Assembly (NCBI RefSeq): GCF_002251855.1
Contig: NZ_NOXW01000022.1
Span: 558,001-622,000, forward strand
Direction of reading: 5' to 3'
Origin: Rhodoferax sp. TH121
GTDB taxonomy: Bacteria; Pseudomonadota; Gammaproteobacteria; Burkholderiales; Burkholderiaceae_C
DNA: 64,000 bases
A program made the translations under genes and the position numbers. How positions within the stretch are numbered: position 1 is the first letter of the stretch; each line of letters starts with the position of its first letter. Of the stretch, positions 1 to 64,000 are shown piece after piece. The notes beneath the pieces were generated by a model. It made no database searches. It saw only the letters and a list, made by a program, of their open reading frames with translations, and was not told the origin of the DNA.

Positions 1-61
1 CATGACCATTGCCTTCCCCGAAGGAGAGTACCTCAAAGGTCTGGTGGTGATGCGGCGCTGA
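1..61 (+). CDS. 3' end of an unidentified protein gene (partial)
   Basis: An open frame enters from the left edge and stops with TGA at 59-61. The visible C-terminus ends in GLVVMRR. The ATG at position 2 could be an internal Met or a start, but nothing upstream is visible, so the gene is treated as truncated by the window. The 19 residues are too few to assign a family. It runs in the same direction as the CobW-type gene that begins about 100 bases downstream. Confidence 0.5.
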   Translation, partial: MTIAFPEGEYLKGLVVMRR

Positions 62-159
62 ATCAGTCTATGGCTGGCCGCAGCGGGGTGGGGGCTTGAC
101 AGGCTCGCTACACTCCCCAACTACCGTCTTTTGCACCGCACCATTTTTGGAAGACTCCC

Positions 160-1227
160 ATGAGCCTGATCCCCGCCACCATCCTGACCGGCTTTCTCGG
201 TTCCGGCAAAACCACGCTGCTCAAGCGCGTGCTGGCCGAAGCCCACGGCCAGAAGATCGCCGTCATTGAAAACGAGTTCGGCGAAGAGAACATCGATAGC
301 GATATCTTGGTCAGCGACACCACCGAGCAAATCATCCAAATGAGCAACGGCTGCGTCTGCTGCACCATCCGCGAAGACCTGCGCACCACGCTGAAAGACC
401 TGGCTGAGAAAAAACGCAAGGGCGAGCTGGATTTCGAGCGCGTGATCATCGAAACCACCGGTGTGGCCGACCCCGGCCCCGTGGCGCAGACCTTCTTTAT
501 GGATGACGAGGTGGCCGAGACCTACCTGTTGGACTCCATCCTCACGCTGGTGGATGCCAAGCACGCCGAGCAGCAGCTCAGCGACCGCCAGGAAGTGCGC
601 CGCCAGATCGGCTTTGCCGACCAGTTATTTATCAGCAAGTCCGATCTGGTGTCCAAGGACGACCTGGACGCGCTGATGCACCGCATCAAGCACATGAACC
701 CACGCGCGCCGCAGAAAGCAGTGCATTTTGGCGAGGTGGCGCTGAACGAAGTGTTGGATCTGCGCGGCTTCAATCTGAACGCCAAGCTCGACATCGACCC
801 CGACTTCCTCAAGGAAGACGATCACGAGCACCACCACCATGATCATGACCACGAACATGGCGAGCACTGCGACCACCCCTCGCACAAGCATGAGCACGGT
901 CATGGCCATGCCCACCACCATCACCACGATGACGATGTGAAAAGCTTCGTCTTCAAGTCCGAGCGCCCCTTCGATCCGGCCAAGCTGGAAGACTTCCTGG
1001 GTGCCGTGGTCAACATCTACGGCCCGCGCATGCTGCGCTACAAGGGCGTGCTCTATATGAAGGGCACCGAGCGCAAGGTCATCTTCCAAGGCGTGCACCA
1101 ACTCATGGGCAGTGACCTGGGCCCAGCCTGGGCAGAGGGTGAGCAGAAGTGCAGCAAAATGGTCTTCATTGGCATCGATCTGCCCAAGGACATCTTCCTG
1201 CAGGGCATGGAACAGTCCCTGGTCTGA
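160..1227 (+). CDS. CobW/COG0523-family GTP-binding metallochaperone
   Basis: A 355-residue G3E-family GTPase of the CobW/YjiA/ZigA group, which handles metal ions (often zinc) in the cytoplasm. The Walker A motif GFLGSGKTT is at residues 11-19. The metal-binding GCVCC motif is at 64-68, and an SKSD sequence stands at the usual NKxD guanine-specificity site near 160. A very His/Asp/Glu-rich linker at about 221-260 separates the GTPase from the C-terminal CobW_C domain and probably buffers metal. The start at 160 follows a weak GGAAGAC ribosome site. A perfect TTGACA lies at 96-101, but no good -10 element follows it. No Zur box was recognised, so zinc is inferred from the family and the His-rich loop. 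The actual client protein is unknown. Confidence 0.9.
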   Translation: MSLIPATILTGFLGSGKTTLLKRVLAEAHGQKIAVIENEFGEENIDSDILVSDTTEQIIQMSNGCVCCTIREDLRTTLKDLAEKKRKGELDFERVIIETTGVADPGPVAQTFFMDDEVAETYLLDSILTLVDAKHAEQQLSDRQEVRRQIGFADQLFISKSDLVSKDDLDALMHRIKHMNPRAPQKAVHFGEVALNEVLDLRGFNLNAKLDIDPDFLKEDDHEHHHHDHDHEHGEHCDHPSHKHEHGHGHAHHHHHDDDVKSFVFKSERPFDPAKLEDFLGAVVNIYGPRMLRYKGVLYMKGTERKVIFQGVHQLMGSDLGPAWAEGEQKCSKMVFIGIDLPKDIFLQGMEQSLV

Positions 1228-1416
1228 CCCGGAACACACCACCGAATCGCAGGGAAACAAATGTTTGTCTCGCTTTTGCAACTGATGGGCTTACCGATGG
1301 GGAAACCTGTACACTCGCGCGCCGAAGAAACCCGCGTTGAGCCCCCTTCAAAGAGGGCAAAGACGCCAGCAGCCACCAGGGACCGTGCGCAGGCGAGTAC
1401 TGCCAGGAGACAAGAA

Positions 1417-2505
1417 GTGAAAGCGACATCCGGGAAAGACACCAAGGCCAAAGACGCGAAAGCCAAAAGCGTCAAGGCCAAGCCTGCGGCCAAAGCAGCA
1501 GCCAAGCCAGTAGTGAAGGTGCAAGCCAAAGCTGCCGTCACCAAGGCAGCCACCAAAGCCGTGAGCAAACCCGTGGCCAAAGCGCCGCCGCCCAAGGCCA
1601 AGGCCGCCGCCAAGCCGGTTGCCAAGGCGCCGGCCAAGCCTGTCGCGAAAGCTGCGTCGAAGGCTGCAACCGCCAAGGCCCCGGCCAAGCCAGTGGCCAA
1701 AGTGGCAGCCAAACCCGTCGCCAAGGCGCCCGCAAAGGCTGCGCCCGCAGTTAAAATCAAGGCGGTTGCCGAAAAACCGGCCGCCAAGCCTACCGTGAAG
1801 GTCGTGGCCCCTGTGAAAACTGCGCCCGCCAAAGTGGTCGCGGCGCCTGTAGCAGCCAAAGTCCCGGTGACGGCACCCGTACCCGCTCCTGCGGCTGCGG
1901 TGCCTGCCAAGTCAGGACGCCCGTCATCCCGGTTGGCCCAACTTACCGTGCCCTCCATGGCGCAATCTGTGGCCTCCACAGCCGCCAAAGCCAGCTATAC
2001 CCCTACCATGACTTCCCCCGTGATTGCCCCTGTGATTCCCGCCGCCGTCAAGAAAGACGCCAAGCTTGCCAACAACTGGAAGTCCAAGCCGGTGGCAGAA
2101 CTGACGGATGCCGAGCTGCTGGCCATGCCTGACTCGGAATACATGAACGATGTGCAGTTGGCGGCGTTTCGCCTGAAGCTCTCCATCCTCAAGCGAGACA
2201 TCCTCAATAGCGCGGGAGAAACCACCGAACACCTGCGCGAAGATACCTCCGTGGTGCCGGATCCTGCCGACCGTGCCACGATTGAGGAAGAGCATGCGCT
2301 GGAGCTGCGTACGCGCGATCGTGAGCGCAAGCTGCTGAAAAAAATTGAGCAATCCATCGTCCGCATTGACGCGGGCGATTACGGCTACTGCGATGAAACC
2401 GGCGAACCCATCGGCGTTGGCCGTCTGTTGGCCCGCCCCACGGCCACCCTGTCGCTTGAAGCGCAGCAGCGTCGTGAACTCAAGCAGAAAATGTTTGGCG
2501 ACTAA
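1417..2505 (+). CDS. dksA: DksA-family RNA polymerase-binding regulator with long H1-like N-terminal tail
   Basis: DksA binds the RNA polymerase secondary channel and works with ppGpp to adjust rRNA and amino-acid promoters. The frame is open from ATG 1261, but GTG 1417 is preferred because AGGAGA at 1405-1410 sits 6 nt before it. This gives 362 residues against about 151 in E. coli. Residues 5-175 or so are a Lys/Ala/Pro-rich tail of repeated KPVAK- and KAPAK-like units. The DksA core covers about 228-362. The coiled-coil tip motif DPADRA (282-287) keeps the two Asp and the Ala needed for function. Only C325 of the usual four zinc-finger Cys remains (CDET at the first pair, SLEA at the second), as in many alpha- and betaproteobacterial DksA proteins. 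The tail resembles the histone-like protein encoded at 47496-48011. Confidence 0.88.
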   Translation: MKATSGKDTKAKDAKAKSVKAKPAAKAAAKPVVKVQAKAAVTKAATKAVSKPVAKAPPPKAKAAAKPVAKAPAKPVAKAASKAATAKAPAKPVAKVAAKPVAKAPAKAAPAVKIKAVAEKPAAKPTVKVVAPVKTAPAKVVAAPVAAKVPVTAPVPAPAAAVPAKSGRPSSRLAQLTVPSMAQSVASTAAKASYTPTMTSPVIAPVIPAAVKKDAKLANNWKSKPVAELTDAELLAMPDSEYMNDVQLAAFRLKLSILKRDILNSAGETTEHLREDTSVVPDPADRATIEEEHALELRTRDRERKLLKKIEQSIVRIDAGDYGYCDETGEPIGVGRLLARPTATLSLEAQQRRELKQKMFGD

Positions 2506-2543
2506 GCGTAATTTACTGGCCTGCGGAGCACCCCCACTGACTT

Positions 2544-4322
2544 ATGGCGACCAAAGACGATCGACCCGGTTTATTGTCCAAGGTGGCGATGTTTGTGCGC
2601 AACCCGACCAAGGATTGGTCGGAGTTGGACCGGGCGGAACCCGAGCAGGACAGCGGTTATGACAAACAGGCCCTGAAGGCCATGATTGAGCGCAAGCGGC
2701 AGAATGACTTTGTCCGCAAGCGCGAATTCGACCAGCTGCGCAAACTGCGCAACCGCGACCCCTCGGCCACTGCGGCCTTGGCACGCCCCTCTTACTTCCA
2801 GACCAGTATCCCCACGGACCCTGATGGCCGTGCTGTCACTCTTAAAAAGATTGACGAGATTGAAGCCCAGATGTCCAAGCAATGGTGGAAGGGCAAGCAG
2901 GACGCTGCCGCCGCACAGGGCGGCTTCCCCGTAGTCGGCAGTGCCAGCAGTGCGGCTGAGCCGCTGTCACCCCAGGCCTCGGCCCCCACGGTCCCAGCGG
3001 CCTTGTCGTCGCGTTTTGAAGCGACGGAGTCGTCGGAGCTGCATTCCAGCGTGTCGGGTGTCGTTCCTTCGGAATACGCAGCCACACAAATGGGCAATGG
3101 CATGCCCCCCCCCATGTCCAGCCATGTCCCTTTGCCTGCGCGCGCGCCGCAGGGGCGGAGCGCCAAGGCGGGGGATTCCTCTGGACTGAGTTTCTCCACG
3201 TCCGAGCTGTTCGCCATCGAGGTGGATGACATGGCTACGGACCCGGAGTTAGAAGAGGCGGCGATTCGCTTTGCCAATGGCGACGATGTGGGCGCTGAAA
3301 CCGGCTTGCTCAATGCACTGCAAAGTATTACCGCTACGCCTGAGGCTTCCGCCTCATGGGCTGCGGCATTGATGGATCTGTACCGCGCCACCAACAACCG
3401 AGCACGCTTTGATTGGGCCTTGGTGGAGTTGGCGCGCGTGTGGGGCCCTTCGCTCCCTGTCTGGTCGTCACTCTCCCTTGCTACGCAAGGTATGGATACG
3501 ACGGCGGCCGCGCCTTTTGCAGCATCAGGCTCGGGCCGTAGCATGCTGGGTGCGGCCCCGGCGATTTGGCGTTGCCCGCCCCGGTTGACGGCTTTGGCCA
3601 TGGAAGATTTGCGGGAGGCCATGTCCACCCAACCCATGCCCTGGGTGATCGATTGGTCGGCAGCGGCAGTCCTGGATGCTGAGGCGATGCCTTTGCTGGG
3701 GGGGCTGTTTGGCAGTTTGTGTGACGAAGCGGTGGCACTGCAATTCGGTGGTGCTGAAAGTTTGGTGTTGGCGCTGCGCGCAATCACGCCGTCCGGAGAC
3801 CGGACCGTGGACCCCGCGTGGTGGGCTGTGCGCTTGAATGCATTGCGCACCATGCAAATGCTGGACGAGTTTGAGTTGGTAGCGCTGGACTATTGCGTCA
3901 CCTACGAGGTCTCTCCGCCCGCCTGGGAGCCAGCGCGTTGCCACTATGAGTCAGCAGAAGTTGCTGCGATGGGGGGGGGCATCTCGCCAGCTGTCCACGA
4001 ATCCGCCGCGACTGTGCCTATGGGCTTGATGGACAGTGTGTCAGTCTCGGGTTTGGAGTTGCGGGGCGATGTGCTCGGGGATGCGACCCAGGCTTTAGCG
4101 GGCTTGGATGCTGCCCGGGAAGACGGGGGGCGCATCGTGGTGTCGTGCCGGAACTTGATTCGTGTCGACTTCTCCGCTGCAGGCAGCATTCTCAACTGGG
4201 TGGCCATGCGCCAGTCTGAGGGACATCTGGTGCAGTTCCAAGACGTGCACCGTCTGGTAGCGGCCTTTTTTAATGTGATTGGCATCAATGAGCATGCCAA
4301 GGTTGTGCCTCGCGCCATGTGA
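2544..4322 (+). CDS. STAS-domain protein of unknown function
   Basis: A 592-residue soluble protein with no signal peptide or membrane segment. The N-terminal 100 residues are charged and probably helical (many Arg, Lys and Glu). Residues about 120-215 are Ser/Ala/Pro-rich and probably disordered. The last 80 residues resemble a STAS/SpoIIAA-like fold, with the typical pattern RVDFSAAGSILNW followed by a helix near 555. STAS domains usually mediate protein-protein regulation. The start ATG 2544 has only a distant GGAG, so the initiation mode is unclear. It lies 38 bases after dksA and 59 bases before hslV, and this neighbourhood is familiar from related Comamonadaceae. No partner can be named from sequence. 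Confidence 0.7.
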   Translation: MATKDDRPGLLSKVAMFVRNPTKDWSELDRAEPEQDSGYDKQALKAMIERKRQNDFVRKREFDQLRKLRNRDPSATAALARPSYFQTSIPTDPDGRAVTLKKIDEIEAQMSKQWWKGKQDAAAAQGGFPVVGSASSAAEPLSPQASAPTVPAALSSRFEATESSELHSSVSGVVPSEYAATQMGNGMPPPMSSHVPLPARAPQGRSAKAGDSSGLSFSTSELFAIEVDDMATDPELEEAAIRFANGDDVGAETGLLNALQSITATPEASASWAAALMDLYRATNNRARFDWALVELARVWGPSLPVWSSLSLATQGMDTTAAAPFAASGSGRSMLGAAPAIWRCPPRLTALAMEDLREAMSTQPMPWVIDWSAAAVLDAEAMPLLGGLFGSLCDEAVALQFGGAESLVLALRAITPSGDRTVDPAWWAVRLNALRTMQMLDEFELVALDYCVTYEVSPPAWEPARCHYESAEVAAMGGGISPAVHESAATVPMGLMDSVSVSGLELRGDVLGDATQALAGLDAAREDGGRIVVSCRNLIRVDFSAAGSILNWVAMRQSEGHLVQFQDVHRLVAAFFNVIGINEHAKVVPRAM

Positions 4323-4381
4323 GTGCGCGCACCTTGTGCGCAACCGCTTGATTTGGGTGCCATTCACCCCACCTGTACACC

Positions 4382-4927
4382 ATGGAACAATTTCACGGAA
4401 CCACCATCATCAGTGTCCGGCGCAAGACGCCCCAAGGCGACCAAGTCGCCATTGGCGGCGATGGTCAGGTTACCTTGGGCAACATCGTCGTCAAAGGCTC
4501 CGCCCGCAAGGTGCGCAAGCTGTATCACGGCAAGGTTTTGGCGGGTTTTGCCGGTGCTACGGCCGATGCATTCACCTTGTTTGAGCGCTTTGAGGCCAAG
4601 TTGGAGAAGCACCAGGGTCATTTGGTTCGGGCTGCCATCGAACTGACCAAAGATTGGCGCACTGACCGCGTGTTGCGTCGGCTGGAAGCCATGTTGGCTG
4701 TGGCGGATAAAGATGCCTCCCTGATCATCACCGGCAATGGGGATGTCCTGGAGCCCGAGAACGGCATCGTGACCATCGGTTCTGGTGGTGCTTACGCCCA
4801 GGCGGCTGCCGTCGCCCTGCTCAACCACACCGAACTGCCCGCGGCCGACATCGTGAAGCGTTCGCTGGAGATTGCGGGCGAGCTGTGCATTTACACCAAT
4901 ATGCACCACACCATTGAGACCCTCTGA
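4382..4927 (+). CDS. hslV: ATP-dependent protease HslVU, peptidase subunit
   Basis: HslV forms a double hexameric peptidase ring that degrades proteins unfolded by HslU. The 181-residue protein has the expected length. A short propeptide MEQFHG precedes Thr7, which should become the N-terminal catalytic Thr after processing (TTIISVRR). Conserved segments [18 protein letters not shown] and [10 protein letters not shown] are intact. hslU begins 5 nt after the stop, so the two are surely co-transcribed. There is no recognisable ribosome-binding sequence before ATG 4382, and the TGTACACC just upstream is too close to be a -10 for this start. Confidence 0.97.
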
Positions 4928-4932
4928 ATTTC

Positions 4933-6270
4933 ATGCAAGCCCTGACTCCCCAAGATATCGTCGCCGAACTCGACAAACACATTGTTGGACAAGCCCAGGC
5001 CAAACGTGCAGTAGCCATTGCCCTGCGCAACCGGTGGCGTCGGCAAATGGTGGACGCTGCGCTGCGCAGCGAAATCACCCCCAAGAATATTCTGATGATT
5101 GGCCCCACCGGCGTGGGCAAGACAGAGATCGCCCGCCGTCTGGCGCGTCTGGCTGATGCACCTTTTATCAAGGTAGAGGCTACCAAGTTCACTGAAGTTG
5201 GCTACGTGGGCAAGGATGTGGATGCCATCATTCGTGACTTGGCTGACATTGCTGTCAAACAAACGCGTGAGGAAGAAAAAACCAAAGTGCGTGCGCGTGC
5301 CGAAGACGCTGCAGAGGAACGCATTCTGGATATCTTGGTGCCGCCTCCGCGCGCCGATTTTGGCGTGACTGCCGCCAGCGATGCGCCAGAGAACGCGGCG
5401 CGCCAGACCTTCCGCAAGAAGTTGCGTGAAGGCCAGTTGGCTGAGCGCGAGATCGAGGTCGATGTGGCGGCACCTGCGCCCCAGCTGGAAGTCATGGGGC
5501 CAGCTGGCATGGAGGAAATGACGGAGCAGTTGCGTGGCATGTTTGGCCAGATGGGCCAGGGCAAGCGACAGACGCGCAAGCTCAAAATCAGCGAGGCGCA
5601 CAAATTGCTGGTGGACGAAGAGGCTGCCAAGCTCGTCAACGAAGATGACATCAAGACCCAAGCTTTGCACCTGCTGGAGCAAAACGGCATTGTGTTTATT
5701 GATGAAATTGACAAGGTGACGTCCCGCAGCGAAGGCAGCAGCGGGGCCGAGGTGTCGCGCCAGGGAGTTCAACGTGACTTGCTGCCATTGGTGGAGGGCA
5801 CGACGGTGTCTACCAAATACGGCATGGTCAAGACCGACCACATTCTGTTTGTTGCCTCCGGCGCTTTTCACCTGAGCAAACCCAGTGACCTGATTCCCGA
5901 GTTGCAGGGGCGGTTTCCCATTCGGGTGGAGTTGCAGTCCTTGTCAGTGCAAGACTTCGAAGCCATCCTGACCCAGACCCATGCCTCCCTCGTCAAGCAG
6001 TACCAGGCGCTGCTGGCCACGGAGCAGGTGGCACTGGTCTTTACCCCTGAGGGCATTACGCGCCTGGCACAGATTGCCTTCGAGGTGAACGAGCGCACGG
6101 AGAACATTGGTGCGCGTCGTTTGTCTACCGTGATGGAGCGCCTGCTGGATGAAGTCAGCTTTGATGCCGCGTCTTTGGCCGGGCAAACCGTGTCGATTGA
6201 TGCGGCTTATGTGGATGCGCGTCTGGGCCAGCTGAGCCAAGACGAAGATCTTTCCCGTTACATCCTGTAA
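4933..6270 (+). CDS. hslU: ATP-dependent protease HslVU, ATPase subunit
   Basis: AAA+ unfoldase partner of HslV, 445 residues. Walker A GPTGVGKT is at residues 57-64 and Walker B VFIDEID at 254-260. The I domain lies between them (about 110-240), and the sensor and arginine-finger regions follow. The C-terminus ends in DLSRYIL, the tail that docks into HslV and activates it. The start at 4933 is fixed by the 5-nt gap from hslV. A short hairpin (CCGTTC/GAACGG, 6272-6287) follows the stop but has no U-tract, so it is not called a terminator. Confidence 0.97.
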
Positions 6271-6425
6271 GCCGTTCGGATGAACGGTGATGGAAGTGGA
6301 TGTTTCAAGCATCACTTTCATAAGGCGCGCTAAGTGCTTAATTTAGAACGATTTTTGCCCGTCGATAGCCTGCAAAAACGCTTCTAAGTCCTTGATTTCA
6401 TTGGAAAATTTTCGCGCAAGCCCTC

Positions 6426-6453
6426 TTGCAAGCGTGGCTTTTGCTGATACAGT
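6426..6453 (+). promoter_or_regulatory. Predicted promoter of the division cluster (Pmra)
   Basis: A -35 element TTGCAA (6426-6431) is separated by 16 bp from an extended -10 element, TG at 6445-6446 and TACAGT at 6448-6453. Transcription would start near 6460, about 75 nt before mraZ. It directly abuts the MraZ repeats, as expected for autoregulation. The call rests on motif match and position only. Confidence 0.55.
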
Positions 6454-6490
6454 GCAAAAAAGTGCAATTTAGTGGTGAAAAGTGCCGCGC
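6451..6490 (+). promoter_or_regulatory. MraZ box: four AGTG repeats at exact 10-bp spacing
   Basis: The tetramer AGTG occurs at 6451, 6461, 6471 and 6481, each starting a 10-bp unit (AGTGCAAAAA, AGTGCAATTT, AGTGGTGAAA, AGTGCCGCGC). MraZ is known to bind tandem GTG-type repeats with a 10-bp period upstream of its own gene, so this is very likely the autoregulatory operator of the dcw cluster. It overlaps the -10 element and the start of the transcript. Confidence 0.8.
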
Positions 6491-6534
6491 AATTGCTATT
6501 TCTACGCTGTCGCAACAAAAGTAGGTATTTCACG

Positions 6535-6963
6535 GTGTTCCAAGGGGCCTCGTCTCTCAGTCTGGATGCAAAAGGTCGGCTATCAGTGCCGACCCGGCAT
6601 CGTGACGTCCTGAGTGCGACGGCGGCTGGCCAACTCACGATCACCAAACACCCGCACGGTTGCCTGATGGTGTTTCCCCGCCCCGAGTGGGAGAAGTTCC
6701 GTGAACGTATTGCGGCACTACCCATGTCTGCCCAATGGTGGAAGCGCATTTTTCTTGGCAATGCCATGGATGTGGAAATGGATGCCACGGGTCGCGTGCT
6801 GGTATCGCCTGAGTTGCGCGAAGCGGCGGGTATCGCCAAAGACACCATGTTGCTGGGCATGGGCAACCACTTTGAGCTGTGGGACAAGGCCACCTACGAC
6901 GCCCAAGAGGCCAAGGCCATGCAGGGCGAGATGCCCGATGTCTTCAAAGACTTTTCTTTCTGA
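6535..6963 (+). CDS. mraZ: Transcriptional regulator MraZ
   Basis: First gene of the dcw cluster and repressor of its own promoter. The frame is open from ATG 6472, but that start lies inside the MraZ box. GTG 6535 gives the family-standard beginning (M)[14 protein letters not shown] and a normal length of 142 residues. Two AbrB-like half-domains are visible: [16 protein letters not shown] near the N-terminus and [14 protein letters not shown] near residue 85. It lies 3 nt before the rsmH start codon. Confidence 0.93.
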
Positions 6964-6966
6964 GGT

Positions 6967-7908
6967 GTGACGGTGGAAGCTCCTTGGACCCACACCACCG
7001 TCTTGTTGAACGAAGCAGTAGACGCATTGTTCAGCAACGACGGGCAAGCCTACGCGGGCGCTGCGGACGGCACGTACGTGGATGCCACTTTCGGTCGTGG
7101 TGGTCATTCGCGCCGCATTCTGGAGCGTTTGAGTCCGGCCGGGCGCTTGGTCGCCTTTGACCGCGACCCCGATGCGGTGGCGCAATCTGCGAGCATCACC
7201 GACCCCCGCTTTTCCATCCGCCACGAGGGCTTCTCCCATTTGGGCGAGTTGCCATCCGCCAGCCTGTCTGGTGTGCTGATGGACCTGGGCGTGAGTTCCC
7301 CCCAAATCGACAACCCGCAGCGGGGCTTCAGCTTCCGCTTTGAAGGTCCTCTGGATATGCGCATGGATACCACGCGCGGCGAAAGTGTGGCCCAGTGGCT
7401 GGCAACGGCCGAGATCAATCAAATCACGGAGGTGATACGTGAATACGGTGAAGAACGGTTTGCTGGGGCAATTGCAAAGGCGATTGTTGCTCGCCGACAG
7501 GAACGGGGGCCAATTTCAACCACCTCCGAGTTGGCCCAACTCGTGGCTGACACGGTCAAAACCCGCGAGCAGGGCCAGAACCCTGCAACGCGCACATTTC
7601 AGGCTCTTCGGATTTTCATCAACGCCGAGCTTGAGGAGTTGCAACAAGCGCTAGACGCCAGCCTCGATGTATTGCAGCCTGGCGGGCGTTTGGCTGTGAT
7701 CAGCTTCCATTCGCTGGAGGACCGCATCGTCAAGCAGTTCATCGCCAAACACTCCAAAGACGAATATGACCGCCGCGCTCCGTTTGCGGCCCCCAAGGTC
7801 ATGAAGCTCAAGGCGCTGGATCGCATCAAGCCCAGTGCGGCGGAGGTGGCGGGCAACCCGCGTTCGCGCAGTGCCATTTTGCGTGTCGCGCAAAGGATGG
7901 CGGCGTGA
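6967..7908 (+). CDS. rsmH: 16S rRNA (cytosine-1402-N4)-methyltransferase RsmH
   Basis: RsmH (MraW) uses S-adenosylmethionine to methylate N4 of C1402 in the ribosomal P site. The 313-residue length is normal. The SAM-binding motif [11 protein letters not shown] is near residue 38. [14 protein letters not shown] and [15 protein letters not shown] are family signatures, and [13 protein letters not shown] is the conserved C-terminal motif. The start is GTG 6967, immediately after the mraZ stop. The last bases overlap ftsL by 4 nt (GTGA), consistent with translational coupling. Confidence 0.96.
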
Positions 7909-8186
7909 TCCGGTTGAATCTGGTGTTGCTTTTGGCTGTCGTGGCCAGTGCCCTGTATCTGGTCGGCATGCAGTATGAGTCGCGCCGTGTGTTTGTCGAG
8001 CTGGAGCGCGCCCGCGCCGAAGCGCGTCGGCTGGAGACGGAGTTTGAGCGTTTGCAAGTGGAAAAGCGTGCCCAGGCAACACCCGCCCGCGTGGAGCGTT
8101 TGGCCAAAGACCAACTGCAAATGCGCCAGGCCACGCCCGGCATCACCACCTATGTGACGTACACCGCACCAGGAGCTGCCCCGTGA
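7905..8186 (+). CDS. ftsL: Cell division protein FtsL
   Basis: A small bitopic divisome protein, 93 residues. A single N-terminal membrane helix (about residues 3-20, rich in Leu, Val and Ala) is followed by a periplasmic coiled coil rich in Glu, Arg and Leu (about 25-70). That layout matches FtsL, which pairs with FtsB and helps activate FtsWI. FtsL is poorly conserved, so position between rsmH and ftsI is the main evidence. The GTG start overlaps the rsmH stop, and its own stop overlaps the ftsI start. Confidence 0.9.
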
Positions 8187-9916
8187 GCCGCAGCGTTCTG
8201 TACACCTCCAGCCCTTTGCTGGCCAGTCGCACACCGGTGTGGCGCAGCAAGTTTGTCGTGGGCGTGATCGCGTTGGGGTTCGTGGGTTTGGCCGCGCGTG
8301 CGGCCTACATCCAGGTGGTGGCGAACGATTTTTTCCAGCGCCAGGGCGAAGTGCGTTTTGCCCGAACTCTGGATCTGCCAGCCAACCGTGGTCGCATTTT
8401 GGACCGCAATGGTTTGATTCTGGCGTCCAGCGTGCCTGCACCGAGTATTTGGGCCATTCCGGAAGACGTGGAAATGGACAAGGCCCAGCTGCAGCGTTTG
8501 GCCAAGTTGCTGGACATGCCGGCTGCCGATATTTCGCGCAAGCTCGCGAATGAGGACAAGACTTTTGTCTGGATCAAGCGCCAAGTCGACGCTGCGGTGG
8601 CCAGGCAAATTGCCGAACTCAACATCAAAGGCATTTACCAGCGCAAGGAATACAAGCGCGAGTACCCGGAGGGTGAGTCGGCCGTGCATGTGGTCGGCTT
8701 TACCAATGTGGAAGACAAAGGCCAGGAGGGCGTGGAGCTCACCTTCAATAAAGAACTGGCCGGACGCAGCGGTTCCCGCCGTGTGATCAAGGATCGCTTG
8801 GGCCGGGTGGTGGAGGATGTGGGCGACCAGATTCCCCCCCTGGAAGGCAAGGACTTGCAGCTCAGCATTGACAGCAAGGTGCAGTTTTTCGCTTACCAGA
8901 AGCTGCGTGATGCCGTGGTGGAAAACAAGGCCAAGGCAGGCAGTGTGGTCGTGCTGGATGTATTGACGGGAGAGGTGCTGGCGCTTGCCAATTACCCCAG
9001 CTACTCGCCTGCCAAGCGCGCCAATCTGACCGGGGCACAGTTACGGAACCGGGCTCTCACCGACACCTTCGAGCCAGGCTCCACCATGAAGCCGTTTGTG
9101 GTGGCCTTGGCGCTGGAGCAGGGCATGGTTCGGCCCGAGACACCGATTCAGACCGCACCAGGGCGCATCACGATCACGGGTTCGACCATCACTGATTCAC
9201 ACCCCCACGGGGTTTTGTCGGTGAACGAGGTAATCCAGAAGTCCAGCAACGTGGGCACTGTCAAACTCGCCATGCAAATGGAGCCCCACGAGATGTGGGA
9301 CATGTTCAGCCAGGTGGGGCTGGGGCAAAAGCCCCAGGTGCCTTTTCCTGGCGTGGTGAGTGGTCGTCTGCGCGCCTACAAAACTTGGCGCCCGATTGAG
9401 CAGGCCACCATGAGTTATGGCTACGGCCTTTCGGCCAGCTTGTTCCAGTTGGCGCGCGCCTACAGTGTGTTTGCGCGTGATGGCGAGCTGGTGCCGGTGA
9501 CCTTGCTCAAGACCTCGGAGCAGGTGGCCGGTGTGCGTGTGTTTGAGGCGCGCCACGCCAAGGCCGTGCTCAACATGTTGCACATGGCCGCCGGCCCTGG
9601 AGGCACTGCGCCCAAAGCCCAGACCATGGGGTACTCCGTAGGAGGAAAAACCGGCACGGCCCACAAGCAAGAAGGCAAGGGGTATGCGGACAAAAAGTAC
9701 CGTGGTTTCTTCGTGGGCGTAGCCCCTATTGATAACCCGCGCATTGTGGTGGCCGTGATGATTGACGAGCCCAGCAATGGCAAATATTTCGGCGGTGATG
9801 TAGCTGCGCCCGTATTCAGCGAAACCGTGCAGCAAACCCTGCGCATGCTGGGCGTGCAACCTGACATGGCGGTACGCCCCCAGATCGTGACAGAAGCGGT
9901 GGAGGAAAGTTTCTGA
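8183..9916 (+). CDS. ftsI: Septal peptidoglycan transpeptidase FtsI (PBP3)
   Basis: Class B penicillin-binding protein that cross-links septal peptidoglycan together with FtsW. It has 577 residues with a membrane anchor at about 23-45 and a PBP-dimer domain around 60-215. The transpeptidase motifs are all intact: S300-T-M-K303 (nucleophile Ser300), S354-S-N356 and K489-T-G-T492. Start GTG 8183 overlaps the ftsL stop. Its stop (TGA) overlaps the ATG of murE by one base. Confidence 0.97.
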   Translation: MSRSVLYTSSPLLASRTPVWRSKFVVGVIALGFVGLAARAAYIQVVANDFFQRQGEVRFARTLDLPANRGRILDRNGLILASSVPAPSIWAIPEDVEMDKAQLQRLAKLLDMPAADISRKLANEDKTFVWIKRQVDAAVARQIAELNIKGIYQRKEYKREYPEGESAVHVVGFTNVEDKGQEGVELTFNKELAGRSGSRRVIKDRLGRVVEDVGDQIPPLEGKDLQLSIDSKVQFFAYQKLRDAVVENKAKAGSVVVLDVLTGEVLALANYPSYSPAKRANLTGAQLRNRALTDTFEPGSTMKPFVVALALEQGMVRPETPIQTAPGRITITGSTITDSHPHGVLSVNEVIQKSSNVGTVKLAMQMEPHEMWDMFSQVGLGQKPQVPFPGVVSGRLRAYKTWRPIEQATMSYGYGLSASLFQLARAYSVFARDGELVPVTLLKTSEQVAGVRVFEARHAKAVLNMLHMAAGPGGTAPKAQTMGYSVGGKTGTAHKQEGKGYADKKYRGFFVGVAPIDNPRIVVAVMIDEPSNGKYFGGDVAAPVFSETVQQTLRMLGVQPDMAVRPQIVTEAVEESF

Positions 9917-11412
9917 TGCGCCACCTCACGTCACCTCTAGAGGCTGTGCAATGGCTCCGCGAGCGGGGTGCCATCGCCTTGCGCACCGATAGCCGGCAAA
10001 TTGCTGCAGGTGAAGCCTTTGTCGCTTGGCCTGGTGGGGTTGTGGACGGTCGCGCTTTTGTGGCCCAGGCGTTGGACAGCGGCGCCGTGGCCGCGCTGGT
10101 GGAATACGACGGTGCGTCCGCCTTTGCACTGGATGCCACGCGTGTGGCCAGCTATACAGGTCTGAAGGCTGACGCCGGCCTGATTGCCGCCGCGTTCTAT
10201 GGACAACCATCTGCCGCTCTGCCCGTGGTGGCTGTGACCGGTACCAACGGCAAGACCAGCACGGCCTGGTGGCTGGCCCAGGCACTGAGTACTTTGCCTG
10301 CCGCAAACGCCTTGCCATGCGGTGTGATTGGCACTCTGGGAGTCGGGCAACCGCCCCATGTGCAGTCCACTGGCTTGACCACTCCGGACCCGGTACGGGT
10401 GCAGCAGACGCTGCGGCAATTTGCAGACCAAGGTTTGCGCGCGTGTGCCATGGAGGCCTCCTCGATTGGGATCGAAGAGCACCGCATGGCTGGCACCCAG
10501 ATTCGGGTCGCCGTGTTCACCAACTTCACCCAAGACCACTTGGACTACCACGGCAGCATGGCTGCCTATTGGGTTTCCAAGCGCAAGCTGTTTGCCTGGC
10601 CCGGGTTGGGGCATGCTGTGGTGAACGTCGACGATACACAGGGTGCCGTCTTGGCCGATGAACTTGCGGGCGCGCTGGACCTGTGGACCGTGTCCAGCCA
10701 ACGGCCCGCACGCCTGCGCGCGCAACAGTTGCGCCATACCGCCAGCGGCATGGCCTTTGATGTGGTGGAGGGCGACATGTCGTGCACGCTCCAAGCCGGG
10801 GTCATTGGTCACTACAACGTGTTGAACCTGCTGGGTGTGGTTGCTGCCATGCGTTGCCTGGGCGTACCCCTGGCTGACGCAGTCGGCGCCTGCAGCACCT
10901 TGTTGCCGGTACCAGGCCGCATGGAGTGTGTGGGCGGCCAGGGCGCACCGCTGGTGGCTATCGATTACGCCCACACGCCGGATGCCTTGGCCCAGGCCCT
11001 GCAGGCGCTGCGCCCCATGGCCCATGCCCGTGGCGGGAGCCTGTGGGCGGTGTTTGGCTGTGGTGGAGACCGTGACGCATCGAAGCGCCCCGTGATGGGA
11101 GCGATTGCCGCCCAGCATGCCGACCGCGTGGTGGTGACCAGCGACAACCCGCGCAGCGAACGTCCCGAGGCGATCGTGGCACAGATCCTGTTGGGAGTGG
11201 TGGACAACAAAGGCGTGGAGGTGGAAGTGGATCGCGCTTTGGCGATCCGTGACACGGTCATGCAGGCGGCGGCCCATGACGTGATCCTGCTGGCTGGCAA
11301 GGGTCATGAAGAAACCCAGGAGATTGCGGGTGTGAAACATCCTTTCTCTGACCAGCACCACGCCCTGGCCGCGCTGCAGGCGCGCCAGTCCTCGACCCGA
11401 GGTGCCGCATGA
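9916..11412 (+). CDS. murE: UDP-MurNAc-L-Ala-D-Glu:meso-diaminopimelate ligase
   Basis: Cytoplasmic Mur ligase that adds the third stem-peptide residue at the cost of ATP. It has 498 residues. The ATP-binding loop GTNGKTS is at 109-115. DNPR at 410-413 is the signature for meso-diaminopimelate rather than lysine, as expected for a Gram-negative wall. The usual three-domain architecture is complete. The start is coupled to the ftsI stop (TGATG), and the 3' end overlaps murF by 4 nt. Confidence 0.97.
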   Translation: MRHLTSPLEAVQWLRERGAIALRTDSRQIAAGEAFVAWPGGVVDGRAFVAQALDSGAVAALVEYDGASAFALDATRVASYTGLKADAGLIAAAFYGQPSAALPVVAVTGTNGKTSTAWWLAQALSTLPAANALPCGVIGTLGVGQPPHVQSTGLTTPDPVRVQQTLRQFADQGLRACAMEASSIGIEEHRMAGTQIRVAVFTNFTQDHLDYHGSMAAYWVSKRKLFAWPGLGHAVVNVDDTQGAVLADELAGALDLWTVSSQRPARLRAQQLRHTASGMAFDVVEGDMSCTLQAGVIGHYNVLNLLGVVAAMRCLGVPLADAVGACSTLLPVPGRMECVGGQGAPLVAIDYAHTPDALAQALQALRPMAHARGGSLWAVFGCGGDRDASKRPVMGAIAAQHADRVVVTSDNPRSERPEAIVAQILLGVVDNKGVEVEVDRALAIRDTVMQAAAHDVILLAGKGHEETQEIAGVKHPFSDQHHALAALQARQSSTRGAA

Positions 11413-12833
11413 GTGCCATGATGACACTGGCCCAAGTCGCCGCATGGCTGGACCGCGCACATCTCGTGGGCTCTGCAGACCTCGCGATTCTGCGGGTCCA
11501 CACCGACACCAGGACCCTTGCCAGTGGTGACCTGTTTGTGGCTTTGCAAGGCGAGCGGTTTGATGCCAACGCCTTCTTGCACGACGCCCAAGCCCAGGGT
11601 GCCACCGCCGTGCTGTGCCACGCTGGCTTGCCCGCCACGGCGTACCCTGTGGGCCTGCCACGCATCGAAGTGCCTGACACCAAGCGTGCTTTAGCCCAGC
11701 TGGCTGCGGCATGGCGTGCCCAATTCACCTTGCCCTTGGTGGCGGTGACCGGCAGCAATGGCAAGACCACGGTGACCCAGATGGTTGCCGCCATTCTGGA
11801 GGCACAGGCCCCTGGCGGTGCGGCCTTGGCCACCCGTGGCAACTTCAACAACGACATCGGCGTGCCCCTGACCCTGCTCCGGCTGCGCCGCGAACACCGC
11901 CTGGCCGTGGTCGAGCTGGGCATGAACCACCCCGGCGAAATCGCCGGACTGGCCGCCATGGCACAGCCTACGGTGGCCTTGGTCAACAACGCGCAGCGTG
12001 AGCACCTGGAATTCATGCACACGGTGGAAGCCGTAGCCCAGGAAAACGGCACCGTGATTACCGCTTTGCCGGCCGATGGTGTGGCGGTGTTTCCGCTGGA
12101 CGATGACTACACCGCTGTCTGGCAAGGCCTGGCAGCGAAGCGCAAGACGGTGCAGTTTGGATGGCACGCGGCCGGTGCCGCGCACGAGGTGCTGTGCACG
12201 AGCGCCGAGTGGGTGGACGGTGCCTGGCAGGTTCAGGCCAGCACGCCTTGGGGCGCACTGCAGTACCGCTTGGCCATTGCCGGGCGCCACAACGTGAAGA
12301 ACTCACTGGCCGCAGCCGCGTGTGCATTGGCCGCGGGTGTCAGTCCCAAGGCGGTCGTGCAGGGACTGCAGGCCTTTGTGCCGGTCAAAGGCCGTTGCCG
12401 TGCCTTGCAGATCACCCACAGCGGTCTGCACGCCACGCTGGTGGACGACACCTACAACGCCAACCCCGACTCCATGCGTGCCGCCATCCAGGTGCTGGCG
12501 GATCTGCCCGGCCCGCGCCTGTTGGTGCTGGGGGATATGGGTGAAGTCGGTGAACAAGGCCCTGAATTTCATGCAGAAGCTGGGCGGTTTGCCCATGCCC
12601 AAGGCATTTCCCATGTCTTGGCACTGGGGGATATGGCCGTCCACGCCGTTGCCGCCTGCCCCGCTGCCGAACATTTTTCCGATGTCGAGGCCTTGATCGC
12701 GCGTGCCAGGGGCCTGTTGCCCGGTGTGGCCAGCGTGCTGGTCAAGGGATCCCGTTTTATGCGCATGGAGCGCGTGGTAGAGGCCTTGGCCCAGCCCGCG
12801 CCTGCTACCGGAGGTGGCAACCATGCCGTTTGA
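11409..12833 (+). CDS. murF: UDP-MurNAc-tripeptide:D-Ala-D-Ala ligase
   Basis: Adds the D-Ala-D-Ala dipeptide made by Ddl to the UDP-MurNAc tripeptide. It has 474 residues with ATP loop GSNGKTT at 115-121 and the RGNFNND segment just downstream. DDTYNANPDSM marks the C-terminal domain. The start overlaps the murE stop (ATGA). An 18-base gap separates it from mraY, one of the few non-overlapping joints in this part of the cluster. Confidence 0.96.
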   Translation: MSAMMTLAQVAAWLDRAHLVGSADLAILRVHTDTRTLASGDLFVALQGERFDANAFLHDAQAQGATAVLCHAGLPATAYPVGLPRIEVPDTKRALAQLAAAWRAQFTLPLVAVTGSNGKTTVTQMVAAILEAQAPGGAALATRGNFNNDIGVPLTLLRLRREHRLAVVELGMNHPGEIAGLAAMAQPTVALVNNAQREHLEFMHTVEAVAQENGTVITALPADGVAVFPLDDDYTAVWQGLAAKRKTVQFGWHAAGAAHEVLCTSAEWVDGAWQVQASTPWGALQYRLAIAGRHNVKNSLAAAACALAAGVSPKAVVQGLQAFVPVKGRCRALQITHSGLHATLVDDTYNANPDSMRAAIQVLADLPGPRLLVLGDMGEVGEQGPEFHAEAGRFAHAQGISHVLALGDMAVHAVAACPAAEHFSDVEALIARARGLLPGVASVLVKGSRFMRMERVVEALAQPAPATGGGNHAV

Positions 12834-12851
12834 TATTTTTGGAGCGTTTTC

Positions 12852-14030
12852 ATGCTGCTGAGCCTGGCCCAATGGCTGCAAACCTTGTCGCCCGAGTTCG
12901 GGTTTTTCCGCGTGTTCCAGTACCTCACCTTTCGTGCGGTGTTTGCGGCGCTCACTGCCTTGTTGATTGGTCTGGCTGCTGGGCCCTATGTAATTCGTCG
13001 CCTGCGTGAGCTGAAGATCGGCCAACCCATCCGTGGCTACGGTATGGAAACCCACCTGAGCAAGAGTGGCACGCCCACCATGGGCGGTGTGTTGATTTTG
13101 CTGTCCATTGCCGTCTCCACGCTGTTGTGGGCTGACCTGTCCAACCGTTTTGTCTGGATCGTGCTGCTGGTGACGCTGGGCTTTGGTGCCATTGGTTGGG
13201 CTGACGACTGGCGCAAGGTGGTGCACAAAGACCCCGAAGGCATGCGCTCGCGTGAAAAGTATTTTTGGCAGTCGGTGATTGGCCTGCTGGCTGCCCTGTA
13301 CCTCGTGTTCAGCATTTCGGAGAGTTCCAATCTGCGTGTGATTGAGCTGTTCTTCAATTGGGTGCGCTCAGGCTTTGACGTGAACCTGCCGCCCAAAGCC
13401 GGCCTCTTGCTGCCGTTCATCAAAGAGGTGAGCTACCCGCTCGGCGTATTGGGTTTTGTGGTGCTGACGTATCTGGTGATTGTGGGCTCCAGCAACGCCG
13501 TGAACCTGACTGACGGCTTGGATGGATTGGCCATCATGCCGGTGGTGATGGTGGGTTCGGCACTGGGTGTGTTTGCCTATGTGACCGGCAGCGCCGTCTA
13601 CTCCAAGTACCTGTTCTTCCCGCACATTCCCGGCTCGGGCGAACTCATGATTTTCTGCGCCGCCATGGCGGGCGCCGGCCTGGCTTTTTTGTGGTTCAAC
13701 ACCCACCCCGCACAGGTCTTCATGGGGGATGTGGGCGCACTCGCCTTGGGTGGCGCCTTGGGCACCATCGCCATCATCGTGCGCCAGGAGATTGTGCTGG
13801 CCATCATGGGCGGCATCTTTGTGGCCGAAGCCCTGTCAGTGATGTTGCAGGTGACCTACTTCAAATACACCAAGAAGAAATACGGCGAAGGCCGCCGCCT
13901 ACTGAAGATGGCGCCGCTGCACCACCACTTCGAAAAATCGGGGTGGAAGGAAACCCAGGTGGTGGTTCGTTTCTGGATCATCACCATGCTCTTGTGCCTG
14001 GTGGGCCTGTCCACCCTGAAACTGCGATGA
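12852..14030 (+). CDS. mraY: Phospho-MurNAc-pentapeptide translocase MraY
   Basis: Integral membrane enzyme that transfers phospho-MurNAc-pentapeptide to undecaprenyl phosphate, making lipid I. It has 392 residues and about ten membrane helices. Catalytic and substrate motifs are present: [29 protein letters not shown] and the cytoplasmic [11 protein letters not shown] loop. ATG 12852 lies after an 18-nt spacer. The stop overlaps the murD start (ATGA). Confidence 0.97.
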
Positions 14031-15967
14031 ACGAACACGAAGTGCACCGCCCCGGCGAACACCCCGCAGCGTCCCCCCAGGACGGCGGGGTGCTGCCGCT
14101 TGTGCCTGAGGCTGTGGCAAGCCACGCGCTGCCCTCGCAGTCGGTCGAGCTCGCCACGGCCGACGAGCCTGCAACGCAGGACATGACCGGGATGCCGGAG
14201 GTGCTGGCATCGGCCGAGGCACCCGAAGTGCACGTCGCGCCATCGGTGTCTGAGCCCGCCAAAGACGCCCGGGGCTTGCCCACCACGCTCACGGCCGCGC
14301 GCGATGCGGCCGCTTTCGTGGCGCAGATATTTGCGGACACCCAGGCCGAGAAGGCGGAATCCGAACTGCTGGTCGGCGCCACCGTGCCCGAAGCGGAAAT
14401 GGTGTCGGCCGATGGAGAGGCCCTTCCCGACACAGCGAATGCCCCTTTTGCACCGCTGGCAGGGCAACACATTGTGATCCTGGGCTTGGGCGCATCGGGC
14501 TTGGCCATGGCGCGCTGGTGTGCCCGCACGGGGGCTGCCAGCATCACCGTGGCCGACACGCGCGCCGCGCCGCCCCAGCTGGCTGCGCTGCAGCAGGAAC
14601 TGCCCGATGTACGTTTTGTTTCCGGTCCCTTCTCTGCAGCCTTGGTGGATGGGCAGACCCTGCATGCGGTGTACCGCTCACCCGGTTTGAGTCCAGAAGA
14701 GATTGCTCCTGTTTTAGGAGCTGCTCGCGCAGTGGGTATCTATGTTGGGGGCGAATTAAGCTTGTATTCCATGGCGCTGCAAGCATTGCGCAGCCGCCAA
14801 GGTTACGCGCCAGCGGTGCTGGCCATCACCGGCACGAATGGCAAAACCACCGTCACCTCGCTGACTGGCCAACTGGTTGCCCACGCAGGCAAGAGCGTGG
14901 CCGTGGCCGGCAACATTGGCCCCACGCTGTTGGACACCTTGGCTGGGCATTTGGATGCAAACACCCTTCCCGAGGTCTGGGTGCTGGAGCTTTCCAGCTT
15001 CCAGCTCGATGGCGTGAGCGGTTTTGAGCCCACGGCCGCGGTGGTGCTCAACATCACGCAGGACCACCTGGACTGGCATGGCAGTATGCAGGCCTATGCT
15101 GAAGCCAAGTCGCGCATCTTTGGCCAGACCGGTCTCATGGTGCTGAACCGCGACGATGCGGCTGTGATGGCCATGTTGCCCCCGCCGGTGCGTGTGAAGC
15201 TGCAACGCCCGCAAGAACGCGCCCACAGTACCTTTGGCGGAGACATGCCGCAGCGCCCTGGCGACTTTGGCCTGGAAGAAGTGAACGGCATGGTCTGGCT
15301 GGTCCGCGCGCTGGAGGCTGACGAAACGCGCCGCAAGCGCAGCGAAGCGGCGGAGGAACTGCACTTCCAGCGTTTGATGCCGGCCGACGCCCTGCGCATC
15401 CGTGGTCGCCACAACGCCAGCAACGCGTTGGCTGCGCTGGCACTGTGTGCTGCAGCCGGTTGCGCCTTGGGCCCGATTCTGTTTGGACTGCGTGAGTACC
15501 GTGGCGAGCCGCACCGCGTGGAGCCCATCGGCATCCTGAACGATGTGGAGTTTTTTGACGATAGCAAGGGCACCAATGTGGGTGCCACGGTGGCAGCCTT
15601 ACAGGGCCTGGGCGCCGACCGCAAGCTGGTGGTGATTTTGGGCGGTGAGGGCAAGGGCCAGGACTTCACGCCGCTAGCGGCGCCCCTGGCGCGTTACGCG
15701 CGTGCCGTCGTGCTGATGGGCCGTGATGCACCGCTGATCCGCGAGGCAATTGCATCTGTCGAGGTGCCGCTGGTGGATGCGGACTCGATGGAGTCCGCCG
15801 TCACCCTGGCCAATGCGCGTGCGCATGCGGGTGATGCAGTGCTGATGTCGCCCGCCTGCGCCAGTTTTGACATGTTCAAGAACTACGAGCACCGCGCCCA
15901 GGTTTTCTGCGCCGCAGTGAAAGAGCTGGCCTTGTCCAGCGGCGTGGACATGGAGCACATGGCATGA
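14027..15967 (+). CDS. murD: UDP-MurNAc-L-Ala:D-Glu ligase with 143-residue N-terminal extension
   Basis: Adds D-glutamate to UDP-MurNAc-L-Ala. The ATG overlapping the mraY stop (14027) gives 646 residues against about 440 in E. coli. The MurD fold begins only at L144 ([12 protein letters not shown]), and the ATP loop GTNGKTT is at 269-275. Residues 1-143 are an Ala/Glu/Pro-rich low-complexity segment without recognised domain. An extra charged segment ([15 protein letters not shown]) lies in the central/C-terminal region. No plausible ribosome site was found next to residue 144, and the overlap start fits the coupling seen elsewhere, so the long form is preferred. A stretch at about 14690-14770 uses AT-rich codons unlike its surroundings and includes a copy of a dispersed 13-mer. 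Confidence 0.9.
14719..14731 (+). repeat. Dispersed 13-mer AGCTGCTYGCGCA (in murD)
   Basis: Exact copy AGCTGCTCGCGCA inside murD, read in frame as part of GAARA. The surrounding codons (gttttagga) are AT-rich compared with the rest of the gene. Other copies are at 19763, 28812, 36536, 42236 and 60014, with a one-mismatch copy at 33220. Confidence 0.6.
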
Positions 15968-17214
15968 CCGCCTTGCGCCAAACCCTCCAAGGCTGGTTCA
16001 GCACCAAGGCTGACAAGACCACCGGGGCTTTGCCAGTGCGTCTGGGCGGGCGCGGCTCGTTTGCCGCGAGCACTCTGCCCACCCAGGTGAAAGGGTTCGA
16101 CCAGCCGCTGGTGTGGGTGACGGTGGCGCTGCTGCTGTGGGGGTTGGTCATGGTGTATTCCGCATCGATTGCCATGCCGGACAACCCCAAGTTCTCGAAC
16201 TACACCCACACCCACTTTGTTGTGCGGCATGCGCTATCCCTGGTGGTCGCCTTTGTCGCGGCGCTGATCGCGTTCCAGTTTCCCTTGCAGACCTGGGAAA
16301 AGCTCGCCCCCTGGCTGTTTGTGCTGTCGCTGGTGCTGCTGATTGCCGTGTTGGGGGTGGGGCGCGGCGTGAATGGCGCCAAGCGCTGGATTTCTTTGGG
16401 CATCATGAACTTCCAACCGTCCGAGTTGGCCAAGTTTGCGGTGCTGCTGTATGCGGCCGACTACATGGTGCGCAAGATGGAAGTGAAAGAGCGCTTCTTC
16501 CGCGCCGTGGCCCCGATGGCTGTCGCTGTGGCGGTGGTTGGCCTGCTGTTGCTGGCGGAGCCCGACATGGGGGCCTTCATGGTGATTGCCGTGATTGCCA
16601 TGGGCATTCTGTTTTTGGGTGGCGTGAACGCCCGGATGTTCTTCCTGATCGCCGCAACGCTTTTGGTGGCCTTCTCTTTGATGATTGCTTTCAGCGAGTT
16701 CCGGCGTGAACGGATCTTTGCCTACCTCAACCCCTGGAGCGAAGAGCATGCGTTGGGCAAGGCCTACCAGCTGACCCATTCCTTGATTGCCATTGGGCGC
16801 GGTGAAATCTTTGGCGTGGGGCTGGGGGGCAGCGTGGAAAAGCTGCACTGGCTGCCCGAGGCGCACACCGACTTCTTGCTCGCCGTGATTGGTGAGGAGT
16901 TTGGTCTGCTGGGCGTCGTCATGGTCATTGGCCTGTTTTTGTGGCTGACGCGCCGCATCATGCACATCGGTCGCCAGGCCATCGCCCTGGACCGCGTGTT
17001 TGCCGGCCTGGTCGCGCAGGGGGTGGGTATCTGGATGGGTTTTCAGTCCTTCATCAACGTCGGTGTGAACCTGGGCGCTTTGCCCACCAAGGGCCTGACC
17101 CTGCCGCTCATGAGCTACGGGGGCTCCGCCATCTTGCTGAACCTGGTGGCCATTGCCGTGGTGCTGCGGGTGGACTATGAAAACCGGCAACTCATGCACG
17201 GAGGTCGTGTATGA
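15964..17214 (+). CDS. ftsW: Septal peptidoglycan glycosyltransferase FtsW
   Basis: SEDS-family polymerase that works with FtsI at the septum. It has 416 residues, with a roughly 45-residue cytoplasmic N-terminus and then about ten membrane helices. The signature [15 protein letters not shown] is near the C-terminus. The start overlaps the murD stop (ATGA). The last codons (LMHGGRV) double as the ribosome-site region that is duplicated before murG. Confidence 0.96.
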
Positions 17215-17300
17215 GTTGCCTGTTTCGCCAAAACCGGCACTGCGCGCAGCGCAGCATGGCGCGGAACGCGCCATGGCTGATGCACGGAGGCCGTGTATGA
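17194..17300 (+). repeat. Duplicated ribosome-site segment with two hairpins at the ftsW-murG joint
   Basis: A 21-base segment at 17194-17214 (ATGCACGGAGG, T, CGTGTATGA) recurs at 17280-17300 with one change (C for T). Each copy holds GGAGG and an ATGA overlap start. The DNA between them carries two adjacent perfect hairpins: CTGCGC/GCGCAG (17240-17254, loop GCA) and CATGGCGCG/CGCGCCATG (17255-17275, loop GAA). The first copy is the end of ftsW; the second supplies the murG start. Confidence 0.85.
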
Positions 17301-18361
17301 CGCAGAAGTGCGCCCTCATCATGGCTGGTGGCACCGGTGGGCACATCTTCCCCGGTTTGGCCGTGGCGCAAGCCCTGTTGGACAAGGGCTGGCGTGTGCA
17401 TTGGCTGGGTGCGCCCGGCAGCATGGAGAGCCGCATTGTCCCGGCCCGTGGTATTCCGCTGGAGCTGGTGGACTTTGGTGGCGTGCGCGGCAAAGGACTC
17501 AAGACGTTGGCGCTACTGCCCTTCAAGCTGCTGCGTGCCTTCTGGCAAAGCCTGCAGGTGGTGCGCCGCGTGAAGCCGGATGTGGTGGTGGGCCTGGGCG
17601 GCTACATCACCTTCCCCGGCGGCATGATGGGCGTGCTCTGCGGCAAGCCTCTGGTGTTGCACGAGCAGAACTCGGTGGCTGGCATGGCCAACAAGGTGCT
17701 GGCCGGCGTGGCCGATCGGGTGTTTGCAGCCTTCCCGAATGTGCTGAAAAAAGGGGAGTGGGTCGGCAACCCGCTGCGCACTGAATTTCTGAACCTGCCC
17801 GCCCCCGAACAACGCTTTGTCGGACGCAGCGGCCCGCTCAAGGTGCTGGTGGTGGGTGGCAGCTTGGGCGCGCGTGCGCTCAACACCGTGGTGCCGCAGG
17901 CGCTGGCACTGATTCCCGAGGCCCAGCGCCCCTTGGTCACGCACCAAGCGGGTGAGAAACAGATCGACGAGCTGCGTGCCAACTATGCAGCCGCAGGCGT
18001 GCAGGCCACGCTCACCCCATTCATCGACAACACCGCGCAAGCGTTCGCCGATGCCGATCTGGTGATCTGCCGCGCTGGTGCCAGCACCGTGACCGAGATT
18101 GCAGCTGTCGGCGCACCCGCCGTCTTCGTGCCTTTCCCGGCTGCGGTGGACGATCACCAGACTTTCAACGCCCGCTTCCTGGTCGACCAGGGCGGCGGCT
18201 GGCTAATGCCGCAGGCGAACATGACGCCCGCAGCACTGGCCGAAATGCTACAGAAAACAGAGCGGTCTGCGCTGATGCTGCGAGGTCTGGAGGCTAAAAA
18301 GATGCAAAAACTCAACGCCACCCAGGCTGTGGTGGCCGCTTGCGAGGAGCTCGCAACATGA
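17297..18361 (+). CDS. murG: Lipid II synthase MurG
   Basis: Peripheral inner-membrane glycosyltransferase that adds GlcNAc to lipid I. The frame is open from 17153, but ATG 17297 follows GGAGG (17286-17290) by 6 nt and gives 354 residues, the family norm, starting [16 protein letters not shown]. The [10 protein letters not shown] loop and the C-terminal UDP-GlcNAc site ([15 protein letters not shown]) are intact. It sits 82 nt downstream of ftsW because of a local duplication. The stop overlaps murC. Confidence 0.96.
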
Positions 18362-19785
18362 AACACGCGGTGAAACATATCCATTTCGTTGGCGTTGGCG
18401 GTTCCGGCATGTCCGGCATTGCCGAGGTGCTGAGCAACTTGGGCTACGTCATTTCCGGCTCGGACTTGGCCGACAACGCGACCACCCAGCGTCTGGCGGC
18501 CCTGGGTATTCGCACCTATGTGGGCCACGCGGCCGAGAACGTCGCCGGCGCGGATGCGGTGGTCACCTCTACCGCCGTGCAGTCGGATAACCCCGAAGTC
18601 ATCCGCGCCCGCGAGATGAAGATTCCCATCGTGCCACGTGCCCTGATGCTCGCAGAGCTGATGCGCCTCAAGCAAGGCATTGCGATTGCGGGAACGCATG
18701 GCAAGACCACCACCACCAGCTTGGTGGCCAGCGTACTGGCCGAGGCCGGGCTGGATCCGACCTTTGTGATTGGTGGTCGCCTCAACAGCGCCGGTGCCAA
18801 TGCCCGTCTGGGCAGTGGCGACCACATCGTGGTCGAGGCCGATGAGTCGGATGCGTCTTTCTTGAACCTGCTGCCCGTGATGGCCGTGGTGACGAATATC
18901 GACGCCGACCACATGGAGACCTACGGGCACGACTTTGGCAAGCTCAAGAAAGCCTTTGTCGATTTCCTGCACCGCATGCCCTTCTACGGCACCGCCATCC
19001 TCTGCACCGATGACGCCGCAGTGCGCGAAATCTGTGAGCAGGTGACCTGCCCCATCACGAGCTATGGCTTCAACGAAGATGCTGAAGTGCGCGCCGTCAA
19101 TGTGCGCGCAGTGGGCGGACAGATGCATTTCACCGTGCAGCGCCGCAACGGCGTGGTGCTACCTGATATGGAGGTGGTGCTCAACCTGCCGGGCCTGCAC
19201 AACGTGCTCAACGCCTTGTCGGCAATTGCCGTGGCCGTGGAGCTCAATATTTCCGATGCCGCTGTGGTCAAGGCCTTGGCCGAGTTCAAGGGCGTGGGCC
19301 GGCGCTTTCAGCGCTATGGCGATCTGGCCTTGCCACAAGGTGGCACGGTCACGGTCATCGACGACTACGGCCACCACCCCGTGGAAATGGCGGCCACGCT
19401 GGCGGCAGCGCGCGGCGCCTTCCCTGGCCGTCGTCTGGTGCTGGCCTTCCAGCCACACCGCTACACGCGTACCCGAGATTGCTTTGAAGATTTTGTAAAG
19501 GTGATTGGTGCGGGCGCTGATGCCGTGCTGCTGGCCGAGGTCTATTCCGCAGGCGAGGCGCCCATCGTGGCGGCCGATGGCCGTTCGCTGGCGCGCGCAC
19601 TACGCATCGGGGGCAAGGTGGAGCCCATTTTTGTGGACGAGATTGCTGCCATGCCACAAGCCGCCATCGACAACGCACGTGCTGGCGATGTGCTGATGTG
19701 CATGGGTGCCGGATCCATCGGCGCCGTGCCCGGAAAGATTGCTGAACTGCTACAAAAACAGGAGCTGCTTGCGCAGCATGGATGA
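18358..19785 (+). CDS. murC: UDP-MurNAc:L-alanine ligase
   Basis: First Mur ligase of the stem-peptide pathway. ATG 18358 overlaps the murG stop and follows GAGGAG, giving 475 residues; an earlier ATG at 18340 has weaker support. The N-terminal Rossmann motif [12 protein letters not shown] and ATP loop GTHGKTT (112-118) are present. The last dozen residues ([12 protein letters not shown]) extend past the usual family end and are encoded by a copy of the dispersed 13-mer repeat. The stop overlaps ddl. Confidence 0.96.
19763..19775 (+). repeat. Dispersed 13-mer AGCTGCTYGCGCA (murC tail)
   Basis: Exact copy AGCTGCTTGCGCA forming the last codons of murC (ELLAQ). It is preceded by an A-rich stretch (tacaaaaacagg), comparable to the AT-rich flank of other copies. 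Confidence 0.6.
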
Positions 19786-20747
19786 GGGCTATGGGCCAAT
19801 TTGATGTAAAAACACTGGGGAAAGTGGCCGTGCTGTTCGGCGGAGACTCCGCCGAACGCGAGGTCTCGCTCATGTCGGGTAGCGGCGTGCTCAAGGCACT
19901 GCTGTCCAAGGGCGTTGACGCCCATGCGTTCGACCCCTCAGAGCGACCACTGGATGATCTCAAGCGCGAAGGGTTCGAGTGCTGCTTCATCGCACTGCAC
20001 GGCCGCCATGGCGAAGACGGCACGGTGCAAGGGGCGCTGGAGCTGCTGGGCATTCCCTACACCGGCTCCGGTGTCATGGCCTCGGCCATTTCCATGGACA
20101 AGGTCATGACGAAGCGCATCTGGCGCTTTGAGGGGCTGTCCACACCGGCTTGGCAGCAAGTGACCAGTGCAGCGCAGACGCGTGCGGCCTTTGCCGCACT
20201 GGGGGCGCCCATGATCGTCAAGCCCGCACGTGAAGGGTCGAGCATTGGTTTCACCAAAGTCACGTCCGCCGACCAGTGCGACGCTGCCTATGCGCTGGCC
20301 GCGCAGCACGACAGCCATGTGCTGTGTGAGCAATTCATTGCGGGCGATGAGGTGACCTGCCCGGTTCTGGGCCCGACGGAAGCCCCGGAGTCGCTGCCGG
20401 TGATCCGCATCGTGGCGCCCGAAGGCAATTACGATTACCAAAACAAGTATTTCACCGATGTGACGCAATACCTCGTGCCCTGTGGCCTACCGGCGGGCGA
20501 GGAAGAGGCTATCCAGGCGCTGGTGCGCAAGGCCTACCAGGTACTGGGCTGCCGCGGCTGGGCACGCGCCGACGTCATGATCGATGCCAAGACGCGCACG
20601 CCCTACCTGCTGGAGATCAACACCTCGCCCGGCATGACCGGCCATTCGCTGGTCCCCATGTCGGCCAAGGCTGCAGGCATCAGCTACGAAGATCTGTGTG
20701 TGCGCCTGCTGCAGGCCACGGCGACCGATGGAGGCGTTTCTGCATGA
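19782..20747 (+). CDS. ddl: D-alanine:D-alanine ligase
   Basis: ATP-grasp enzyme making the D-Ala-D-Ala used by MurF. It has 321 residues. The N-terminal pattern [18 protein letters not shown], the ATP-binding [10 protein letters not shown] and the metal site [15 protein letters not shown] are intact. ATG 19782 overlaps the murC stop; an in-frame ATG at 19791 is a possible alternative. The stop overlaps ftsQ. Its place in the dcw cluster suggests the DdlB type. Confidence 0.96.
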
Positions 20748-21529
20748 ACTCACCGGCAGCCACACCGCTGGACGTCAAACTCATGAACACCACCGCGGCG
20801 GTGCTGTTCATGGCGTTTGCCGGTCTGGCCTTGTTGGCTGCTGGCCGCTGGGTCTCGCGACTGCCTGTGTTTGACCTGCAGGGCATCAGTGTGTCCGGCG
20901 ACACGAACCATAACAACCCACTCACTCTGCGTGCCAATGTGGCGCCTAGCCTGGGGGGGACTTTCTTCACGGTGGATCTGGCGCGCGTGCGCTCTGCGTT
21001 TGAGGCGGTGCCTTGGGTGCGCCGTGCGGTGGTGCGGCGCGAGTTTCCCAATCGCCTGCATGTGAGTCTGCAAGAACACCAGGCGGTGGCGTATTGGGGC
21101 GCCGAAGCCGAGTCGCGGCTCATCAATAACCATGGCGAAGTGTTTGAGGCGAATGTGGGTGAAGTGGACCAAGAGAGCCTGCCCCGTCTCGGTGGCCCCG
21201 AAGGGCAGAGTGCGGAGGTGTTGGCCATGTACCGCACCCTGGCGCCACAGTTCGCCACGATGGACATGCCGCTGGAGCAGCTGGAACTGACCGGCCGTGG
21301 CAGCTGGCGCGCACGCCTGGACACGGGGGCCATCCTGGAGCTGGGTCGTGGCTCAGTGGCCGAAGTGGATGCGCGCGTGCAACGATTTTTGAAAACCCTG
21401 ACGCAGGTCACCTCCCGCTACGCACGGCCCATGCAGGCCGTCGAGTCGGCCGATCTGCGCCATGAAAACGGGTATGCCCTGCGGTTGCGCGGCGTGAGCA
21501 CGCTGGCCGCGGACGCACCCAAGAAGTAG
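20744..21529 (+). CDS. ftsQ: Cell division protein FtsQ
   Basis: Bitopic divisome scaffold, 261 residues from ATG 20744, which overlaps the ddl stop and follows GGAGG. A frame extension to 20696 exists but lacks support. One membrane helix spans about 14-31. A POTRA domain follows ([11 protein letters not shown], about 38-105), then the FtsQ beta domain. The C-terminus is Lys-rich. It bridges early and late division proteins through FtsL/FtsB. Confidence 0.93.
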
Positions 21530-21554
21530 CGCACAAGGTATTGCAGGACCCCAT

Positions 21555-22784
21555 ATGGCAAAAGAGTACAAAGATCTGGTAGTGGGCTTGGACATCGGCA
21601 CAGCCAAAGTGATGGCGGTGGTGGCAGAGGTCATGCCCGGGGGCGAGCTCAAGCTCGCGGGTTTGGGCATCGCGCCCAGCAACGGTTTGAAGCGCGGCGT
21701 GGTGGTCAACATCGATGCCACGGTAGCCAGCATCCAACAGGCCCTCAAAGAGGCCGAGCTCATGGCCGACTGCAAGATCAGCCGCGTCTACACCGGCATC
21801 ACGGGCAGCCACATCCGCGGCATCAATAGCAGCGGTATGGTGGCGGTGAAGGACCGCGAGGTGACGCAGGCGGATGTGGCGCGTGTAGTGGAAACCGCCA
21901 AGGCTATCAACATCAGCACCGACCAGCGCCTGCTGCTGGTGGAGCCACAGGAATTCATCATCGACGGCCAGGATGTGCGCGAGCCCATTGGCATGAGCGG
22001 CATCCGCCTGGAAGCCAAGGTGCACATCGTGACCGGCGCCCAAAGCGCGGCGGAAAACATCATTAAGTGCGTGCGCCGCTGTGGCCTGGAAGTGGAGCAG
22101 CTCATGCTCAACCCGCTGGCCAGCAGCCTGAGCGTGCTGACCGAAGATGAGCGCGAGTTGGGTGTGGCGCTGGTGGACATTGGTGCCGGCACCACCGACG
22201 TGGCCATCTTCACCAACGGTGCAATTCGCCACACGGCGGTGATCCCGATTGCCGGTGACCTGATCACCAGCGACATCGCCATGGCATTGCGCACGCCCAC
22301 CAAGGATGCGGAAGAGATCAAGGTGGAGAGCGGCCACGCCAAGCAGCTGTTGGTGGACCCCGAGGTGCAGGTGGAAGTACCTGGTTTGGGTGACCGCGGC
22401 CCGCGCATGCTGAGCCGCCAGGCCCTGGCCGGCGTGATAGAGCCGCGTATTGAAGAGATCTTCAGCCTGGTAAACCAGGTGATGCGCGAGTCGGGCTACG
22501 AGGAGGTGCTATCCAGCGGCATCGTACTCACGGGTGGCAGCTGCATCATGCCGGGCATGGTGGAGCTGGGCGAGGACATCTTCCTCAAGCCGGTGCGCCG
22601 CGGCATCCCCAAATACAACAGTGCGCTGGCGGACATGGTGGCGCAGCCCCGTGCGGCCACCGTCATGGGGTTGCTCGAAGAAGCCCGCTTGGCCCGCATG
22701 CGTGGCTACAAAGTAGCGCAAAAGGCCGGTTCGGTGAAAACCGCCTTCAGTTCCGTCAAGGACTGGTTTGTGGGGAACTTCTAG
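21555..22784 (+). CDS. ftsA: Actin-like division protein FtsA
   Basis: Tethers FtsZ filaments to the membrane. It has 409 residues with an actin-fold nucleotide site (VVGLDIGTAKV at the N-terminus, DIGAGTTDVAIF centrally) and the FtsA-specific 1C domain. The C-terminal amphipathic membrane-targeting helix (VKDWFVGNF) is present. It lies 25 nt after ftsQ, the first clear spacing since mraY apart from the murG insertion. Confidence 0.96.
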   Translation: MAKEYKDLVVGLDIGTAKVMAVVAEVMPGGELKLAGLGIAPSNGLKRGVVVNIDATVASIQQALKEAELMADCKISRVYTGITGSHIRGINSSGMVAVKDREVTQADVARVVETAKAINISTDQRLLLVEPQEFIIDGQDVREPIGMSGIRLEAKVHIVTGAQSAAENIIKCVRRCGLEVEQLMLNPLASSLSVLTEDERELGVALVDIGAGTTDVAIFTNGAIRHTAVIPIAGDLITSDIAMALRTPTKDAEEIKVESGHAKQLLVDPEVQVEVPGLGDRGPRMLSRQALAGVIEPRIEEIFSLVNQVMRESGYEEVLSSGIVLTGGSCIMPGMVELGEDIFLKPVRRGIPKYNSALADMVAQPRAATVMGLLEEARLARMRGYKVAQKAGSVKTAFSSVKDWFVGNF

Positions 22785-22947
22785 CCATGCACCGCCAGAC
22801 ATTCAACGCCGCCGGGCCGCCGCGATGCGGGTACGCCCTGTGGCATGCACGGGGGAGTCCACCTTCATAAATGAACACCGACCCCACACCCCGTACCCAT
22901 AGGCAGTTTTTAAACATTCAATTACATAGTTTTTCAGGAGTAACAAC
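22785..22947 (+). other. ftsA-ftsZ intergenic region with partial repeat and ftsZ ribosome site
   Basis: This 163-base spacer is unusual in an otherwise compact cluster. Positions 22807-22821 (CGCCGCCGGGCCGCC) match the start of the repeat at 36312-36382, so it looks like a truncated copy. AGGAG at 22936-22940 is a good ribosome site 7 nt before ftsZ. An AT-rich stretch (22905-22935) could hold an ftsZ promoter, but no convincing -35/-10 pair was found. Confidence 0.4.
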
Positions 22948-24189
22948 ATGGCCATCGAAATGATCGAAGAAGAAGCATTCAACCAAGGCACACAAATCAA
23001 GGTCATCGGCGTGGGCGGCGGCGGCGGCAACGCTGTCGAGCACATGATCCAGACCGCCGTGGGCGGCGTGGAATTCATTTGCGCCAACACAGACGCACAG
23101 GCCCTTTCGCGCAGCACCGCGCACAAGACCATCCAGCTCGGTGGCACCGGCCTGGGCGCCGGCAGCAAGCCAGACAAGGGCCGTGAAGCTGCCGAGCAAG
23201 CCGAGGCCGATATCCGCACCGCCATCGACGGCGCACACATGCTCTTCATCACCGCCGGCATGGGCGGCGGCACCGGTACCGGCGCGGCCCCCATCATCGC
23301 TAAGGTGGCCAAGGAAATGGGGATCCTGACGGTGGGTGTGGTGACCAAGCCCTTCGACTTCGAAGGCGGCCGCCGCATGAGCAATGCTGACGCTGGATTG
23401 CAGGAGCTGGAAGCCAATGTGGACTCCCTCATCGTGGTGCTCAACGAAAAGCTGCTCGAGGTGTTGGGTGATGACGTGAGCCAGGACGAGGCCTTTGCCC
23501 ACGCCAACGACGTGCTCAAGAACGCCGTTGGTGGCATTGCGGAAATCATCAACGTGCCCGGTCATGTGAACGTCGACTTTGAAGACGTGCGCACCGTGAT
23601 GGGCGAACCCGGCAAGGCCATGATGGGTACCGCTGTGGCCAAAGGCCCAGATCGCGCACGCATTGCCGCCGAGCAAGCCGTGGCCTGCCCACTGCTGGAA
23701 GGGATCGACCTGTCGGGCGCCAAGGGTGTGCTGGTGCTGATTACTGCGGCCAAGGGAAGCTTGAAGCTGTCCGAGTCCAAGTTGGCGATGAACACCATCC
23801 GCGCCTACGCTTCGCCCGATGCCCACGTGATCTACGGTACCGCCTATGACGACTCGTTGGGCGAAGAGATCCGCGTGACCGTGGTCGCTACCGGCCTGAG
23901 CCGCCAGGGCGCCCGCCGCACTGCGCCTCCGCTGCAGGTGCTGCGCACAGGTACCGACAACGTGCCTTTCCATGTGCCTACCCTGAATACCATTGCCCAG
24001 CCCTCCGGCGCGGCAGCAGCTTTGGGCGGCACCGGCCATGCGGCCAGCCAGCCCGACTACGGCAGCATGGCCACGCCCAGCGTGTGGCGTACCAACCGTA
24101 CGCAGGCTGCTGCAAAGGTTGACGCGCTATCCAGCGGCGGCATGGACGACTACGAAATTCCCGCCTTCCTGCGCAAGCAAGCGGACTGA
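22948..24189 (+). CDS. ftsZ: Tubulin-like division protein FtsZ
   Basis: GTP-dependent polymer that forms the Z ring. It has 413 residues. The tubulin signature GGGTGTG is at 106-112, and the T7 region and the C-terminal linker are normal. The conserved C-terminal peptide [12 protein letters not shown], which binds FtsA and ZipA, is complete. It has its own strong ribosome site and a 163-base leader, consistent with extra expression relative to upstream genes. Confidence 0.98.
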
Positions 24190-24220
24190 CCGTCAGAACA
24201 ATGTGGAATTGGCGCCCCGG

Positions 24221-24226
24221 TAAAAT
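24221..24226 (+). promoter_or_regulatory. Predicted -10 element (TAAAAT) for a leaderless lpxC mRNA
   Basis: TAAAAT lies 7 nt before the lpxC start codon (GTG 24234), which places +1 at about 24233. There is no ribosome-binding sequence and no clear -35. The same layout recurs before other genes in this window. Confidence 0.45.
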
Positions 24227-24233
24227 CCAGCCT

Positions 24234-25157
24234 GTGCTGAAACAACGAACCCTCAAATCCCTGACCCGCGCCGTCGGCGTGGGCCTGCATAGCGGCCAGC
24301 GTGTCGAGATCACGCTGCGGCCCGCTGCGCCGGATACGGGCATCGTGTTTCGCCGGGTGGATTTGTCGAATGCGCCGGACATTGTGGTTTCGGCCGAGTC
24401 CGTGACTGATACCCGCTTGGCGTCCACCTTGTCCTGCGGCAATGCCAAAGTGCACACGGTGGAACACCTGATGTCGGCCTGTGCCGGTCTCGGGGTGGAC
24501 AACCTGTTTGTGGACATCACGGCCGAGGAAATTCCCATCCTGGACGGATCCGCAGCCTCCTTTGTCTTCCTGCTGCAAAGCGCAGGCATCGAGATGCAGA
24601 ACGCGCCGCGTCGCTTCATCCGCCTGACCAAGCCGGTGGAAGTGCGCGAAGGCGAGGGCGCCAACGAGAAGTGGGCGCGTCTGGATCCGTACCACGGCTA
24701 CAAGCTGAGCTTCGAGATCGACTTCAACCATCCCGCCGTGGATTCCACCGGCCAGCGCGTGGAGTTTGACCTGAGTACGGATTCCTACTCGCGCGACATT
24801 GCACGCGCACGCACCTTTGGCTTCACCAAAGATGTGGAAATGATGCGCGCCAATGGCCTGGCTCTGGGGGGCGGTCTGGACAACGCCATTGTCATGGACG
24901 ACTACAAGGTGCTCAATGCCGACGGCTTGCGCTACGACGACGAGTTCGTCAAGCACAAGATTCTGGACGCCATGGGTGACCTCTACATAGTGGGCAAGCC
25001 TTTGCTGGCGGCCTACAGCGCACGCCGCTCCGGTCATGCACTTAACAACAAGTTGTTGCGCGAACTGCAGGCCCATCCCGAATGCTGGGACGTGGTGACA
25101 TTTGAAGATGTAAAGCAGGCCCCCGCGGGCTTTGCCCAACCTGCGCGCGCTTGGTAA
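24234..25157 (+). CDS. lpxC: UDP-3-O-acyl-GlcNAc deacetylase LpxC
   Basis: Zinc deacetylase that commits UDP-acyl-GlcNAc to lipid A synthesis. The frame opens at ATG 24201, but GTG 24234 gives the family start (M)[20 protein letters not shown] and 307 residues, close to E. coli (305). Zinc and catalytic motifs are visible: [31 protein letters not shown] and the C-terminal [17 protein letters not shown] box 7 nt upstream and the lack of a ribosome site suggest a leaderless transcript, apart from read-through from ftsZ. Confidence 0.95.
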
Positions 25158-25167
25158 CACTACCCCT

Positions 25168-25344
25168 ATGCTGCTGTTTCGATGGCTGATCCTTCTGTGT
25201 CTGCTGGGGGCAGCGGTGTGTTTTGCCATCTATGTGGGTACGGGGCAGCCGCGCTTTCGCCAGTGGGGCTGGATCACCCTCAAATGGACCCTGCTGGCTG
25301 CGGGGGGCTTCTTCGCCGTCCTGATTTTGGAACGTGTCGCCTGA
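25168..25344 (+). CDS. Small two-helix membrane protein
   Basis: A 58-residue protein starting MLLFRWLILLCLLGAAVC, with two predicted membrane helices (about 4-22 and 34-53) joined by a short loop (GTGQPRFRQW). It begins 10 nt after lpxC. A TAACAC sequence 7 nt before ATG 25168 resembles a weak -10 for a leaderless message. A longer in-frame start at 25132 overlaps lpxC and is not favoured. No function can be assigned. Confidence 0.6.
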   Translation: MLLFRWLILLCLLGAAVCFAIYVGTGQPRFRQWGWITLKWTLLAAGGFFAVLILERVA

Positions 25345-25475
25345 GCCTACGCAACGCACGGCGCCGTCGTGGGGAATGCAGCTTAGGCTGGTCAAACGCA
25401 CAGGTTTCTGGCACGCTGTGGCGTGAGCGGCGTATAACAGGCGAACAAGCCTGACAACAACTACCGGAGACTCCC

Positions 25476-27041
25476 ATGATCCAAGGCCTGAGCTTCAAAG
25501 CGAAAATTGCGCTGCTCGTTGCAGCCTCCTTGTTGGCGGTTGCCGTGATGGCGGTGGTGTCCGTGCTGGACCTGCGAGCCAACATCATCCAGGCCCGCCA
25601 AGACCAACTGGTCACGGCGGTCCAGTCCGTGCATACCGTGGTGATGGGTTACAAGGCGCGCGCCGACAGTGGCGCCATGCCACTGGAAGAGGCTCAAAAG
25701 GCGGCGGCTCTGGCCGTTGGCCTCTCCCGCTATGGCGGGCCCGAGGGCAAGACCGAGTACTCCTACATCTGGTCGCTGGACGGTGTTGGGGTGATGCACC
25801 CCATCAAGCCGGAATGGGCTGGGCAGAACATGGTTGGCAAGATCAAGGATGGCTCCGGGACGGACATCATCGTGTCGCTCATCGACGCCATCAAGGCAAG
25901 CCCCAACGGCCGTGCTTTTGTACCTACCATGTTCCCCAGGCCCGGCCAAACCGAGCCTGTGCCCAAGCTCCAGTACGTGATGAAAGTGGACGGATGGAAC
26001 TGGATGGTGGGCTCTGGTCTGTACACCGATGATCTGGATGCCAGCGTGCGCAGCAAGGTGCTGGGCGGAGCTGCCGTGCTGGTGGTGATGCTGCTGGTGA
26101 TTGGTGGCATTGGTGGCGCCGTTGCCAAATCGGTTTTGGGACAAATTGGCGGGGAGCCTCAGGAGGCATACCAAGCGATGTCCCAGGTGGCCGCGGGCAA
26201 TCTGGCGGTTCATTTGCCACCGGCCCATGCTGGCAGTGTGGTCGGGGGCCTGTCACAGATGGTCCAGTCGCTGCGTTCGCTGGTGTCAGAGGTGCGCAAT
26301 GCGACCGACAGCATCGCCACGGCATCCAGCGAAATTGCCCAAGGCAATGCGGACTTGTCGCAACGAACCGAACAAACGGCCAGCAATTTGCAACAGACAG
26401 CGTCCTCCATGGAGGATTTGACCAATACGGTGCGTCAAACCTCCGACAACGCAGGCACAGCCAGCCAATTGGCTGCAACAGCATCAGAGGTTGCGAGCCG
26501 CGGTGGCCGCGTGGTCTCCGAGGTGGTGAGCACCATGGGAGAGATCAACGCCAGCAGCAAACGCATCAGTGACATCATCAGTGTGATTGATAGTATTGCC
26601 TTCCAGACCAACATTCTGGCGCTCAACGCGGCGGTGGAGGCTGCACGTGCCGGAGAGCAGGGCCGCGGCTTTGCAGTGGTGGCGTCTGAGGTGCGCAGCC
26701 TCGCCGGTCGCTCGGCGGAGGCCGCCAAAGAGATCAAGTCGCTGATCAATGCGTCTGTCGAGCGGGTGGAGGCCGGTACCCAACTGGTGGGTGATGCCGG
26801 TCGCACCATGGAGGAGATAGTGGGCTCCGTCCAGCGGGTCAACGACATGATTGGCGAGATTCGCAGTGCCACGGCGGAGCAAAGCCAGGGTATTTCTGGC
26901 GTCAACCAGGCCGTGGGCCAGCTGGACCAGATGACGCAGCAAAACTCGGCGTTGGTGGAGGAAAGCGCGGCCGCAGCCGCCAGCCTCAAAGAGCAGGCCA
27001 ATAGCCTGGCACGGGTGGTGTCTGTGTTCCGCCTTGAGTAA
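25476..27041 (+). CDS. Methyl-accepting chemotaxis protein with periplasmic Cache domain
   Basis: Transmembrane chemoreceptor of 521 residues. Membrane helices lie at about 10-32 and 190-212. The periplasmic region between them has the single-Cache pattern ([18 protein letters not shown], then [11 protein letters not shown]), typical of small organic acid sensors, though the ligand cannot be told. A HAMP domain (about 212-265) precedes the signalling coiled coil, whose hairpin tip [20 protein letters not shown] is intact. There is no C-terminal pentapeptide for CheR/CheB tethering. A CGGAGA ribosome site precedes ATG 25476, and TATAAC at 25433-25438 is a possible -10. Confidence 0.93.
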
Positions 27042-27103
27042 GTGGCTGGCCGGCACGATAATCCACGTCGAATCTGCGGACTTTTTTGTCAAAGGATGGC
27101 GCC

Positions 27104-27403
27104 ATGAACTCTTTGTCTTCGATCGCTTTGTCAGGCATGAATGCGGCGCAAACCTCGCTCAACGCCAGTGCCCACAATGTGGCCAACTTGGCCACCGATG
27201 GCTTCAAGCGCCAGGAAGCAGTGCAAACCGAGCAAGCGGGCGGCGGTGTCAGCACCACCGTGCGACAGGCAGAGGTGGCCGGCAATGCGGTGGAAACGGA
27301 CGTGGTGACCCAGTTGCAGGCCAAGCACAGCTTTATTGCCAATCTTGCGGTTTTCAAGACCAGCAACCAGATGGCTGGGGCCTTGTTGGACACCAAGGTC
27401 TAG
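27104..27403 (+). CDS. Short flagellar rod/hook-like protein
   Basis: A 99-residue protein whose N-terminus (SIALSGMNAAQTSLNASAHN, then VANLATDGFKRQ) matches the conserved N-terminal helix of flagellar rod and hook proteins (FlgB/C/F/G family). Its C-terminus (NLAVFKTSNQMAGALLDTKV) resembles the matching C-terminal helix. The central domain of full-length family members is missing, so this is a minimal version. An AAAGGA ribosome site precedes ATG 27104. It follows the chemoreceptor by 62 bases, with no other flagellar gene nearby. Its stop is shared, in antisense, with the next gene's stop. Confidence 0.75.
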   Translation: MNSLSSIALSGMNAAQTSLNASAHNVANLATDGFKRQEAVQTEQAGGGVSTTVRQAEVAGNAVETDVVTQLQAKHSFIANLAVFKTSNQMAGALLDTKV

Positions 27404-28170
27404 GGTGCAGGCTCGTAGTTTTTGACGATGGCGTCCAAGCGGCCATCAGCACGCAGTTTGTCGACGGCCTGCTGCAGTTTGCGCACCATGAGCGGGTTGC
27501 TTTGCCGGTTGAGGGCAAAGTAATAGCCCCCATCGTCGCTGAGTTTGAGCAGTTTGGTGACGCTGCCAGTGGGCCGGCCCACGCTGCGCAGGTTCCAGGC
27601 CATGCCAACCTCCGTGTCCACCATGGCTTGGACCATATCCCCCATCAACATGCGGAACACGGCGTCGTTGGAGCTTTCCTCTATCAGCGCGCTGGCCGGC
27701 ACCCCCGCCGCTTGCAGGTCTTGCATAGCGGCCTCTTCGCGTACCACGCCAATGCGCAATTGCGCCAACTCTTTGGCCTCGCGCGGGGGCGCACCAGGGA
27801 TGTTGCGGGCGTAGACCCACGTGGTGCGTGGTAACAAGGGGCCCACCCAGAGGAAGTGATCTTCCCGGCTGGGTTTGCGTGCGGTGGTGTAGAGCACCGT
27901 ATTGGCGGTACTGCGGACCACTTTGTAGCCGCGTGCCCAAGGCACGACCTGAAAGCTGCAACGCAGCTCGGCCAACTCACATGCCGCGCGCAAGATATCG
28001 GTTGCGATACCTTGCACCTTGCCTGATTCACTGAAGTTATAGGGGGGCCATTGCTCGGTGTAGGCTACCAGACGGTGGTTCGCAACGTCCTGAGGTGCCG
28101 CAATCGCACTTCGAGATGCAATACTGGCAACCAGAAGTAGAAGGTTGGCGAGAACCAGTCGAGTGGGCAT
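27400..28170 (-). CDS. Periplasmic amino-acid-type solute-binding protein
   Basis: A 256-residue bacterial extracellular solute-binding protein of family 3. A signal peptide (MPTRLVLANLLLLVASIASR, cleavage after about residue 25) is followed by the two-lobe fold. RLVAYTEQWPPYNF is the usual first strand and substrate region. No permease or ATPase gene is adjacent, so it may serve a distant transporter or act as a sensor ligand-binder. The neighbouring chemoreceptor could be relevant, but this is speculation. Its stop (CTAG palindrome) overlaps the convergent rod-like gene by 4 nt. Confidence 0.82.
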   Translation of the reverse strand: MPTRLVLANLLLLVASIASRSAIAAPQDVANHRLVAYTEQWPPYNFSESGKVQGIATDILRAACELAELRCSFQVVPWARGYKVVRSTANTVLYTTARKPSREDHFLWVGPLLPRTTWVYARNIPGAPPREAKELAQLRIGVVREEAAMQDLQAAGVPASALIEESSNDAVFRMLMGDMVQAMVDTEVGMAWNLRSVGRPTGSVTKLLKLSDDGGYYFALNRQSNPLMVRKLQQAVDKLRADGRLDAIVKNYEPAP

Positions 28171-28248
28171 GGCGCATGCATAAAAGGGCGGGCCTCCATG
28201 CTAACTGTGATTTATTTAATCGAGCTGACTTGCATCAATATGGTGCAG

Positions 28249-28797
28249 CTAGTGTTGGCGTCCGGCGCGGTAAGACACCTTGCCATTGCCCCCAACTCCG
28301 TCTGCTGCGGTGAGTCGAGCCAAGGCCTTGCCCGCATGGGCATGGGTGATAGCCAGGCCCAGCGCATCCGCCGCGTCCGGCCCGGGCAGGCCGGGCAGGT
28401 TGAGCAGGCGTTTCACCATCTCCTGGATCTGGTCCTTGTGCGCGCGGCCATGGCCCGCTACCGCCTGCTTCATCTGCAGCGCGGTGTACTCGGCCACAGG
28501 CAAACCGGCGGTAACGAGCGCCGTGATCAGTGCGCCGCGTGCCTGGCCCAGCAGCAATGTGGACTGCGGGTTGACGTTGACGAAGACGATTTCGACTGAC
28601 GCACACGTGGGCTGGTAGCGCTGCACCACCTCACCAATGCCATCAAACAAGACCTTCAGTCGCTCGGGCAAGGCGCGTGTGTCGAGGTGCTGGGTGCCAA
28701 TGGTGCCACTGGCCACATAGCGCACGTCTGCGCCCACCACATCCACCACACCAAAGCCGGTGGTGCGCAGGCCAGGGTCAATGCCAAGGATTCGCAT
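28249..28797 (-). CDS. ruvC: Holliday junction resolvase RuvC
   Basis: Endonuclease that cuts Holliday junctions with RuvAB. It has 182 residues. The first catalytic Asp is D7 ([16 protein letters not shown]). The acidic SVEIVFVN segment and the C-terminal [12 protein letters not shown] motif supply the other metal ligands. The ATG at 28797 has no ribosome site; a TAAACC sequence 6 nt upstream is a weak -10 candidate. ruvA and ruvB are not next to it. Confidence 0.96.
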
Positions 28798-28811
28798 GCT
28801 ATTGGTTTAGG

Positions 28812-28824
28812 AGCTGCTTGCGCA
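28812..28824 (+). repeat. Dispersed 13-mer AGCTGCTYGCGCA (ruvC-cdsA gap)
   Basis: Exact copy AGCTGCTTGCGCA in the 40-base gap upstream of ruvC. The longer context TATCCATAAGGTCTAGAG to its right matches the copy at 36536 (reverse orientation) over roughly 40 bases, making these two the best-preserved members. Confidence 0.65.
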
Positions 28825-28837
28825 GTATCCATAAGGT

Positions 28838-29827
28838 CTAGAGGTCAAAATACCACTTGGCGGAGTGAAAAAACACGGGGGCGGCAAAACACAGTGCATC
28901 GACCCGGTCCAGCAGGCCACCGGCGCCAGTCACCCCGTTGCCCTCGCGGCCCCAGCTGGGGATGCCGCGGTCACGTTTCAGGGCTTTCATCACAAAGTGC
29001 CCCATGGAGCCCGCCACACAGGCGATGAAGCTGAAGGCGAATGCCGTGCCCGGCACCCAGGGGGTGATGCCCGCCAGGGCCGCACCAAATACGCTTGCCA
29101 CTGCAATGCCAATGCCCCAGCTGGGCCAGTTGAAACTTTGGCTGATGGCCGGCGCGACGGGTGAGCGCTGCAGTTTGCGCGAGACCAGGTGCTGCGTCGC
29201 CATGCAGGTTTGCACCACCAGCACGAGGAAGAACACCATGAAGGCGTTTTTGTTGTCATAGCCGGGGAAGTTCAGCATCAGCAGCGCGGGCACATGGCTC
29301 ATGCCGTAGATGCAAACCATGATGCCCCATTGCAGCTTGGCATTGCGCTCCAGAAAGCGCAGAGGGTCGTTGGCCAGCGCGCTGGTCAGCGGCAGAGCGA
29401 GGAAGACATAGACCGGAATGAACACCGCAAACATGTCGAAGTGCTCGGTACCGACCAGCCAGTACTGCAGTGGCAGCACCACAAAGAAGGCCAGCACCAG
29501 GCTGCGGTGGTCACCCCGGCGGGTGGGGGAGAGCGTTAAAAACTCGCGCAGCGCGAAGAAGGACACCAGGCCGAACAGCGTGAGCGCCACCCAGTCGCCC
29601 GCCACCCAGCCGACCCAGAACACAAACATCATGAACCAACTGGTGCGGATCACACCGTCCAGGCTTTTGAGCTCCTTGCGGCGCAGATCGCCAGCCTCGT
29701 CGTCCCCATACTCGCGTAGCGACAACACAAAGGCCGCGATGCTGGAGAGCAGCAAGAGGCCAAACACGATGATGAATAGTGCGCCAATCTGCTGGGTGGC
29801 TGTCAAATTCTTGAGAAAGAAATACAT
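28838..29827 (-). CDS. Phosphatidate cytidylyltransferase (CdsA-like)
   Basis: Integral membrane enzyme that makes CDP-diacylglycerol from phosphatidate and CTP. It has 329 residues from MYFFLKNL; a longer frame start at 29941 runs into the acyltransferase gene and is rejected. Around eight membrane helices are evident. The family signature is present at the C-terminus: GHFVMKALKRDRGIPSW, then GAGGLLDRVDAL. Pairing with an acyltransferase gene 8 bases upstream suggests a second phospholipid module of the YnbB type rather than the housekeeping CdsA, but this cannot be settled here. Confidence 0.85.
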   Translation of the reverse strand: MYFFLKNLTATQQIGALFIIVFGLLLLSSIAAFVLSLREYGDDEAGDLRRKELKSLDGVIRTSWFMMFVFWVGWVAGDWVALTLFGLVSFFALREFLTLSPTRRGDHRSLVLAFFVVLPLQYWLVGTEHFDMFAVFIPVYVFLALPLTSALANDPLRFLERNAKLQWGIMVCIYGMSHVPALLMLNFPGYDNKNAFMVFFLVLVVQTCMATQHLVSRKLQRSPVAPAISQSFNWPSWGIGIAVASVFGAALAGITPWVPGTAFAFSFIACVAGSMGHFVMKALKRDRGIPSWGREGNGVTGAGGLLDRVDALCFAAPVFFHSAKWYFDL

Positions 29828-29835
29828 AGACGCCT

Positions 29836-30447
29836 TTACACCTCGCGCAGCGCGATCACAGCATTGCGTGCGCGCGTAGCGAAGCTGCGGTGGTCTTCCC
29901 CAGCTTCCACCTGCATGGGCGCACCGAAGGTGACGGAGCACAGCACCGGCACCGGCACCACCTCACCCTTGGGCAAGACGTGCTGCACATTGTTGATCCA
30001 GGCGGGAACCAGCACAACGTTGGGAAAGCGGGTAGCAAGGTTGTAGAGCCCCGCCTTGAAGGCTTGGGGCTCTTCGGCATGGCCGCGTGTGCCTTCGGGG
30101 AAGAGGATGATGGAGTCCCCGTTTGTCAGTGCTTCCACCAATGGCTCCAGCGGGTCTTCATCGGCAGTGCGGTCGCGTGAGACATAGATCACGTTGAAGA
30201 CAGCGCTGGTCAGCCATTGTTTGAACGGTGTCTTGGTCCAGTAGTCCTTGGCGGCGATGGCGCGGGTGATGTGACGCAGTTCCTTGGGCAGGGCGGCCCA
30301 GATCATCACGAGGTCGGCGTGGCTCTGGTGGTTGGCAAAATAAATGCGCTGCTCGGCCTTGGGCGGGCAGCCGTGCCAGCGCGCTTGCGCACCGGTCAGA
30401 ACCCGGATCAAACCGAGCAAAAAGTAACTCATCAACTTGGCTAGCAT
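29836..30447 (-). CDS. 1-acyl-sn-glycerol-3-phosphate acyltransferase (PlsC-like)
   Basis: Membrane-associated acyltransferase of 203 residues. The catalytic HX4D motif is in FANHQSHAD, and the glycerol-phosphate motif is FPEGTRGHAEE. The product, phosphatidate, is the substrate of the CdsA-like enzyme encoded just downstream. ATG 30447 is chosen over an upstream in-frame start at 30522. TATCAT lies 7 nt before this ATG, so a leaderless message is likely. Confidence 0.9.
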   Translation of the reverse strand: MLAKLMSYFLLGLIRVLTGAQARWHGCPPKAEQRIYFANHQSHADLVMIWAALPKELRHITRAIAAKDYWTKTPFKQWLTSAVFNVIYVSRDRTADEDPLEPLVEALTNGDSIILFPEGTRGHAEEPQAFKAGLYNLATRFPNVVLVPAWINNVQHVLPKGEVVPVPVLCSVTFGAPMQVEAGEDHRSFATRARNAVIALREV

Positions 30448-30454
30448 GGAGGGG

Positions 30455-30460
30455 ATGATA
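30455..30460 (-). promoter_or_regulatory. Predicted -10 element (TATCAT) before the PlsC-like gene
   Basis: On the minus strand TATCAT is followed by seven bases (CCCCTCC) and the ATG at 30447. No ribosome-binding sequence is present. One of the recurrent -10/start arrangements in this window. Confidence 0.4.
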
Positions 30461-30528
30461 CCTACCGAACTTCCTCTTGGCGTTCGGTGTGTGTGCTGTC
30501 TCCGGCGGGCGGGGTACTTCACTCCGTT

Positions 30529-30702
30529 CGTGTCCCCCTGCCCTCCAGGGCCTCCTCCTTGACCTCACTGCGCGAAGCACCCCACCCACCGGAGCCGAGG
30601 CTATGGTGGGTCGCCAGGTAGTTCACACGGCATCGAGCAGCGGAGCAGGGGTGAGCACCAAAGCGAGGTAAAGGAGGAGGCCCTGGAGGGCCGGGGGACA
30701 CG
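30529..30702. repeat. Intergenic element with 38-bp inverted repeats
   Basis: Arms at 30529-30566 and 30665-30702 are reverse complements at 36 of 38 positions, separated by 98 bases. The arms contain CCTCCTCCTTGACCT and its complement. The element occupies most of the 322-base gap between mtgA and the PlsC-like gene and contains no supported gene. The arm motif CTCCTCCTTGACCT also occurs inside mpl (41654-41667). It resembles a miniature inverted-repeat element; no target duplication was identified. Confidence 0.75.
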
Positions 30703-30769
30703 AGCGGCGGGGCTTGCCCCTGTTCCGCTGCGGGCGAATGCCAAAGCGCTTCGTCTGCAGCGTTTGGAA

Positions 30770-31486
30770 TTAAGGCAGTTGTGCGTCAGGCATGCGCGCC
30801 ACAATCGTCCCCGCACGGCTCGCCAAGTAGCCCGAGTTGGGCACTTTCTCAAAGTACTTGGGTCGCGGCAACATGACTGCCAGACGTGCAGCCTCGAAAG
30901 CGCTGAGCTTGCTGGCGGACTTGCGGAAATAGTGCTGGGCTGCAGCCTCAGCACCAAACACGCCTTCGCCCCACTCCACGCTGTTGAGGTAAATCTCCAG
31001 AATGCGCTGCTTGCTCAGCAAATGCTCCAGCAACAGCGTCAGCACAAACTCCTGGCCCTTGCGCATCAGCGTGCGCTCGCCCGACAAAAACAGGTTCTTG
31101 GCCAGCTGCTGCGTGATGGTGGAGCCGCCCACAATCTTGGGCGGCTTGGTGGTCTTTCTTTGCTCGGCCCGCTGTTCGGCCTTGGCATTCTTGGCCCAGG
31201 CCTTCTCCAGCGCTTCCCAGTCCACGCCATCGTGCTGGCTGAAGCCATCGTCTTCGGAGGCAATCACCGCACGTTTGAGGTTGTCAGAGATTTGCGCATA
31301 GTCCACCCATTCCTGGCGCCAACGCAGCTCGCCCTTTTCGGTGTGGATGCGCCAGGCCTCGGAGCGTTCAAAGGCCGTGCTTTGTGGGGCTACCAACGCC
31401 ATGGCGGCGATGCGGCCCACAAAGTAGAGCTGCAGTGCCAGCAGGGCCAGCACACACAGCCAGAGCCAGCGCCACAGCAGTTTCAT
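30770..31486 (-). CDS. mtgA: Monofunctional peptidoglycan glycosyltransferase MtgA
   Basis: GT51-family enzyme that polymerises lipid II. It has 238 residues with one N-terminal membrane helix (about 4-25). The catalytic region ASEDDGFSQHDGVDW carries the key Glu, and GGSTITQQLAKNLFLSGERT is the donor-site signature. No transpeptidase domain follows, which defines the monofunctional type. The start overlaps the stop of the TonB-like gene by 4 nt. Confidence 0.95.
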   Translation of the reverse strand: MKLLWRWLWLCVLALLALQLYFVGRIAAMALVAPQSTAFERSEAWRIHTEKGELRWRQEWVDYAQISDNLKRAVIASEDDGFSQHDGVDWEALEKAWAKNAKAEQRAEQRKTTKPPKIVGGSTITQQLAKNLFLSGERTLMRKGQEFVLTLLLEHLLSKQRILEIYLNSVEWGEGVFGAEAAAQHYFRKSASKLSAFEAARLAVMLPRPKYFEKVPNSGYLASRAGTIVARMPDAQLP

Positions 31487-32343
31487 TGCGAGGCGGAGAC
31501 CTTGGCTTCCAACGTCTCGTCGCGGGTGAACTTGAAGCGCGAGACGACCAGGATCTGGTCGGCCTGGCGGCGCATGGCGGCGCTGAAGGTGCCAAACGGC
31601 CCCGCCGTGCGGGCAATCGCTTCGGCGCGTTTGTCCAGCGTGGGATTGCCCGAGCTTTGTACCACCTCGGTGGCCAGTACGCGGCCATCGAAGTTGACGG
31701 TCACTACCATGGTGAGTTCACCGTATAGTTTTTTGCCGCCACTTTGCGGAAAGTTGTCGGTGCCCCGGTCTTCAATGGCGCGGCGCAGGCCGTCGTAGTA
31801 AACGGCGTAAATTTCCTCGCGCACGGCCGGGCTGATATAGCGCTTCTTGGGCCGCGCGTTCTCCATATTGATGCGGCGCTCAATCTCGGCCAGCAGCTTG
31901 ATGAGCTGGCGGCGCTTCTCCTCGCGCTCAGCCTGTTCCGCCTTGTTGGCTGCCTGGCTGGGGTCGATGGGGGGCAGGGCGGCGAGCTGGCTCTTCACCT
32001 GGGCCAGCAGCAGGTTTTGCTGCTCTTGCAGGGTTTGCAGCTTTTTGGAGGATTCTACCTCCATCGCATCGCCCACATCGGTCAACAGCGAGGGTGGCAA
32101 GGGGCTGGTGGCACGGCCTTTGTCGGCATCCCCACCACCGGCCAGCGAGGTTTGCGCGATGGCTGTGGCCTTGTCGGGCTTCTCGTTGCTCTTGGCATTC
32201 ACCAGAATCACTTCCAGCGGCTGGTCTTCAAACACGCGGTTGAAGGCCTCGGGGTCCACAAAGCGCACGGTCAGCAAGACCGCGTGGACCGCGATGGAGA
32301 CGCCCAGCGCCCATTGGAGTGTGGTGATGTGGTGGAGCTTCAC
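31483..32343 (-). CDS. TonB-like energy transducer / cell envelope protein
   Basis: A 286-residue protein with one N-terminal membrane helix (about 10-27), a long Gln/Glu/Lys-rich periplasmic coiled coil (about 95-160) and a TonB-type C-terminal domain (YGELTMVVTVNFDGRVLATE, then LDKRAEAIARTAGPFG). No ExbB, ExbD or receptor gene is adjacent. It overlaps the neighbours on both sides by 4 nt, so it is translationally coupled to the RNase II-family gene and mtgA. A structural envelope role is as likely as classic iron uptake. Confidence 0.75.
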   Translation of the reverse strand: MKLHHITTLQWALGVSIAVHAVLLTVRFVDPEAFNRVFEDQPLEVILVNAKSNEKPDKATAIAQTSLAGGGDADKGRATSPLPPSLLTDVGDAMEVESSKKLQTLQEQQNLLLAQVKSQLAALPPIDPSQAANKAEQAEREEKRRQLIKLLAEIERRINMENARPKKRYISPAVREEIYAVYYDGLRRAIEDRGTDNFPQSGGKKLYGELTMVVTVNFDGRVLATEVVQSSGNPTLDKRAEAIARTAGPFGTFSAAMRRQADQILVVSRFKFTRDETLEAKVSASQ

Positions 32344-34391
32344 GAGGCGGAATTATCGCTGCCGCCCTCAGGCGCTTCGTTCACATCAACGGCGATGGCA
32401 ATCGGCCCCGCCACGTCCTCGTCGTCCTCGGCCTCATCGGCTTCGACCGGCGCATCGGCGGGCACGTCCAGACGTTCGGTCACGGTGCCGTGCACATCCA
32501 GCGTGATCAAGTCCATCTCGCCCAGCTTTACACGCACCTTGGCGTTGCGCGGCAGGCCCTGGGCACCCATCACCGGCAGCACCAGCGGAATGTCGTCCGC
32601 CCGCACCATGCCGTCCTTGAACACGGTGGCTACCAGCTCGGTGATGCCGTGCTGTTGCACATAACGCATGGTCCAGAAGCGCTCCATGCCGCCCTGAAAG
32701 CCGTTGTAAGCGCTGTAGGCGGTGTCAAAGGCCGAAATGATGGCGAACAGCTCGGCGTCCTTGGGCTTGAAAGGCGCAGCCAGGGCCGCGGTTTTGCCGT
32801 GGCGGGCGCAGGCCATGATCTGCCACTGGTTCACCAGGTCGGTGTAGCGGCGCAGGGGCGAGGTCGACCAGGCGTAGCTCTTCACGCCAATGCCGGCATG
32901 CGGCAGCGCCTTGGTGCCCATGCGCACCTTCACGCCGGGTGCCAGGCTGGCCTGGCTGCGGTAGATGGCGGGCACGCCCATCTCGGCCATCCAGCTGCCC
33001 CAGGTGCTGTTGGCCAGAATCATGGCCTCGGCCACGATCAGGTCCAGCGGCGCACCGCGCTGGCGGACGCTGATCAGTACGGTTTCATCACCTTGTGGTT
33101 CGGCGCCGTCGTTGCCCTGCAGGCGGAAGTTGTAGTCCGGTCGGTTGAAGGTCTCGGGCTTGCCGCGCACCACCTCGCGCTTGGCCTTCAGGTCGCGCGC
33201 CAGGCGGTATAAAAATGATAGCTGTTCGCGCAGGCTGTATGCGGGCTGCACGTCATTTTCATGGTTAAAAGCCGGGTCGGTGAGCCACTGCTCGGTCACC
33301 ACCGCGTCGAGCTGGTCGTGGCGCAGGTTGTGGGCGATGGGAACGCGCTCCAACTTGGTCTTGCTCGCCTTGATTTCCAGCGTCGCCTCGTCCAGCGTCA
33401 CATACAGTGACACGGCCGGGCAGTCGCGCCCTTCCTGCAGCGTGTAAGTTTGCACCACGTCGTCGGGCAGCATGGTGACCTTGTAGCCCGGCATGTAGAC
33501 GGTAGACAGGCGGGCGCGGCCCAGCACGTCGACGGGGCTGCCGGGTTGCACGGCCAGGCCGGGCGCGGCAATGTGGATGCCCAGCGTGACGGTGCCGCTG
33601 CCCAGACCTTGCAGGCTCAAGGCATCGTCAATTTCGGTGGTTTGCGAATCGTCAATGGAGAAAGCCTGCACCGGTGCCACAGGCAGCTCATCGGCAATGG
33701 CTGGCGCCGTGATGGCGGGAAAGCCCGTGCCCTTGGGGAAGTTCTCCAGCAAGAAGCGCTTCCAGTGGAACTGGTAGGGCGAAGCGATGGCGCCAGCCTT
33801 TTGCAGCAACTCCAGCGGGGCGGTGTGCGTGGTGCGGCTGGCCTCGACCACGGCCTTGTACTCAGGCGCGTTCTTGTCGGGCTTGAAGAGGATCTTGTAG
33901 AGCTGGTCCTTGATGGGTTGGGGACAGGTACCCGCGCCCAGTTCCGTCGCCCACTGGGCGATCTGCTCGGCAATCAGGCGCTTCTTCTCGATGGCGGCCA
34001 GCGCCTGCGCAATGATGTCGGCCGGCGCCTTCTTAAAGCGGCCCTTACCCGCGCGGCGGAAGTAGTGCGGCGTGTCGAACAGCTTGAACAGCATGCCGGC
34101 CTGCTCGGTCAGCGTGGCTTGGGCGGAGAAATAGTCCTTGGCAAGGTCGGCAAAGCCGAATTCTTCGTCGGGCGCGAATTCGTAGGCCATGTCCAGCTCA
34201 ATCGCCTGGGCTTGCGCTTGCGCGGCCGCGATCAGCTCCGCCGGGGCGGGCTTCTCAAATTTGATGAGAATATTGGCGGCCTTGACCTTGACGCGCTTGC
34301 CGGAATCCAGCTCCACCTGGGCCGAGGCCTCGGCCTCGGAGAGCACGCGGCCGGCCATGAACTTTCCGGCTTCTTCAAACAGTACAAACAT
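32340..34391 (-). CDS. rnb: RNase II/R-family exoribonuclease
   Basis: 3'-to-5' exoribonuclease with an RNB domain, 683 residues from MFVLFEEAGKFMAG. The RNB active-site region is in the centre (TTEIDDALSLQ), with the second half around GAPLDLIVAEAMILANSTWG. The C-terminal S1-like part ends in an acidic tail (DEAEDDEDVAG). It is shorter than typical RNase R and closer to RNase II. ATG 34391 is preferred over 34445. GACAAT lies 9 nt upstream, so the mRNA leader may be only about 3 nt. A near-copy of the dispersed 13-mer lies inside the gene at 33220-33232 among AT-rich codons. Confidence 0.88.
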   Translation of the reverse strand: MFVLFEEAGKFMAGRVLSEAEASAQVELDSGKRVKVKAANILIKFEKPAPAELIAAAQAQAQAIELDMAYEFAPDEEFGFADLAKDYFSAQATLTEQAGMLFKLFDTPHYFRRAGKGRFKKAPADIIAQALAAIEKKRLIAEQIAQWATELGAGTCPQPIKDQLYKILFKPDKNAPEYKAVVEASRTTHTAPLELLQKAGAIASPYQFHWKRFLLENFPKGTGFPAITAPAIADELPVAPVQAFSIDDSQTTEIDDALSLQGLGSGTVTLGIHIAAPGLAVQPGSPVDVLGRARLSTVYMPGYKVTMLPDDVVQTYTLQEGRDCPAVSLYVTLDEATLEIKASKTKLERVPIAHNLRHDQLDAVVTEQWLTDPAFNHENDVQPAYSLREQLSFLYRLARDLKAKREVVRGKPETFNRPDYNFRLQGNDGAEPQGDETVLISVRQRGAPLDLIVAEAMILANSTWGSWMAEMGVPAIYRSQASLAPGVKVRMGTKALPHAGIGVKSYAWSTSPLRRYTDLVNQWQIMACARHGKTAALAAPFKPKDAELFAIISAFDTAYSAYNGFQGGMERFWTMRYVQQHGITELVATVFKDGMVRADDIPLVLPVMGAQGLPRNAKVRVKLGEMDLITLDVHGTVTERLDVPADAPVEADEAEDDEDVAGPIAIAVDVNEAPEGGSDNSAS
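33220..33232 (+). repeat. Dispersed 13-mer, one mismatch (in rnb)
   Basis: AGCTGTTCGCGCA differs by one base from the repeat core. The AT-rich flank (tataaaaatgat) is also like other copies. It lies antisense within the RNase II-family gene, whose codons here (CTA TCA TTT TTA) are atypical for this genome. Confidence 0.45.
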
Positions 34392-34430
34392 AGGGGGTAG
34401 ATTGTCCCCGCAAATACGGTGCAATTTTCC

Positions 34431-34502
34431 GCCGGGCCGTCCCAAGGAAAATTAGCCTCCTTTGGGGGGGCAGCGACCCGCATGGCGGTGGAGCGTGGGG
34501 GC
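34431..34502 (+). repeat. Dispersed GC-rich repeat, copy A
   Basis: GCCGGGCCGTCCCAAGG at the left and CAGCG...AGCGTGGGGGC at the right match copy B at 36312-36382 in the same order. The middle holds imperfect complementary G- and C-tracts able to fold. It fills most of the gap between the RNase II-family gene and the YqiA-like gene. Confidence 0.7.
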
Positions 34503-34508
34503 GGCGCA

Positions 34509-35111
34509 TCACAGGTCCAAAAAGGCCAGAAGCTGGGGCATGTGGTCCACGAAATCGCTCAAAGCATGGTCGCCACCCTCCAGCAGGTGCATGGCGCTGC
34601 GGGCGTAGCGGGCGTGCATTTCGCGCCAGTCCAGCACCTCGTCGCCCTTGGCGATGAAGGCCAGGTAGCGCTCGGGCTGGGCCAGAGGGCCGCAGGCCAG
34701 TGCTTGTAGCTCGTCCACATACTCCGGGCGGAAGAAAAAGCGCTCTTCGGGATCGTGCCAGCTGGTTTGCTCACCGATGTATGTGGCCAGGTCCCGCGCC
34801 GGGTCCACCGCCGGGTTGACCAGCACAGCGCGGCAGCCCGTGTACTCGGCCACATGGGTGGCATAAAAACCGCCCAGGCTAGAGCCCACCACGGCCATGG
34901 TGTCGCGTGGCCAGGTGGCAATGCCGTCCCGCAGCAGGTCCATCGCCTCCTTGGGGGAGGGCGGGAGCTGCGGACACCACCACTGCACCTGCGGGTGGTG
35001 CGCCGCCATGTGGGCCGCGAGCTGGCGCGCCTTGGTGGACTGGGGCGAGGAGCGGAAACCGTGCAGGTACAGCAGGTGGGTCGTCGGATGTTTCGTGGGA
35101 TCGGAGGCCAT
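34509..35111 (-). CDS. YqiA/UPF0227-like alpha/beta-hydrolase (esterase)
   Basis: A 200-residue alpha/beta hydrolase. The oxyanion strand YLHGFRSSPQS is at the N-terminus, and the nucleophile elbow GSSLGGFYA contains the likely catalytic Ser. The C-terminal GGDHALSDF supplies the His. This pattern is that of YqiA-type small esterases; the natural substrate is unknown. It is divergent from rodA. TATCAT lies 6 nt before the ATG, so a leaderless message is likely. Confidence 0.82.
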   Translation of the reverse strand: MASDPTKHPTTHLLYLHGFRSSPQSTKARQLAAHMAAHHPQVQWWCPQLPPSPKEAMDLLRDGIATWPRDTMAVVGSSLGGFYATHVAEYTGCRAVLVNPAVDPARDLATYIGEQTSWHDPEERFFFRPEYVDELQALACGPLAQPERYLAFIAKGDEVLDWREMHARYARSAMHLLEGGDHALSDFVDHMPQLLAFLDL

Positions 35112-35117
35112 GGGGCC

Positions 35118-35137
35118 ATGATAGTTGGCGGGATAAT
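35118..35137. promoter_or_regulatory. Divergent -10 elements between the esterase gene and rodA
   Basis: On the minus strand TATCAT (35123-35118) is 6 nt before the esterase ATG. On the plus strand GATAAT (35132-35137) is 9 nt before rodA ATG 35147. The two -10 elements are only 8 bp apart, so the divergent promoters must overlap and may compete. No -35 elements are obvious for either. Confidence 0.4.
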
Positions 35138-35146
35138 TGCCCTCCT

Positions 35147-36301
35147 ATGTCTTACCAATTCGGAAAAGTCCCCCTGCGCCAGCGCATCGCGCCCTGGTTT
35201 GCAGGTTTTGACGGGCCGCTGGCGTTTGCGGTTTTCATGCTGGCGTGTGCGGGCATGCTCACCATGTACTCGTCGGGCTACGACCACGGCACCCGCTTTG
35301 AAGACCATGGCCGCAACATGCTGATTGCGGCGACCATCATGTTTGTGGTGGCTCAGGTGCCGCCGCAGCGGCTGATGGCGGTGGCAGTGCCGCTGTACCT
35401 GGTGGGCGTGGCGCTGTTGATTGCAGTGGCCATCTTTGGCATTACAAAAAAAGGAGCCAGGCGCTGGGTGAACGTGGGCATCGTGATCCAGCCTAGCGAG
35501 ATCCTCAAGATTGCCATGCCGCTGATGCTGGCCTGGTGGTTTCAGAAGCGCGAGGGCCAGTTGCGCCCGTTGGACTTTGTGGTGGCAGGCGGGCTGCTGC
35601 TGGTGCCTGTGGGGCTGATCATGCGCCAGCCGGACTTGGGGACCTCACTGCTGGTGCTGGCGGCGGGCCTGGCCGTTATCTTTTTTGCCGGCATGAGCTG
35701 GAAGCTGGTGATTCCGCCGGTGGCGATTGGCTTGGTGGGCATTGTGTTGCTGGTGGTGTTTGAACCGCAGCTGTGTGCCGACGGTGTGCGCTGGGCGGTG
35801 CTGCACGACTACCAGCAGCAGCGCATTTGCACCCTGCTGGACCCCACCAGGGACCCGCTGGGCAAGGGCTTTCACATCATCCAGGGCATGATCGCGATTG
35901 GCTCGGGCGGCATCACCGGCATGGGCTTCATGAAGGGCACACAAACCCACTTGGAGTTCATCCCCGAGCGCACCACCGACTTCATCTTTGCCGCCTTCTC
36001 GGAAGAGTTTGGCCTGATCGGCAACCTGTGCCTGTTGGCGGCCTTCGTGTTCCTGATCCTGCGCGGCCTGGCCATTGCGCTGGAAGCGCCCACGCTGTTC
36101 TCGCGCCTGCTGGCCGGCGCGGTGACCATGATCTTCTTTACCTACGCCTTTGTGAACATGGGCATGGTCAGCGGCATCCTGCCTGTGGTGGGCGTGCCGC
36201 TGCCCTTCATCAGCTACGGTGGCACGGCCATGGTGACGCTGGGGCTGGCGCTGGGGATTTTGATGTCCATCGCCAACTCCAAACGCTTGGTGCAAAGCTG
36301 A
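35147..36301 (+). CDS. rodA: Rod-shape peptidoglycan glycosyltransferase RodA
   Basis: SEDS-family polymerase of the elongation machinery, paralogous to FtsW in this window. It has 384 residues from ATG 35147, although the frame extends upstream. About ten membrane helices are present. Family signatures KKGARRWVNVGIVIQPSE and VVGVPLPFISYGGTAMVT are intact. mrdA (PBP2), its usual neighbour, should lie elsewhere because the upstream gene here is a divergent esterase. Confidence 0.93.
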   Translation: MSYQFGKVPLRQRIAPWFAGFDGPLAFAVFMLACAGMLTMYSSGYDHGTRFEDHGRNMLIAATIMFVVAQVPPQRLMAVAVPLYLVGVALLIAVAIFGITKKGARRWVNVGIVIQPSEILKIAMPLMLAWWFQKREGQLRPLDFVVAGGLLLVPVGLIMRQPDLGTSLLVLAAGLAVIFFAGMSWKLVIPPVAIGLVGIVLLVVFEPQLCADGVRWAVLHDYQQQRICTLLDPTRDPLGKGFHIIQGMIAIGSGGITGMGFMKGTQTHLEFIPERTTDFIFAAFSEEFGLIGNLCLLAAFVFLILRGLAIALEAPTLFSRLLAGAVTMIFFTYAFVNMGMVSGILPVVGVPLPFISYGGTAMVTLGLALGILMSIANSKRLVQS

Positions 36302-36302
36302 G

Positions 36303-37265
36303 ATGAGCGCCGCCGGGCCGCCCCAAGGCGCGAGGGCCCCCTTGGGGGGCAGCGCAGTACGCGAAGCGACAAGCGTGGGGGCCCATTTCCGCGTCGGCAT
36401 CATCGGCGTAGGCAACATGGGCGGCGCCATGGCGCAGCGCCTGTGCAGTCTGGGCTGGGCGCCGTGGGTGCACGACGTGGATGCCACCAAGGTGCAGGAT
36501 TTGGTGCTTTTTGGTGCTCTAGCCCCTGTGGATATTGCGCAAGCAGCTATTGAGTCTGTAGCAACTATCGTCTGCGTAGTGGACGCGGCGCAGACCCGTG
36601 ACGTGCTGTTCGGTGCCAAGGGGCTTGCGCCGCACCTACCGGCGGGCCATGTGGTGCTGCTGTGTCCCACCATCGCCCCGCAAGACGTCGAATCTATTGC
36701 CGCCCAACTGGCCGAGCGCGGTATCCAGACCATCGACGCGCCCATGTCCGGTGGCCCGGTCCGGGCGCGCGACGGCAGCATGAGCCTGATGGTGGCTGGC
36801 GAAGATGCCGCGGTCGCGCGTGTGCAGACCTTGCTGGATGCGTTGTCCACCAAAGTCTTCCGCATCAGCCAACGCGTGGGTGACGGCGCGCGCACCAAGC
36901 TCGTCAACAACCTGCTGGCTGGCATCAACCTGGTGGGCGCGGCCGAAGTGATGGCGCTAGCCGGTCGCATGGGGCTGGACCTGGGGCGCACGCTGGATGT
37001 GGTGGAGCAGTCCAGTGGCCAGAGCTGGATTGGCAGTGACCGCATGCGCCGCGCTATTGCGGGCGACCTGGCACCGCGCGCCCACATGACGCTGCTGGCC
37101 AAGGACACGCGCTTGGCGCAGGAGGCCGCGGCCCACGAGGGCTTTGTCGGCCCGCTGGGTGCCAGCGCCAGCGCAGTGTTTGCCGCGGCAGTAGCCGCAG
37201 GGTTGGAGGGGCTGGATGACGGCGCCCTGCTGGCCTTTCTGCAGCGGCCTAAAATGGCCGAATGA
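36303..37265 (+). CDS. NAD(P)-dependent beta-hydroxyacid dehydrogenase
   Basis: 3-hydroxyisobutyrate/tartronate-semialdehyde reductase-like enzyme. The Rossmann motif VGIIGVGNMGGAMAQRL is at residues 30-46, the substrate segment DAPMSGGPVRARDG is central and the catalytic Lys region is VGDGARTKLVNNLLAG. From ATG 36303 it has 320 residues, but the first 24 are encoded by a dispersed GC-rich repeat (copy B). GTG 36375 would begin just before the Rossmann fold and give 296 residues, nearer the family norm. A dispersed 13-mer copy lies in frame at 36536-36548. The exact substrate is unknown. The stop overlaps the tldD start. Confidence 0.85.
   Translation: MSAAGPPQGARAPLGGSAVREATSVGAHFRVGIIGVGNMGGAMAQRLCSLGWAPWVHDVDATKVQDLVLFGALAPVDIAQAAIESVATIVCVVDAAQTRDVLFGAKGLAPHLPAGHVVLLCPTIAPQDVESIAAQLAERGIQTIDAPMSGGPVRARDGSMSLMVAGEDAAVARVQTLLDALSTKVFRISQRVGDGARTKLVNNLLAGINLVGAAEVMALAGRMGLDLGRTLDVVEQSSGQSWIGSDRMRRAIAGDLAPRAHMTLLAKDTRLAQEAAAHEGFVGPLGASASAVFAAAVAAGLEGLDDGALLAFLQRPKMAE
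36312..36382 (+). repeat. Dispersed GC-rich repeat, copy B, at the dehydrogenase 5' end
   Basis: GCCGGGCCGCCCCAAGG at the left and CAGCG...AGCGTGGGGGC at the right match copy A (34431-34502). CCCCAAGG (36321-36328) and CCTTGGGG (36340-36347) form a perfect 8-bp stem with an 11-nt loop. The element lies in the rodA-dehydrogenase junction and is read as the N-terminus of the latter if ATG 36303 is used. Confidence 0.7.
36536..36548 (-). repeat. Dispersed 13-mer AGCTGCTYGCGCA (in dehydrogenase gene)
   Basis: Exact copy (as TGCGCAAGCAGCT on the plus strand), read in frame within DIAQAAIES. Its context (GGGGCTAGAGC and TATCCAC on the complement) matches the copy at 28812. Codons around it are AT-rich for this gene. 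Confidence 0.65.
37250..37255 (+). promoter_or_regulatory. Predicted -10 element (TAAAAT) before tldD
   Basis: TAAAAT lies inside the last codons of the upstream gene, 6 nt before ATG 37262. No ribosome-binding sequence is present, so an internal leaderless transcript for tldD is plausible. Confidence 0.4.
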
Positions 37266-38722
37266 TCACCCGCGAACCCACCATCGAACGCCTGGCCACG
37301 GCCAAGTCCCTGCTGCTGACCCCGTTTGGGCTGGACGAGAGCCATCTCACCAAAGCCCTGAACGAAATCAAGGCGCACCAGGTCGATGAGGCGGACCTGT
37401 ATTTCCAGTACACCCGATCCGAAGGCTGGAGTCTGGAAGAGGGCATCGTCAAGACGGGTTCCTTCAGCATCGACCAAGGCGTGGGCGTGCGCGCGGTGAG
37501 TGGCGAGAAAACCGCCTTTGCCTATTCCGACGACATTTCCGAGGCCAGCCTGCTGGACGCGGCGCGTACCGTGCGCACCATCTCCAGTGCGGCCCAGTCC
37601 AAGCGTGCCAAGACACCCGCCACCAAGATCGCCAACAGCCGCAAGCTCTACCCCGGCGTGGACCCGATTGCCACACTGGACAGCACCACCAAGGTGGAGC
37701 TGCTGGGCAAGGTGGAAAAGCTCGCCCGCGCCAAAGACCCGCGCGTGATCCAGGTGATGGCCGGTTTGGCCAGCGAATACGACGTGGTGATGGTGGCGCG
37801 CGCCGACGGCACGCTGGCCGCCGATGTGCGCCCGCTGGTGCGCCTGAGCGTGACCGTGATTGCCGAACAAAAGGGCCGCCGCGAAGTGGGCTCCAGCGGT
37901 GGCGGTGGCCGCTTTGGTCTGGCCTATTTCAGCGACGCGCAGATTGAAGAGTATGTGGAGCAGGCCGTGCACGCAGCCCTGACCAACCTGGACGCACGCC
38001 CTGCGCCCGCCGGTGAAATGACCGTGGTGCTAGGCTCGGGCTGGCCCGGCATCCTGCTGCACGAGGCCATTGGCCACGGGCTGGAAGGCGACTTCAACCG
38101 CAAGGGCAGCAGCGCCTTCAGCGGCCGCATCGGCCAGCGCGTGGCCGCCAAGGGCGTGACCGTGCTGGACGACGGCACCATTGCCGACCGCCGTGGTTCG
38201 CTGAATGTGGACGACGAAGGCAATGCCAGCCAGCGCAATGTGCTGATCGAAGACGGCATCTTGAAGGGCTATATCCAGGACAACATGAATGCCCGCCTCA
38301 TGGGTGTAAAACCCACCGGCAATGGCCGGCGCGAGAGCTACGCCCATGTGCCCATGCCGCGCATGACCAACACCTACATGCTGGGTGGCGACAAGGAGCC
38401 AGAAGAAATCGTCAAGAGCATCAAGAAGGGCCTGTACGCCGTCAACTTCGGCGGTGGTCAGGTCGACATCACCAGCGGCAAGTTTGTGTTCTCGGCCTCC
38501 GAAGCCTACTGGGTGGAGAACGGCAAGGTGCAGTACCCGGTGAAGGGCGCCACCATTGTGGGCAGTGGACCAGAGTGCCTCAAGCGCGTCTCGCTCATCG
38601 GCAACGACATGAAGCTCGACAGCGGCGTCGGCACCTGCGGCAAGGAAGGCCAAAGCGTTCCTGTGGGGGTGGGGCAGCCCACCTTGCGGATCGACGGCTT
38701 GACCGTAGGTGGAACTGCGTAA
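37262..38722 (+). CDS. tldD: Metalloprotease TldD
   Basis: Subunit of the TldD/TldE (PmbA) heterodimeric zinc protease, which processes peptides such as microcins and antitoxins. It has 486 residues. The zinc motif HEAIGH is at residues 267-272, followed by GLEGDF. The glycine-rich C-terminal region (GGGQVDITSG) is normal. The partner gene tldE/pmbA is not in the window. The start overlaps the dehydrogenase stop. Confidence 0.95.
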   Translation: MITREPTIERLATAKSLLLTPFGLDESHLTKALNEIKAHQVDEADLYFQYTRSEGWSLEEGIVKTGSFSIDQGVGVRAVSGEKTAFAYSDDISEASLLDAARTVRTISSAAQSKRAKTPATKIANSRKLYPGVDPIATLDSTTKVELLGKVEKLARAKDPRVIQVMAGLASEYDVVMVARADGTLAADVRPLVRLSVTVIAEQKGRREVGSSGGGGRFGLAYFSDAQIEEYVEQAVHAALTNLDARPAPAGEMTVVLGSGWPGILLHEAIGHGLEGDFNRKGSSAFSGRIGQRVAAKGVTVLDDGTIADRRGSLNVDDEGNASQRNVLIEDGILKGYIQDNMNARLMGVKPTGNGRRESYAHVPMPRMTNTYMLGGDKEPEEIVKSIKKGLYAVNFGGGQVDITSGKFVFSASEAYWVENGKVQYPVKGATIVGSGPECLKRVSLIGNDMKLDSGVGTCGKEGQSVPVGVGQPTLRIDGLTVGGTA

Positions 38723-38740
38723 AGCAGATTTCGAAACCTG

Positions 38741-38749
38741 TGCTACATT
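38741..38749 (+). promoter_or_regulatory. Predicted extended -10 promoter of the aroG attenuator leader
   Basis: TGCTACATT forms an extended -10 (TG at 38741-38742, TACATT at 38744-38749). It lies 7 nt before the leader-peptide ATG at 38757, placing +1 at about 38756, so the leader peptide would be translated from a leaderless RNA. No convincing -35 was found, which an extended -10 can tolerate. Confidence 0.5.
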
Positions 38750-38756
38750 GAGCCCC

Positions 38757-38825
38757 ATGCATTCCGCACGTTTCTTTTTTAGCTACTTTTGGTTCTCACG
38801 CGCATCCGGCGGTCGAGAGATCTGA
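38757..38825 (+). CDS. Aromatic-amino-acid leader peptide of the aroG attenuator
   Basis: A 22-codon frame reading MHSARFFFSYFWFSRASG and then GREI, ending in TGA 38823-38825. Residues 6-13 contain five Phe, one Tyr and one Trp. Such a run is expected only if ribosome stalling senses aromatic aminoacyl-tRNA. It is followed by an intrinsic terminator and then a DAHP synthase gene, the first enzyme of aromatic synthesis. The last codons (38806-38813) also form the antiterminator arm. Confidence 0.88.
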   Translation: MHSARFFFSYFWFSRASGGREI

Positions 38826-38869
38826 ACGTACCCACAAGAAACGTACTGAATCTTCCCAAAAACCGCCGG
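38768..38869 (+). promoter_or_regulatory. Alternative RNA stems of the aroG attenuator
   Basis: Two exclusive pairings are visible. ACGTTTCTT (38768-38776, over the Phe codons) is the perfect complement of AAGAAACGT (38836-38844). CCGGCGGT (38806-38813, end of the leader peptide) is the perfect complement of ACCGCCGG (38862-38869), the left arm of the terminator. The pairings interlock and cannot both form in simple secondary structure. A ribosome stalled on the aromatic codons would block the first and favour the second, preventing termination. Confidence 0.75.
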
Positions 38870-38888
38870 CACCCCCGGCGGTTTTTTT
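38861..38888 (+). terminator. Rho-independent attenuator terminator before aroG
   Basis: AACCGCCGG (38861-38869), a 5-nt loop CACCC, CCGGCGGTT (38875-38883) and a run of seven T (38882-38888) form a classic intrinsic terminator with a 9-bp stem, extendable by A-T pairs. It stands 39 bases before the aroG start. Confidence 0.92.
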
Positions 38889-38927
38889 ATGCCTTTTTCT
38901 TTTTAACTTTGACCTCAGGAGCGACCC

Positions 38928-40055
38928 ATGAATGCAAATGCAACGGCTACCGGTGACTGGTACGGCCAACCCCAGCCCGCCGACCGCACCAGCAAAACCG
39001 ACGACGAACGCATCAAGGACATCACCGTGTTGCCCCCTCCTGAGCACCTTATCCGCTTCTTCCCCATCCGTGGCAGCGCGGTGGAGACCCTGATCACCGA
39101 CACGCGTGGCGCCATCCAGAACATCATGGCTGGCAAGGACGACCGCTTGCTGGTCATCATCGGGCCCTGTTCCATCCACGACCCCGCCGCCGCGCTGGAC
39201 TACGCGCGCCGCCTCAAGGCTGTGCGTGAGCAGTACAAGGACACGCTGGAAATTGTGATGCGTGTTTACTTCGAAAAGCCCCGCACCACGGTGGGCTGGA
39301 AGGGTCTGATCAACGACCCCTACCTGGACGAAAGCTTCCGCATCGACGAAGGCCTGCGCATTGCGCGCCAGCTACTCATTGAGATCAACCGCCTGGGCCT
39401 GCCCGCGGGCAGCGAGTTCCTGGATGTGATTTCCCCCCAGTATTTGGGTGACCTGATCTCCTGGGGGGCCATTGGCGCGCGCACCACCGAGAGCCAGGTG
39501 CACCGCGAGCTGGCCTCTGGCATCTCTGCGCCCATCGGCTTCAAGAACGGCACCGACGGCAACATCAAGATCGCCACTGACGCCATCCAGGCGGCTGCTG
39601 GCGGTCACCACTTCCTGTCGGTGCACAAGAACGGCCAGGTGGCGATTGTGCAAACCAATGGCAACCCCGACTGCCACGTGATCCTGCGCGGCGGCAAGAC
39701 GCCCAATTACGATGCTGCCAACGTGGCCGCAGCCTGTGCTGATTTGGCCAAGGCCAAGTTGCCACAGACCTTGATGGTGGACTGCAGCCACGCCAACAGC
39801 AGCAAGCAGCATGAGAAGCAGCTGGATGTGGCCAAGGACATTGCGGGCCAGATCCGTGGCGGATCGAAGAGCATTTTTGGTGTGATGGTGGAAAGCCACC
39901 TGAATGCCGGTGCCCAGAAGTTCACGCCCGGCAAGGACGATGCCTCCAAGCTGGAATACGGCAAGAGCATCACCGATGCCTGCCTGGGCTGGGACGATTC
40001 GCTGGAGTCGTTGGAAGTACTGTCGGCCGCTGTGAAGGCGCGCCGCACTGCCTGA
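38928..40055 (+). CDS. aroG: 3-deoxy-7-phosphoheptulonate (DAHP) synthase, class I
   Basis: Condenses phosphoenolpyruvate and erythrose 4-phosphate, the entry to aromatic amino acid synthesis. It has 375 residues. Signature segments LVIIGPCSIHDP, RVYFEKPRTTVGWKG and MVDCSHANSSK are intact. AGGAG (38917-38921) is a good ribosome site. Which amino acid feedback-inhibits the enzyme cannot be read here; the symbol aroG is used for the AroF/G/H family. The leader peptide containing Phe, Tyr and Trp codons suggests transcriptional control by aromatic supply. Confidence 0.93.
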   Translation: MNANATATGDWYGQPQPADRTSKTDDERIKDITVLPPPEHLIRFFPIRGSAVETLITDTRGAIQNIMAGKDDRLLVIIGPCSIHDPAAALDYARRLKAVREQYKDTLEIVMRVYFEKPRTTVGWKGLINDPYLDESFRIDEGLRIARQLLIEINRLGLPAGSEFLDVISPQYLGDLISWGAIGARTTESQVHRELASGISAPIGFKNGTDGNIKIATDAIQAAAGGHHFLSVHKNGQVAIVQTNGNPDCHVILRGGKTPNYDAANVAAACADLAKAKLPQTLMVDCSHANSSKQHEKQLDVAKDIAGQIRGGSKSIFGVMVESHLNAGAQKFTPGKDDASKLEYGKSITDACLGWDDSLESLEVLSAAVKARRTA

Positions 40056-40544
40056 TCAGGCAGCTGGAGTGGTAGGCGCCTGTGCCTGCTGCAGCATGGC
40101 ATCGGCCCAGACCTGGGCTGCTGCCATGGTCTCGAAGATCTGGAACGGCCGGCCAATATCGGCATAGATCTTGGCAAACTGGGGTGCCATGATCCGGCCG
40201 CCTTCCACATCCGGTGCGATCACAAATGCAGTGGCCACGGGAATCATGTTGTCGGGTTTGGGGGCTGCCATGATGGCGGCGTAGCGCGCAATGCCCTCGG
40301 GGCTGCTCATCGCATTGCCTACCAGGGTGCACACGCTGACCCACGCACCCTGCGGTCGTGTCGCCAGCAGGTAATCGCGCTGGGCAATCGCCAAGCAGTC
40401 CACCAGCTCGGTGTTGAACGGACCGGTCGCCTCGTAATGCATCAGGCGACCTTCCATCCAGATGTCTACCACCCCGTGGGGTGTGAATTGCGAGGCCTTT
40501 ATTTGGCTGGTGCTGCGCTTCTTGGACTTGGCGACGGAGGACAT
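40056..40544 (-). CDS. Hypothetical protein, possible SpoIIAA/STAS-like fold
   Basis: A 162-residue soluble protein. The N-terminus is Lys/Ser-rich (MSSVAKSKKRSTSQIK). The body alternates predicted strands and helices (WMEGRLMHYEATGPFN, then VWADAML at the end), loosely like STAS or SpoIIAA-type domains. No catalytic motif is recognised. It is convergent with aroG, with adjacent stops. The 149 bases between it and mpl show no gene. The fold suggestion is an inference from pattern only. Confidence 0.6.
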   Translation of the reverse strand: MSSVAKSKKRSTSQIKASQFTPHGVVDIWMEGRLMHYEATGPFNTELVDCLAIAQRDYLLATRPQGAWVSVCTLVGNAMSSPEGIARYAAIMAAPKPDNMIPVATAFVIAPDVEGGRIMAPQFAKIYADIGRPFQIFETMAAAQVWADAMLQQAQAPTTPAA

Positions 40545-40693
40545 GGTGTGCGGAAAAAGCGACTGACTTTGCTGTGCATCTTAGCGGGCACGGTCGTTCC
40601 TTTTTAGTGCGTAGGCACAGTCCGAGCTCAGGGTATTCCCGCAATATTTGAGGCAAAACAGGGGACTACCCCCTGTCAATCTCGCGTGCTTAG

Positions 40694-42166
40694 CTACTCT
40701 TTTTGTAGCAAATCCAGAAGTTTGAGGTGAATGCCGCCAAAGCCCCCATTGCTCATGCACAAGATATGGTCACCGGGCCGGGCTTGCGCCACCACTTGGC
40801 GGGCTAGGTCATCGATGGCATCGGACACCACCGCGCGCGTGCCCATGGGGGACAGCGCCTCGGCGGCGTCCCAGCCCAGGCCACCGCTGTGGCCGAAGGC
40901 CAGGTCAGCTTCTTCCAGGCTCCATGGCAGTTGTGCTTTCATGGCGCCCAGCTTCATGGTGTTGGAGCGCGGCTCGAACACCGCGAGGATGCGCGCGTTA
41001 CCCACTTGGCGGCGCAAGCCGTTGACGGTGGTGTGGATGGCGGTGGGGTGATGGGCAAAGTCGTCGTACACGGTCACGGGGGCGCCGCCCGCGGCCAGTG
41101 TGACCTGCCCGCGTACTTCCATTCGCCGTTTCACATTTTCAAAACTGCCCAGCGCCTGTGCAGCCACGCCGGGGCTGACGCCCACATGCTCGGCGGCGGC
41201 GATGGCCGCCAGTGCGTTGAGTTGGTTGTGCACGCCACTCAGGCTCCATTGCACGCGCGCCACGGTCTGGCCCTTGTGCAGCACAGCAAATTCGTGCGGT
41301 TCGCCTTCGGCGCTGAAATCGCTCACGGCAGCGCCAAAACTGCGCACTTCGCTCCAGCATCCCTGGTGCAGCACGCGCGCCAGGCTTTCTTCGAGACCGT
41401 TGCTCACCACGCGGCCCGTTCCGGGTACGGTGCGCACCAAGTGGTGGAATTGGCGTTCGATGGCGGCGAGATCATCGAAGATGTCGGCGTGGTCGAATTC
41501 CAAGTTGTTAAGCACGGCGGTGCGCGGGCGGTAGTGCACAAACTTGCTGCGCTTATCGAAGAATGCGGTGTCGTATTCGTCAGCTTCGATCACGAAGAGG
41601 GGGCGGCGGGGCGCCTGCGCCCCCGGCTCCGTGACCCCCGTCAGCGTTGCGGGCTCCTCCTTGACCTGCGCAGACGAAGCCGGTGCCCCGCCTCCCAAGC
41701 GGGCGGAGATGCCGAAATTCAGGGGTACGCCGCCAACCAGGAATCCCGGCTGCAGGCCGGCGTATTCCAGAATCCAGCTCAGCATGGAAGTGGTGGTGGT
41801 CTTGCCGTGGGTACCAGCCACGGCCAGTACATGGCGGCCCTGCAGCACGTGTTCGGCCAGCCACTGCGGGCCGCTGGTGTAGGGCGCGCCGGCGTCCAGG
41901 ATGGCTTCCATCAGCGGGAATTTGGGCGTACCGTCGGCCAGGCGGGCGCGGCTCACCACGTTGCCGATGACAAACATATCGGGTTGCAGGGCCATCTGGT
42001 CGGCGCCAAAACCTTCGATGAGTTCGATGCCCAGGGCGCGCAGCTGGTCGCTCATGGGGGGGTAGACGCCGGCGTCGCAGCCGGTGACGCGGTGGCCGGC
42101 TTCGCGGGCCAGGGCTGCCAGGCCACCCATGAAGGTGCCGCAGATGCCAAGAATATGAATGTGCAT
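40694..42166 (-). CDS. mpl: UDP-MurNAc:L-Ala-gamma-D-Glu-meso-DAP ligase (muropeptide recycling)
   Basis: Mpl reattaches recycled murein tripeptide to UDP-MurNAc, bypassing MurC, MurD and MurE. It has 490 residues. The N-terminal motif HILGICGTFMGG and ATP loop GTHGKTTTT (118-126) are intact. FVIEADEYDTAFFDKRSKF is the Mpl signature. Just before it, residues about 160-188 form an extra Ala/Pro-rich segment not expected in the family and encoded by repeat-like DNA. TAGAAT lies 6 nt before the ATG, so the mRNA may be leaderless. AmpD, also in this pathway, is encoded at 52771-53367. Confidence 0.95.
   Translation of the reverse strand: MHIHILGICGTFMGGLAALAREAGHRVTGCDAGVYPPMSDQLRALGIELIEGFGADQMALQPDMFVIGNVVSRARLADGTPKFPLMEAILDAGAPYTSGPQWLAEHVLQGRHVLAVAGTHGKTTTTSMLSWILEYAGLQPGFLVGGVPLNFGISARLGGGAPASSAQVKEEPATLTGVTEPGAQAPRRPLFVIEADEYDTAFFDKRSKFVHYRPRTAVLNNLEFDHADIFDDLAAIERQFHHLVRTVPGTGRVVSNGLEESLARVLHQGCWSEVRSFGAAVSDFSAEGEPHEFAVLHKGQTVARVQWSLSGVHNQLNALAAIAAAEHVGVSPGVAAQALGSFENVKRRMEVRGQVTLAAGGAPVTVYDDFAHHPTAIHTTVNGLRRQVGNARILAVFEPRSNTMKLGAMKAQLPWSLEEADLAFGHSGGLGWDAAEALSPMGTRAVVSDAIDDLARQVVAQARPGDHILCMSNGGFGGIHLKLLDLLQKE
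41603..41692 (-). repeat. Repeat-derived in-frame insertion in mpl
   Basis: About 90 bases encode an extra segment (APASSAQVKEEPATLTG and so on) between ISARLGGG and FVIEADEYDT, which are normally nearly adjacent. The DNA contains CTCCTCCTTGACCT (41654-41667), identical to 14 bases of the inverted-repeat element at 30529-30702, followed in both places by CGAAGC. The length is a multiple of three, so the frame is kept. Confidence 0.55.
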
Positions 42167-42172
42167 GGGCTT

Positions 42173-42178
42173 ATTCTA
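42173..42178 (-). promoter_or_regulatory. Predicted -10 element (TAGAAT) before mpl
   Basis: On the minus strand TAGAAT is followed by AAGCCC and the mpl ATG (42166), a 6-nt gap. No ribosome-binding sequence is present. Confidence 0.42.
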
Positions 42179-42235
42179 TGCGCCGCCAGTGCTGGCAAAT
42201 TTCTGGCGATATCTGCCTCTGGCCCCCGTGGAATG

Positions 42236-42248
42236 TGCGCGAGCAGCT
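42236..42248 (-). repeat. Dispersed 13-mer AGCTGCTYGCGCA (mpl upstream)
   Basis: Exact copy (TGCGCGAGCAGCT on the plus strand) in the 143-base gap between mpl and the next gene. It has the typical AT-rich flank (atcaaaaacgaa). Confidence 0.6.
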
Positions 42249-42297
42249 ATCAAAAACGAAGCATTTCCGCGGAATGGCAGGGTTGTGGAGGGCAGGG

Positions 42298-42303
42298 CAC
42301 AAT
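42298..42303 (+). promoter_or_regulatory. Predicted -10 element (CACAAT) before the 42310 gene
   Basis: CACAAT is followed by CGCGGC and ATG 42310, a 6-nt gap, with no ribosome-binding sequence. The match to a -10 consensus is moderate. Confidence 0.35.
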
Positions 42304-42309
42304 CGCGGC

Positions 42310-42906
42310 ATGGACGATGTGAAAGAAGAAATAGCCGTTACCGCGGCCCGCCTGGTGGTGGAAGAGGGGCTGGAGTACGGCCCGGCCAAGCGCCGCGCTG
42401 CCAAGCAGCTGGGCCTGCCGGCGCGTGCGGCCCTGCCCGACAACGAGCAGCTGGAGCGCGCGGTGGAGGAGTACATCGCCATCTTCTGCGCCGATACCCA
42501 GCCCACCGAGTTGCAGGCGCTGCGTGAACTTGCACTGGAATGGATGCAGCGTCTGGAGCCTTTCCGCCCCCATGTCGGTGGTGCTGTCTGGCATGGCACG
42601 GCCACGCGCCGTTCCGACATTTATCTGCAGTTGTTTTGCGATGATCCCAAATCAGCGGAGATCGCGCTGATTGACCGGGGGGTACGCTTCGAAGTCCGTG
42701 CCGTGCCGGGTCTGCATGGCGAGATGGTGGATGCGCTGAGCGTGCACGCCCTGTGTCGTGCATTGGGCGAGCAGGTGGGGGTGCATTTGCTGGTGAACGA
42801 TCTGGATGACATGCGCGGCGCGCTGCAGCCCGATGCCCGCGGACGTCGCCCGCGCGGGGATGCGGCGGCGCTGCGCCGCCTGTTGCAGGAGTCTGGCCAT
42901 GCGTGA
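42310..42906 (+). CDS. Conserved protein, possible nucleotidyltransferase-like fold
   Basis: A 198-residue soluble protein. The N-terminal half is helical (VKEEIAVTAARLVVEEGLEY). The centre has HGTATRRSDIYLQLFCDD, which faintly recalls the Gly-Ser and Asp arrangement of small nucleotidyltransferases. The C-terminus is Arg-rich. The frame extends upstream to 42178, but ATG 42310 fits the -10/start pattern and normal codon use. It overlaps the thioredoxin-like gene by 8 nt. The function is unknown and the fold idea is tentative. Confidence 0.6.
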   Translation: MDDVKEEIAVTAARLVVEEGLEYGPAKRRAAKQLGLPARAALPDNEQLERAVEEYIAIFCADTQPTELQALRELALEWMQRLEPFRPHVGGAVWHGTATRRSDIYLQLFCDDPKSAEIALIDRGVRFEVRAVPGLHGEMVDALSVHALCRALGEQVGVHLLVNDLDDMRGALQPDARGRRPRGDAAALRRLLQESGHA

Positions 42907-43462
42907 ATCATCCTTGGCCACCCAGTCGGACCCGATGACGCGGTCCCGCCGTTGGATGTTGGGCGGGCTGGCGGGTGGGGCTGCTTTGGCGGGTGTGGGG
43001 GTTGCGGTGTGGCGCGGCGTGGGCGACACGCCAACGGTGGCAGAGCCGGTGGCTGGGTTTTGGGCACAACGCTGGGAGACGCCTGACGGCAAGCCGATTG
43101 CGCTCCAGAACTTTCAGGGGCGACCGCTGCTGATCAACTTCTGGGCGACGTGGTGCCCGCCCTGCGTGGAAGAGTTGCCGCTGATCAACCAGTTCTTCCG
43201 TGAACATCGTGCTAACGGCTGGCAAGTGTTGGCATTGGCGGTGGACAAGACCGCTCCTGTGCAAGCTTTTTTGCAGCGCATGCCCCTGGACTTTCCGGTG
43301 GCCATGGCGGGAATGGCGGGTGCAGACTTGGGTCGCAGCTTGGGCAATTTGACGGGTGGGCTGCCGTTTACCGTGGTGTTGTCGGGTGATGGTGTTGTGC
43401 GCCAGCGCAAGATGGGGCGGGTTCTACCTGCCGACTTGCAAGCTTGGGCTGGGCTAAAATAG
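42899..43462 (+). CDS. TlpA-like periplasmic thiol:disulfide oxidoreductase
   Basis: A 187-residue exported thioredoxin-fold protein. An RR-containing signal or anchor (SRRWMLGGLAGGAALAGVGV, about 17-36) resembles a Tat signal. The redox motif WCPPC lies within NFWATWCPPCVEELP, as in TlpA/ResA proteins that reduce apocytochrome c or other periplasmic thiols. ATG 42899 overlaps the upstream gene. The stop lies in a TAAAATAG sequence that could also act as a -10 for downstream RNA. Confidence 0.88.
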   Translation: MRESSLATQSDPMTRSRRWMLGGLAGGAALAGVGVAVWRGVGDTPTVAEPVAGFWAQRWETPDGKPIALQNFQGRPLLINFWATWCPPCVEELPLINQFFREHRANGWQVLALAVDKTAPVQAFLQRMPLDFPVAMAGMAGADLGRSLGNLTGGLPFTVVLSGDGVVRQRKMGRVLPADLQAWAGLK

Positions 43463-43506
43463 AGGCCTCACCCTAGGCCGAGGGTGCCCCGAATGGGGTG
43501 AGGCCT
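43463..43506 (+). other. Perfect three-way-junction RNA fold upstream of accB
   Basis: AGGCCTCA (43463-43470) pairs with TGAGGCCT (43499-43506). Inside it are two small hairpins: CCCT/AGGG (43471-43484, loop AGGCCG) and CCCC/GGGG (43487-43498, loop GAAT), separated by TG. Every base except the loops and the TG is paired. No U-tract follows, so it is not an intrinsic terminator. TAAAAT at 43455-43460 could start transcription at its edge. The role is unknown. Confidence 0.6.
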
Positions 43507-43633
43507 TGGCTTATATCTCTTGCGGGTTGTTGAAAATGACCTCACTTGCAAAGAGATAAATAAAATTATCAGCAGATATCGACATTTTTGCGGTAAATTC
43601 GCCGCTTCTCAAATGTCGGTTGTTGGAGATTCC

Positions 43634-44101
43634 ATGGATTTACGCAAACTCAAAACTCTGATTGATCTGGTCTCGGATTCCAATGTGTCGGAACTCGAAA
43701 TCACCGAAGCTGAAGGCAAGGTGCGTATCGTCAAGGGTGGTGGTGCAGTGGTGCAGGGCTATGCCCAGCCAGTCTACGCAGCGCCACCTGCAGGTGCCCC
43801 GGCTCCGGCACCATCAGTAGCCCCTGCGCCGGCCGTGGCCGCGCCCGTGGCAGAAGCTGCTTCCGCAGGTCATGCGGTTAAGTCGCCCATGGTGGGCACG
43901 TTTTACCGCTCTTCCGCACCGGGCGCCAAGCCTTTTGTGGAGGTTGGCGCCACCATCAAACAGGGCGAGACCATCTGCATTATTGAGGCGATGAAGATCC
44001 TCAACGAGATCGAAGCCGACAAGTCTGGCACCGTGACCCAAATCCTGTGTGAAAACGGGCAAGCGGTCGAGTACGGCCAGCCTTTGTTCATCATCGAATA
44101 A
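43634..44101 (+). CDS. accB: Biotin carboxyl carrier protein of acetyl-CoA carboxylase
   Basis: Carries the biotin that shuttles carboxyl groups to acetyl-CoA. It has 155 residues from ATG 43634, giving the standard start [16 protein letters not shown]; an upstream in-frame extension to 43520 is rejected. A Pro/Ala linker (about 45-80) joins it to the biotinyl domain, where K121 in EAMKIL is the biotin site. TTGAAA (43530) and GATAAA (43555) might form a promoter with 19-bp spacing. accC follows after 12 bases. Confidence 0.96.
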
Positions 44102-44113
44102 GCGCCCTTATCC

Positions 44114-45463
44114 ATGTTCAAGAAAATCCTGGTCGCCAACCGTGGCGAGATTGCCTTGCGGATCCAGCGCGCCTGTCGTGAGCTGGGTATCAAGGCCGTC
44201 ATGGTCTATTCCGAGGCGGACCGCGAAGCCAAGTACGTGAAGCTGGCCGAAGAGGCCGTCTGCATTGGCCCGGCCCCCTCGGCCCAGAGTTACCTCAATA
44301 TGCCTGCCATCATCTCGGCCGCCGAGGTGACAGATGCCGAAGCCATCCACCCCGGATATGGCTTCTTGAGCGAAAACGCGGATTTCGCCGAGCGCGTTGA
44401 GAAAAGCGGCTTCCAGTTTATCGGCCCCACACCCGAGTCCATCCGCATCATGGGGGACAAGGTGTCGGCCAAGCAGGCCATGATCCGAGCTGGCGTGCCT
44501 TGTGTGCCAGGCTCCGAGGGCGAGTTGCCTGACGATCCCGTGCTGATCAAGCGTATCGCCAAGTCGATTGGCTACCCCGTGATCATCAAGGCGGCTGGCG
44601 GCGGCGGTGGGCGTGGTATGCGTGTGGTGCATACAGAAGCTGCATTGGTGAACGCTGTGGCCATGACCAAAGCGGAGGCTGGGGCAGCCTTTGGCAATCC
44701 AGCGGTCTATATGGAGAAGTTTCTCCAGAACCCGCGCCACGTCGAAATTCAGATTCTGGCGGACAAGCACAAAAATGCGGTCTATCTGGGGGAGCGCGAT
44801 TGCTCCATGCAGCGCCGCCACCAGAAGGTGCTGGAGGAATCCCCTGCGCCGGGTATCAACCGCAAGCTGATCGAGCGCATTGGTGAGCGCTGTGTGGCTG
44901 CCTGCAAGAAGATTGGCTACCGCGGTGCCGGTACTTTTGAATTTCTCTACGAAGACGGCGAGTTCTACTTTATTGAGATGAACACGCGCGTGCAGGTGGA
45001 GCACCCGGTGACCGAGATGGTGACGGGCATTGACATCGTCAAAACCCAGATCATGGTGGCGGCTGGCGAGAAGCTGCCGTTCACGCAGCGCCAAATCGAG
45101 GTGCGTGGCCACGCCATCGAATGCCGTGTGAACGCCGAAGACCCCTACAAGTTCATCCCCTCGCCCGGTCGCGTGACCATGTGGCACGCACCCGGCGGCC
45201 CTGGTGTACGCGTGGATTCGCATGTCTACACCAACTATTTCGTGCCACCGAACTACGATTCCATGGTCGGCAAGATCATTGTGCATGGAGACACCCGCGA
45301 GCAGGCCATGGCCCGCATGCGTACGGCGCTGGCTGAGACGGTGGTGGAAGGTATCAACACCAATATTCCGCTGCACCGCGAGCTGATGGTGGACGCCAAG
45401 TTCATGGATGGTGGGACCAACATCCACTATCTGGAGCATTGGCTGGAACAGCACAAGCGATAA
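44114..45463 (+). CDS. accC: Biotin carboxylase subunit of acetyl-CoA carboxylase
   Basis: ATP-grasp enzyme that carboxylates biotin on AccB. It has 449 residues, identical in length to E. coli AccC. The N-terminus [16 protein letters not shown], the glycine loop [12 protein letters not shown] and the active-site region [16 protein letters not shown] are intact. It forms an operon with accB and probably prmA, which begins 8 bases later. Confidence 0.98.
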
Positions 45464-45471
45464 GGGCTGGC

Positions 45472-46350
45472 ATGTTTGAATTGCGTTTGATGTGTCCCGA
45501 GGACCGGGTCGAGAGCCTGAGCGATGCGCTGGATGCGTTGGATGCCCTGAGCGTGAGCGTGGAAGACGCGGACGCCCAGACTGATGCAGAGCAGGCCTTG
45601 TTTGGCGAGCCGGGCATGCCACCACCCAAAGATGGCTGGCAGCGCTCCCGTGTTATTGCTTTGTTTGCGGACCGGGCCTTGGCCGACGATGCGGCGCGTT
45701 TGTTGCAGGTGCAGGACTTCTTTGACGGATGCCAAGTCTTGGGAATTGCCGCTGTGGCGGATCAGGATTGGGTGCGATTGACGCAGTCTCAGTTCGCGCC
45801 GGTCGAAATTACCCCTGAGTTCTGGATTGTTCCCACTTGGCATGAACCTCCGGCGCAGGCGCGGCAAGTCATTCGCCTGGACCCGGGGCTGGCCTTTGGC
45901 ACGGGCACGCATCCCACTACCCGCATGTGCTTGCGTTGGGTGGCGAGCCACCCTGGCCAACCCGATGTGCTGGACTATGGTTGCGGTTCCGGTATTTTGG
46001 CTATTGGCGCTGCCAAGTTTGGTGCCCAGCGTGTGGTGGCCGTGGATATTGACGAAGCGGCCGTGCAATCGACGGTACTGAATGCAGATGCCAACGGTGT
46101 GCAATTGCTGGCGGGCTTGCCCGACAAGGCACATGGACAGTATGCCTTGGTGCTGGCCAACATCCTCGCAACTCCCCTCAAGGTGCTCGCGCCACTACTG
46201 TGTGCACATGTGAAAGCGGGAGGGCATTTGGTGTTAGCAGGTATTTTGGCCCGGCAGGCCGATGAATTGGTTGCTGCGTATGCGTCCTACTGCAAGTTGT
46301 CCGTGGCAGACGAAGAGGATGGCTGGATTCTGATGACCGCTACCCTCTGA
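45472..46350 (+). CDS. prmA: Ribosomal protein L11 methyltransferase PrmA
   Basis: Uses S-adenosylmethionine to trimethylate L11. ATG 45472 gives 292 residues starting MFELRLMCPEDRVE; the frame extends 33 bases upstream into accC, which is not favoured. The substrate loop LDPGLAFGTGTHPTTRM and SAM motif VLDYGCGSGILAIGA are intact, and the NIL motif (LANILATPL) is present. The accBC-prmA order is common in betaproteobacteria. Confidence 0.95.
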   Translation: MFELRLMCPEDRVESLSDALDALDALSVSVEDADAQTDAEQALFGEPGMPPPKDGWQRSRVIALFADRALADDAARLLQVQDFFDGCQVLGIAAVADQDWVRLTQSQFAPVEITPEFWIVPTWHEPPAQARQVIRLDPGLAFGTGTHPTTRMCLRWVASHPGQPDVLDYGCGSGILAIGAAKFGAQRVVAVDIDEAAVQSTVLNADANGVQLLAGLPDKAHGQYALVLANILATPLKVLAPLLCAHVKAGGHLVLAGILARQADELVAAYASYCKLSVADEEDGWILMTATL

Positions 46351-46368
46351 CGGCGGCCACCTCGGCTC

Positions 46369-46374
46369 TACAAT
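46369..46374 (+). promoter_or_regulatory. Predicted -10 element (TACAAT) before the zinc-ribbon gene
   Basis: TACAAT lies 8 nt before ATG 46383. A CTGACG sequence (46347-46352) at 16-bp spacing could be the -35. No ribosome-binding sequence is present, so the transcript would be nearly leaderless. Confidence 0.5.
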
Positions 46375-46382
46375 GTGATGCG

Positions 46383-47432
46383 ATGAGCCTGATTACCCAA
46401 TGCCCTGCCTGCGCCACGATGTTCAAGGTCGTGCCAGACCAGTTGCGCATTTCGGACGGTTGGGTGCGTTGTGGGCAGTGCGACGAAGTCTTCGACGCCA
46501 ACGCCCATCTTTATACAGACCCCGAGCCACAGACTGAGACGTCTGCGAATAACACTGCGTCTGTGGGGCAGGACGGGAATGACTGGAAGTCCTCTCTGCG
46601 ATTTTCCGCTGACCCGCAAGAGACAGATTCGCCTGTCGCGGAGTCCGGCTTAGTCCAAGACACTTTGGACGTGGAGGATGTAGCGGAAGTCCACGATGAG
46701 TTCGCCTCGGCGGAAACTCCCGATTTCTACCAAGCCCCTCCGGAGATTGAACCGAGTCTGGATGACTTGCTGGATTTGCGACCCGGTCATCCACAGGTGG
46801 ATGTGGATCCGCCTGTGGATGTTGTGCATGAGGCCGTAAAACCTGCGTCAGTCCCCGAGCCTCGGTACGCACAAGCGCAGGTAAAAACGGTGGAGCCTGC
46901 CGATACGCCCAAGCCGTCCTTTATGCGGCAGGCGCGTGGTGCCAGCCCTTGGCAAAGCACCGGCGTACGGGTGCTTTTATCCTTCCTTGCCTTGGTTTTG
47001 ATGGCTGTCTTAGCTCTGCAGGTTATTGTCCATGAGCGGGATCGCATTGCAGCGACAGAGCCCGCAGCCAAAAAGGCTGTGCTGGCCATGTGCGTATGGC
47101 TGAACTGCGAAGTGCTGCCAGTGCGTCAGATCGAATCCATCGTGATCGACAGCTCGTCCTTTACCAAGGTGCGGGCGGATGTTTATCGCCTGAACTTCAC
47201 TTTGAAAAATACCGCGGCGATTGCCTTGGCTGCGCCGGCGTTGGAGTTGACCCTGACTGATTTGCAGGACCAGGCTGTCGTGCGTCGTGTGTTGCTGGCA
47301 GCTGAGTTGGTGACGGGCAAAGATACCTTGGATGCCGGCGCAGAGATCACCACTGCACTGCCCATTACTGTCAAACCCGGAAGTAATACCGAGCGTATTT
47401 CAGGTTATCGCCTTTTGGCCTTTTATCCCTGA
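46383..47432 (+). CDS. Zinc-ribbon and DUF3426 membrane protein
   Basis: A 349-residue protein. The N-terminal MJ0042-type zinc ribbon has Cys pairs CPAC and CGQC (residues 7-36). A long acidic low-complexity region (about 45-180) follows. One membrane helix (about 197-217, VLLSFLALVLMAVLALQVIV) precedes a C-terminal DUF3426 domain, which should be periplasmic. This architecture is widespread in betaproteobacteria next to prmA, but its role is not established. ATG 46383 fits a TACAAT box 8 nt upstream. Confidence 0.85.
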   Translation: MSLITQCPACATMFKVVPDQLRISDGWVRCGQCDEVFDANAHLYTDPEPQTETSANNTASVGQDGNDWKSSLRFSADPQETDSPVAESGLVQDTLDVEDVAEVHDEFASAETPDFYQAPPEIEPSLDDLLDLRPGHPQVDVDPPVDVVHEAVKPASVPEPRYAQAQVKTVEPADTPKPSFMRQARGASPWQSTGVRVLLSFLALVLMAVLALQVIVHERDRIAATEPAAKKAVLAMCVWLNCEVLPVRQIESIVIDSSSFTKVRADVYRLNFTLKNTAAIALAAPALELTLTDLQDQAVVRRVLLAAELVTGKDTLDAGAEITTALPITVKPGSNTERISGYRLLAFYP

Positions 47433-47442
47433 CACGGCCATG

Positions 47443-47472
47443 AAAAAAGCCCGAAACCTTGCGGTATCGGGC
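47443..47472 (-). terminator. Rho-independent terminator of the histone-like gene
   Basis: On the minus strand GCCCGA, T, ACC, loop GCAA, GGT, T, TCGGGC is followed by six T. The stem is 9 bp with one internal T-T mismatch. It lies 23 bases past the stop of the minus-strand gene. On the plus strand it also sits just past the zinc-ribbon gene, but there it lacks a T-run. Confidence 0.9.
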
Positions 47473-47495
47473 CTTGTAGCTTAAAGCGTAAACGC

Positions 47496-48011
47496 TTAGG
47501 GCTTGCTGGATGTCGGAAACGGCCAAGCCGCTTGCGGGTTCAGCGTAGTTTGTGCCGCAGGTGCAGCAGGGGCCGCTTTGGCAGCGGGTGCTTTCGCGGC
47601 TTTCTTCGCAGCGGGCTTCTTCGCTGCTTTTTTGGCTACCGGCTTCTTCGCAGCAGGTTTTTTGGCAACAGCGGCCTTTTTGGCGGGGGCCTTTTTCGCG
47701 GCTGCTTTCTTGGCAGGAGCCGCCTTCTTCGCTGCTACCTTTTTGGCGGGAGCGGCTTTCTTAGCGGGAGCCGCCTTCTTTGCTGCTACCTTTTTGGCGG
47801 GAGCGGCTTTCTTAGCGGGAGCTGCTTTCTTTGCTGCTACTTTTTTAGCAGGAGCGGCTTTCTTAGCGGGAGCCGCTTTCTTTGCTACTACCTTTTTAGC
47901 GGGTGCAGCTTTCTTAGCGGGAGCTGCCTTCTTTGCTGCTACCTTTTTAGCGGGTGCAGCTTTTTTTGCGGGAGCGGCCTTTTTTGCGGCCGGCTTTTTT
48001 GCAGTTGCCAT
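47496..48011 (-). CDS. Lysine/alanine-rich histone H1-like DNA-binding protein
   Basis: A 171-residue, extremely basic protein built of Lys, Ala and Pro, like bacterial H1 homologues (HctB/AlgP type) that bind DNA non-specifically and compact the nucleoid. Residues 9-93 are five copies of a 17-residue unit (AKKAAPAKKAAPAKKVA). Residues 94-150 are degenerate repeats, and the tail (QAAWPFPTSSKP) is non-repetitive. The start MATAKKPA follows a strong GGAGAAAATC ribosome site. A good terminator follows. Copy number probably varies between strains. Confidence 0.88.
   Translation of the reverse strand: MATAKKPAAKKAAPAKKAAPAKKVAAKKAAPAKKAAPAKKVVAKKAAPAKKAAPAKKVAAKKAAPAKKAAPAKKVAAKKAAPAKKAAPAKKVAAKKAAPAKKAAAKKAPAKKAAVAKKPAAKKPVAKKAAKKPAAKKAAKAPAAKAAPAAPAAQTTLNPQAAWPFPTSSKP
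47733..47987 (-). repeat. Five tandem 51-bp repeats inside the histone-like gene
   Basis: Five contiguous near-identical 51-bp units encode AKKAAPAKKAAPAKKVA (the second has VV). They differ by a few third-position changes. The period, a multiple of three, keeps the frame when units are gained or lost. Confidence 0.9.
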
Positions 48012-48040
48012 GATTTTCTCCTTGATCAATTTACAAAGAG

Positions 48041-48104
48041 CACTTCTTGCCGGTTGGTTGCAAGAAGTGATTCATGCTGTTGGGCGCAGTCCCAGCAGCA
48101 TGAA
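48041..48104. other. Two adjacent strong hairpins between nrdB and the histone-like gene
   Basis: CACTTCTTGC/GCAAGAAGTG (48041-48069, 10-bp perfect stem, 9-nt loop) is followed one base later by TTCATGCTG...CAGCATGAA with inner TGGG/CCCA (48071-48104, 13 pairs with one mismatch). Neither is followed by a U-tract on either strand. They lie within the 170-base gap holding the 5' leader of the histone-like gene and the 3' end of nrdB. Confidence 0.65.
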
Positions 48105-48181
48105 CGCGGTGACACGCACCCAGTCCGCAGTCTTGGCTGCGGTGTTGAGGGCGTGAAATTCTAGAAAGCATAGGTTGCGCT

Positions 48182-49351
48182 TCAGTCCCAAGACAGGGCG
48201 CCACCCGATTGGTACTCGATCACGCGGGTCTCGAAGAAGTTGCGTTCCTTCTTCAGGTCAATCATTTCGCTCATCCAAGGGAAAGGGTTTTCTTCATTCG
48301 GGAACAAAGGCTCTAAACCGATCTGGGTGGCGCGTCGGTTGGCGATGTAGCGCAGATAGCCTTTGAACATCGAGGCGTTCATACCCAACACGCCGCGTGG
48401 CATGGTGTCTTCGGCATAGCGGTATTCCAGCTCCACAGCTTTCTCGAACAACCCCCGGATTTCAGCCTTGAACTCAGAGGTCCACAAATGGGGATTTTCG
48501 AGTTTGAGTTGGTTAATCAGGTCGATGCCGAAGTTACAGTGCATGGACTCGTCACGCAGGATGTATTGGTACTGCTCAGCCGCACCGGTCATCTTGTTTT
48601 GGCGGCCCAACGCCAAGATTTGTGTGAAGCCCACGTAGAAGAACAAGCCTTCCATCAAGCAGGCAAAGACGATGAGAGACTTGAGCAAGGTCTGGTCAGA
48701 CTCGGCCGTACCCGTATGGAAATTGGGATCCATGATGGCCGCAATGAACGGAATCAGGAATTCGTCCTTATCGCGGATAGATTGAATTTCGTTGTATGCG
48801 TTGAAGATCTCGCTTTCGTCCAAGCCCAGCGACTCTACGATGTACTGGTAGGCGTGGGTGTGGATAGCTTCTTCAAAGGCTTGGCGCAACAGGAACTGAC
48901 GGCACTCAGGCGCTGTGATGTGGCGGTAAGTGCCCAACACGATATTGTTGGCGGCCAAAGAGTCAGCAGTCACAAAAAAGCCGAGGTTGCGCTTGACGAT
49001 GCGACGCTCGTCTTCAGTCAGGCCGTTCGGGTCTTTCCATAAGGCGATGTCGCGTGTCATGTTGACCTCTTGCGGCATCCAGTGGTTGGCGCAGGTCGCG
49101 AGATATTTTTCCCACGCCCACTTGTACTTGAACGGGACCAACTGGTTCACGTCAGTTTGGCCGTTGATGATGCGCTTGTCGTCGGCACGCATGCGCCGGT
49201 GGGTCCCCGTCTGCATGATTGCAGCGACGGTTGCGGGTGTTTGGGAGGGGGCAGGGGCGACTGGTGCCTGCGCAACCGACAACTGTTCGGACGGGCTGCG
49301 CGCAAAGTTATTCGGCGATGTGGGCTTGACTTCTTCGTCCCAGGTCAACAT
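48182..49351 (-). CDS. nrdB: Class Ia ribonucleotide reductase, beta subunit
   Basis: Di-iron tyrosyl-radical subunit that activates NrdA for making deoxyribonucleotides. It has 389 residues from ATG 49351 (MLTWDEEV); a TTG four codons upstream is possible. Metal and radical residues are visible in [12 protein letters not shown] (Glu, His and the radical Tyr, spaced as in E. coli E115/H118/Y122) and [11 protein letters not shown] Pro/Ala-rich N-terminal stretch of about 45 residues precedes the core. It is 120 bases downstream of nrdA. Confidence 0.96.
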
Positions 49352-49471
49352 AGATGATTCCAATCAGCGGATTATGAGAGCAGCGAAATGAAATGAAAAG
49401 AAGTCATGCATTTCGCAGCCCATTTGTGTTGCTCTATTGCATCGCGTTGCAATGCGCGATGCACTTCTCTC

Positions 49472-52396
49472 TTACTGGCAGGACTCGCAGGTGGGGTCAT
49501 CCACACCGCAGAACTTGATGTCGGTCGCTGCGTTACTGGCTAACTCCATCTGCACATGCGCTGCAGCTGCAGCAGCCTCCAGCGCGCTGGACATCTTTGT
49601 CGAACCTTGTGCGTCATTCCCCGATGACACAGCGTTCAATCGACCTGCGTTGACGGTGGACTTCTCTATGTGGGTGGCCGACATCGTGCGTAGGTAGTAC
49701 GTTGTTTTCAAGCCGCGCAACCAGGCGAGTTTGTAGGTTTCGTCGAGCTTTTTGCCTGATGCACCTGCCATGTAGATATTGAGCGACTGTGCTTGGTCGA
49801 TCCATTTCTGGCGACGTGCGGCTGCCTCCACCAGCCAGCGGGTTTCCACCTCAAAGGCGGTGGCGTAAAGCTGTTTGATCTCTTGCGGCACGCGGTCGAT
49901 CGGGCTTAGTGAGCCGTCGAAGTGTTTCAGGTCCATCACCATCACGTCATCCCACAGTCCCAAGGCCTTGAGATCGCGTACCAGGTAGCTGTTGATCACG
50001 GTGAACTCACCGGAGAGATTGGACTTGACCGACAGATTGCCGAAGCAGGGCTCGATGGACGCATCCACTCCAATGATGTTGGAGATGGTGGCGGTGGGTG
50101 CAATTGCTACGCAGTTGGAGTTGCGCATGCCGTCCTGCGCAATCTTTCGGCGCAGAGCGTCCCAGTCCAGTGTGGACGAGCGGTCCACTTCCACGTAGCC
50201 GCCGCGTGCTTGGGACAGCATGTCCAATGTGTCGGGAGGCAGAATGCCCTTGTCCCAGAGCGAACCCTTGAAGCTGGAGTACTTGCCGCGTTCGCGTGCC
50301 AAGTCGGTCGATGCCCAATAAGCATAGTAACTGATGGCTTCCATGGATTTGTCTGCAAACTCCACAGCGGCGTCACTGGCATATGGGATGCGCAGCGCGT
50401 ACAGGCTGTCCTGGAAGGCCATGACACCCAAGCCCACGGGGCGGTGGCGCAGGTTGGAATCACGCGCTTTTTTGACCGCGTAGTAGTTGATGTCAATCAC
50501 GTTGTCCAACATGCGCATGGCCGTTGCAATCGTGCGTTTGAGCTTGTCATGGTCCAGAGCGCCGTCTTTCAGGTGTTGGCTCAAGTTGACTGAACCCAAA
50601 TTGCACACTGCAGTTTCCGAGTCGCTGGTGTTGAGTGTGATCTCGGTGCACAGGTTGGACGAGTGCACGACGCCTGCGTGTTGCTGGGGCGAGCGAACAT
50701 TGCAGGCATCCTTGAATGTGATCCACGGATGTCCGGTTTCGAACAGCATGGTGAGCATCTTGCGCCAGAGGTCGCTCGCCTGAACTGTGCGCGACGGCTT
50801 GATTTCGCCACGGGCTGCTTTCTCTTCGTAGGCGACATACGCCTTTTCAAATGCAGAGCCAAACAGGTCATGCAAATCCGGAACATTCGAGGGCGAAAAC
50901 AGTGTCCAGGTACCTTTTTCCATCACGCGGCGCATGAACAGATCCGGAATCCAGTTCGCGGTGTTCATGTCATGTGTGCGGCGACGGTCATCACCAGTGT
51001 TCTTGCGCAGTTCCAAGAACTCTTCGATGTCCAGGTGCCATGTTTCCAAGTAGGTGCACACCGCACCCTTGCGCTTCCCACCCTGGTTCACGGCGACGGC
51101 CGTGTCGTTCACCACCTTCAGGAATGGAACCACACCCTGGGATTCTCCGTTGGTCCCTTTGATGTGGGAGCCTAGGGCGCGTACACGCGTCCAATCATTA
51201 CCCAAGCCACCTGCAAATTTGGACAGCAGGGCATTTTCCTTGATGGATTCGTAAATGCCGTCCAAATCGTCGGGCACGGTGGTCAGGTAGCAGCTGGAGA
51301 GCTGTGAGCGCAGCGTACCGCTGTTGAACAGCGTGGGCGTGCTGGACATGAAGTCAAAACTGGAAAGCACTTCATAAAATTCAATGGCACGGGTTTCGCG
51401 GTCGATTTCGTTGAGCGACAAGCCCATGGCCACGCGCATGAAGAAAGCCTGCGGCAGTTCGATGCGAGTCTTGCCCTCGTGCAGGAAGTAGCGGTCATAC
51501 AAGGTCTGCAAGCCGAGGTAGTCGAATTGCATGTCGCGGTTGGACTTGAGGGCCGCGCCCAGACGCTTTAGATCGAATTGCAGCAGTTTCTCGTCCAGCA
51601 GATCTGCATCCACACCGCGCTTGATAAACCCGGGGAAGTATTCGGCATAGGCTTCCTGCATGTCGGCCTGCGCCACATCGCGCCCCAGCACTTCGCGGGA
51701 AATCGTGTGAAACAACAAGCGCGCGGTAGCGTAGGTGTAGTCCGGGTCTTTTTCAATCAGCGTGCGGGCAGCCAAGATCGACGCCTTGTATACCTCGTCC
51801 ATGGGCACACCGTCGTACAGGTTGCGCATGGTTTCGGCCACGATGGGGTCTGGTTTTACGTCAGCCCCCAGGCCTGCGCAGGCAGTTTCGATGCGCGACT
51901 GCAGCTGCCCCAAGTCCAGCGCAACGCGCTGACCGTTCTCCAAAACGTGGATGGTGGGCATGGCCGGGGCCGTTTGGGCGACTTGCTTAGCGCGCTCCTG
52001 GGTGCGGCGTTCGCGGTACAGCACGTAGGCACGGGCAATTTCGTGGTGGCCACCACGCATCAGACCCAGTTCGACCTGGTCCTGTACATCTTCAATATGA
52101 AAGGTGCCGCCACCGGGGCGTGAACGCATCAGCGCACGAATTACTTGCTGGGTCAAGCCATCTACGGTTTCACGCACGCTCGCCGAGGCTGCGCCCTGGG
52201 TTCCATGCACTGCCAAAAAGGCCTTCATCATTGCAACGGCGATCTTGTTGGGTTCAAAAGGAACCACTGCGCCATTGCGCCGAATGATTTGGTAATGGGT
52301 CAGTGTGTTCACCATGCCGGCTTCTCCGCTGCCGCTGCTGTGGGCGGTCAGTAGCGTGCTCGATGGCGTGGGTGTTGCAGTAGAAACAGATTCCAT
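49472..52396 (-). CDS. nrdA: Class Ia ribonucleotide reductase, alpha subunit, with two ATP-cones
   Basis: Catalytic subunit, 974 residues against 761 in E. coli. The extra length is an additional N-terminal ATP-cone: cone 1 at about 31-125 (IIRRNGAVVPFEPNKIAVAM) and cone 2 at about 147-235. Pseudomonas-type NrdA proteins have the same layout. Active-site segments (SSNLCTEITLNTSDSETAVC) and the redox-active C-terminal pair (CESCQ) are present. A GAGGAAATC ribosome site precedes ATG 52396. A promoter with NrdR boxes lies about 100 bases upstream. Confidence 0.96.
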   Translation of the reverse strand: MESVSTATPTPSSTLLTAHSSGSGEAGMVNTLTHYQIIRRNGAVVPFEPNKIAVAMMKAFLAVHGTQGAASASVRETVDGLTQQVIRALMRSRPGGGTFHIEDVQDQVELGLMRGGHHEIARAYVLYRERRTQERAKQVAQTAPAMPTIHVLENGQRVALDLGQLQSRIETACAGLGADVKPDPIVAETMRNLYDGVPMDEVYKASILAARTLIEKDPDYTYATARLLFHTISREVLGRDVAQADMQEAYAEYFPGFIKRGVDADLLDEKLLQFDLKRLGAALKSNRDMQFDYLGLQTLYDRYFLHEGKTRIELPQAFFMRVAMGLSLNEIDRETRAIEFYEVLSSFDFMSSTPTLFNSGTLRSQLSSCYLTTVPDDLDGIYESIKENALLSKFAGGLGNDWTRVRALGSHIKGTNGESQGVVPFLKVVNDTAVAVNQGGKRKGAVCTYLETWHLDIEEFLELRKNTGDDRRRTHDMNTANWIPDLFMRRVMEKGTWTLFSPSNVPDLHDLFGSAFEKAYVAYEEKAARGEIKPSRTVQASDLWRKMLTMLFETGHPWITFKDACNVRSPQQHAGVVHSSNLCTEITLNTSDSETAVCNLGSVNLSQHLKDGALDHDKLKRTIATAMRMLDNVIDINYYAVKKARDSNLRHRPVGLGVMAFQDSLYALRIPYASDAAVEFADKSMEAISYYAYWASTDLARERGKYSSFKGSLWDKGILPPDTLDMLSQARGGYVEVDRSSTLDWDALRRKIAQDGMRNSNCVAIAPTATISNIIGVDASIEPCFGNLSVKSNLSGEFTVINSYLVRDLKALGLWDDVMVMDLKHFDGSLSPIDRVPQEIKQLYATAFEVETRWLVEAAARRQKWIDQAQSLNIYMAGASGKKLDETYKLAWLRGLKTTYYLRTMSATHIEKSTVNAGRLNAVSSGNDAQGSTKMSSALEAAAAAAHVQMELASNAATDIKFCGVDDPTCESCQ

Positions 52397-52491
52397 GATT
52401 TCCTCGTCTAAATCGGTATTTTCGGGGCTTGTCGCAGGGTGTTAGCGGCCCCTTTTTGTCGCTTTGGGGCAGTGGTTTGAATTAACAGAAC

Positions 52492-52539
52492 ACACTATAT
52501 CTGGGGTCTCGGGTGGAGACAAGCCACTACCTGTAGTGT
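52492..52539. promoter_or_regulatory. Paired NrdR boxes upstream of nrdAB
   Basis: ACACTATATCTGGGGT (52492-52507) and CCACTACCTGTAGTGT (52524-52539) each match most positions of the NrdR consensus ACACWATATATWGTGT. They are 32 bp apart start to start, the three-turn spacing expected for cooperative NrdR binding. The first overlaps the predicted -10 of nrdA. Confidence 0.8.
52494..52522 (-). promoter_or_regulatory. Predicted nrdAB promoter
   Basis: On the minus strand TTGTCT (52522-52517), a 17-bp spacer and TATAGT (52499-52494) form a good promoter. Transcription would begin near 52487, giving a leader of about 90 nt. NrdR boxes overlap and flank it. Confidence 0.65.
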
Positions 52540-52770
52540 ACAGGCTGTCATCGGGTGGGGCCTGCTCAGGCGTGAGTGGTCTGTCTCTTTTTCGCTTGCA
52601 ACGCAGCCTGGCATCGTGCCCGTGAAATGGAGCTTTTGACCTACGGCACCAAGACCGGCGCGTACTTGCGCCCGATTTGGCTTGCAAAGGCCCGTCAATT
52701 CAGGGTCTCGGAAGATACATGTTGCCTTTTGCAGGTCGCCTGGCTCGGATGCCTGCCCGAAAAAAATATT
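52540..52770. other. Non-coding stretch between ampD and nrdA
   Basis: With 52397-52539 this makes a 374-base gap. Apart from the nrdA promoter and NrdR boxes nothing is supported. Short open frames on both strands (for example 52576-52953 on the plus strand) lack ribosome sites and overlap ampD, so they are not called. Confidence 0.5.
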
Positions 52771-53367
52771 TCAGGTGCGGTTCGGGAGCGTCGTATCTGG
52801 GTAGAAGTCGGCCGGAAAACCCAAGCTTTCGCGCAAAATTTCCCACCGGAAGCCCGGGCCTGGATCCTGTTTGCGTCCCGGTGCAATGTGTTCATGGCCC
52901 GCTATGTGACGCAGCGGGTAGTGGCGCCCCATGGCGGGAATCAGCGACTGTAGTGTTTCGTATTGTGCCGGGGTGAAGGTATCGCCTTCCAGTCCTTCCA
53001 GCTCAATGCCAATGGAATCGTCATTGCAGTTGCTTCTGCCGCGGTAGGCAGACACTCCCGCATGCCATGCACGGTCGTCACAGCTCACAAATTGCCAGAG
53101 CTCCCCCTGCCGATTGATGAAAAAGTGGGCAGACACCCGCAAGCCTTCGATGGACTTGAAGTATGGGTGGGCATTCCAGTCCAGCCGGTTGGTAAAGAGT
53201 TCCGCGACATGGGTTGTTCCATACTGCCCGGGCGGCAGGCTGATGGAGTGCAGAACCACTAGGTCTATCGAGACGCCGTCCGGGCGCGGACCAAAGTTGG
53301 GCGACGGGCAGGCACGGGCAAAGTGGTACCAGCCGCTGTCCCACGGCGATGGTGGGGCTTCAGGCAT
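52771..53367 (-). CDS. ampD: 1,6-anhydro-MurNAc-L-alanine amidase AmpD
   Basis: Cytoplasmic zinc amidase that cleaves the stem peptide from recycled anhydro-muropeptides, feeding Mpl. It has 198 residues from MPEAPPSPW; the longer open frame (to 53637) overlaps pilR and is rejected. Zinc ligands match E. coli H34/H154/D164: H40 (VVLHSISLPPG), H158 (AGHEHIAPG) and D168 (RKQDPG). The start overlaps the pilR stop by 8 nt. No ampR or ampC is nearby. Confidence 0.95.
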   Translation of the reverse strand: MPEAPPSPWDSGWYHFARACPSPNFGPRPDGVSIDLVVLHSISLPPGQYGTTHVAELFTNRLDWNAHPYFKSIEGLRVSAHFFINRQGELWQFVSCDDRAWHAGVSAYRGRSNCNDDSIGIELEGLEGDTFTPAQYETLQSLIPAMGRHYPLRHIAGHEHIAPGRKQDPGPGFRWEILRESLGFPADFYPDTTLPNRT

Positions 53368-54865
53368 CGCCAGGGTCGTCTGAGGCGTTGGGGGCATCAA
53401 TCTGCAGGCGTGCCATCCGGTAACGGATCTGCCGCAGGCTGATGCCCAGTCTGTGGGCCGCCGAGGTGCGGTTAAAGCGGGTTTCACGCAGAGTGCGTAC
53501 CAGAATGTCACGTTCAATCCGGTCCAGGTGCACCTGCAAGTCACTCGGAATAGGATCGGCCGCGCCACTGGCAACTGGCGAAGTAGCCGCGAAGTTCGCG
53601 ATGAGCTCCGCGGGAAGGGTGCTTTCCGGGTCGTCACGCAAAGGCTGAGGCTGCGTGTTCAGGGCGTGGTTGTCGAGTTCCAACACCGCATCGTCCGACA
53701 GCGCCATGGCCCGGTGCAGAACGTTCTCCAATTCGCGCACATTGCCGGGCAAGGGGAGTGTGCAGATTTGCGCCATGGCTCGGGCTGAAAGCTGCGGTGC
53801 GGGCATGCCAGACTCTGCTGCTATCCGGATCAGCAGTGCCTGGCACAGGGCGGGCAGGTCTTCACAGCGTTCACGCAGAGGCGGGATATAGATGTCGATG
53901 ACATTGAGGCGGTAGTACAAGTCCTGCCTGAAACGTCCGGCCTGCACCTCTGCGGCCAAGTCTTTGTGGGTGGCGCTGACAATGCGGACATCCACCAGTT
54001 CTTCTTGCGGCGCACCCAATGCGCGCACGCTACGCTCTTGAATGGCACGCAAGAGCTTGGATTGCATGGGTAGTGGCAAATCCCCAATTTCGTCCAAAAA
54101 CAGGGTGCCGCCATGCGCAGCCTGGAAGAACCCCACTCGGTCTTGTGTGGCGCCGGTGTAAGCCCCTTTGCGCGCGCCAAAAAATTCGGCCTCCAGCAGG
54201 TTTTCCGGAATAGCGCTGCAATTCACTGGGACCCAAGGGCCTTGCACGCGGTGGCTATTGGCATGGATGGCACTGGCAACCAGCTCTTTGCCGGTGCCTG
54301 ACTCGCCGTGGATGAGCACTGGCGCCATGCTCCGAGCCACTTTGACAATCCGGTCCTTGACCTGGGCCATAACGCTGGAGTTCCCCACCAATCTGGCTAG
54401 CGCGTTTTCCGCATTGGCAGCGTTGCTGCTGGAGCTGTTTTTGAGCGTTGGATTGCGCGCCGGGATCGTGGGCGTCGCTGCGTTGCCTTGAAGGGCATTG
54501 GCGACGACTGCCCGGAACTGCTTCAAGTCCACCGGCTTGGACAGGTAGTCAAACGCCCCCGCTTTCAGTGACTCCACCGCATTTTCAGCAGAGCCATAAG
54601 CGGTGATCACTACGCAGCGTTCGGGACGTTGCTCCGCACGCAACTGCGCCAAAATATCCGTTCCTGAGCCATCGGGCAGGCGCATGTCCGTGATGATGGC
54701 GTCAAAGCGCTGTTGCTTGAGTTGCTCCCGGGCCTCTTGCACGCAGCCCGCTGTTTCTACCCGATAGCCTTCGCGCAGCAAGGTGAGTTCGTACAGCGTA
54801 CGCAAATCCGGCTCATCGTCGATGACAAGAATGCGTGCGTCGTTCAATACAGGGAGGGTTGCCAT
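53360..54865 (-). CDS. pilR: Sigma-54-dependent response regulator (PilR-like)
   Basis: NtrC-family activator of 501 residues. The receiver domain (about 11-125) has the phosphoacceptor D60 (ITDMRLPDG). The AAA+ domain has Walker A GESGTGKE (185-192), the sigma-54 loop GAYTGA (232-237, a Tyr variant of GAFTGA) and Walker B GTLFLDEIGD (251-260). A Fis-type helix-turn-helix ends the protein (RLGISLRQIRYRMARL). It overlaps the sensor gene by 22 nt. PilS/PilR control type IV pilin expression in related bacteria; the pilin gene itself is not in the window. Confidence 0.9.
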   Translation of the reverse strand: MATLPVLNDARILVIDDEPDLRTLYELTLLREGYRVETAGCVQEAREQLKQQRFDAIITDMRLPDGSGTDILAQLRAEQRPERCVVITAYGSAENAVESLKAGAFDYLSKPVDLKQFRAVVANALQGNAATPTIPARNPTLKNSSSSNAANAENALARLVGNSSVMAQVKDRIVKVARSMAPVLIHGESGTGKELVASAIHANSHRVQGPWVPVNCSAIPENLLEAEFFGARKGAYTGATQDRVGFFQAAHGGTLFLDEIGDLPLPMQSKLLRAIQERSVRALGAPQEELVDVRIVSATHKDLAAEVQAGRFRQDLYYRLNVIDIYIPPLRERCEDLPALCQALLIRIAAESGMPAPQLSARAMAQICTLPLPGNVRELENVLHRAMALSDDAVLELDNHALNTQPQPLRDDPESTLPAELIANFAATSPVASGAADPIPSDLQVHLDRIERDILVRTLRETRFNRTSAAHRLGISLRQIRYRMARLQIDAPNASDDPGDA

Positions 54866-56583
54866 GGTGCTTCTGTGTTGTCGTCCGGCAAGGTGCTTTC
54901 GGTCAACGGCAAGGTAATCGAAAACGCATTGCCGTCAGTGGCCTGCCCCGCCATTTCCTGGGCAGTGCGATGGTAGGCCAAGGTGGCGCCATGGCGCTCA
55001 CACAATTCCCTGCAAATATACAGACCAAGACCGCTGGAGCGGCTCTCTGAGGAGAAAAATGGCTCAAACAGGTGGCGCTGGACAGATGCATCCATGGGCG
55101 CGCCGTCACTCCATACAGTGACTCGCGCCACCCGGTCTTGGCGCGCACTGTGCACCTGAATACTGCCCATCCGTTTGCTGGCATAACGCTGGGCATTGTC
55201 CAGCAGGTTAATGAGGATCTGGCGCAGATGGTCCGCATCGAAGCGCACCGATAGTGCTTGCGTCTCCACTTGGATATGCAATTGGGCCAGTCGGCCCGAC
55301 TGGTGGGCCCAGTCGGAGGCGATGCGGTGCACCTGCTCATGCAGGTGGATGTGTTGCGTCAGCAAGGTGGGGTCATTGCCCCGGACCCGGGACACATTCA
55401 GGATGTCATCCACAATTCTTTCGAGCCGCTTGGTGTTTTGCGACACCATGGTGGTGAGTTTTTTATGTCGTGGGGCACTGAGATCCTCGTCCAGCAAAGC
55501 ATTCGCTTGTGCAATGGCGGCCAATGGGTTGCGGATTTCATGCGCGACCGCCGTAGACAGCCGACCCATGCTGGCCAGTTTTTCTGTACGCAGGCGGGCT
55601 TCGAGTTCACGTTGGTCTTGTAGAAACAATACGCACAAGCTATCTTGTGCAATGCCTTGGGGGGCAGCCAGGCTGGTGCGGGCCAACACCCGGCGGGGCC
55701 CACTTCCCGGGTGGTGGATCGTGACCTCCGCTTGTTGTGCTCGGCCGGTGCCCATGCTCATGCGGGTCAGGTGCAGCAGAGTCTGCCAGGCGGATTGGGT
55801 CTTCAGGTCAAACATGGCGGCCCGCAGCGGTTGTTGAGGGCTGCCCAGCAGCAGCCTGGCTGCCGGGTTGGCTGCACGTACCAGGCCCTGCGCATCCACG
55901 ATCAGCACACCATCCGGCAACGATTCGATCACCAGTTCGTTGACTTGACGCTGGACGGTGGCCGCCAACTGGCTCAGGCGTGCCCGCTGTCCCTCGCTGG
56001 CCAGGCGCGAAGCCAGTTGGTTGGCCAGCAGTGCAATCAAAAAATACCCAGCCCCGGCCAGCGCGGACTGCACAAAGGCCGGTGTGGCTTCCCCGGGGGC
56101 CTCGCGGTGCAAGCCGTAAGTGCCAAGCAGTAGCAGCATGCTGATGCCAGCCGCCGTGCCCAAAGCCAGGCGCAAAGAACCCAGCACTGACGCCAGCAGT
56201 ACGGGCAAGGCAAACAGTGGGGTGTAGTTGAGGTTGTTGCCCTGCAGCCACTGCAGACCGGAGAACACCGCAATGTCCAGTCCGATCAGCACCCCCCAGG
56301 CGCGGTTGAAGGCTTGCCCCAAATGACGTGGCCGGACGAACAGCCGGGTCGCCAGTGTGCCCAGGAAGTAGGCCAGGCAAATGGCCATGAGGGTGCGGCT
56401 TTGGGCGGATCCGCTGACATACAGACCCGCCTGCAACACCACCAATACCAACCCCAGCGTCAGTCGGGCCGTCATGAAGGCCTGCCAGAGGCGGGAAAAC
56501 TCCTGGGTTCCTTCTGGGCGTTCAGGCACAGGCTCCAGAGCAGCCGGCCCAAACCACGAGTGCTCGGGAAGCGGGTTTGGCAT
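54844..56583 (-). CDS. pilS: Sensor histidine kinase (PilS-like)
   Basis: Membrane histidine kinase of 579 residues, partner of the adjacent response regulator. Six membrane helices (about 36-190) are followed by a PAS domain (about 215-325), a DHp domain with H348 (AVAHEIRNPLAA) and an HATPase domain ending near 560 (SSGLGLYICRELCERHG). The FSRLWQAFMTAR start of the first helix is typical of PilS. The start overlaps the PP0621-like gene stop by one base. Confidence 0.9.
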   Translation of the reverse strand: MPNPLPEHSWFGPAALEPVPERPEGTQEFSRLWQAFMTARLTLGLVLVVLQAGLYVSGSAQSRTLMAICLAYFLGTLATRLFVRPRHLGQAFNRAWGVLIGLDIAVFSGLQWLQGNNLNYTPLFALPVLLASVLGSLRLALGTAAGISMLLLLGTYGLHREAPGEATPAFVQSALAGAGYFLIALLANQLASRLASEGQRARLSQLAATVQRQVNELVIESLPDGVLIVDAQGLVRAANPAARLLLGSPQQPLRAAMFDLKTQSAWQTLLHLTRMSMGTGRAQQAEVTIHHPGSGPRRVLARTSLAAPQGIAQDSLCVLFLQDQRELEARLRTEKLASMGRLSTAVAHEIRNPLAAIAQANALLDEDLSAPRHKKLTTMVSQNTKRLERIVDDILNVSRVRGNDPTLLTQHIHLHEQVHRIASDWAHQSGRLAQLHIQVETQALSVRFDADHLRQILINLLDNAQRYASKRMGSIQVHSARQDRVARVTVWSDGAPMDASVQRHLFEPFFSSESRSSGLGLYICRELCERHGATLAYHRTAQEMAGQATDGNAFSITLPLTESTLPDDNTEAPWQPSLY

Positions 56584-56813
56584 TACCCTTCCGCCACTTG
56601 GCGGTGAGCAGTACTGCAGTAAGGCCCTTTCCGGCCAGGCAAGGCGTCGGTGCTGGGCAGGTGCAGCCCGCAGTGGTGGCAGGCCACCATGTCGGTGGGG
56701 TGCGCAGACGGTTGACTTTGATCTGCATGTTTGTGGGCGACTGCGCTACTGCGCGCACCGCGCCAACGCCACACCACGACCAATACCACCGCCAAGACGA
56801 TGAAGTACTTCAT
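56583..56813 (-). CDS. PP0621-family small zinc-ribbon protein
   Basis: A 76-residue protein with an N-terminal membrane helix (about 3-16, FIVLAVVLVVVW) and a C-terminal metal-binding motif: CHHC (46-49) and then YCSTAHR. This matches the PP0621 family found beside pilS in many betaproteobacteria. The role is unknown. It overlaps the CcsA-like gene upstream and pilS downstream. Confidence 0.75.
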   Translation of the reverse strand: MKYFIVLAVVLVVVWRWRGARSSAVAHKHADQSQPSAHPTDMVACHHCGLHLPSTDALPGRKGPYCSTAHRQVAEG

Positions 56814-57613
56814 GCCCCGCGTCCCAAAATCACTTCCATCACAAACCGCGATCCCACGTAGGCCAATAGCAAGAGCAGCGAGCCGGTGTACAGCATGCGG
56901 TTGGCCTGCTTGCCGCGCCAGCCAAACTGGTAGCGGCCCGCCAAGAGCACCGCAAAAGTTGTCCAGGCCAGCACAGAAAATATCGTCTTGTGGTCCCAGC
57001 GCCAGGCATGGGTGGGGCCGTACAGCACATCACCGAAGCCGTAGCCCATAACCAAGGTGACGCTCAGCAAGACAAAGCCTGCGGTGACAAACCGGTAAGT
57101 CAGGCGCTCCAGGGTGAGCAGTGGCAGGCCGCTGTGCGGGTCTGCGGCCTGGCGGATGCGGGCCTCGGTGCGTGTCATGAACCAGGCATGTACCACTGCG
57201 GTGCCAAACAGGCCGTAGCAGGCTACTCCAAACAGCAGGTGCAAGGGAAGCCAGATAGACGCGGTGGCTGCCAAGGGGGCGCCGGGGAACACGAAGGCCA
57301 GTGCCACTGCCAGCGCGCCCAGCGCGGCCAGCACCCAGCGCGTTTGCAACTGGGGAAAGACCTGGCTCTCCACGGCATACACCGCAGCCACCAGCCATGC
57401 GGTCATCGACAGCGCAGGCGCGAACCCGAAATAGGCAGTGCTTCCCATCAGGCTCCAGGCCAACACTGCCCCGTGCAGCACCCAGGCGATGACCACCCCG
57501 TTGCGCGCCGCGTTGGCAGACAGGTGGGTGGCGCGCAGCGCGACCCATGCGTAGGCGCTGGCGGCCAAAACCGACAGGGTCAGGCTGATGGGGGTCGCAC
57601 TGGCTAAAATCAT
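56810..57613 (-). CDS. CcsA/YpjD-family cytochrome c assembly-like membrane protein
   Basis: Integral membrane protein of 267 residues with about eight helices. GPTHAWRWDHKTIFSVLAW is the CcsA/CcmC-type tryptophan-rich segment, with His positions expected to handle heme. The family includes cytochrome c assembly proteins and YpjD-like proteins of uncertain role. ATG 57613 is preferred over GTG 57619. TAAACT lies 6 nt upstream, suggesting a leaderless message. It is divergent from ffh. Confidence 0.82.
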   Translation of the reverse strand: MILASATPISLTLSVLAASAYAWVALRATHLSANAARNGVVIAWVLHGAVLAWSLMGSTAYFGFAPALSMTAWLVAAVYAVESQVFPQLQTRWVLAALGALAVALAFVFPGAPLAATASIWLPLHLLFGVACYGLFGTAVVHAWFMTRTEARIRQAADPHSGLPLLTLERLTYRFVTAGFVLLSVTLVMGYGFGDVLYGPTHAWRWDHKTIFSVLAWTTFAVLLAGRYQFGWRGKQANRMLYTGSLLLLLAYVGSRFVMEVILGRGA

Positions 57614-57625
57614 CCCCACAGTTTA
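57605..57625. promoter_or_regulatory. Divergent -10 elements between the CcsA-like gene and ffh
   Basis: On the plus strand TAAAAT (57605-57610) could drive ffh with a leader of about 75 nt. On the minus strand TAAACT (57625-57620) lies 6 nt before the CcsA-like ATG. Neither has a convincing -35. Confidence 0.35.
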
Positions 57626-57690
57626 GCGTTTTGCTCCCTGCCAGCCTTGGCTGGCCTTCACTACAGGTTCCGCTTGCCGGAATACGTCTT

Positions 57691-59055
57691 ATGGCTTCCG
57701 CCCTTACCGACAAACTCTCCCGCCTCGTCAAAGACCTGCGCGGCCAAGGCCGCATCACCGAAAGCAATGTCACAGACATGTTGCGCGAAGTGCGCATGGC
57801 GCTGCTGGAGGCTGACGTGGCCCTGCCCGTGGTACGCGACTTCATTGCCCGCGTGAAAGAAAAAGCACTGGGGCAGGAAGTATTGGGTTCCCTGCAGCCA
57901 GGTCAGGTGCTGGTCAGCATCGTGAACCGTGAGCTGGCGGCCACCATGGGCGAAGGTGTGAGCGACATTAACCTTGCAGCCCAGCCTCCCGCTGTCATCC
58001 TGATGGCCGGCCTGCAAGGTGCCGGCAAAACCACCACCACGGCCAAGCTGGCCAAACACCTGATTGAGAAGCGCAAGAAGAAGGTGCTGACGGTCTCGGG
58101 CGACGTGTACCGCCCCGCCGCCATCGAACAGCTCAAGACGGTGACGGCCCAGGCCGGCGCCGAGTGGTTCCCGAGCACGCCCGACCAGAAGCCGGTAGAC
58201 ATTGGCCGCGCCGCGCTGGACTACGCGAAGAAGCATTTCTTTGACGTGCTGCTGGTCGACACCGCCGGTCGCTTGGCCATCGACGAAGCGCTGATGCTGG
58301 AAATCAAGAACCTGCACGCCGCGCTGAACCCCGTTGAAACGCTGTTTGTGGTGGACGCCATGCAGGGCCAGGACGCGGTCAACACCGCCAAGGCCTTCAA
58401 GGAAGCGCTGCCGCTGACCGGCATCATCCTGACCAAAACCGATGGTGACTCGCGTGGCGGTGCTGCCTTGTCCGTGCGCCAGGTCACGGGCGCTCCCATC
58501 AAATTCGCCGGTACCAGCGAAAAGCTCGATGGCATCGAGGTGTTCGACGCCGAGCGCCATGCGGGCCGCATTCTGGGCATGGGCGACATCGTGGCGCTGG
58601 TGGAGCAGGTCACGGCCGGTGTGGACATCGAGGCCGCCAAGAAGCTGGCCGAGAAGGTCAAGAGCGGCGGCGGGTTCGACCTGAATGACTTTTTGGCCCA
58701 GATCCAGCAGATGAAGCAAATGGGCGGCCTCTCCAGCTTGATGGACAAACTGCCTGCCGCCATGGCGGCCAAGGCCGGTCAGGTGGACATGGACAAGGCT
58801 GAAAGAGACATCAAACGCAAGGAAGGCATCATCCACAGCATGACGCCGCTGGAGCGCCGCAAACCCGACCTTATCAAGGCCACGCGCAAGCGCCGCATCG
58901 CTGCCGGTGCGGGCGTACACGTGCAGGAAGTCAACCGCATGCTCAAAGAGTTTGAGCAAATGCAGGACATGATGAAAAAGATGAAAGGCGGCGGCATGAT
59001 GAAGATGATGAAGCGCCTGGGCGGCATGAAGGGCATGCCCAAGATGCCCTTCTGA
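57691..59055 (+). CDS. ffh: Signal recognition particle protein Ffh
   Basis: GTPase that binds signal sequences of nascent membrane proteins with 4.5S RNA. It has 454 residues from MASALTDKLSRLV. The N domain is followed by the G domain with G1 GLQGAGKT (107-114) and VDTAGRLAIDE. The Met-rich M domain (about 300-454, ending GGMKGMPKMPF) carries the RNA- and signal-binding region. An upstream frame extension to 57631 is not favoured. Confidence 0.97.
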   Translation: MASALTDKLSRLVKDLRGQGRITESNVTDMLREVRMALLEADVALPVVRDFIARVKEKALGQEVLGSLQPGQVLVSIVNRELAATMGEGVSDINLAAQPPAVILMAGLQGAGKTTTTAKLAKHLIEKRKKKVLTVSGDVYRPAAIEQLKTVTAQAGAEWFPSTPDQKPVDIGRAALDYAKKHFFDVLLVDTAGRLAIDEALMLEIKNLHAALNPVETLFVVDAMQGQDAVNTAKAFKEALPLTGIILTKTDGDSRGGAALSVRQVTGAPIKFAGTSEKLDGIEVFDAERHAGRILGMGDIVALVEQVTAGVDIEAAKKLAEKVKSGGGFDLNDFLAQIQQMKQMGGLSSLMDKLPAAMAAKAGQVDMDKAERDIKRKEGIIHSMTPLERRKPDLIKATRKRRIAAGAGVHVQEVNRMLKEFEQMQDMMKKMKGGGMMKMMKRLGGMKGMPKMPF

Positions 59056-59066
59056 CCATCCCCCTG

Positions 59067-59966
59067 ATGGCCGACCCACACCGCGCACAAGTTTTAAAGG
59101 GAATCGCCTTGGCCATTGCGGCCATGGCTTGTTTTGCCACCCTGGACACCACCACCAAATGGGTGTCTCTCAGTGCCCCGCTGATGGTGGCCATGTTTTT
59201 TCGCTACGCCTTCCAGGCCGTCGCCACCACGGCGATAGAAATGCCCCGCCAGGGGCGCGCCTTGCTCCATACCGCTCACATTGGCCTGCATGTGCTGCGC
59301 GGCGGGCTCTTGCTGACCACCAGCATCCTGGCTTTTTTGAGCCTGAAGCACATGCCGGTGGGCGAGTTCACCGCCATCGTCTTGCTGACCCCGCTGGTGG
59401 TTACGCTGTTGGCCGCGCGCATGTTGCATGAAAAAATCTCTCGTCTGCGCCTGCTGCTGGTGGCGGGCGGCTTCGCGGGCACCTTGGCCATCGTGCGGCC
59501 GGAGGGGGCAGACTTCAACTGGGCCCTGCTGTTTCCCATCGGGGTGGTGGCGGCCAACGCAGGCTTTCAGCTGCTGACCAGCCGCATGGCCCGCACGGAA
59601 GACCCGATGACCATGCAGTTCTACACCGGCTGGACGGGGGCGCTGGTAGCGGCACTGGCCTTGCCATTTACCTGGGAGCCGATTGCGTCGCATGCGGTCT
59701 GGGGTGGCTTGTTGCTCATGGGCGTGTTGGGCAGTCTGGGGCACTTCATCTTCATCCAGGCCTTCAAGCGCGCGCCTGCGGCGGTGCTCATGCCCTATAT
59801 GTACGCCCAGATTGCCTTTGCCATGCTCGGCGGCTGGCTGATGTTCTCCCACGTGCCCGATGCCTGGACCATTGCCGGCATGGCCCTGATCGCGGTGTGT
59901 GGTGCTGCCGGTGCGTGGCTCACGGCGCATGAAAGCCGTGCATCGGCAGAGGCGCCGGAGCACTGA
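59067..59966 (+). CDS. EamA/DMT-family membrane transporter
   Basis: A 299-residue protein with about ten membrane helices in two EamA repeats. The first repeat begins GIALAIAAMACFATLDTTTK. The GGLLLTTSILAFLSLKHMPV segment and the second-repeat ending resemble S-adenosylmethionine or amino-metabolite exporters of the DMT superfamily. Substrate cannot be predicted. It starts 11 nt after ffh without a clear ribosome site. Confidence 0.85.
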   Translation: MADPHRAQVLKGIALAIAAMACFATLDTTTKWVSLSAPLMVAMFFRYAFQAVATTAIEMPRQGRALLHTAHIGLHVLRGGLLLTTSILAFLSLKHMPVGEFTAIVLLTPLVVTLLAARMLHEKISRLRLLLVAGGFAGTLAIVRPEGADFNWALLFPIGVVAANAGFQLLTSRMARTEDPMTMQFYTGWTGALVAALALPFTWEPIASHAVWGGLLLMGVLGSLGHFIFIQAFKRAPAAVLMPYMYAQIAFAMLGGWLMFSHVPDAWTIAGMALIAVCGAAGAWLTAHESRASAEAPEH

Positions 59967-60440
59967 GAATCCAGGGATTGAGGGTGAAAGTGGCCGTTTG
60001 AGTCCTTTGATATTGCGCGAGCAGCTATTAATTTGATAGTGCCTATCCATCCGAATGGCTGTTCCTTGGTGCGGGGGTTAAGCCTCGCTCGCTACTGCCC
60101 AGTGCGTTCAAACTGGCGGGCCCCCCCCTCTTGGCATGTGAGATGGTCTGCTTGTAGCGGAGTAACAGCTTGGTTTTGCTGCCGTTATTCCGCGAAAGCT
60201 GGCATCCACAAATGCACATACTTGGGTGGTATGCGTGGCTGCTACGGGTGCGAATGGTGTTCCAAGTTTCAGTGGGGGCAATCAGTTTGACAAGAACGTC
60301 GTTGGTGGGGAATGTTCAGCCTTCAATTAACGTACTCATACGATTGACCCCAAGCCCAAACGACCCCCTCTTGGTAGCCACCGACGACACCAAGTTCCGT
60401 ACAAAGAACTCGTATCCATAGACGCTTCTGGCCTACTGCA
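59967..60440. other. Low-coding stretch with repeat remnants
   Basis: No supported gene is seen in these 474 bases, and base composition is closer to even than in neighbouring genes. They contain a dispersed 13-mer copy (60014-60026). A degenerate form of the common palindromic repeat TTCCCGCGAAAGCGGGAATCCA appears as ATTCCGCGAAAGCTGGCATC at 60187. A perfect TTGACA (60287-60292) lacks a good -10. Open frames of 83-85 codons here are not convincing. Confidence 0.5.
60014..60026 (-). repeat. Dispersed 13-mer AGCTGCTYGCGCA (intergenic)
   Basis: Exact copy (TGCGCGAGCAGCT on the plus strand) with an AT-rich right flank containing ATTAATTTGATAG, the fullest form of the AT-rich part of this repeat. 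Confidence 0.65.
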
Positions 60441-60983
60441 ATGAACCCACAAACCATTTCCGATGAGTACCTCAAGTTGCAGCAGGAGCTTCATCAGAAT
60501 CCGAGTTACGGCGTGGCCTCCTTGGCGTTTGCGCCCATCGTCGCCGATTTGATTCGGCAGACCCATGTGCAGTCTGTGTGCGACTATGGAGCGGGCAAAA
60601 AGCGCCTGCTGGAAGGGTTGGGCGAAGCAGGAGTCGTTCCGGCGCAATACCTTCCTTATGACCCCGTTTTTCCGGAATATGGGTCACCACAAGCCGCGGA
60701 CTTGGTGTGTTGCATCGATGTGCTGGAACACATTGAGCCTGAGCATCTGGATGCAGTGCTCCACGAGTTGGCATCCATCACTGTCGGTCTTGGCTTTTTT
60801 TCCATCCACATGGGGCCAGCAGGTAAAACCCTGTCTGATGGAAGGAATGCGCACCTGATTCAACAGCCTAGCTCTTGGTGGCTCCCCAGAATTTGCCAGT
60901 ATTTCAATGTGCTCCATCTCGCCTCGCACGAGATGATGGGCAAAGGAATCTGGTTGATCGTTCAGCGCATCCCCAGCGCCTGA
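60441..60983 (+). CDS. Orphan SAM-dependent methyltransferase-like protein
   Basis: A 180-residue class I methyltransferase-like protein. Motif I (VCDYGAGKKRLLE) has the acidic-Gly-x-Gly pattern, YDPVFPEYG provides the ribose-binding acidic region, and CIDVLEHIEP is the motif-IV-like sequence common in small-molecule methyltransferases. It stands alone between an intergenic repeat region and a convergent CoA-transferase gene. GC content appears lower than in neighbours, which could mean recent acquisition. The substrate is unknown. Confidence 0.7.
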   Translation: MNPQTISDEYLKLQQELHQNPSYGVASLAFAPIVADLIRQTHVQSVCDYGAGKKRLLEGLGEAGVVPAQYLPYDPVFPEYGSPQAADLVCCIDVLEHIEPEHLDAVLHELASITVGLGFFSIHMGPAGKTLSDGRNAHLIQQPSSWWLPRICQYFNVLHLASHEMMGKGIWLIVQRIPSA

Positions 60984-61045
60984 GGACGACGCCGAAAGTC
61001 TGCTGTGCGCTGGCCGCGTGCGTCACGAAAGATGCGTCGCAGTAC

Positions 61046-62572
61046 TCAAACATCAGATTGCAACATCCGCCCCGTCTTCACAAACCGGTCGTGCCACGAC
61101 AGCGCCTCGCTCAGGATGTGTGGGGTGTGGCGGCCGGGGGCTGTCTGCAGGGCGCGGTCAAAGTAGTCGCGCAGGGCGGGGCGGAAGTCGGGGTGGGCGC
61201 AGTTGTCGATGACGAGTTGGGCGCGCTGGGTGGGTGACTTGCCGCGCAGGTCGGCCAGGCCTTGCTCGGTGACGATGATTTCCACGTCGTGCTCGGTGTG
61301 GTCGGTGTGCGAGACCATGGGCACGATGCACGAGATGGCGCCGTCTTTGGCGGTGGAGGGCGTCATGAAGAAGGACAGGTAGGCGTTGCGTGCAAAGTCG
61401 CCCGAGCCGCCTATGCCGTTCATGATGCTGCTGCCCATGAGGTGGGTGGAGTTCACATTGCCGTAGATATCGGCCTCGATCATTGCGTTCATGGCAATCA
61501 GGCCCAGGCGGCGAATCACCTCAGGGTGGTTGCTCATCTCCTGCGGGCGCAGCACGATGCGCTCGCGGTAGAAGTCGATGTTGGCGTTGAACTCTTCCAA
61601 CGCCGCCGGGCTGAACGACAGCGCGGTCGCCGAGGCCATGGTCAGCTTGCCGGACTTGATCATCTCCAGCATGCCGTCTTGCAGCACTTCGGTGTAGGCG
61701 CTCAGGTTTTCAAAGGGGCCCTTGTTCAGGCCCATGAGTACCGCGTTGGCGATGTTGCCCACGCCGCTTTGCAAGGGCAGCAAGTCCGCAGGCAGACGGC
61801 CTGCATTCACCTCTTGCTGCAAGAAGTCGATGATGTGCCCGGCAATGCGCTCGGAGGTGGCATCCGGCGGGGTGAAGGGCGAGTTGCGGTCGTGCTCGCT
61901 GGTTTCCACCACCGCTATCACCTTGGCCGGGTCGCAGTGCAGGTAGCAGTCTCCGATGCGGTCGCCCGGCGTTACCAGCGGGATGGGCTGGCGGTGGGGC
62001 GGAATGCGGGTGCCGTAGTAAATGTCGTGCATGCCCTCCAGCCCGGGGTGTTGCAGGTGATTGACTTCCAGAATGATGTGGTCGGCCAGGTCCAGCCAGG
62101 TTTTGTTGTTGCCCACCGACGACGAGGGGATCAGCCGCCCGTCGGGCAAGATGCCCGCCACTTCCACCACCGCCACCTTGAGCGGCCCCAGAAACCCGAA
62201 CCACGCCAGCTGCGCCACGTGCGAGAGGTGGATGTCGGTGTACTGCATTTGCCCTGCGTTGATCTGCTTGCGCACGGTCGGGTCCGACTGGTAGGGCAGG
62301 CGCATGGACACGCCATGGGCCTTGGCCAAAGCGCCGTCCAGCTCGGGGGCGGTGGAGGCGCCAGTCCACAGGCCGATCTGGAAGTCTTCGCCCGCCGCGT
62401 GCAAGGCTTCCATGCGCCGGGCCAGCGCTTGGGGCACGGCTTTGGCGTGGCCCGAGCCGGTGAAGCCGCTCATACCCACATTGGCCCCGGCGGGGATGAG
62501 GGCGGCGGCGGCCTCGGCCGACATGAGCTTGGCCTGGTAGGCGGGGTGTTGAATGCGGGGGGCCAAAGGCAT
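61046..62572 (-). CDS. Acetyl-CoA hydrolase/transferase family enzyme (succinyl-CoA:acetate CoA-transferase type)
   Basis: A 508-residue two-domain CoA-transferase. The N-terminal segment NVGMSGFTGSGHAKAVP is the first CoA-binding region. NGIGGSGDFARNAYLSFF and IIVTEQGLADLRGKSPTQRA are signatures of the C-terminal half. Such enzymes move CoA between acetate, succinate or propionate. ATG 62572 is used; a TTG two codons earlier sits nearer to a GGAG ribosome site and is possible. Confidence 0.9.
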   Translation of the reverse strand: MPLAPRIQHPAYQAKLMSAEAAAALIPAGANVGMSGFTGSGHAKAVPQALARRMEALHAAGEDFQIGLWTGASTAPELDGALAKAHGVSMRLPYQSDPTVRKQINAGQMQYTDIHLSHVAQLAWFGFLGPLKVAVVEVAGILPDGRLIPSSSVGNNKTWLDLADHIILEVNHLQHPGLEGMHDIYYGTRIPPHRQPIPLVTPGDRIGDCYLHCDPAKVIAVVETSEHDRNSPFTPPDATSERIAGHIIDFLQQEVNAGRLPADLLPLQSGVGNIANAVLMGLNKGPFENLSAYTEVLQDGMLEMIKSGKLTMASATALSFSPAALEEFNANIDFYRERIVLRPQEMSNHPEVIRRLGLIAMNAMIEADIYGNVNSTHLMGSSIMNGIGGSGDFARNAYLSFFMTPSTAKDGAISCIVPMVSHTDHTEHDVEIIVTEQGLADLRGKSPTQRAQLVIDNCAHPDFRPALRDYFDRALQTAPGRHTPHILSEALSWHDRFVKTGRMLQSDV

Positions 62573-62694
62573 GTCCAAAAAACTCCGGTGCTGTGGTGAG
62601 GCGGGGCCAGGCGGAAGGCCGCGGTGCGGGCCATCTTACGTGGAGCTTGCGGGTTTACCCTTGGTTTTTTCTTGACTTAAGGCAAGCCAGAAGC

Positions 62695-62719
62695 AAAAAG
62701 GGCTCCCATGGGAGCCCTT
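62695..62719 (-). terminator. Rho-independent terminator downstream of miaB
   Basis: A perfect 22-base palindrome (AAGGGCTCCCATGGGAGCCC and its last TT, 62698-62719) is followed on the minus strand by T residues (62699-62695). It lies 20 bases after the miaB stop. Confidence 0.92.
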
Positions 62720-62738
62720 GGCTGAAAGCGAAGAACGT

Positions 62739-64000
62739 TCAAGCCACCGTCTCAGCGGTCAGCACTTCACCCCGCAGTGTGTAGCTGCGGGTCTCGGTAA
62801 TCGTCACGTCCACCAGTTGACCCACCAGGCGCGGGTGCCCGGCAAAGTTCACCACGCGGTTGCACTCGGTGCGGCCCATCAGCTCGCCGTTGTCGCGCTT
62901 GCTACTGCCTTCCACCAGAATGCGCTGCACCGTGCCCAGGCGCTGGTTGCTGATGGTGGCAATGTTCGCGTTGATGGCCGCTTGCAGCTCTTGCAGGCGT
63001 GCCAGCTTCACCTCGTGCGGGGTCTCGTCGTGCAGATTGGCTGCGGGCGTACCGGGGCGGGGGCTGAAGATGAAGCTGAAGGAGTTGTCAAAGCCGATGT
63101 CGTGGATGAGCTTCATCATCTTTGCAAAGTCCTCGTCCGTCTCACCGGGGAAGCCGACGATGAAGTCCGAGCTGATCGACATGTCGGGCCGGATGGCGCG
63201 CAGTTTGCGGATGGTGCTCTTGTATTCCATGGCGGTGTAGCCGCGCTTCATGGCCATGAGGATCTTGTCGCTGCCGTGCTGCACGGGCAGGTGCAGGTGG
63301 CTCACCAGTTTGGGCAGCTTTTCGTAGGCGGCAATCAGGCTGGGCGTGAACTCATTGGGATGGCTGGTGGTGTAACGGATGCGCTCGATGCCGGGGATGT
63401 CACTCACGTATTCCAGTAACGTGGCGAAGTCGGCCATCTCGCCGCCTTCGGTCAGGCGCGCGCGCCAGGCATTCACGTTCTGGCCCAGCAGGTTCACTTC
63501 CTTCACGCCCTGGTCGGCCAAGCCGGCAATCTCCACCAGCACGTCTTCAAACGGGCGGTTCACCTCTTCGCCGCGTGTATAGGGCACCACGCAGTAGCTG
63601 CAGTACTTGGAGCAGCCTTCCATGATGCTCACGAACGCGGAAGCGCCTTCCACCTTGGCGGGCGGCAGGTGGTCGAACTTCTCGATCTCGGGGAAGCTGA
63701 TATCTACCTGCGGCTTGTCCTTTTCGCGGCGCGCATTCAGTAGCTCGGGCAGGCGGTGCAGGGTTTGCGGGCCAAACACCACGTCCACATAGGGTGCGCG
63801 CTTGATGATCTCGGCGCCTTCCTGGCTGGCCACGCATCCGCCCACGCCGATTTGCACGCCCTTGGCCTTCAGGTGCTTGATGCGGCCCAGGTCGCTAAAG
63901 ACTTTTTCCTGTGCCTTTTCGCGCACCGAGCAGGTGTTGAAGAGGATCAGGTCGGCCTGCTCCACATCGTCGGTGGGCTCGTAACCCTGGGCGGCGCCCA
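62739..64000 (-). CDS. miaB: tRNA-2-methylthio-N6-isopentenyladenosine synthase MiaB (5' end outside window)
   Basis: Radical-SAM methylthiotransferase acting on A37 of tRNAs reading U-starting codons. The C-terminal 420 residues are visible. The MTTase domain has Cys in [13 protein letters not shown] and GGCVASQEG. The radical-SAM cluster motif is CSKYCSYC in [22 protein letters not shown] domain ends the protein. The frame continues to the window edge ([16 protein letters not shown]), so the ATG at 63965 is internal and the true start is beyond 64000. Confidence 0.95.

Follow-up and report, generated by a model that had tools for sequence, protein, structure and literature searches.

Results and Discussion

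The tldD-aroG Locus and Its Leader

In the window, the 64-kb stretch of DNA that was analyzed, tldD and aroG lie on the same strand, and the gap between them holds a leader ORF and, after it, a GC-rich hairpin with a U tract (38858-38888; Table 1). The product of aroG scored 549 bits against the AroG equivalog model NF006723, slightly below its cut-off of 568, and the solved structures closest to it were DAHP synthases, Phe-sensitive ones among them. The gene that follows the leader acts, as expected of an attenuator, in the synthesis of the amino acids proposed to be sensed.

The same genome encodes a second DAHP synthase (G000:C13:104471-105517) that is 58% identical to AroG. No aromatic leader was present in the 901 bases read for this paralog, which lacks the attenuator leader and may be a source of basal flux.

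Table 1. Features of the tldD-aroG region, in window coordinates.
Feature	Coordinates	Strand	Basis
tldD, upstream neighbor outside the switch	37262..38722	+	NCBIfam NF008006, 672 bits, cut-off 513
Extended -10 promoter element TGC-TACATT	38741..38749	+	Sequence; ends 7 nt 5' of leader ATG
Leader peptide ORF, MHSARFFFSYFWFSRASGGREI and stop, 22 codons, TGA 38823-38825	38757..38825	+	Sequence; counterparts in 76/80 aroG loci
Lineage-specific long-range arm acgtttctt, complementary to 38836-38844	38768..38776	+	Perfect 9 bp
Control codons Phe-Phe-Phe-Ser-Tyr-Phe-Trp-Phe (residues 6-13)	38772..38795	+	Rarity in window and relatives' commonest residues
Segment 1, UUCUC, in last Phe and Ser codons	38793..38797	+	RNAalifold consensus, TTC codon bias
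Segment 2, antiterminator 5' arm, CCGGCGGU + C + GAGAG	38806..38819	+	Frame-independent core, synonymous-recoding ranks
Partner arm aagaaacgt of 38768-38776	38836..38844	+	Sequence
Segment 3, AUCUU...ACCGCCGG, antiterminator 3' arm and terminator 5' arm	38850..38869	+	RNAalifold, concerted changes
Segment 4, terminator 3' arm CCGGCGGU (38875-38882) and U tract	38875..38888	+	Sequence, fold, R3:R4 stem
aroG, type I DAHP synthase, regulated gene	38928..40055	+	NCBIfam TIGR00034 aroFGH, 537 bits, cut-off 173.2

A sequence-only reading of this region had described a 22-codon ORF with FFFSYFWF at residues 6-13, and the ORF at 38757-38825 matched that description base for base. Only one of the 668 ATG frames of 12-45 amino acids in the window has seven aromatic residues within eight codons, the runners-up being two frames with five, and on this basis the aromatic ORF is not attributable to chance. 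Over the eight codons ending at the last aromatic residue, the commonest residues among relatives were F-F-F-F-Y-F-W-F, and Phe was contained in all 103 leaders, Tyr in 99 and Trp in 86. This aromatic make-up is kept while the sequence diverges among relatives, with F, Y and W substituting for one another at the control residues from family to family. Differences within the aromatic block numbered 1484, 2611 and 2759 at codon positions 1, 2 and 3, respectively, a comparison that was not decisive because F/Y swaps fall on position 2. The leader thus has the form known from attenuators, a short ORF in which codons for the pathway's product amino acids are clustered, and its conserved composition suggests that Phe, Tyr and Trp may all be sensed, as had been proposed from the window alone.

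Distribution of the Leader

The sequence-only reading had named a lack of conservation as one result that would refute it. This did not occur, as both the aromatic run and the terminator and antiterminator arms were found to be kept in the family and beyond. We collected 80 AroG loci from titled records of Rhodoferax, Polaromonas, Variovorax, Acidovorax, Hydrogenophaga, Comamonas, Aquabacterium and others, a set that includes many metagenome bins and one Solimonas. An aromatic leader precedes aroG in 76 of these; three have none and one was too short (L019). The Polynucleobacter loci L076, L077 and L081 have no leader, which represents either loss or replacement, and two others also titled Polynucleobacter (L066 and L069) have one. 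The locus from the record titled Solimonas sp. SE-A11 (L055) encodes an AroG 81% identical to that of the window and has a matching leader; transfer or contamination is possible in this case.

A covariance model of the leader gave hits in 146 of the 150 genomes from the GTDB family, a count of genome hits rather than of leaders individually placed before aroG. The order was sampled evenly with 120 genomes, of which 91 encode an AroG relative at E 1e-60 or better, with 119 places listed. The 90 upstream regions that were read represent 89 AroG genes (L109 and L170 are the same gene). Leaders of the same anatomy were found before 28 of the 89 genes, counting that of the window, and were distributed over 13 GTDB families of the order; the peptides of the divergent leaders were often quite different. 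Eight further regions in which a loose scan gave an aromatic ORF (L104, L115, L117, L132, L141, L153, L154 and L161) were left uncounted.

A class-wide search with the model matched five of 274 genomes, three belonging to the family and two to a different one, a figure that understates the spread because the model was trained on close relatives. In the two genomes of the other family (L190 and L191) an aromatic leader again lies 5' of aroG, and the leaderless aromatic attenuator may therefore reach beyond the order of the window. The L190 leader reads MNAARASFYFWYYFPKPLAEEGLRSP, and that of L191 seems likely to start with GTG; TGTTATCAAT lies immediately upstream of these leaders.

Terminator and Antiterminator Arms

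The strong terminator that had been noted 36 bases past the leader stop is present as described, accgccgg at 38862-38869 pairing with ccggcggt at 38875-38882 ahead of a T run to 38888, and the 8-bp complementarity between 38806-38813 (ccggcggt) and 38862-38869 is likewise exact. The RNA from 38757 to 38895 folds at -43.1 kcal/mol compared to a mean of -29.5 (sd 3.5) for shuffled sequences (z -3.9), and none of 200 shuffles folded as well. A simple scan of 38400-39300 returned no terminators and no sigma-70 promoters; the hairpin and U tract are nonetheless plain in the sequence. The terminator 3' arm GGCGGTTT was found downstream in 76 of 77 leaders, the window included, the exception being L035. 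A strict hairpin search gave no terminator in 10 of the 77, nine of which carry the GGCGGTTT arm, so that most of these misses are due to a wider loop. An intrinsic terminator, as an attenuator requires, therefore stands between the ORF and the structural gene.

RNAalifold analyses of 76 leaders predicted 3:4 together with 1:2 when the whole RNA was folded. Without segment 4 they gave the core of 2:3, and without segment 3 they gave 1:2. The core of segment 2 (GGCGG or a near match, with GGCG, AGCGG or GGCCG accepted where GGCGG itself was absent) is in leader frame 0 in 69, frame 2 in 29 and frame 1 in four of 102 leaders. These counts were taken per sequence because our A1 alignment shifts six leaders by one base in segment 2. 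As the core occurs in all three frames, its conservation is not that of the peptide. At least six contiguous R2:R3 pairs were found in 86 of the 102 leaders, and an R3:R4 stem of at least eight contiguous pairs in 98.

At the position preceding the core, segments 2, 3 and 4 read C/G/C in 60 of the 102 leaders, U/A/U in 10 and G/C/G in one (L065); set against these were A/G/C in 18, U/G/C in five, C/A/U in three and U/A/C in two. The association of U with A at this position had a Fisher p of 1.8e-9, a value not corrected for kinship. These changes indicate that the three arms tend to change in concert. In a synonymous-codon test, which used ranks rather than mean duplex energies, R2:R3 pairing exceeded the median of the synonymous recodings in 94 of 101 leaders and was among the best 5% in 49. 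A permutation test of R2xR3 as a whole gave no signal (z 0.2) because the core hardly varies, and the outer extension of R2xR3 gave z 2.9 compared to -0.2 for the reversed control. An antiterminator that excludes the terminator is thus conserved and, on these data, apparently covarying.

These observations bear on the simplest alternative, namely that a plain intrinsic terminator, belonging to tldD or a small RNA, is followed by a separate aroG promoter, with the aromatic ORF arising by chance. Such an arrangement would fit the strong terminator between the two genes and the tldD match in 65 of the 80 fetched loci. We consider it extremely improbable, as the leader is kept in 76 of 80 loci, also in loci with no tldD match (e.g., L027, L029 and L057), the antiterminator and terminator arms are matched, and the aromatic composition is retained despite sequence divergence. 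A chance ORF followed by an ordinary terminator was rejected based on this conservation and the frame-independent matching of the arms.

A Possible 1:2 Hairpin and the 9-bp Helix

UUCUC at 38793-38797 could pair with GAGAG at 38815-38819, shielding segment 2. The Phe codon before Ser, Leu or Pro is TTC in 63 of 77 cases, compared to 104 of 379 for other Phe codons. This protector hairpin over the control codons is predicted by RNAalifold; in 66 of 101 leaders it ranked above the median synonymous variant and in 13 it was among the best 5%, which are weak ranks, and permutation detected no covariation (R1xR2, z -0.6; R1xR2ext, z -1.1). The case for the 1:2 hairpin is consequently weak, and poorer than that for 2:3. 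Permutation of R1 with the upstream part of R3 also gave no signal (z -0.9).

The sequence-only reading had joined the 8-bp pairing to a second, interlocking complementarity of 9 bp between 38768-38776 (acgtttctt) and 38836-38844 (aagaaacgt). Both are exact, and the two differ in standing: the 8-bp pairing is the conserved switch, whereas the 9-bp helix is specific to a lineage. The helix is shared with a close relative (L002), in which it reaches 11 bp, and other perfect matches were found at similar places in L008 (GCGCGTTTT:AAAACGCGC) and L044 (GCGCTTTTA:TAAAAGCGC). Permutation across 98 leaders, five having been left out as they had no anchor, gave z 6.5 for this pairing compared to 1.2 to 2.7 in four controls; in 30 non-redundant leaders the value was 2.9, with controls at 2.2 to 2.4. 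Strong helices of this type occur in five of 101 leaders, where 1.4 were expected, a small excess over chance. For these reasons the pairing is at most a lineage-specific stabilizer, which would reinforce the sequestration of segment 2. The idea that the 9-bp pairing is the main switch was dropped, its non-redundant z being near the controls and its strong helices so few.

Proposed Promoter and Leaderless Start

The proposed promoter is an extended -10 box with no recognized -35 element. TGn and a TANNNT-like hexamer lie 6-9 nt 5' of the start codon in 76 of 77 leaders, the hexamer being TACATT in 58. The distance from the -10 box to the start codon was 7 nt in 38 leaders, 8 in 20, 6 in 17 and 9 in one, and in one no box was found. 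SD-like motifs (GGAG, GAGG, AGGA or AAGG) were absent from positions -20 to -5 of all 77 leader starts; the same motifs were present in 43 of 77 in the approximate region ahead of the aroG match. Where upstream ORFs cross the -10 element it is read in differing frames, which shows that it is not a coding relic.

A -10 element at start-site distance, together with the lack of a Shine-Dalgarno site, is the arrangement by which leaderless mRNAs are recognized. The earlier suggestion that the peptide is read from a leaderless RNA is strengthened by the promoter spacing and the count of zero SD-like sites, based on which the leader RNA is probably leaderless. This property is not universal, since visual inspection placed a -10-like box some 35 nt upstream in leaders L085, L087 and L091 of family f3, and recognized none in several other divergent leaders. 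A strict promoter-plus-ATG pattern occurred once in the window's own genome; a reversed control pattern also occurred once, so the rarity of the pattern proves nothing.

Proposed Mechanism of aroG Attenuation

We propose, with a probability of roughly 0.88, that the leader is a ribosome-mediated transcription attenuator that sets aroG expression by the supply of charged aromatic tRNA. Sequence comparison establishes the ORF with its aromatic codons, the three competing arms and their joint conservation, the promoter spacing and the association with aroG; from these features we infer its start point, stalling, termination and the amino acids that count as follows. Transcription would start at the leader AUG or within a base or two of it, and because the transcript starts there the ribosome would load at once with no Shine-Dalgarno site, as the motif spacing implies. 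With ample charged Phe-, Tyr- and Trp-tRNA, the ribosome would run to the stop codon at 38823 and cover segment 2 (38806-38819); with segment 2 masked, segments 3 and 4 would form the terminator and RNA polymerase would halt near 38888. When aromatic tRNA is short, the ribosome would stall on the aromatic codons, best at Tyr10-Phe13, with its leading edge just short of 38806, leaving segment 2 free to pair with segment 3 and allowing aroG to be transcribed. The UUCUC:GAGAG hairpin, with the 9-bp outer helix in the lineage of the window, may hide segment 2 again once the ribosome leaves.

The geometry of the leaders is consistent with this scheme. A ribosome covers about 15 nt on each side of the P-site codon, so that one with Phe13 in the A site would end near 38805, with segment 1 covered and segment 2 free, and one at the stop codon would span about 38805-38836 and mask segment 2. 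From the start of the last aromatic codon to the segment 2 core the median distance is 14 nt, and it is 12-15 nt in 78 of 101 leaders. From the core to the stop codon the median is 16 nt in the same number of leaders and the distance is 10 nt in the window; in some leaders the stop lies 20-26 nt past the core, and a ribosome at the stop would leave the core uncovered. Based on this stall and stop geometry, shortage would favor 2:3 and transcription of aroG, and plenty would favor 3:4. The earlier mechanism had stalling free 38806-38813 to pair with 38862-38869, which stands; the stall itself had been placed over 38768-38776, and the later codons Tyr10-Phe13 are better positioned. The aroG attenuator is, on the comparative evidence, very probably a real RNA switch tuning the first step of aromatic synthesis to supply.

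A lack of charged tRNA is not the only conceivable signal, as a nascent peptide could bind a free aromatic amino acid and stall the ribosome in the manner of TnaC. Conservation is good in the core of the peptide around Y-F-W-F-S, which would fit a nascent chain that senses. We nevertheless regard this route as very improbable, because F, Y and W are swapped across families, and the C-terminal residues change with the reading frame of the segment 2 core. Moreover, it is shortage rather than excess that should induce a biosynthetic gene, and the site has an intrinsic terminator, whereas TnaC control is Rho-dependent.

Relation to Known Attenuators

In the attenuators of E. coli, RNA segments form either an antiterminator or a terminator, and the pheL-pheA, pheST and trpL leaders each have a Shine-Dalgarno site and sense one amino acid. 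The aroG leader resembles them in its ribosome-mediated attenuation with competing segments. The multivalent ilv leader senses several amino acids, and in our proposal the aroG leader would be its aromatic counterpart. The original study of the AroR-aroF attenuator of Corynebacterium glutamicum is said to be that of Neshat et al. in 2014. In that system, as summarized in PMC11802643, a leader peptide with Phe-Tyr-Phe precedes a DAHP synthase operon, stalling raises transcription, and Phe limitation mattered but Tyr limitation did not. The C. glutamicum system is actinobacterial and, compared by description only, the leader of the window differs in having a longer aromatic run, usually with Trp. 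The same summary lists E. coli pheL-pheA, pheST and trpL as attenuators and places the E. coli DAHP synthase genes under the repressors TyrR and TrpR (PMC11802643).

Precedents for the leaderless format are available as well. The trpL leader ORF of Sinorhizobium meliloti is described as leaderless, its RNA beginning at the ATG, with aromatic control codons and a terminator (PMC7298713). The aroG leader shares aromatic control codons and a terminator, and probably the leaderless start, with trpL, which, according to that description, differs in responding to Trp only and in controlling trpE(G). In Streptomyces lividans, several leaderless amino-acid-specific leader peptides precede biosynthetic and tRNA synthetase genes, and of the eight leader peptides given in that account two are for Trp and none precedes a DAHP synthase gene (PMC8079986).

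The S. meliloti system also raises the prospect that the attenuated RNA or the peptide acts in trans, besides or instead of attenuation, as rnTrpL and peTrpL are described to do (PMC7298713). That description provides a precedent for both products of a leaderless attenuator. We judge such a role unlikely at aroG, given that the peptide ends vary widely between lineages.

No Rfam family reached its gathering threshold anywhere in the 64-kb window, the best matches below threshold being Leu_leader (22.5 bits, threshold 50) and Phe_leader RF01859 (20.6 bits, threshold 55). Our literature search found no published aroG attenuator from Proteobacteria, a result that does not prove that none exists. 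We therefore place the aroG leader, which would make an Rfam family, as a new and widespread addition to the ribosome-mediated attenuators; it stands out for its wide distribution, for a mixed aromatic run and for the leaderless format. The aromatic pathway begins with DAHP synthase, and where E. coli uses repressors at this step, a large group of bacteria here seems to use an RNA switch responsive to tRNA charging. If this is correct, the leader would offer a conserved and easily cloned system for leaderless ribosome-polymerase coupling in attenuation, and for asking whether one leader integrates three amino acid signals.

A Candidate Parallel Leader at leuA

Leaderless attenuation may be a family-wide practice in the Comamonadaceae and relatives, with a TGTGNTACATT-like promoter, 5-9 nt and then an ATG, in which a single leader at aroG would respond to Phe, Tyr and Trp together and a parallel, Leu-rich one would serve leuA; we hold this broader reading to be somewhat better than an even bet. 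The leuA regions that were read (L186 and L192-L220) are 30 of 35 places listed. The own-genome region (L186) has no Leu-rich leader upstream of leuA. In 14 of the 30 family members, a raw count with no chance control, leuA has upstream of it a Leu-rich leader with a promoter of similar format and, behind the leader, a terminator-like hairpin. Apparently leaderless examples of such Leu-rich leaders are found at 276-347 of L182 and on the reverse strand of L183 (2287-2231), and the peptides, as translated by hand, include MNFNFSSTLLLLLPANGQQFFCI and MNRISLALILLLPPGRSW.
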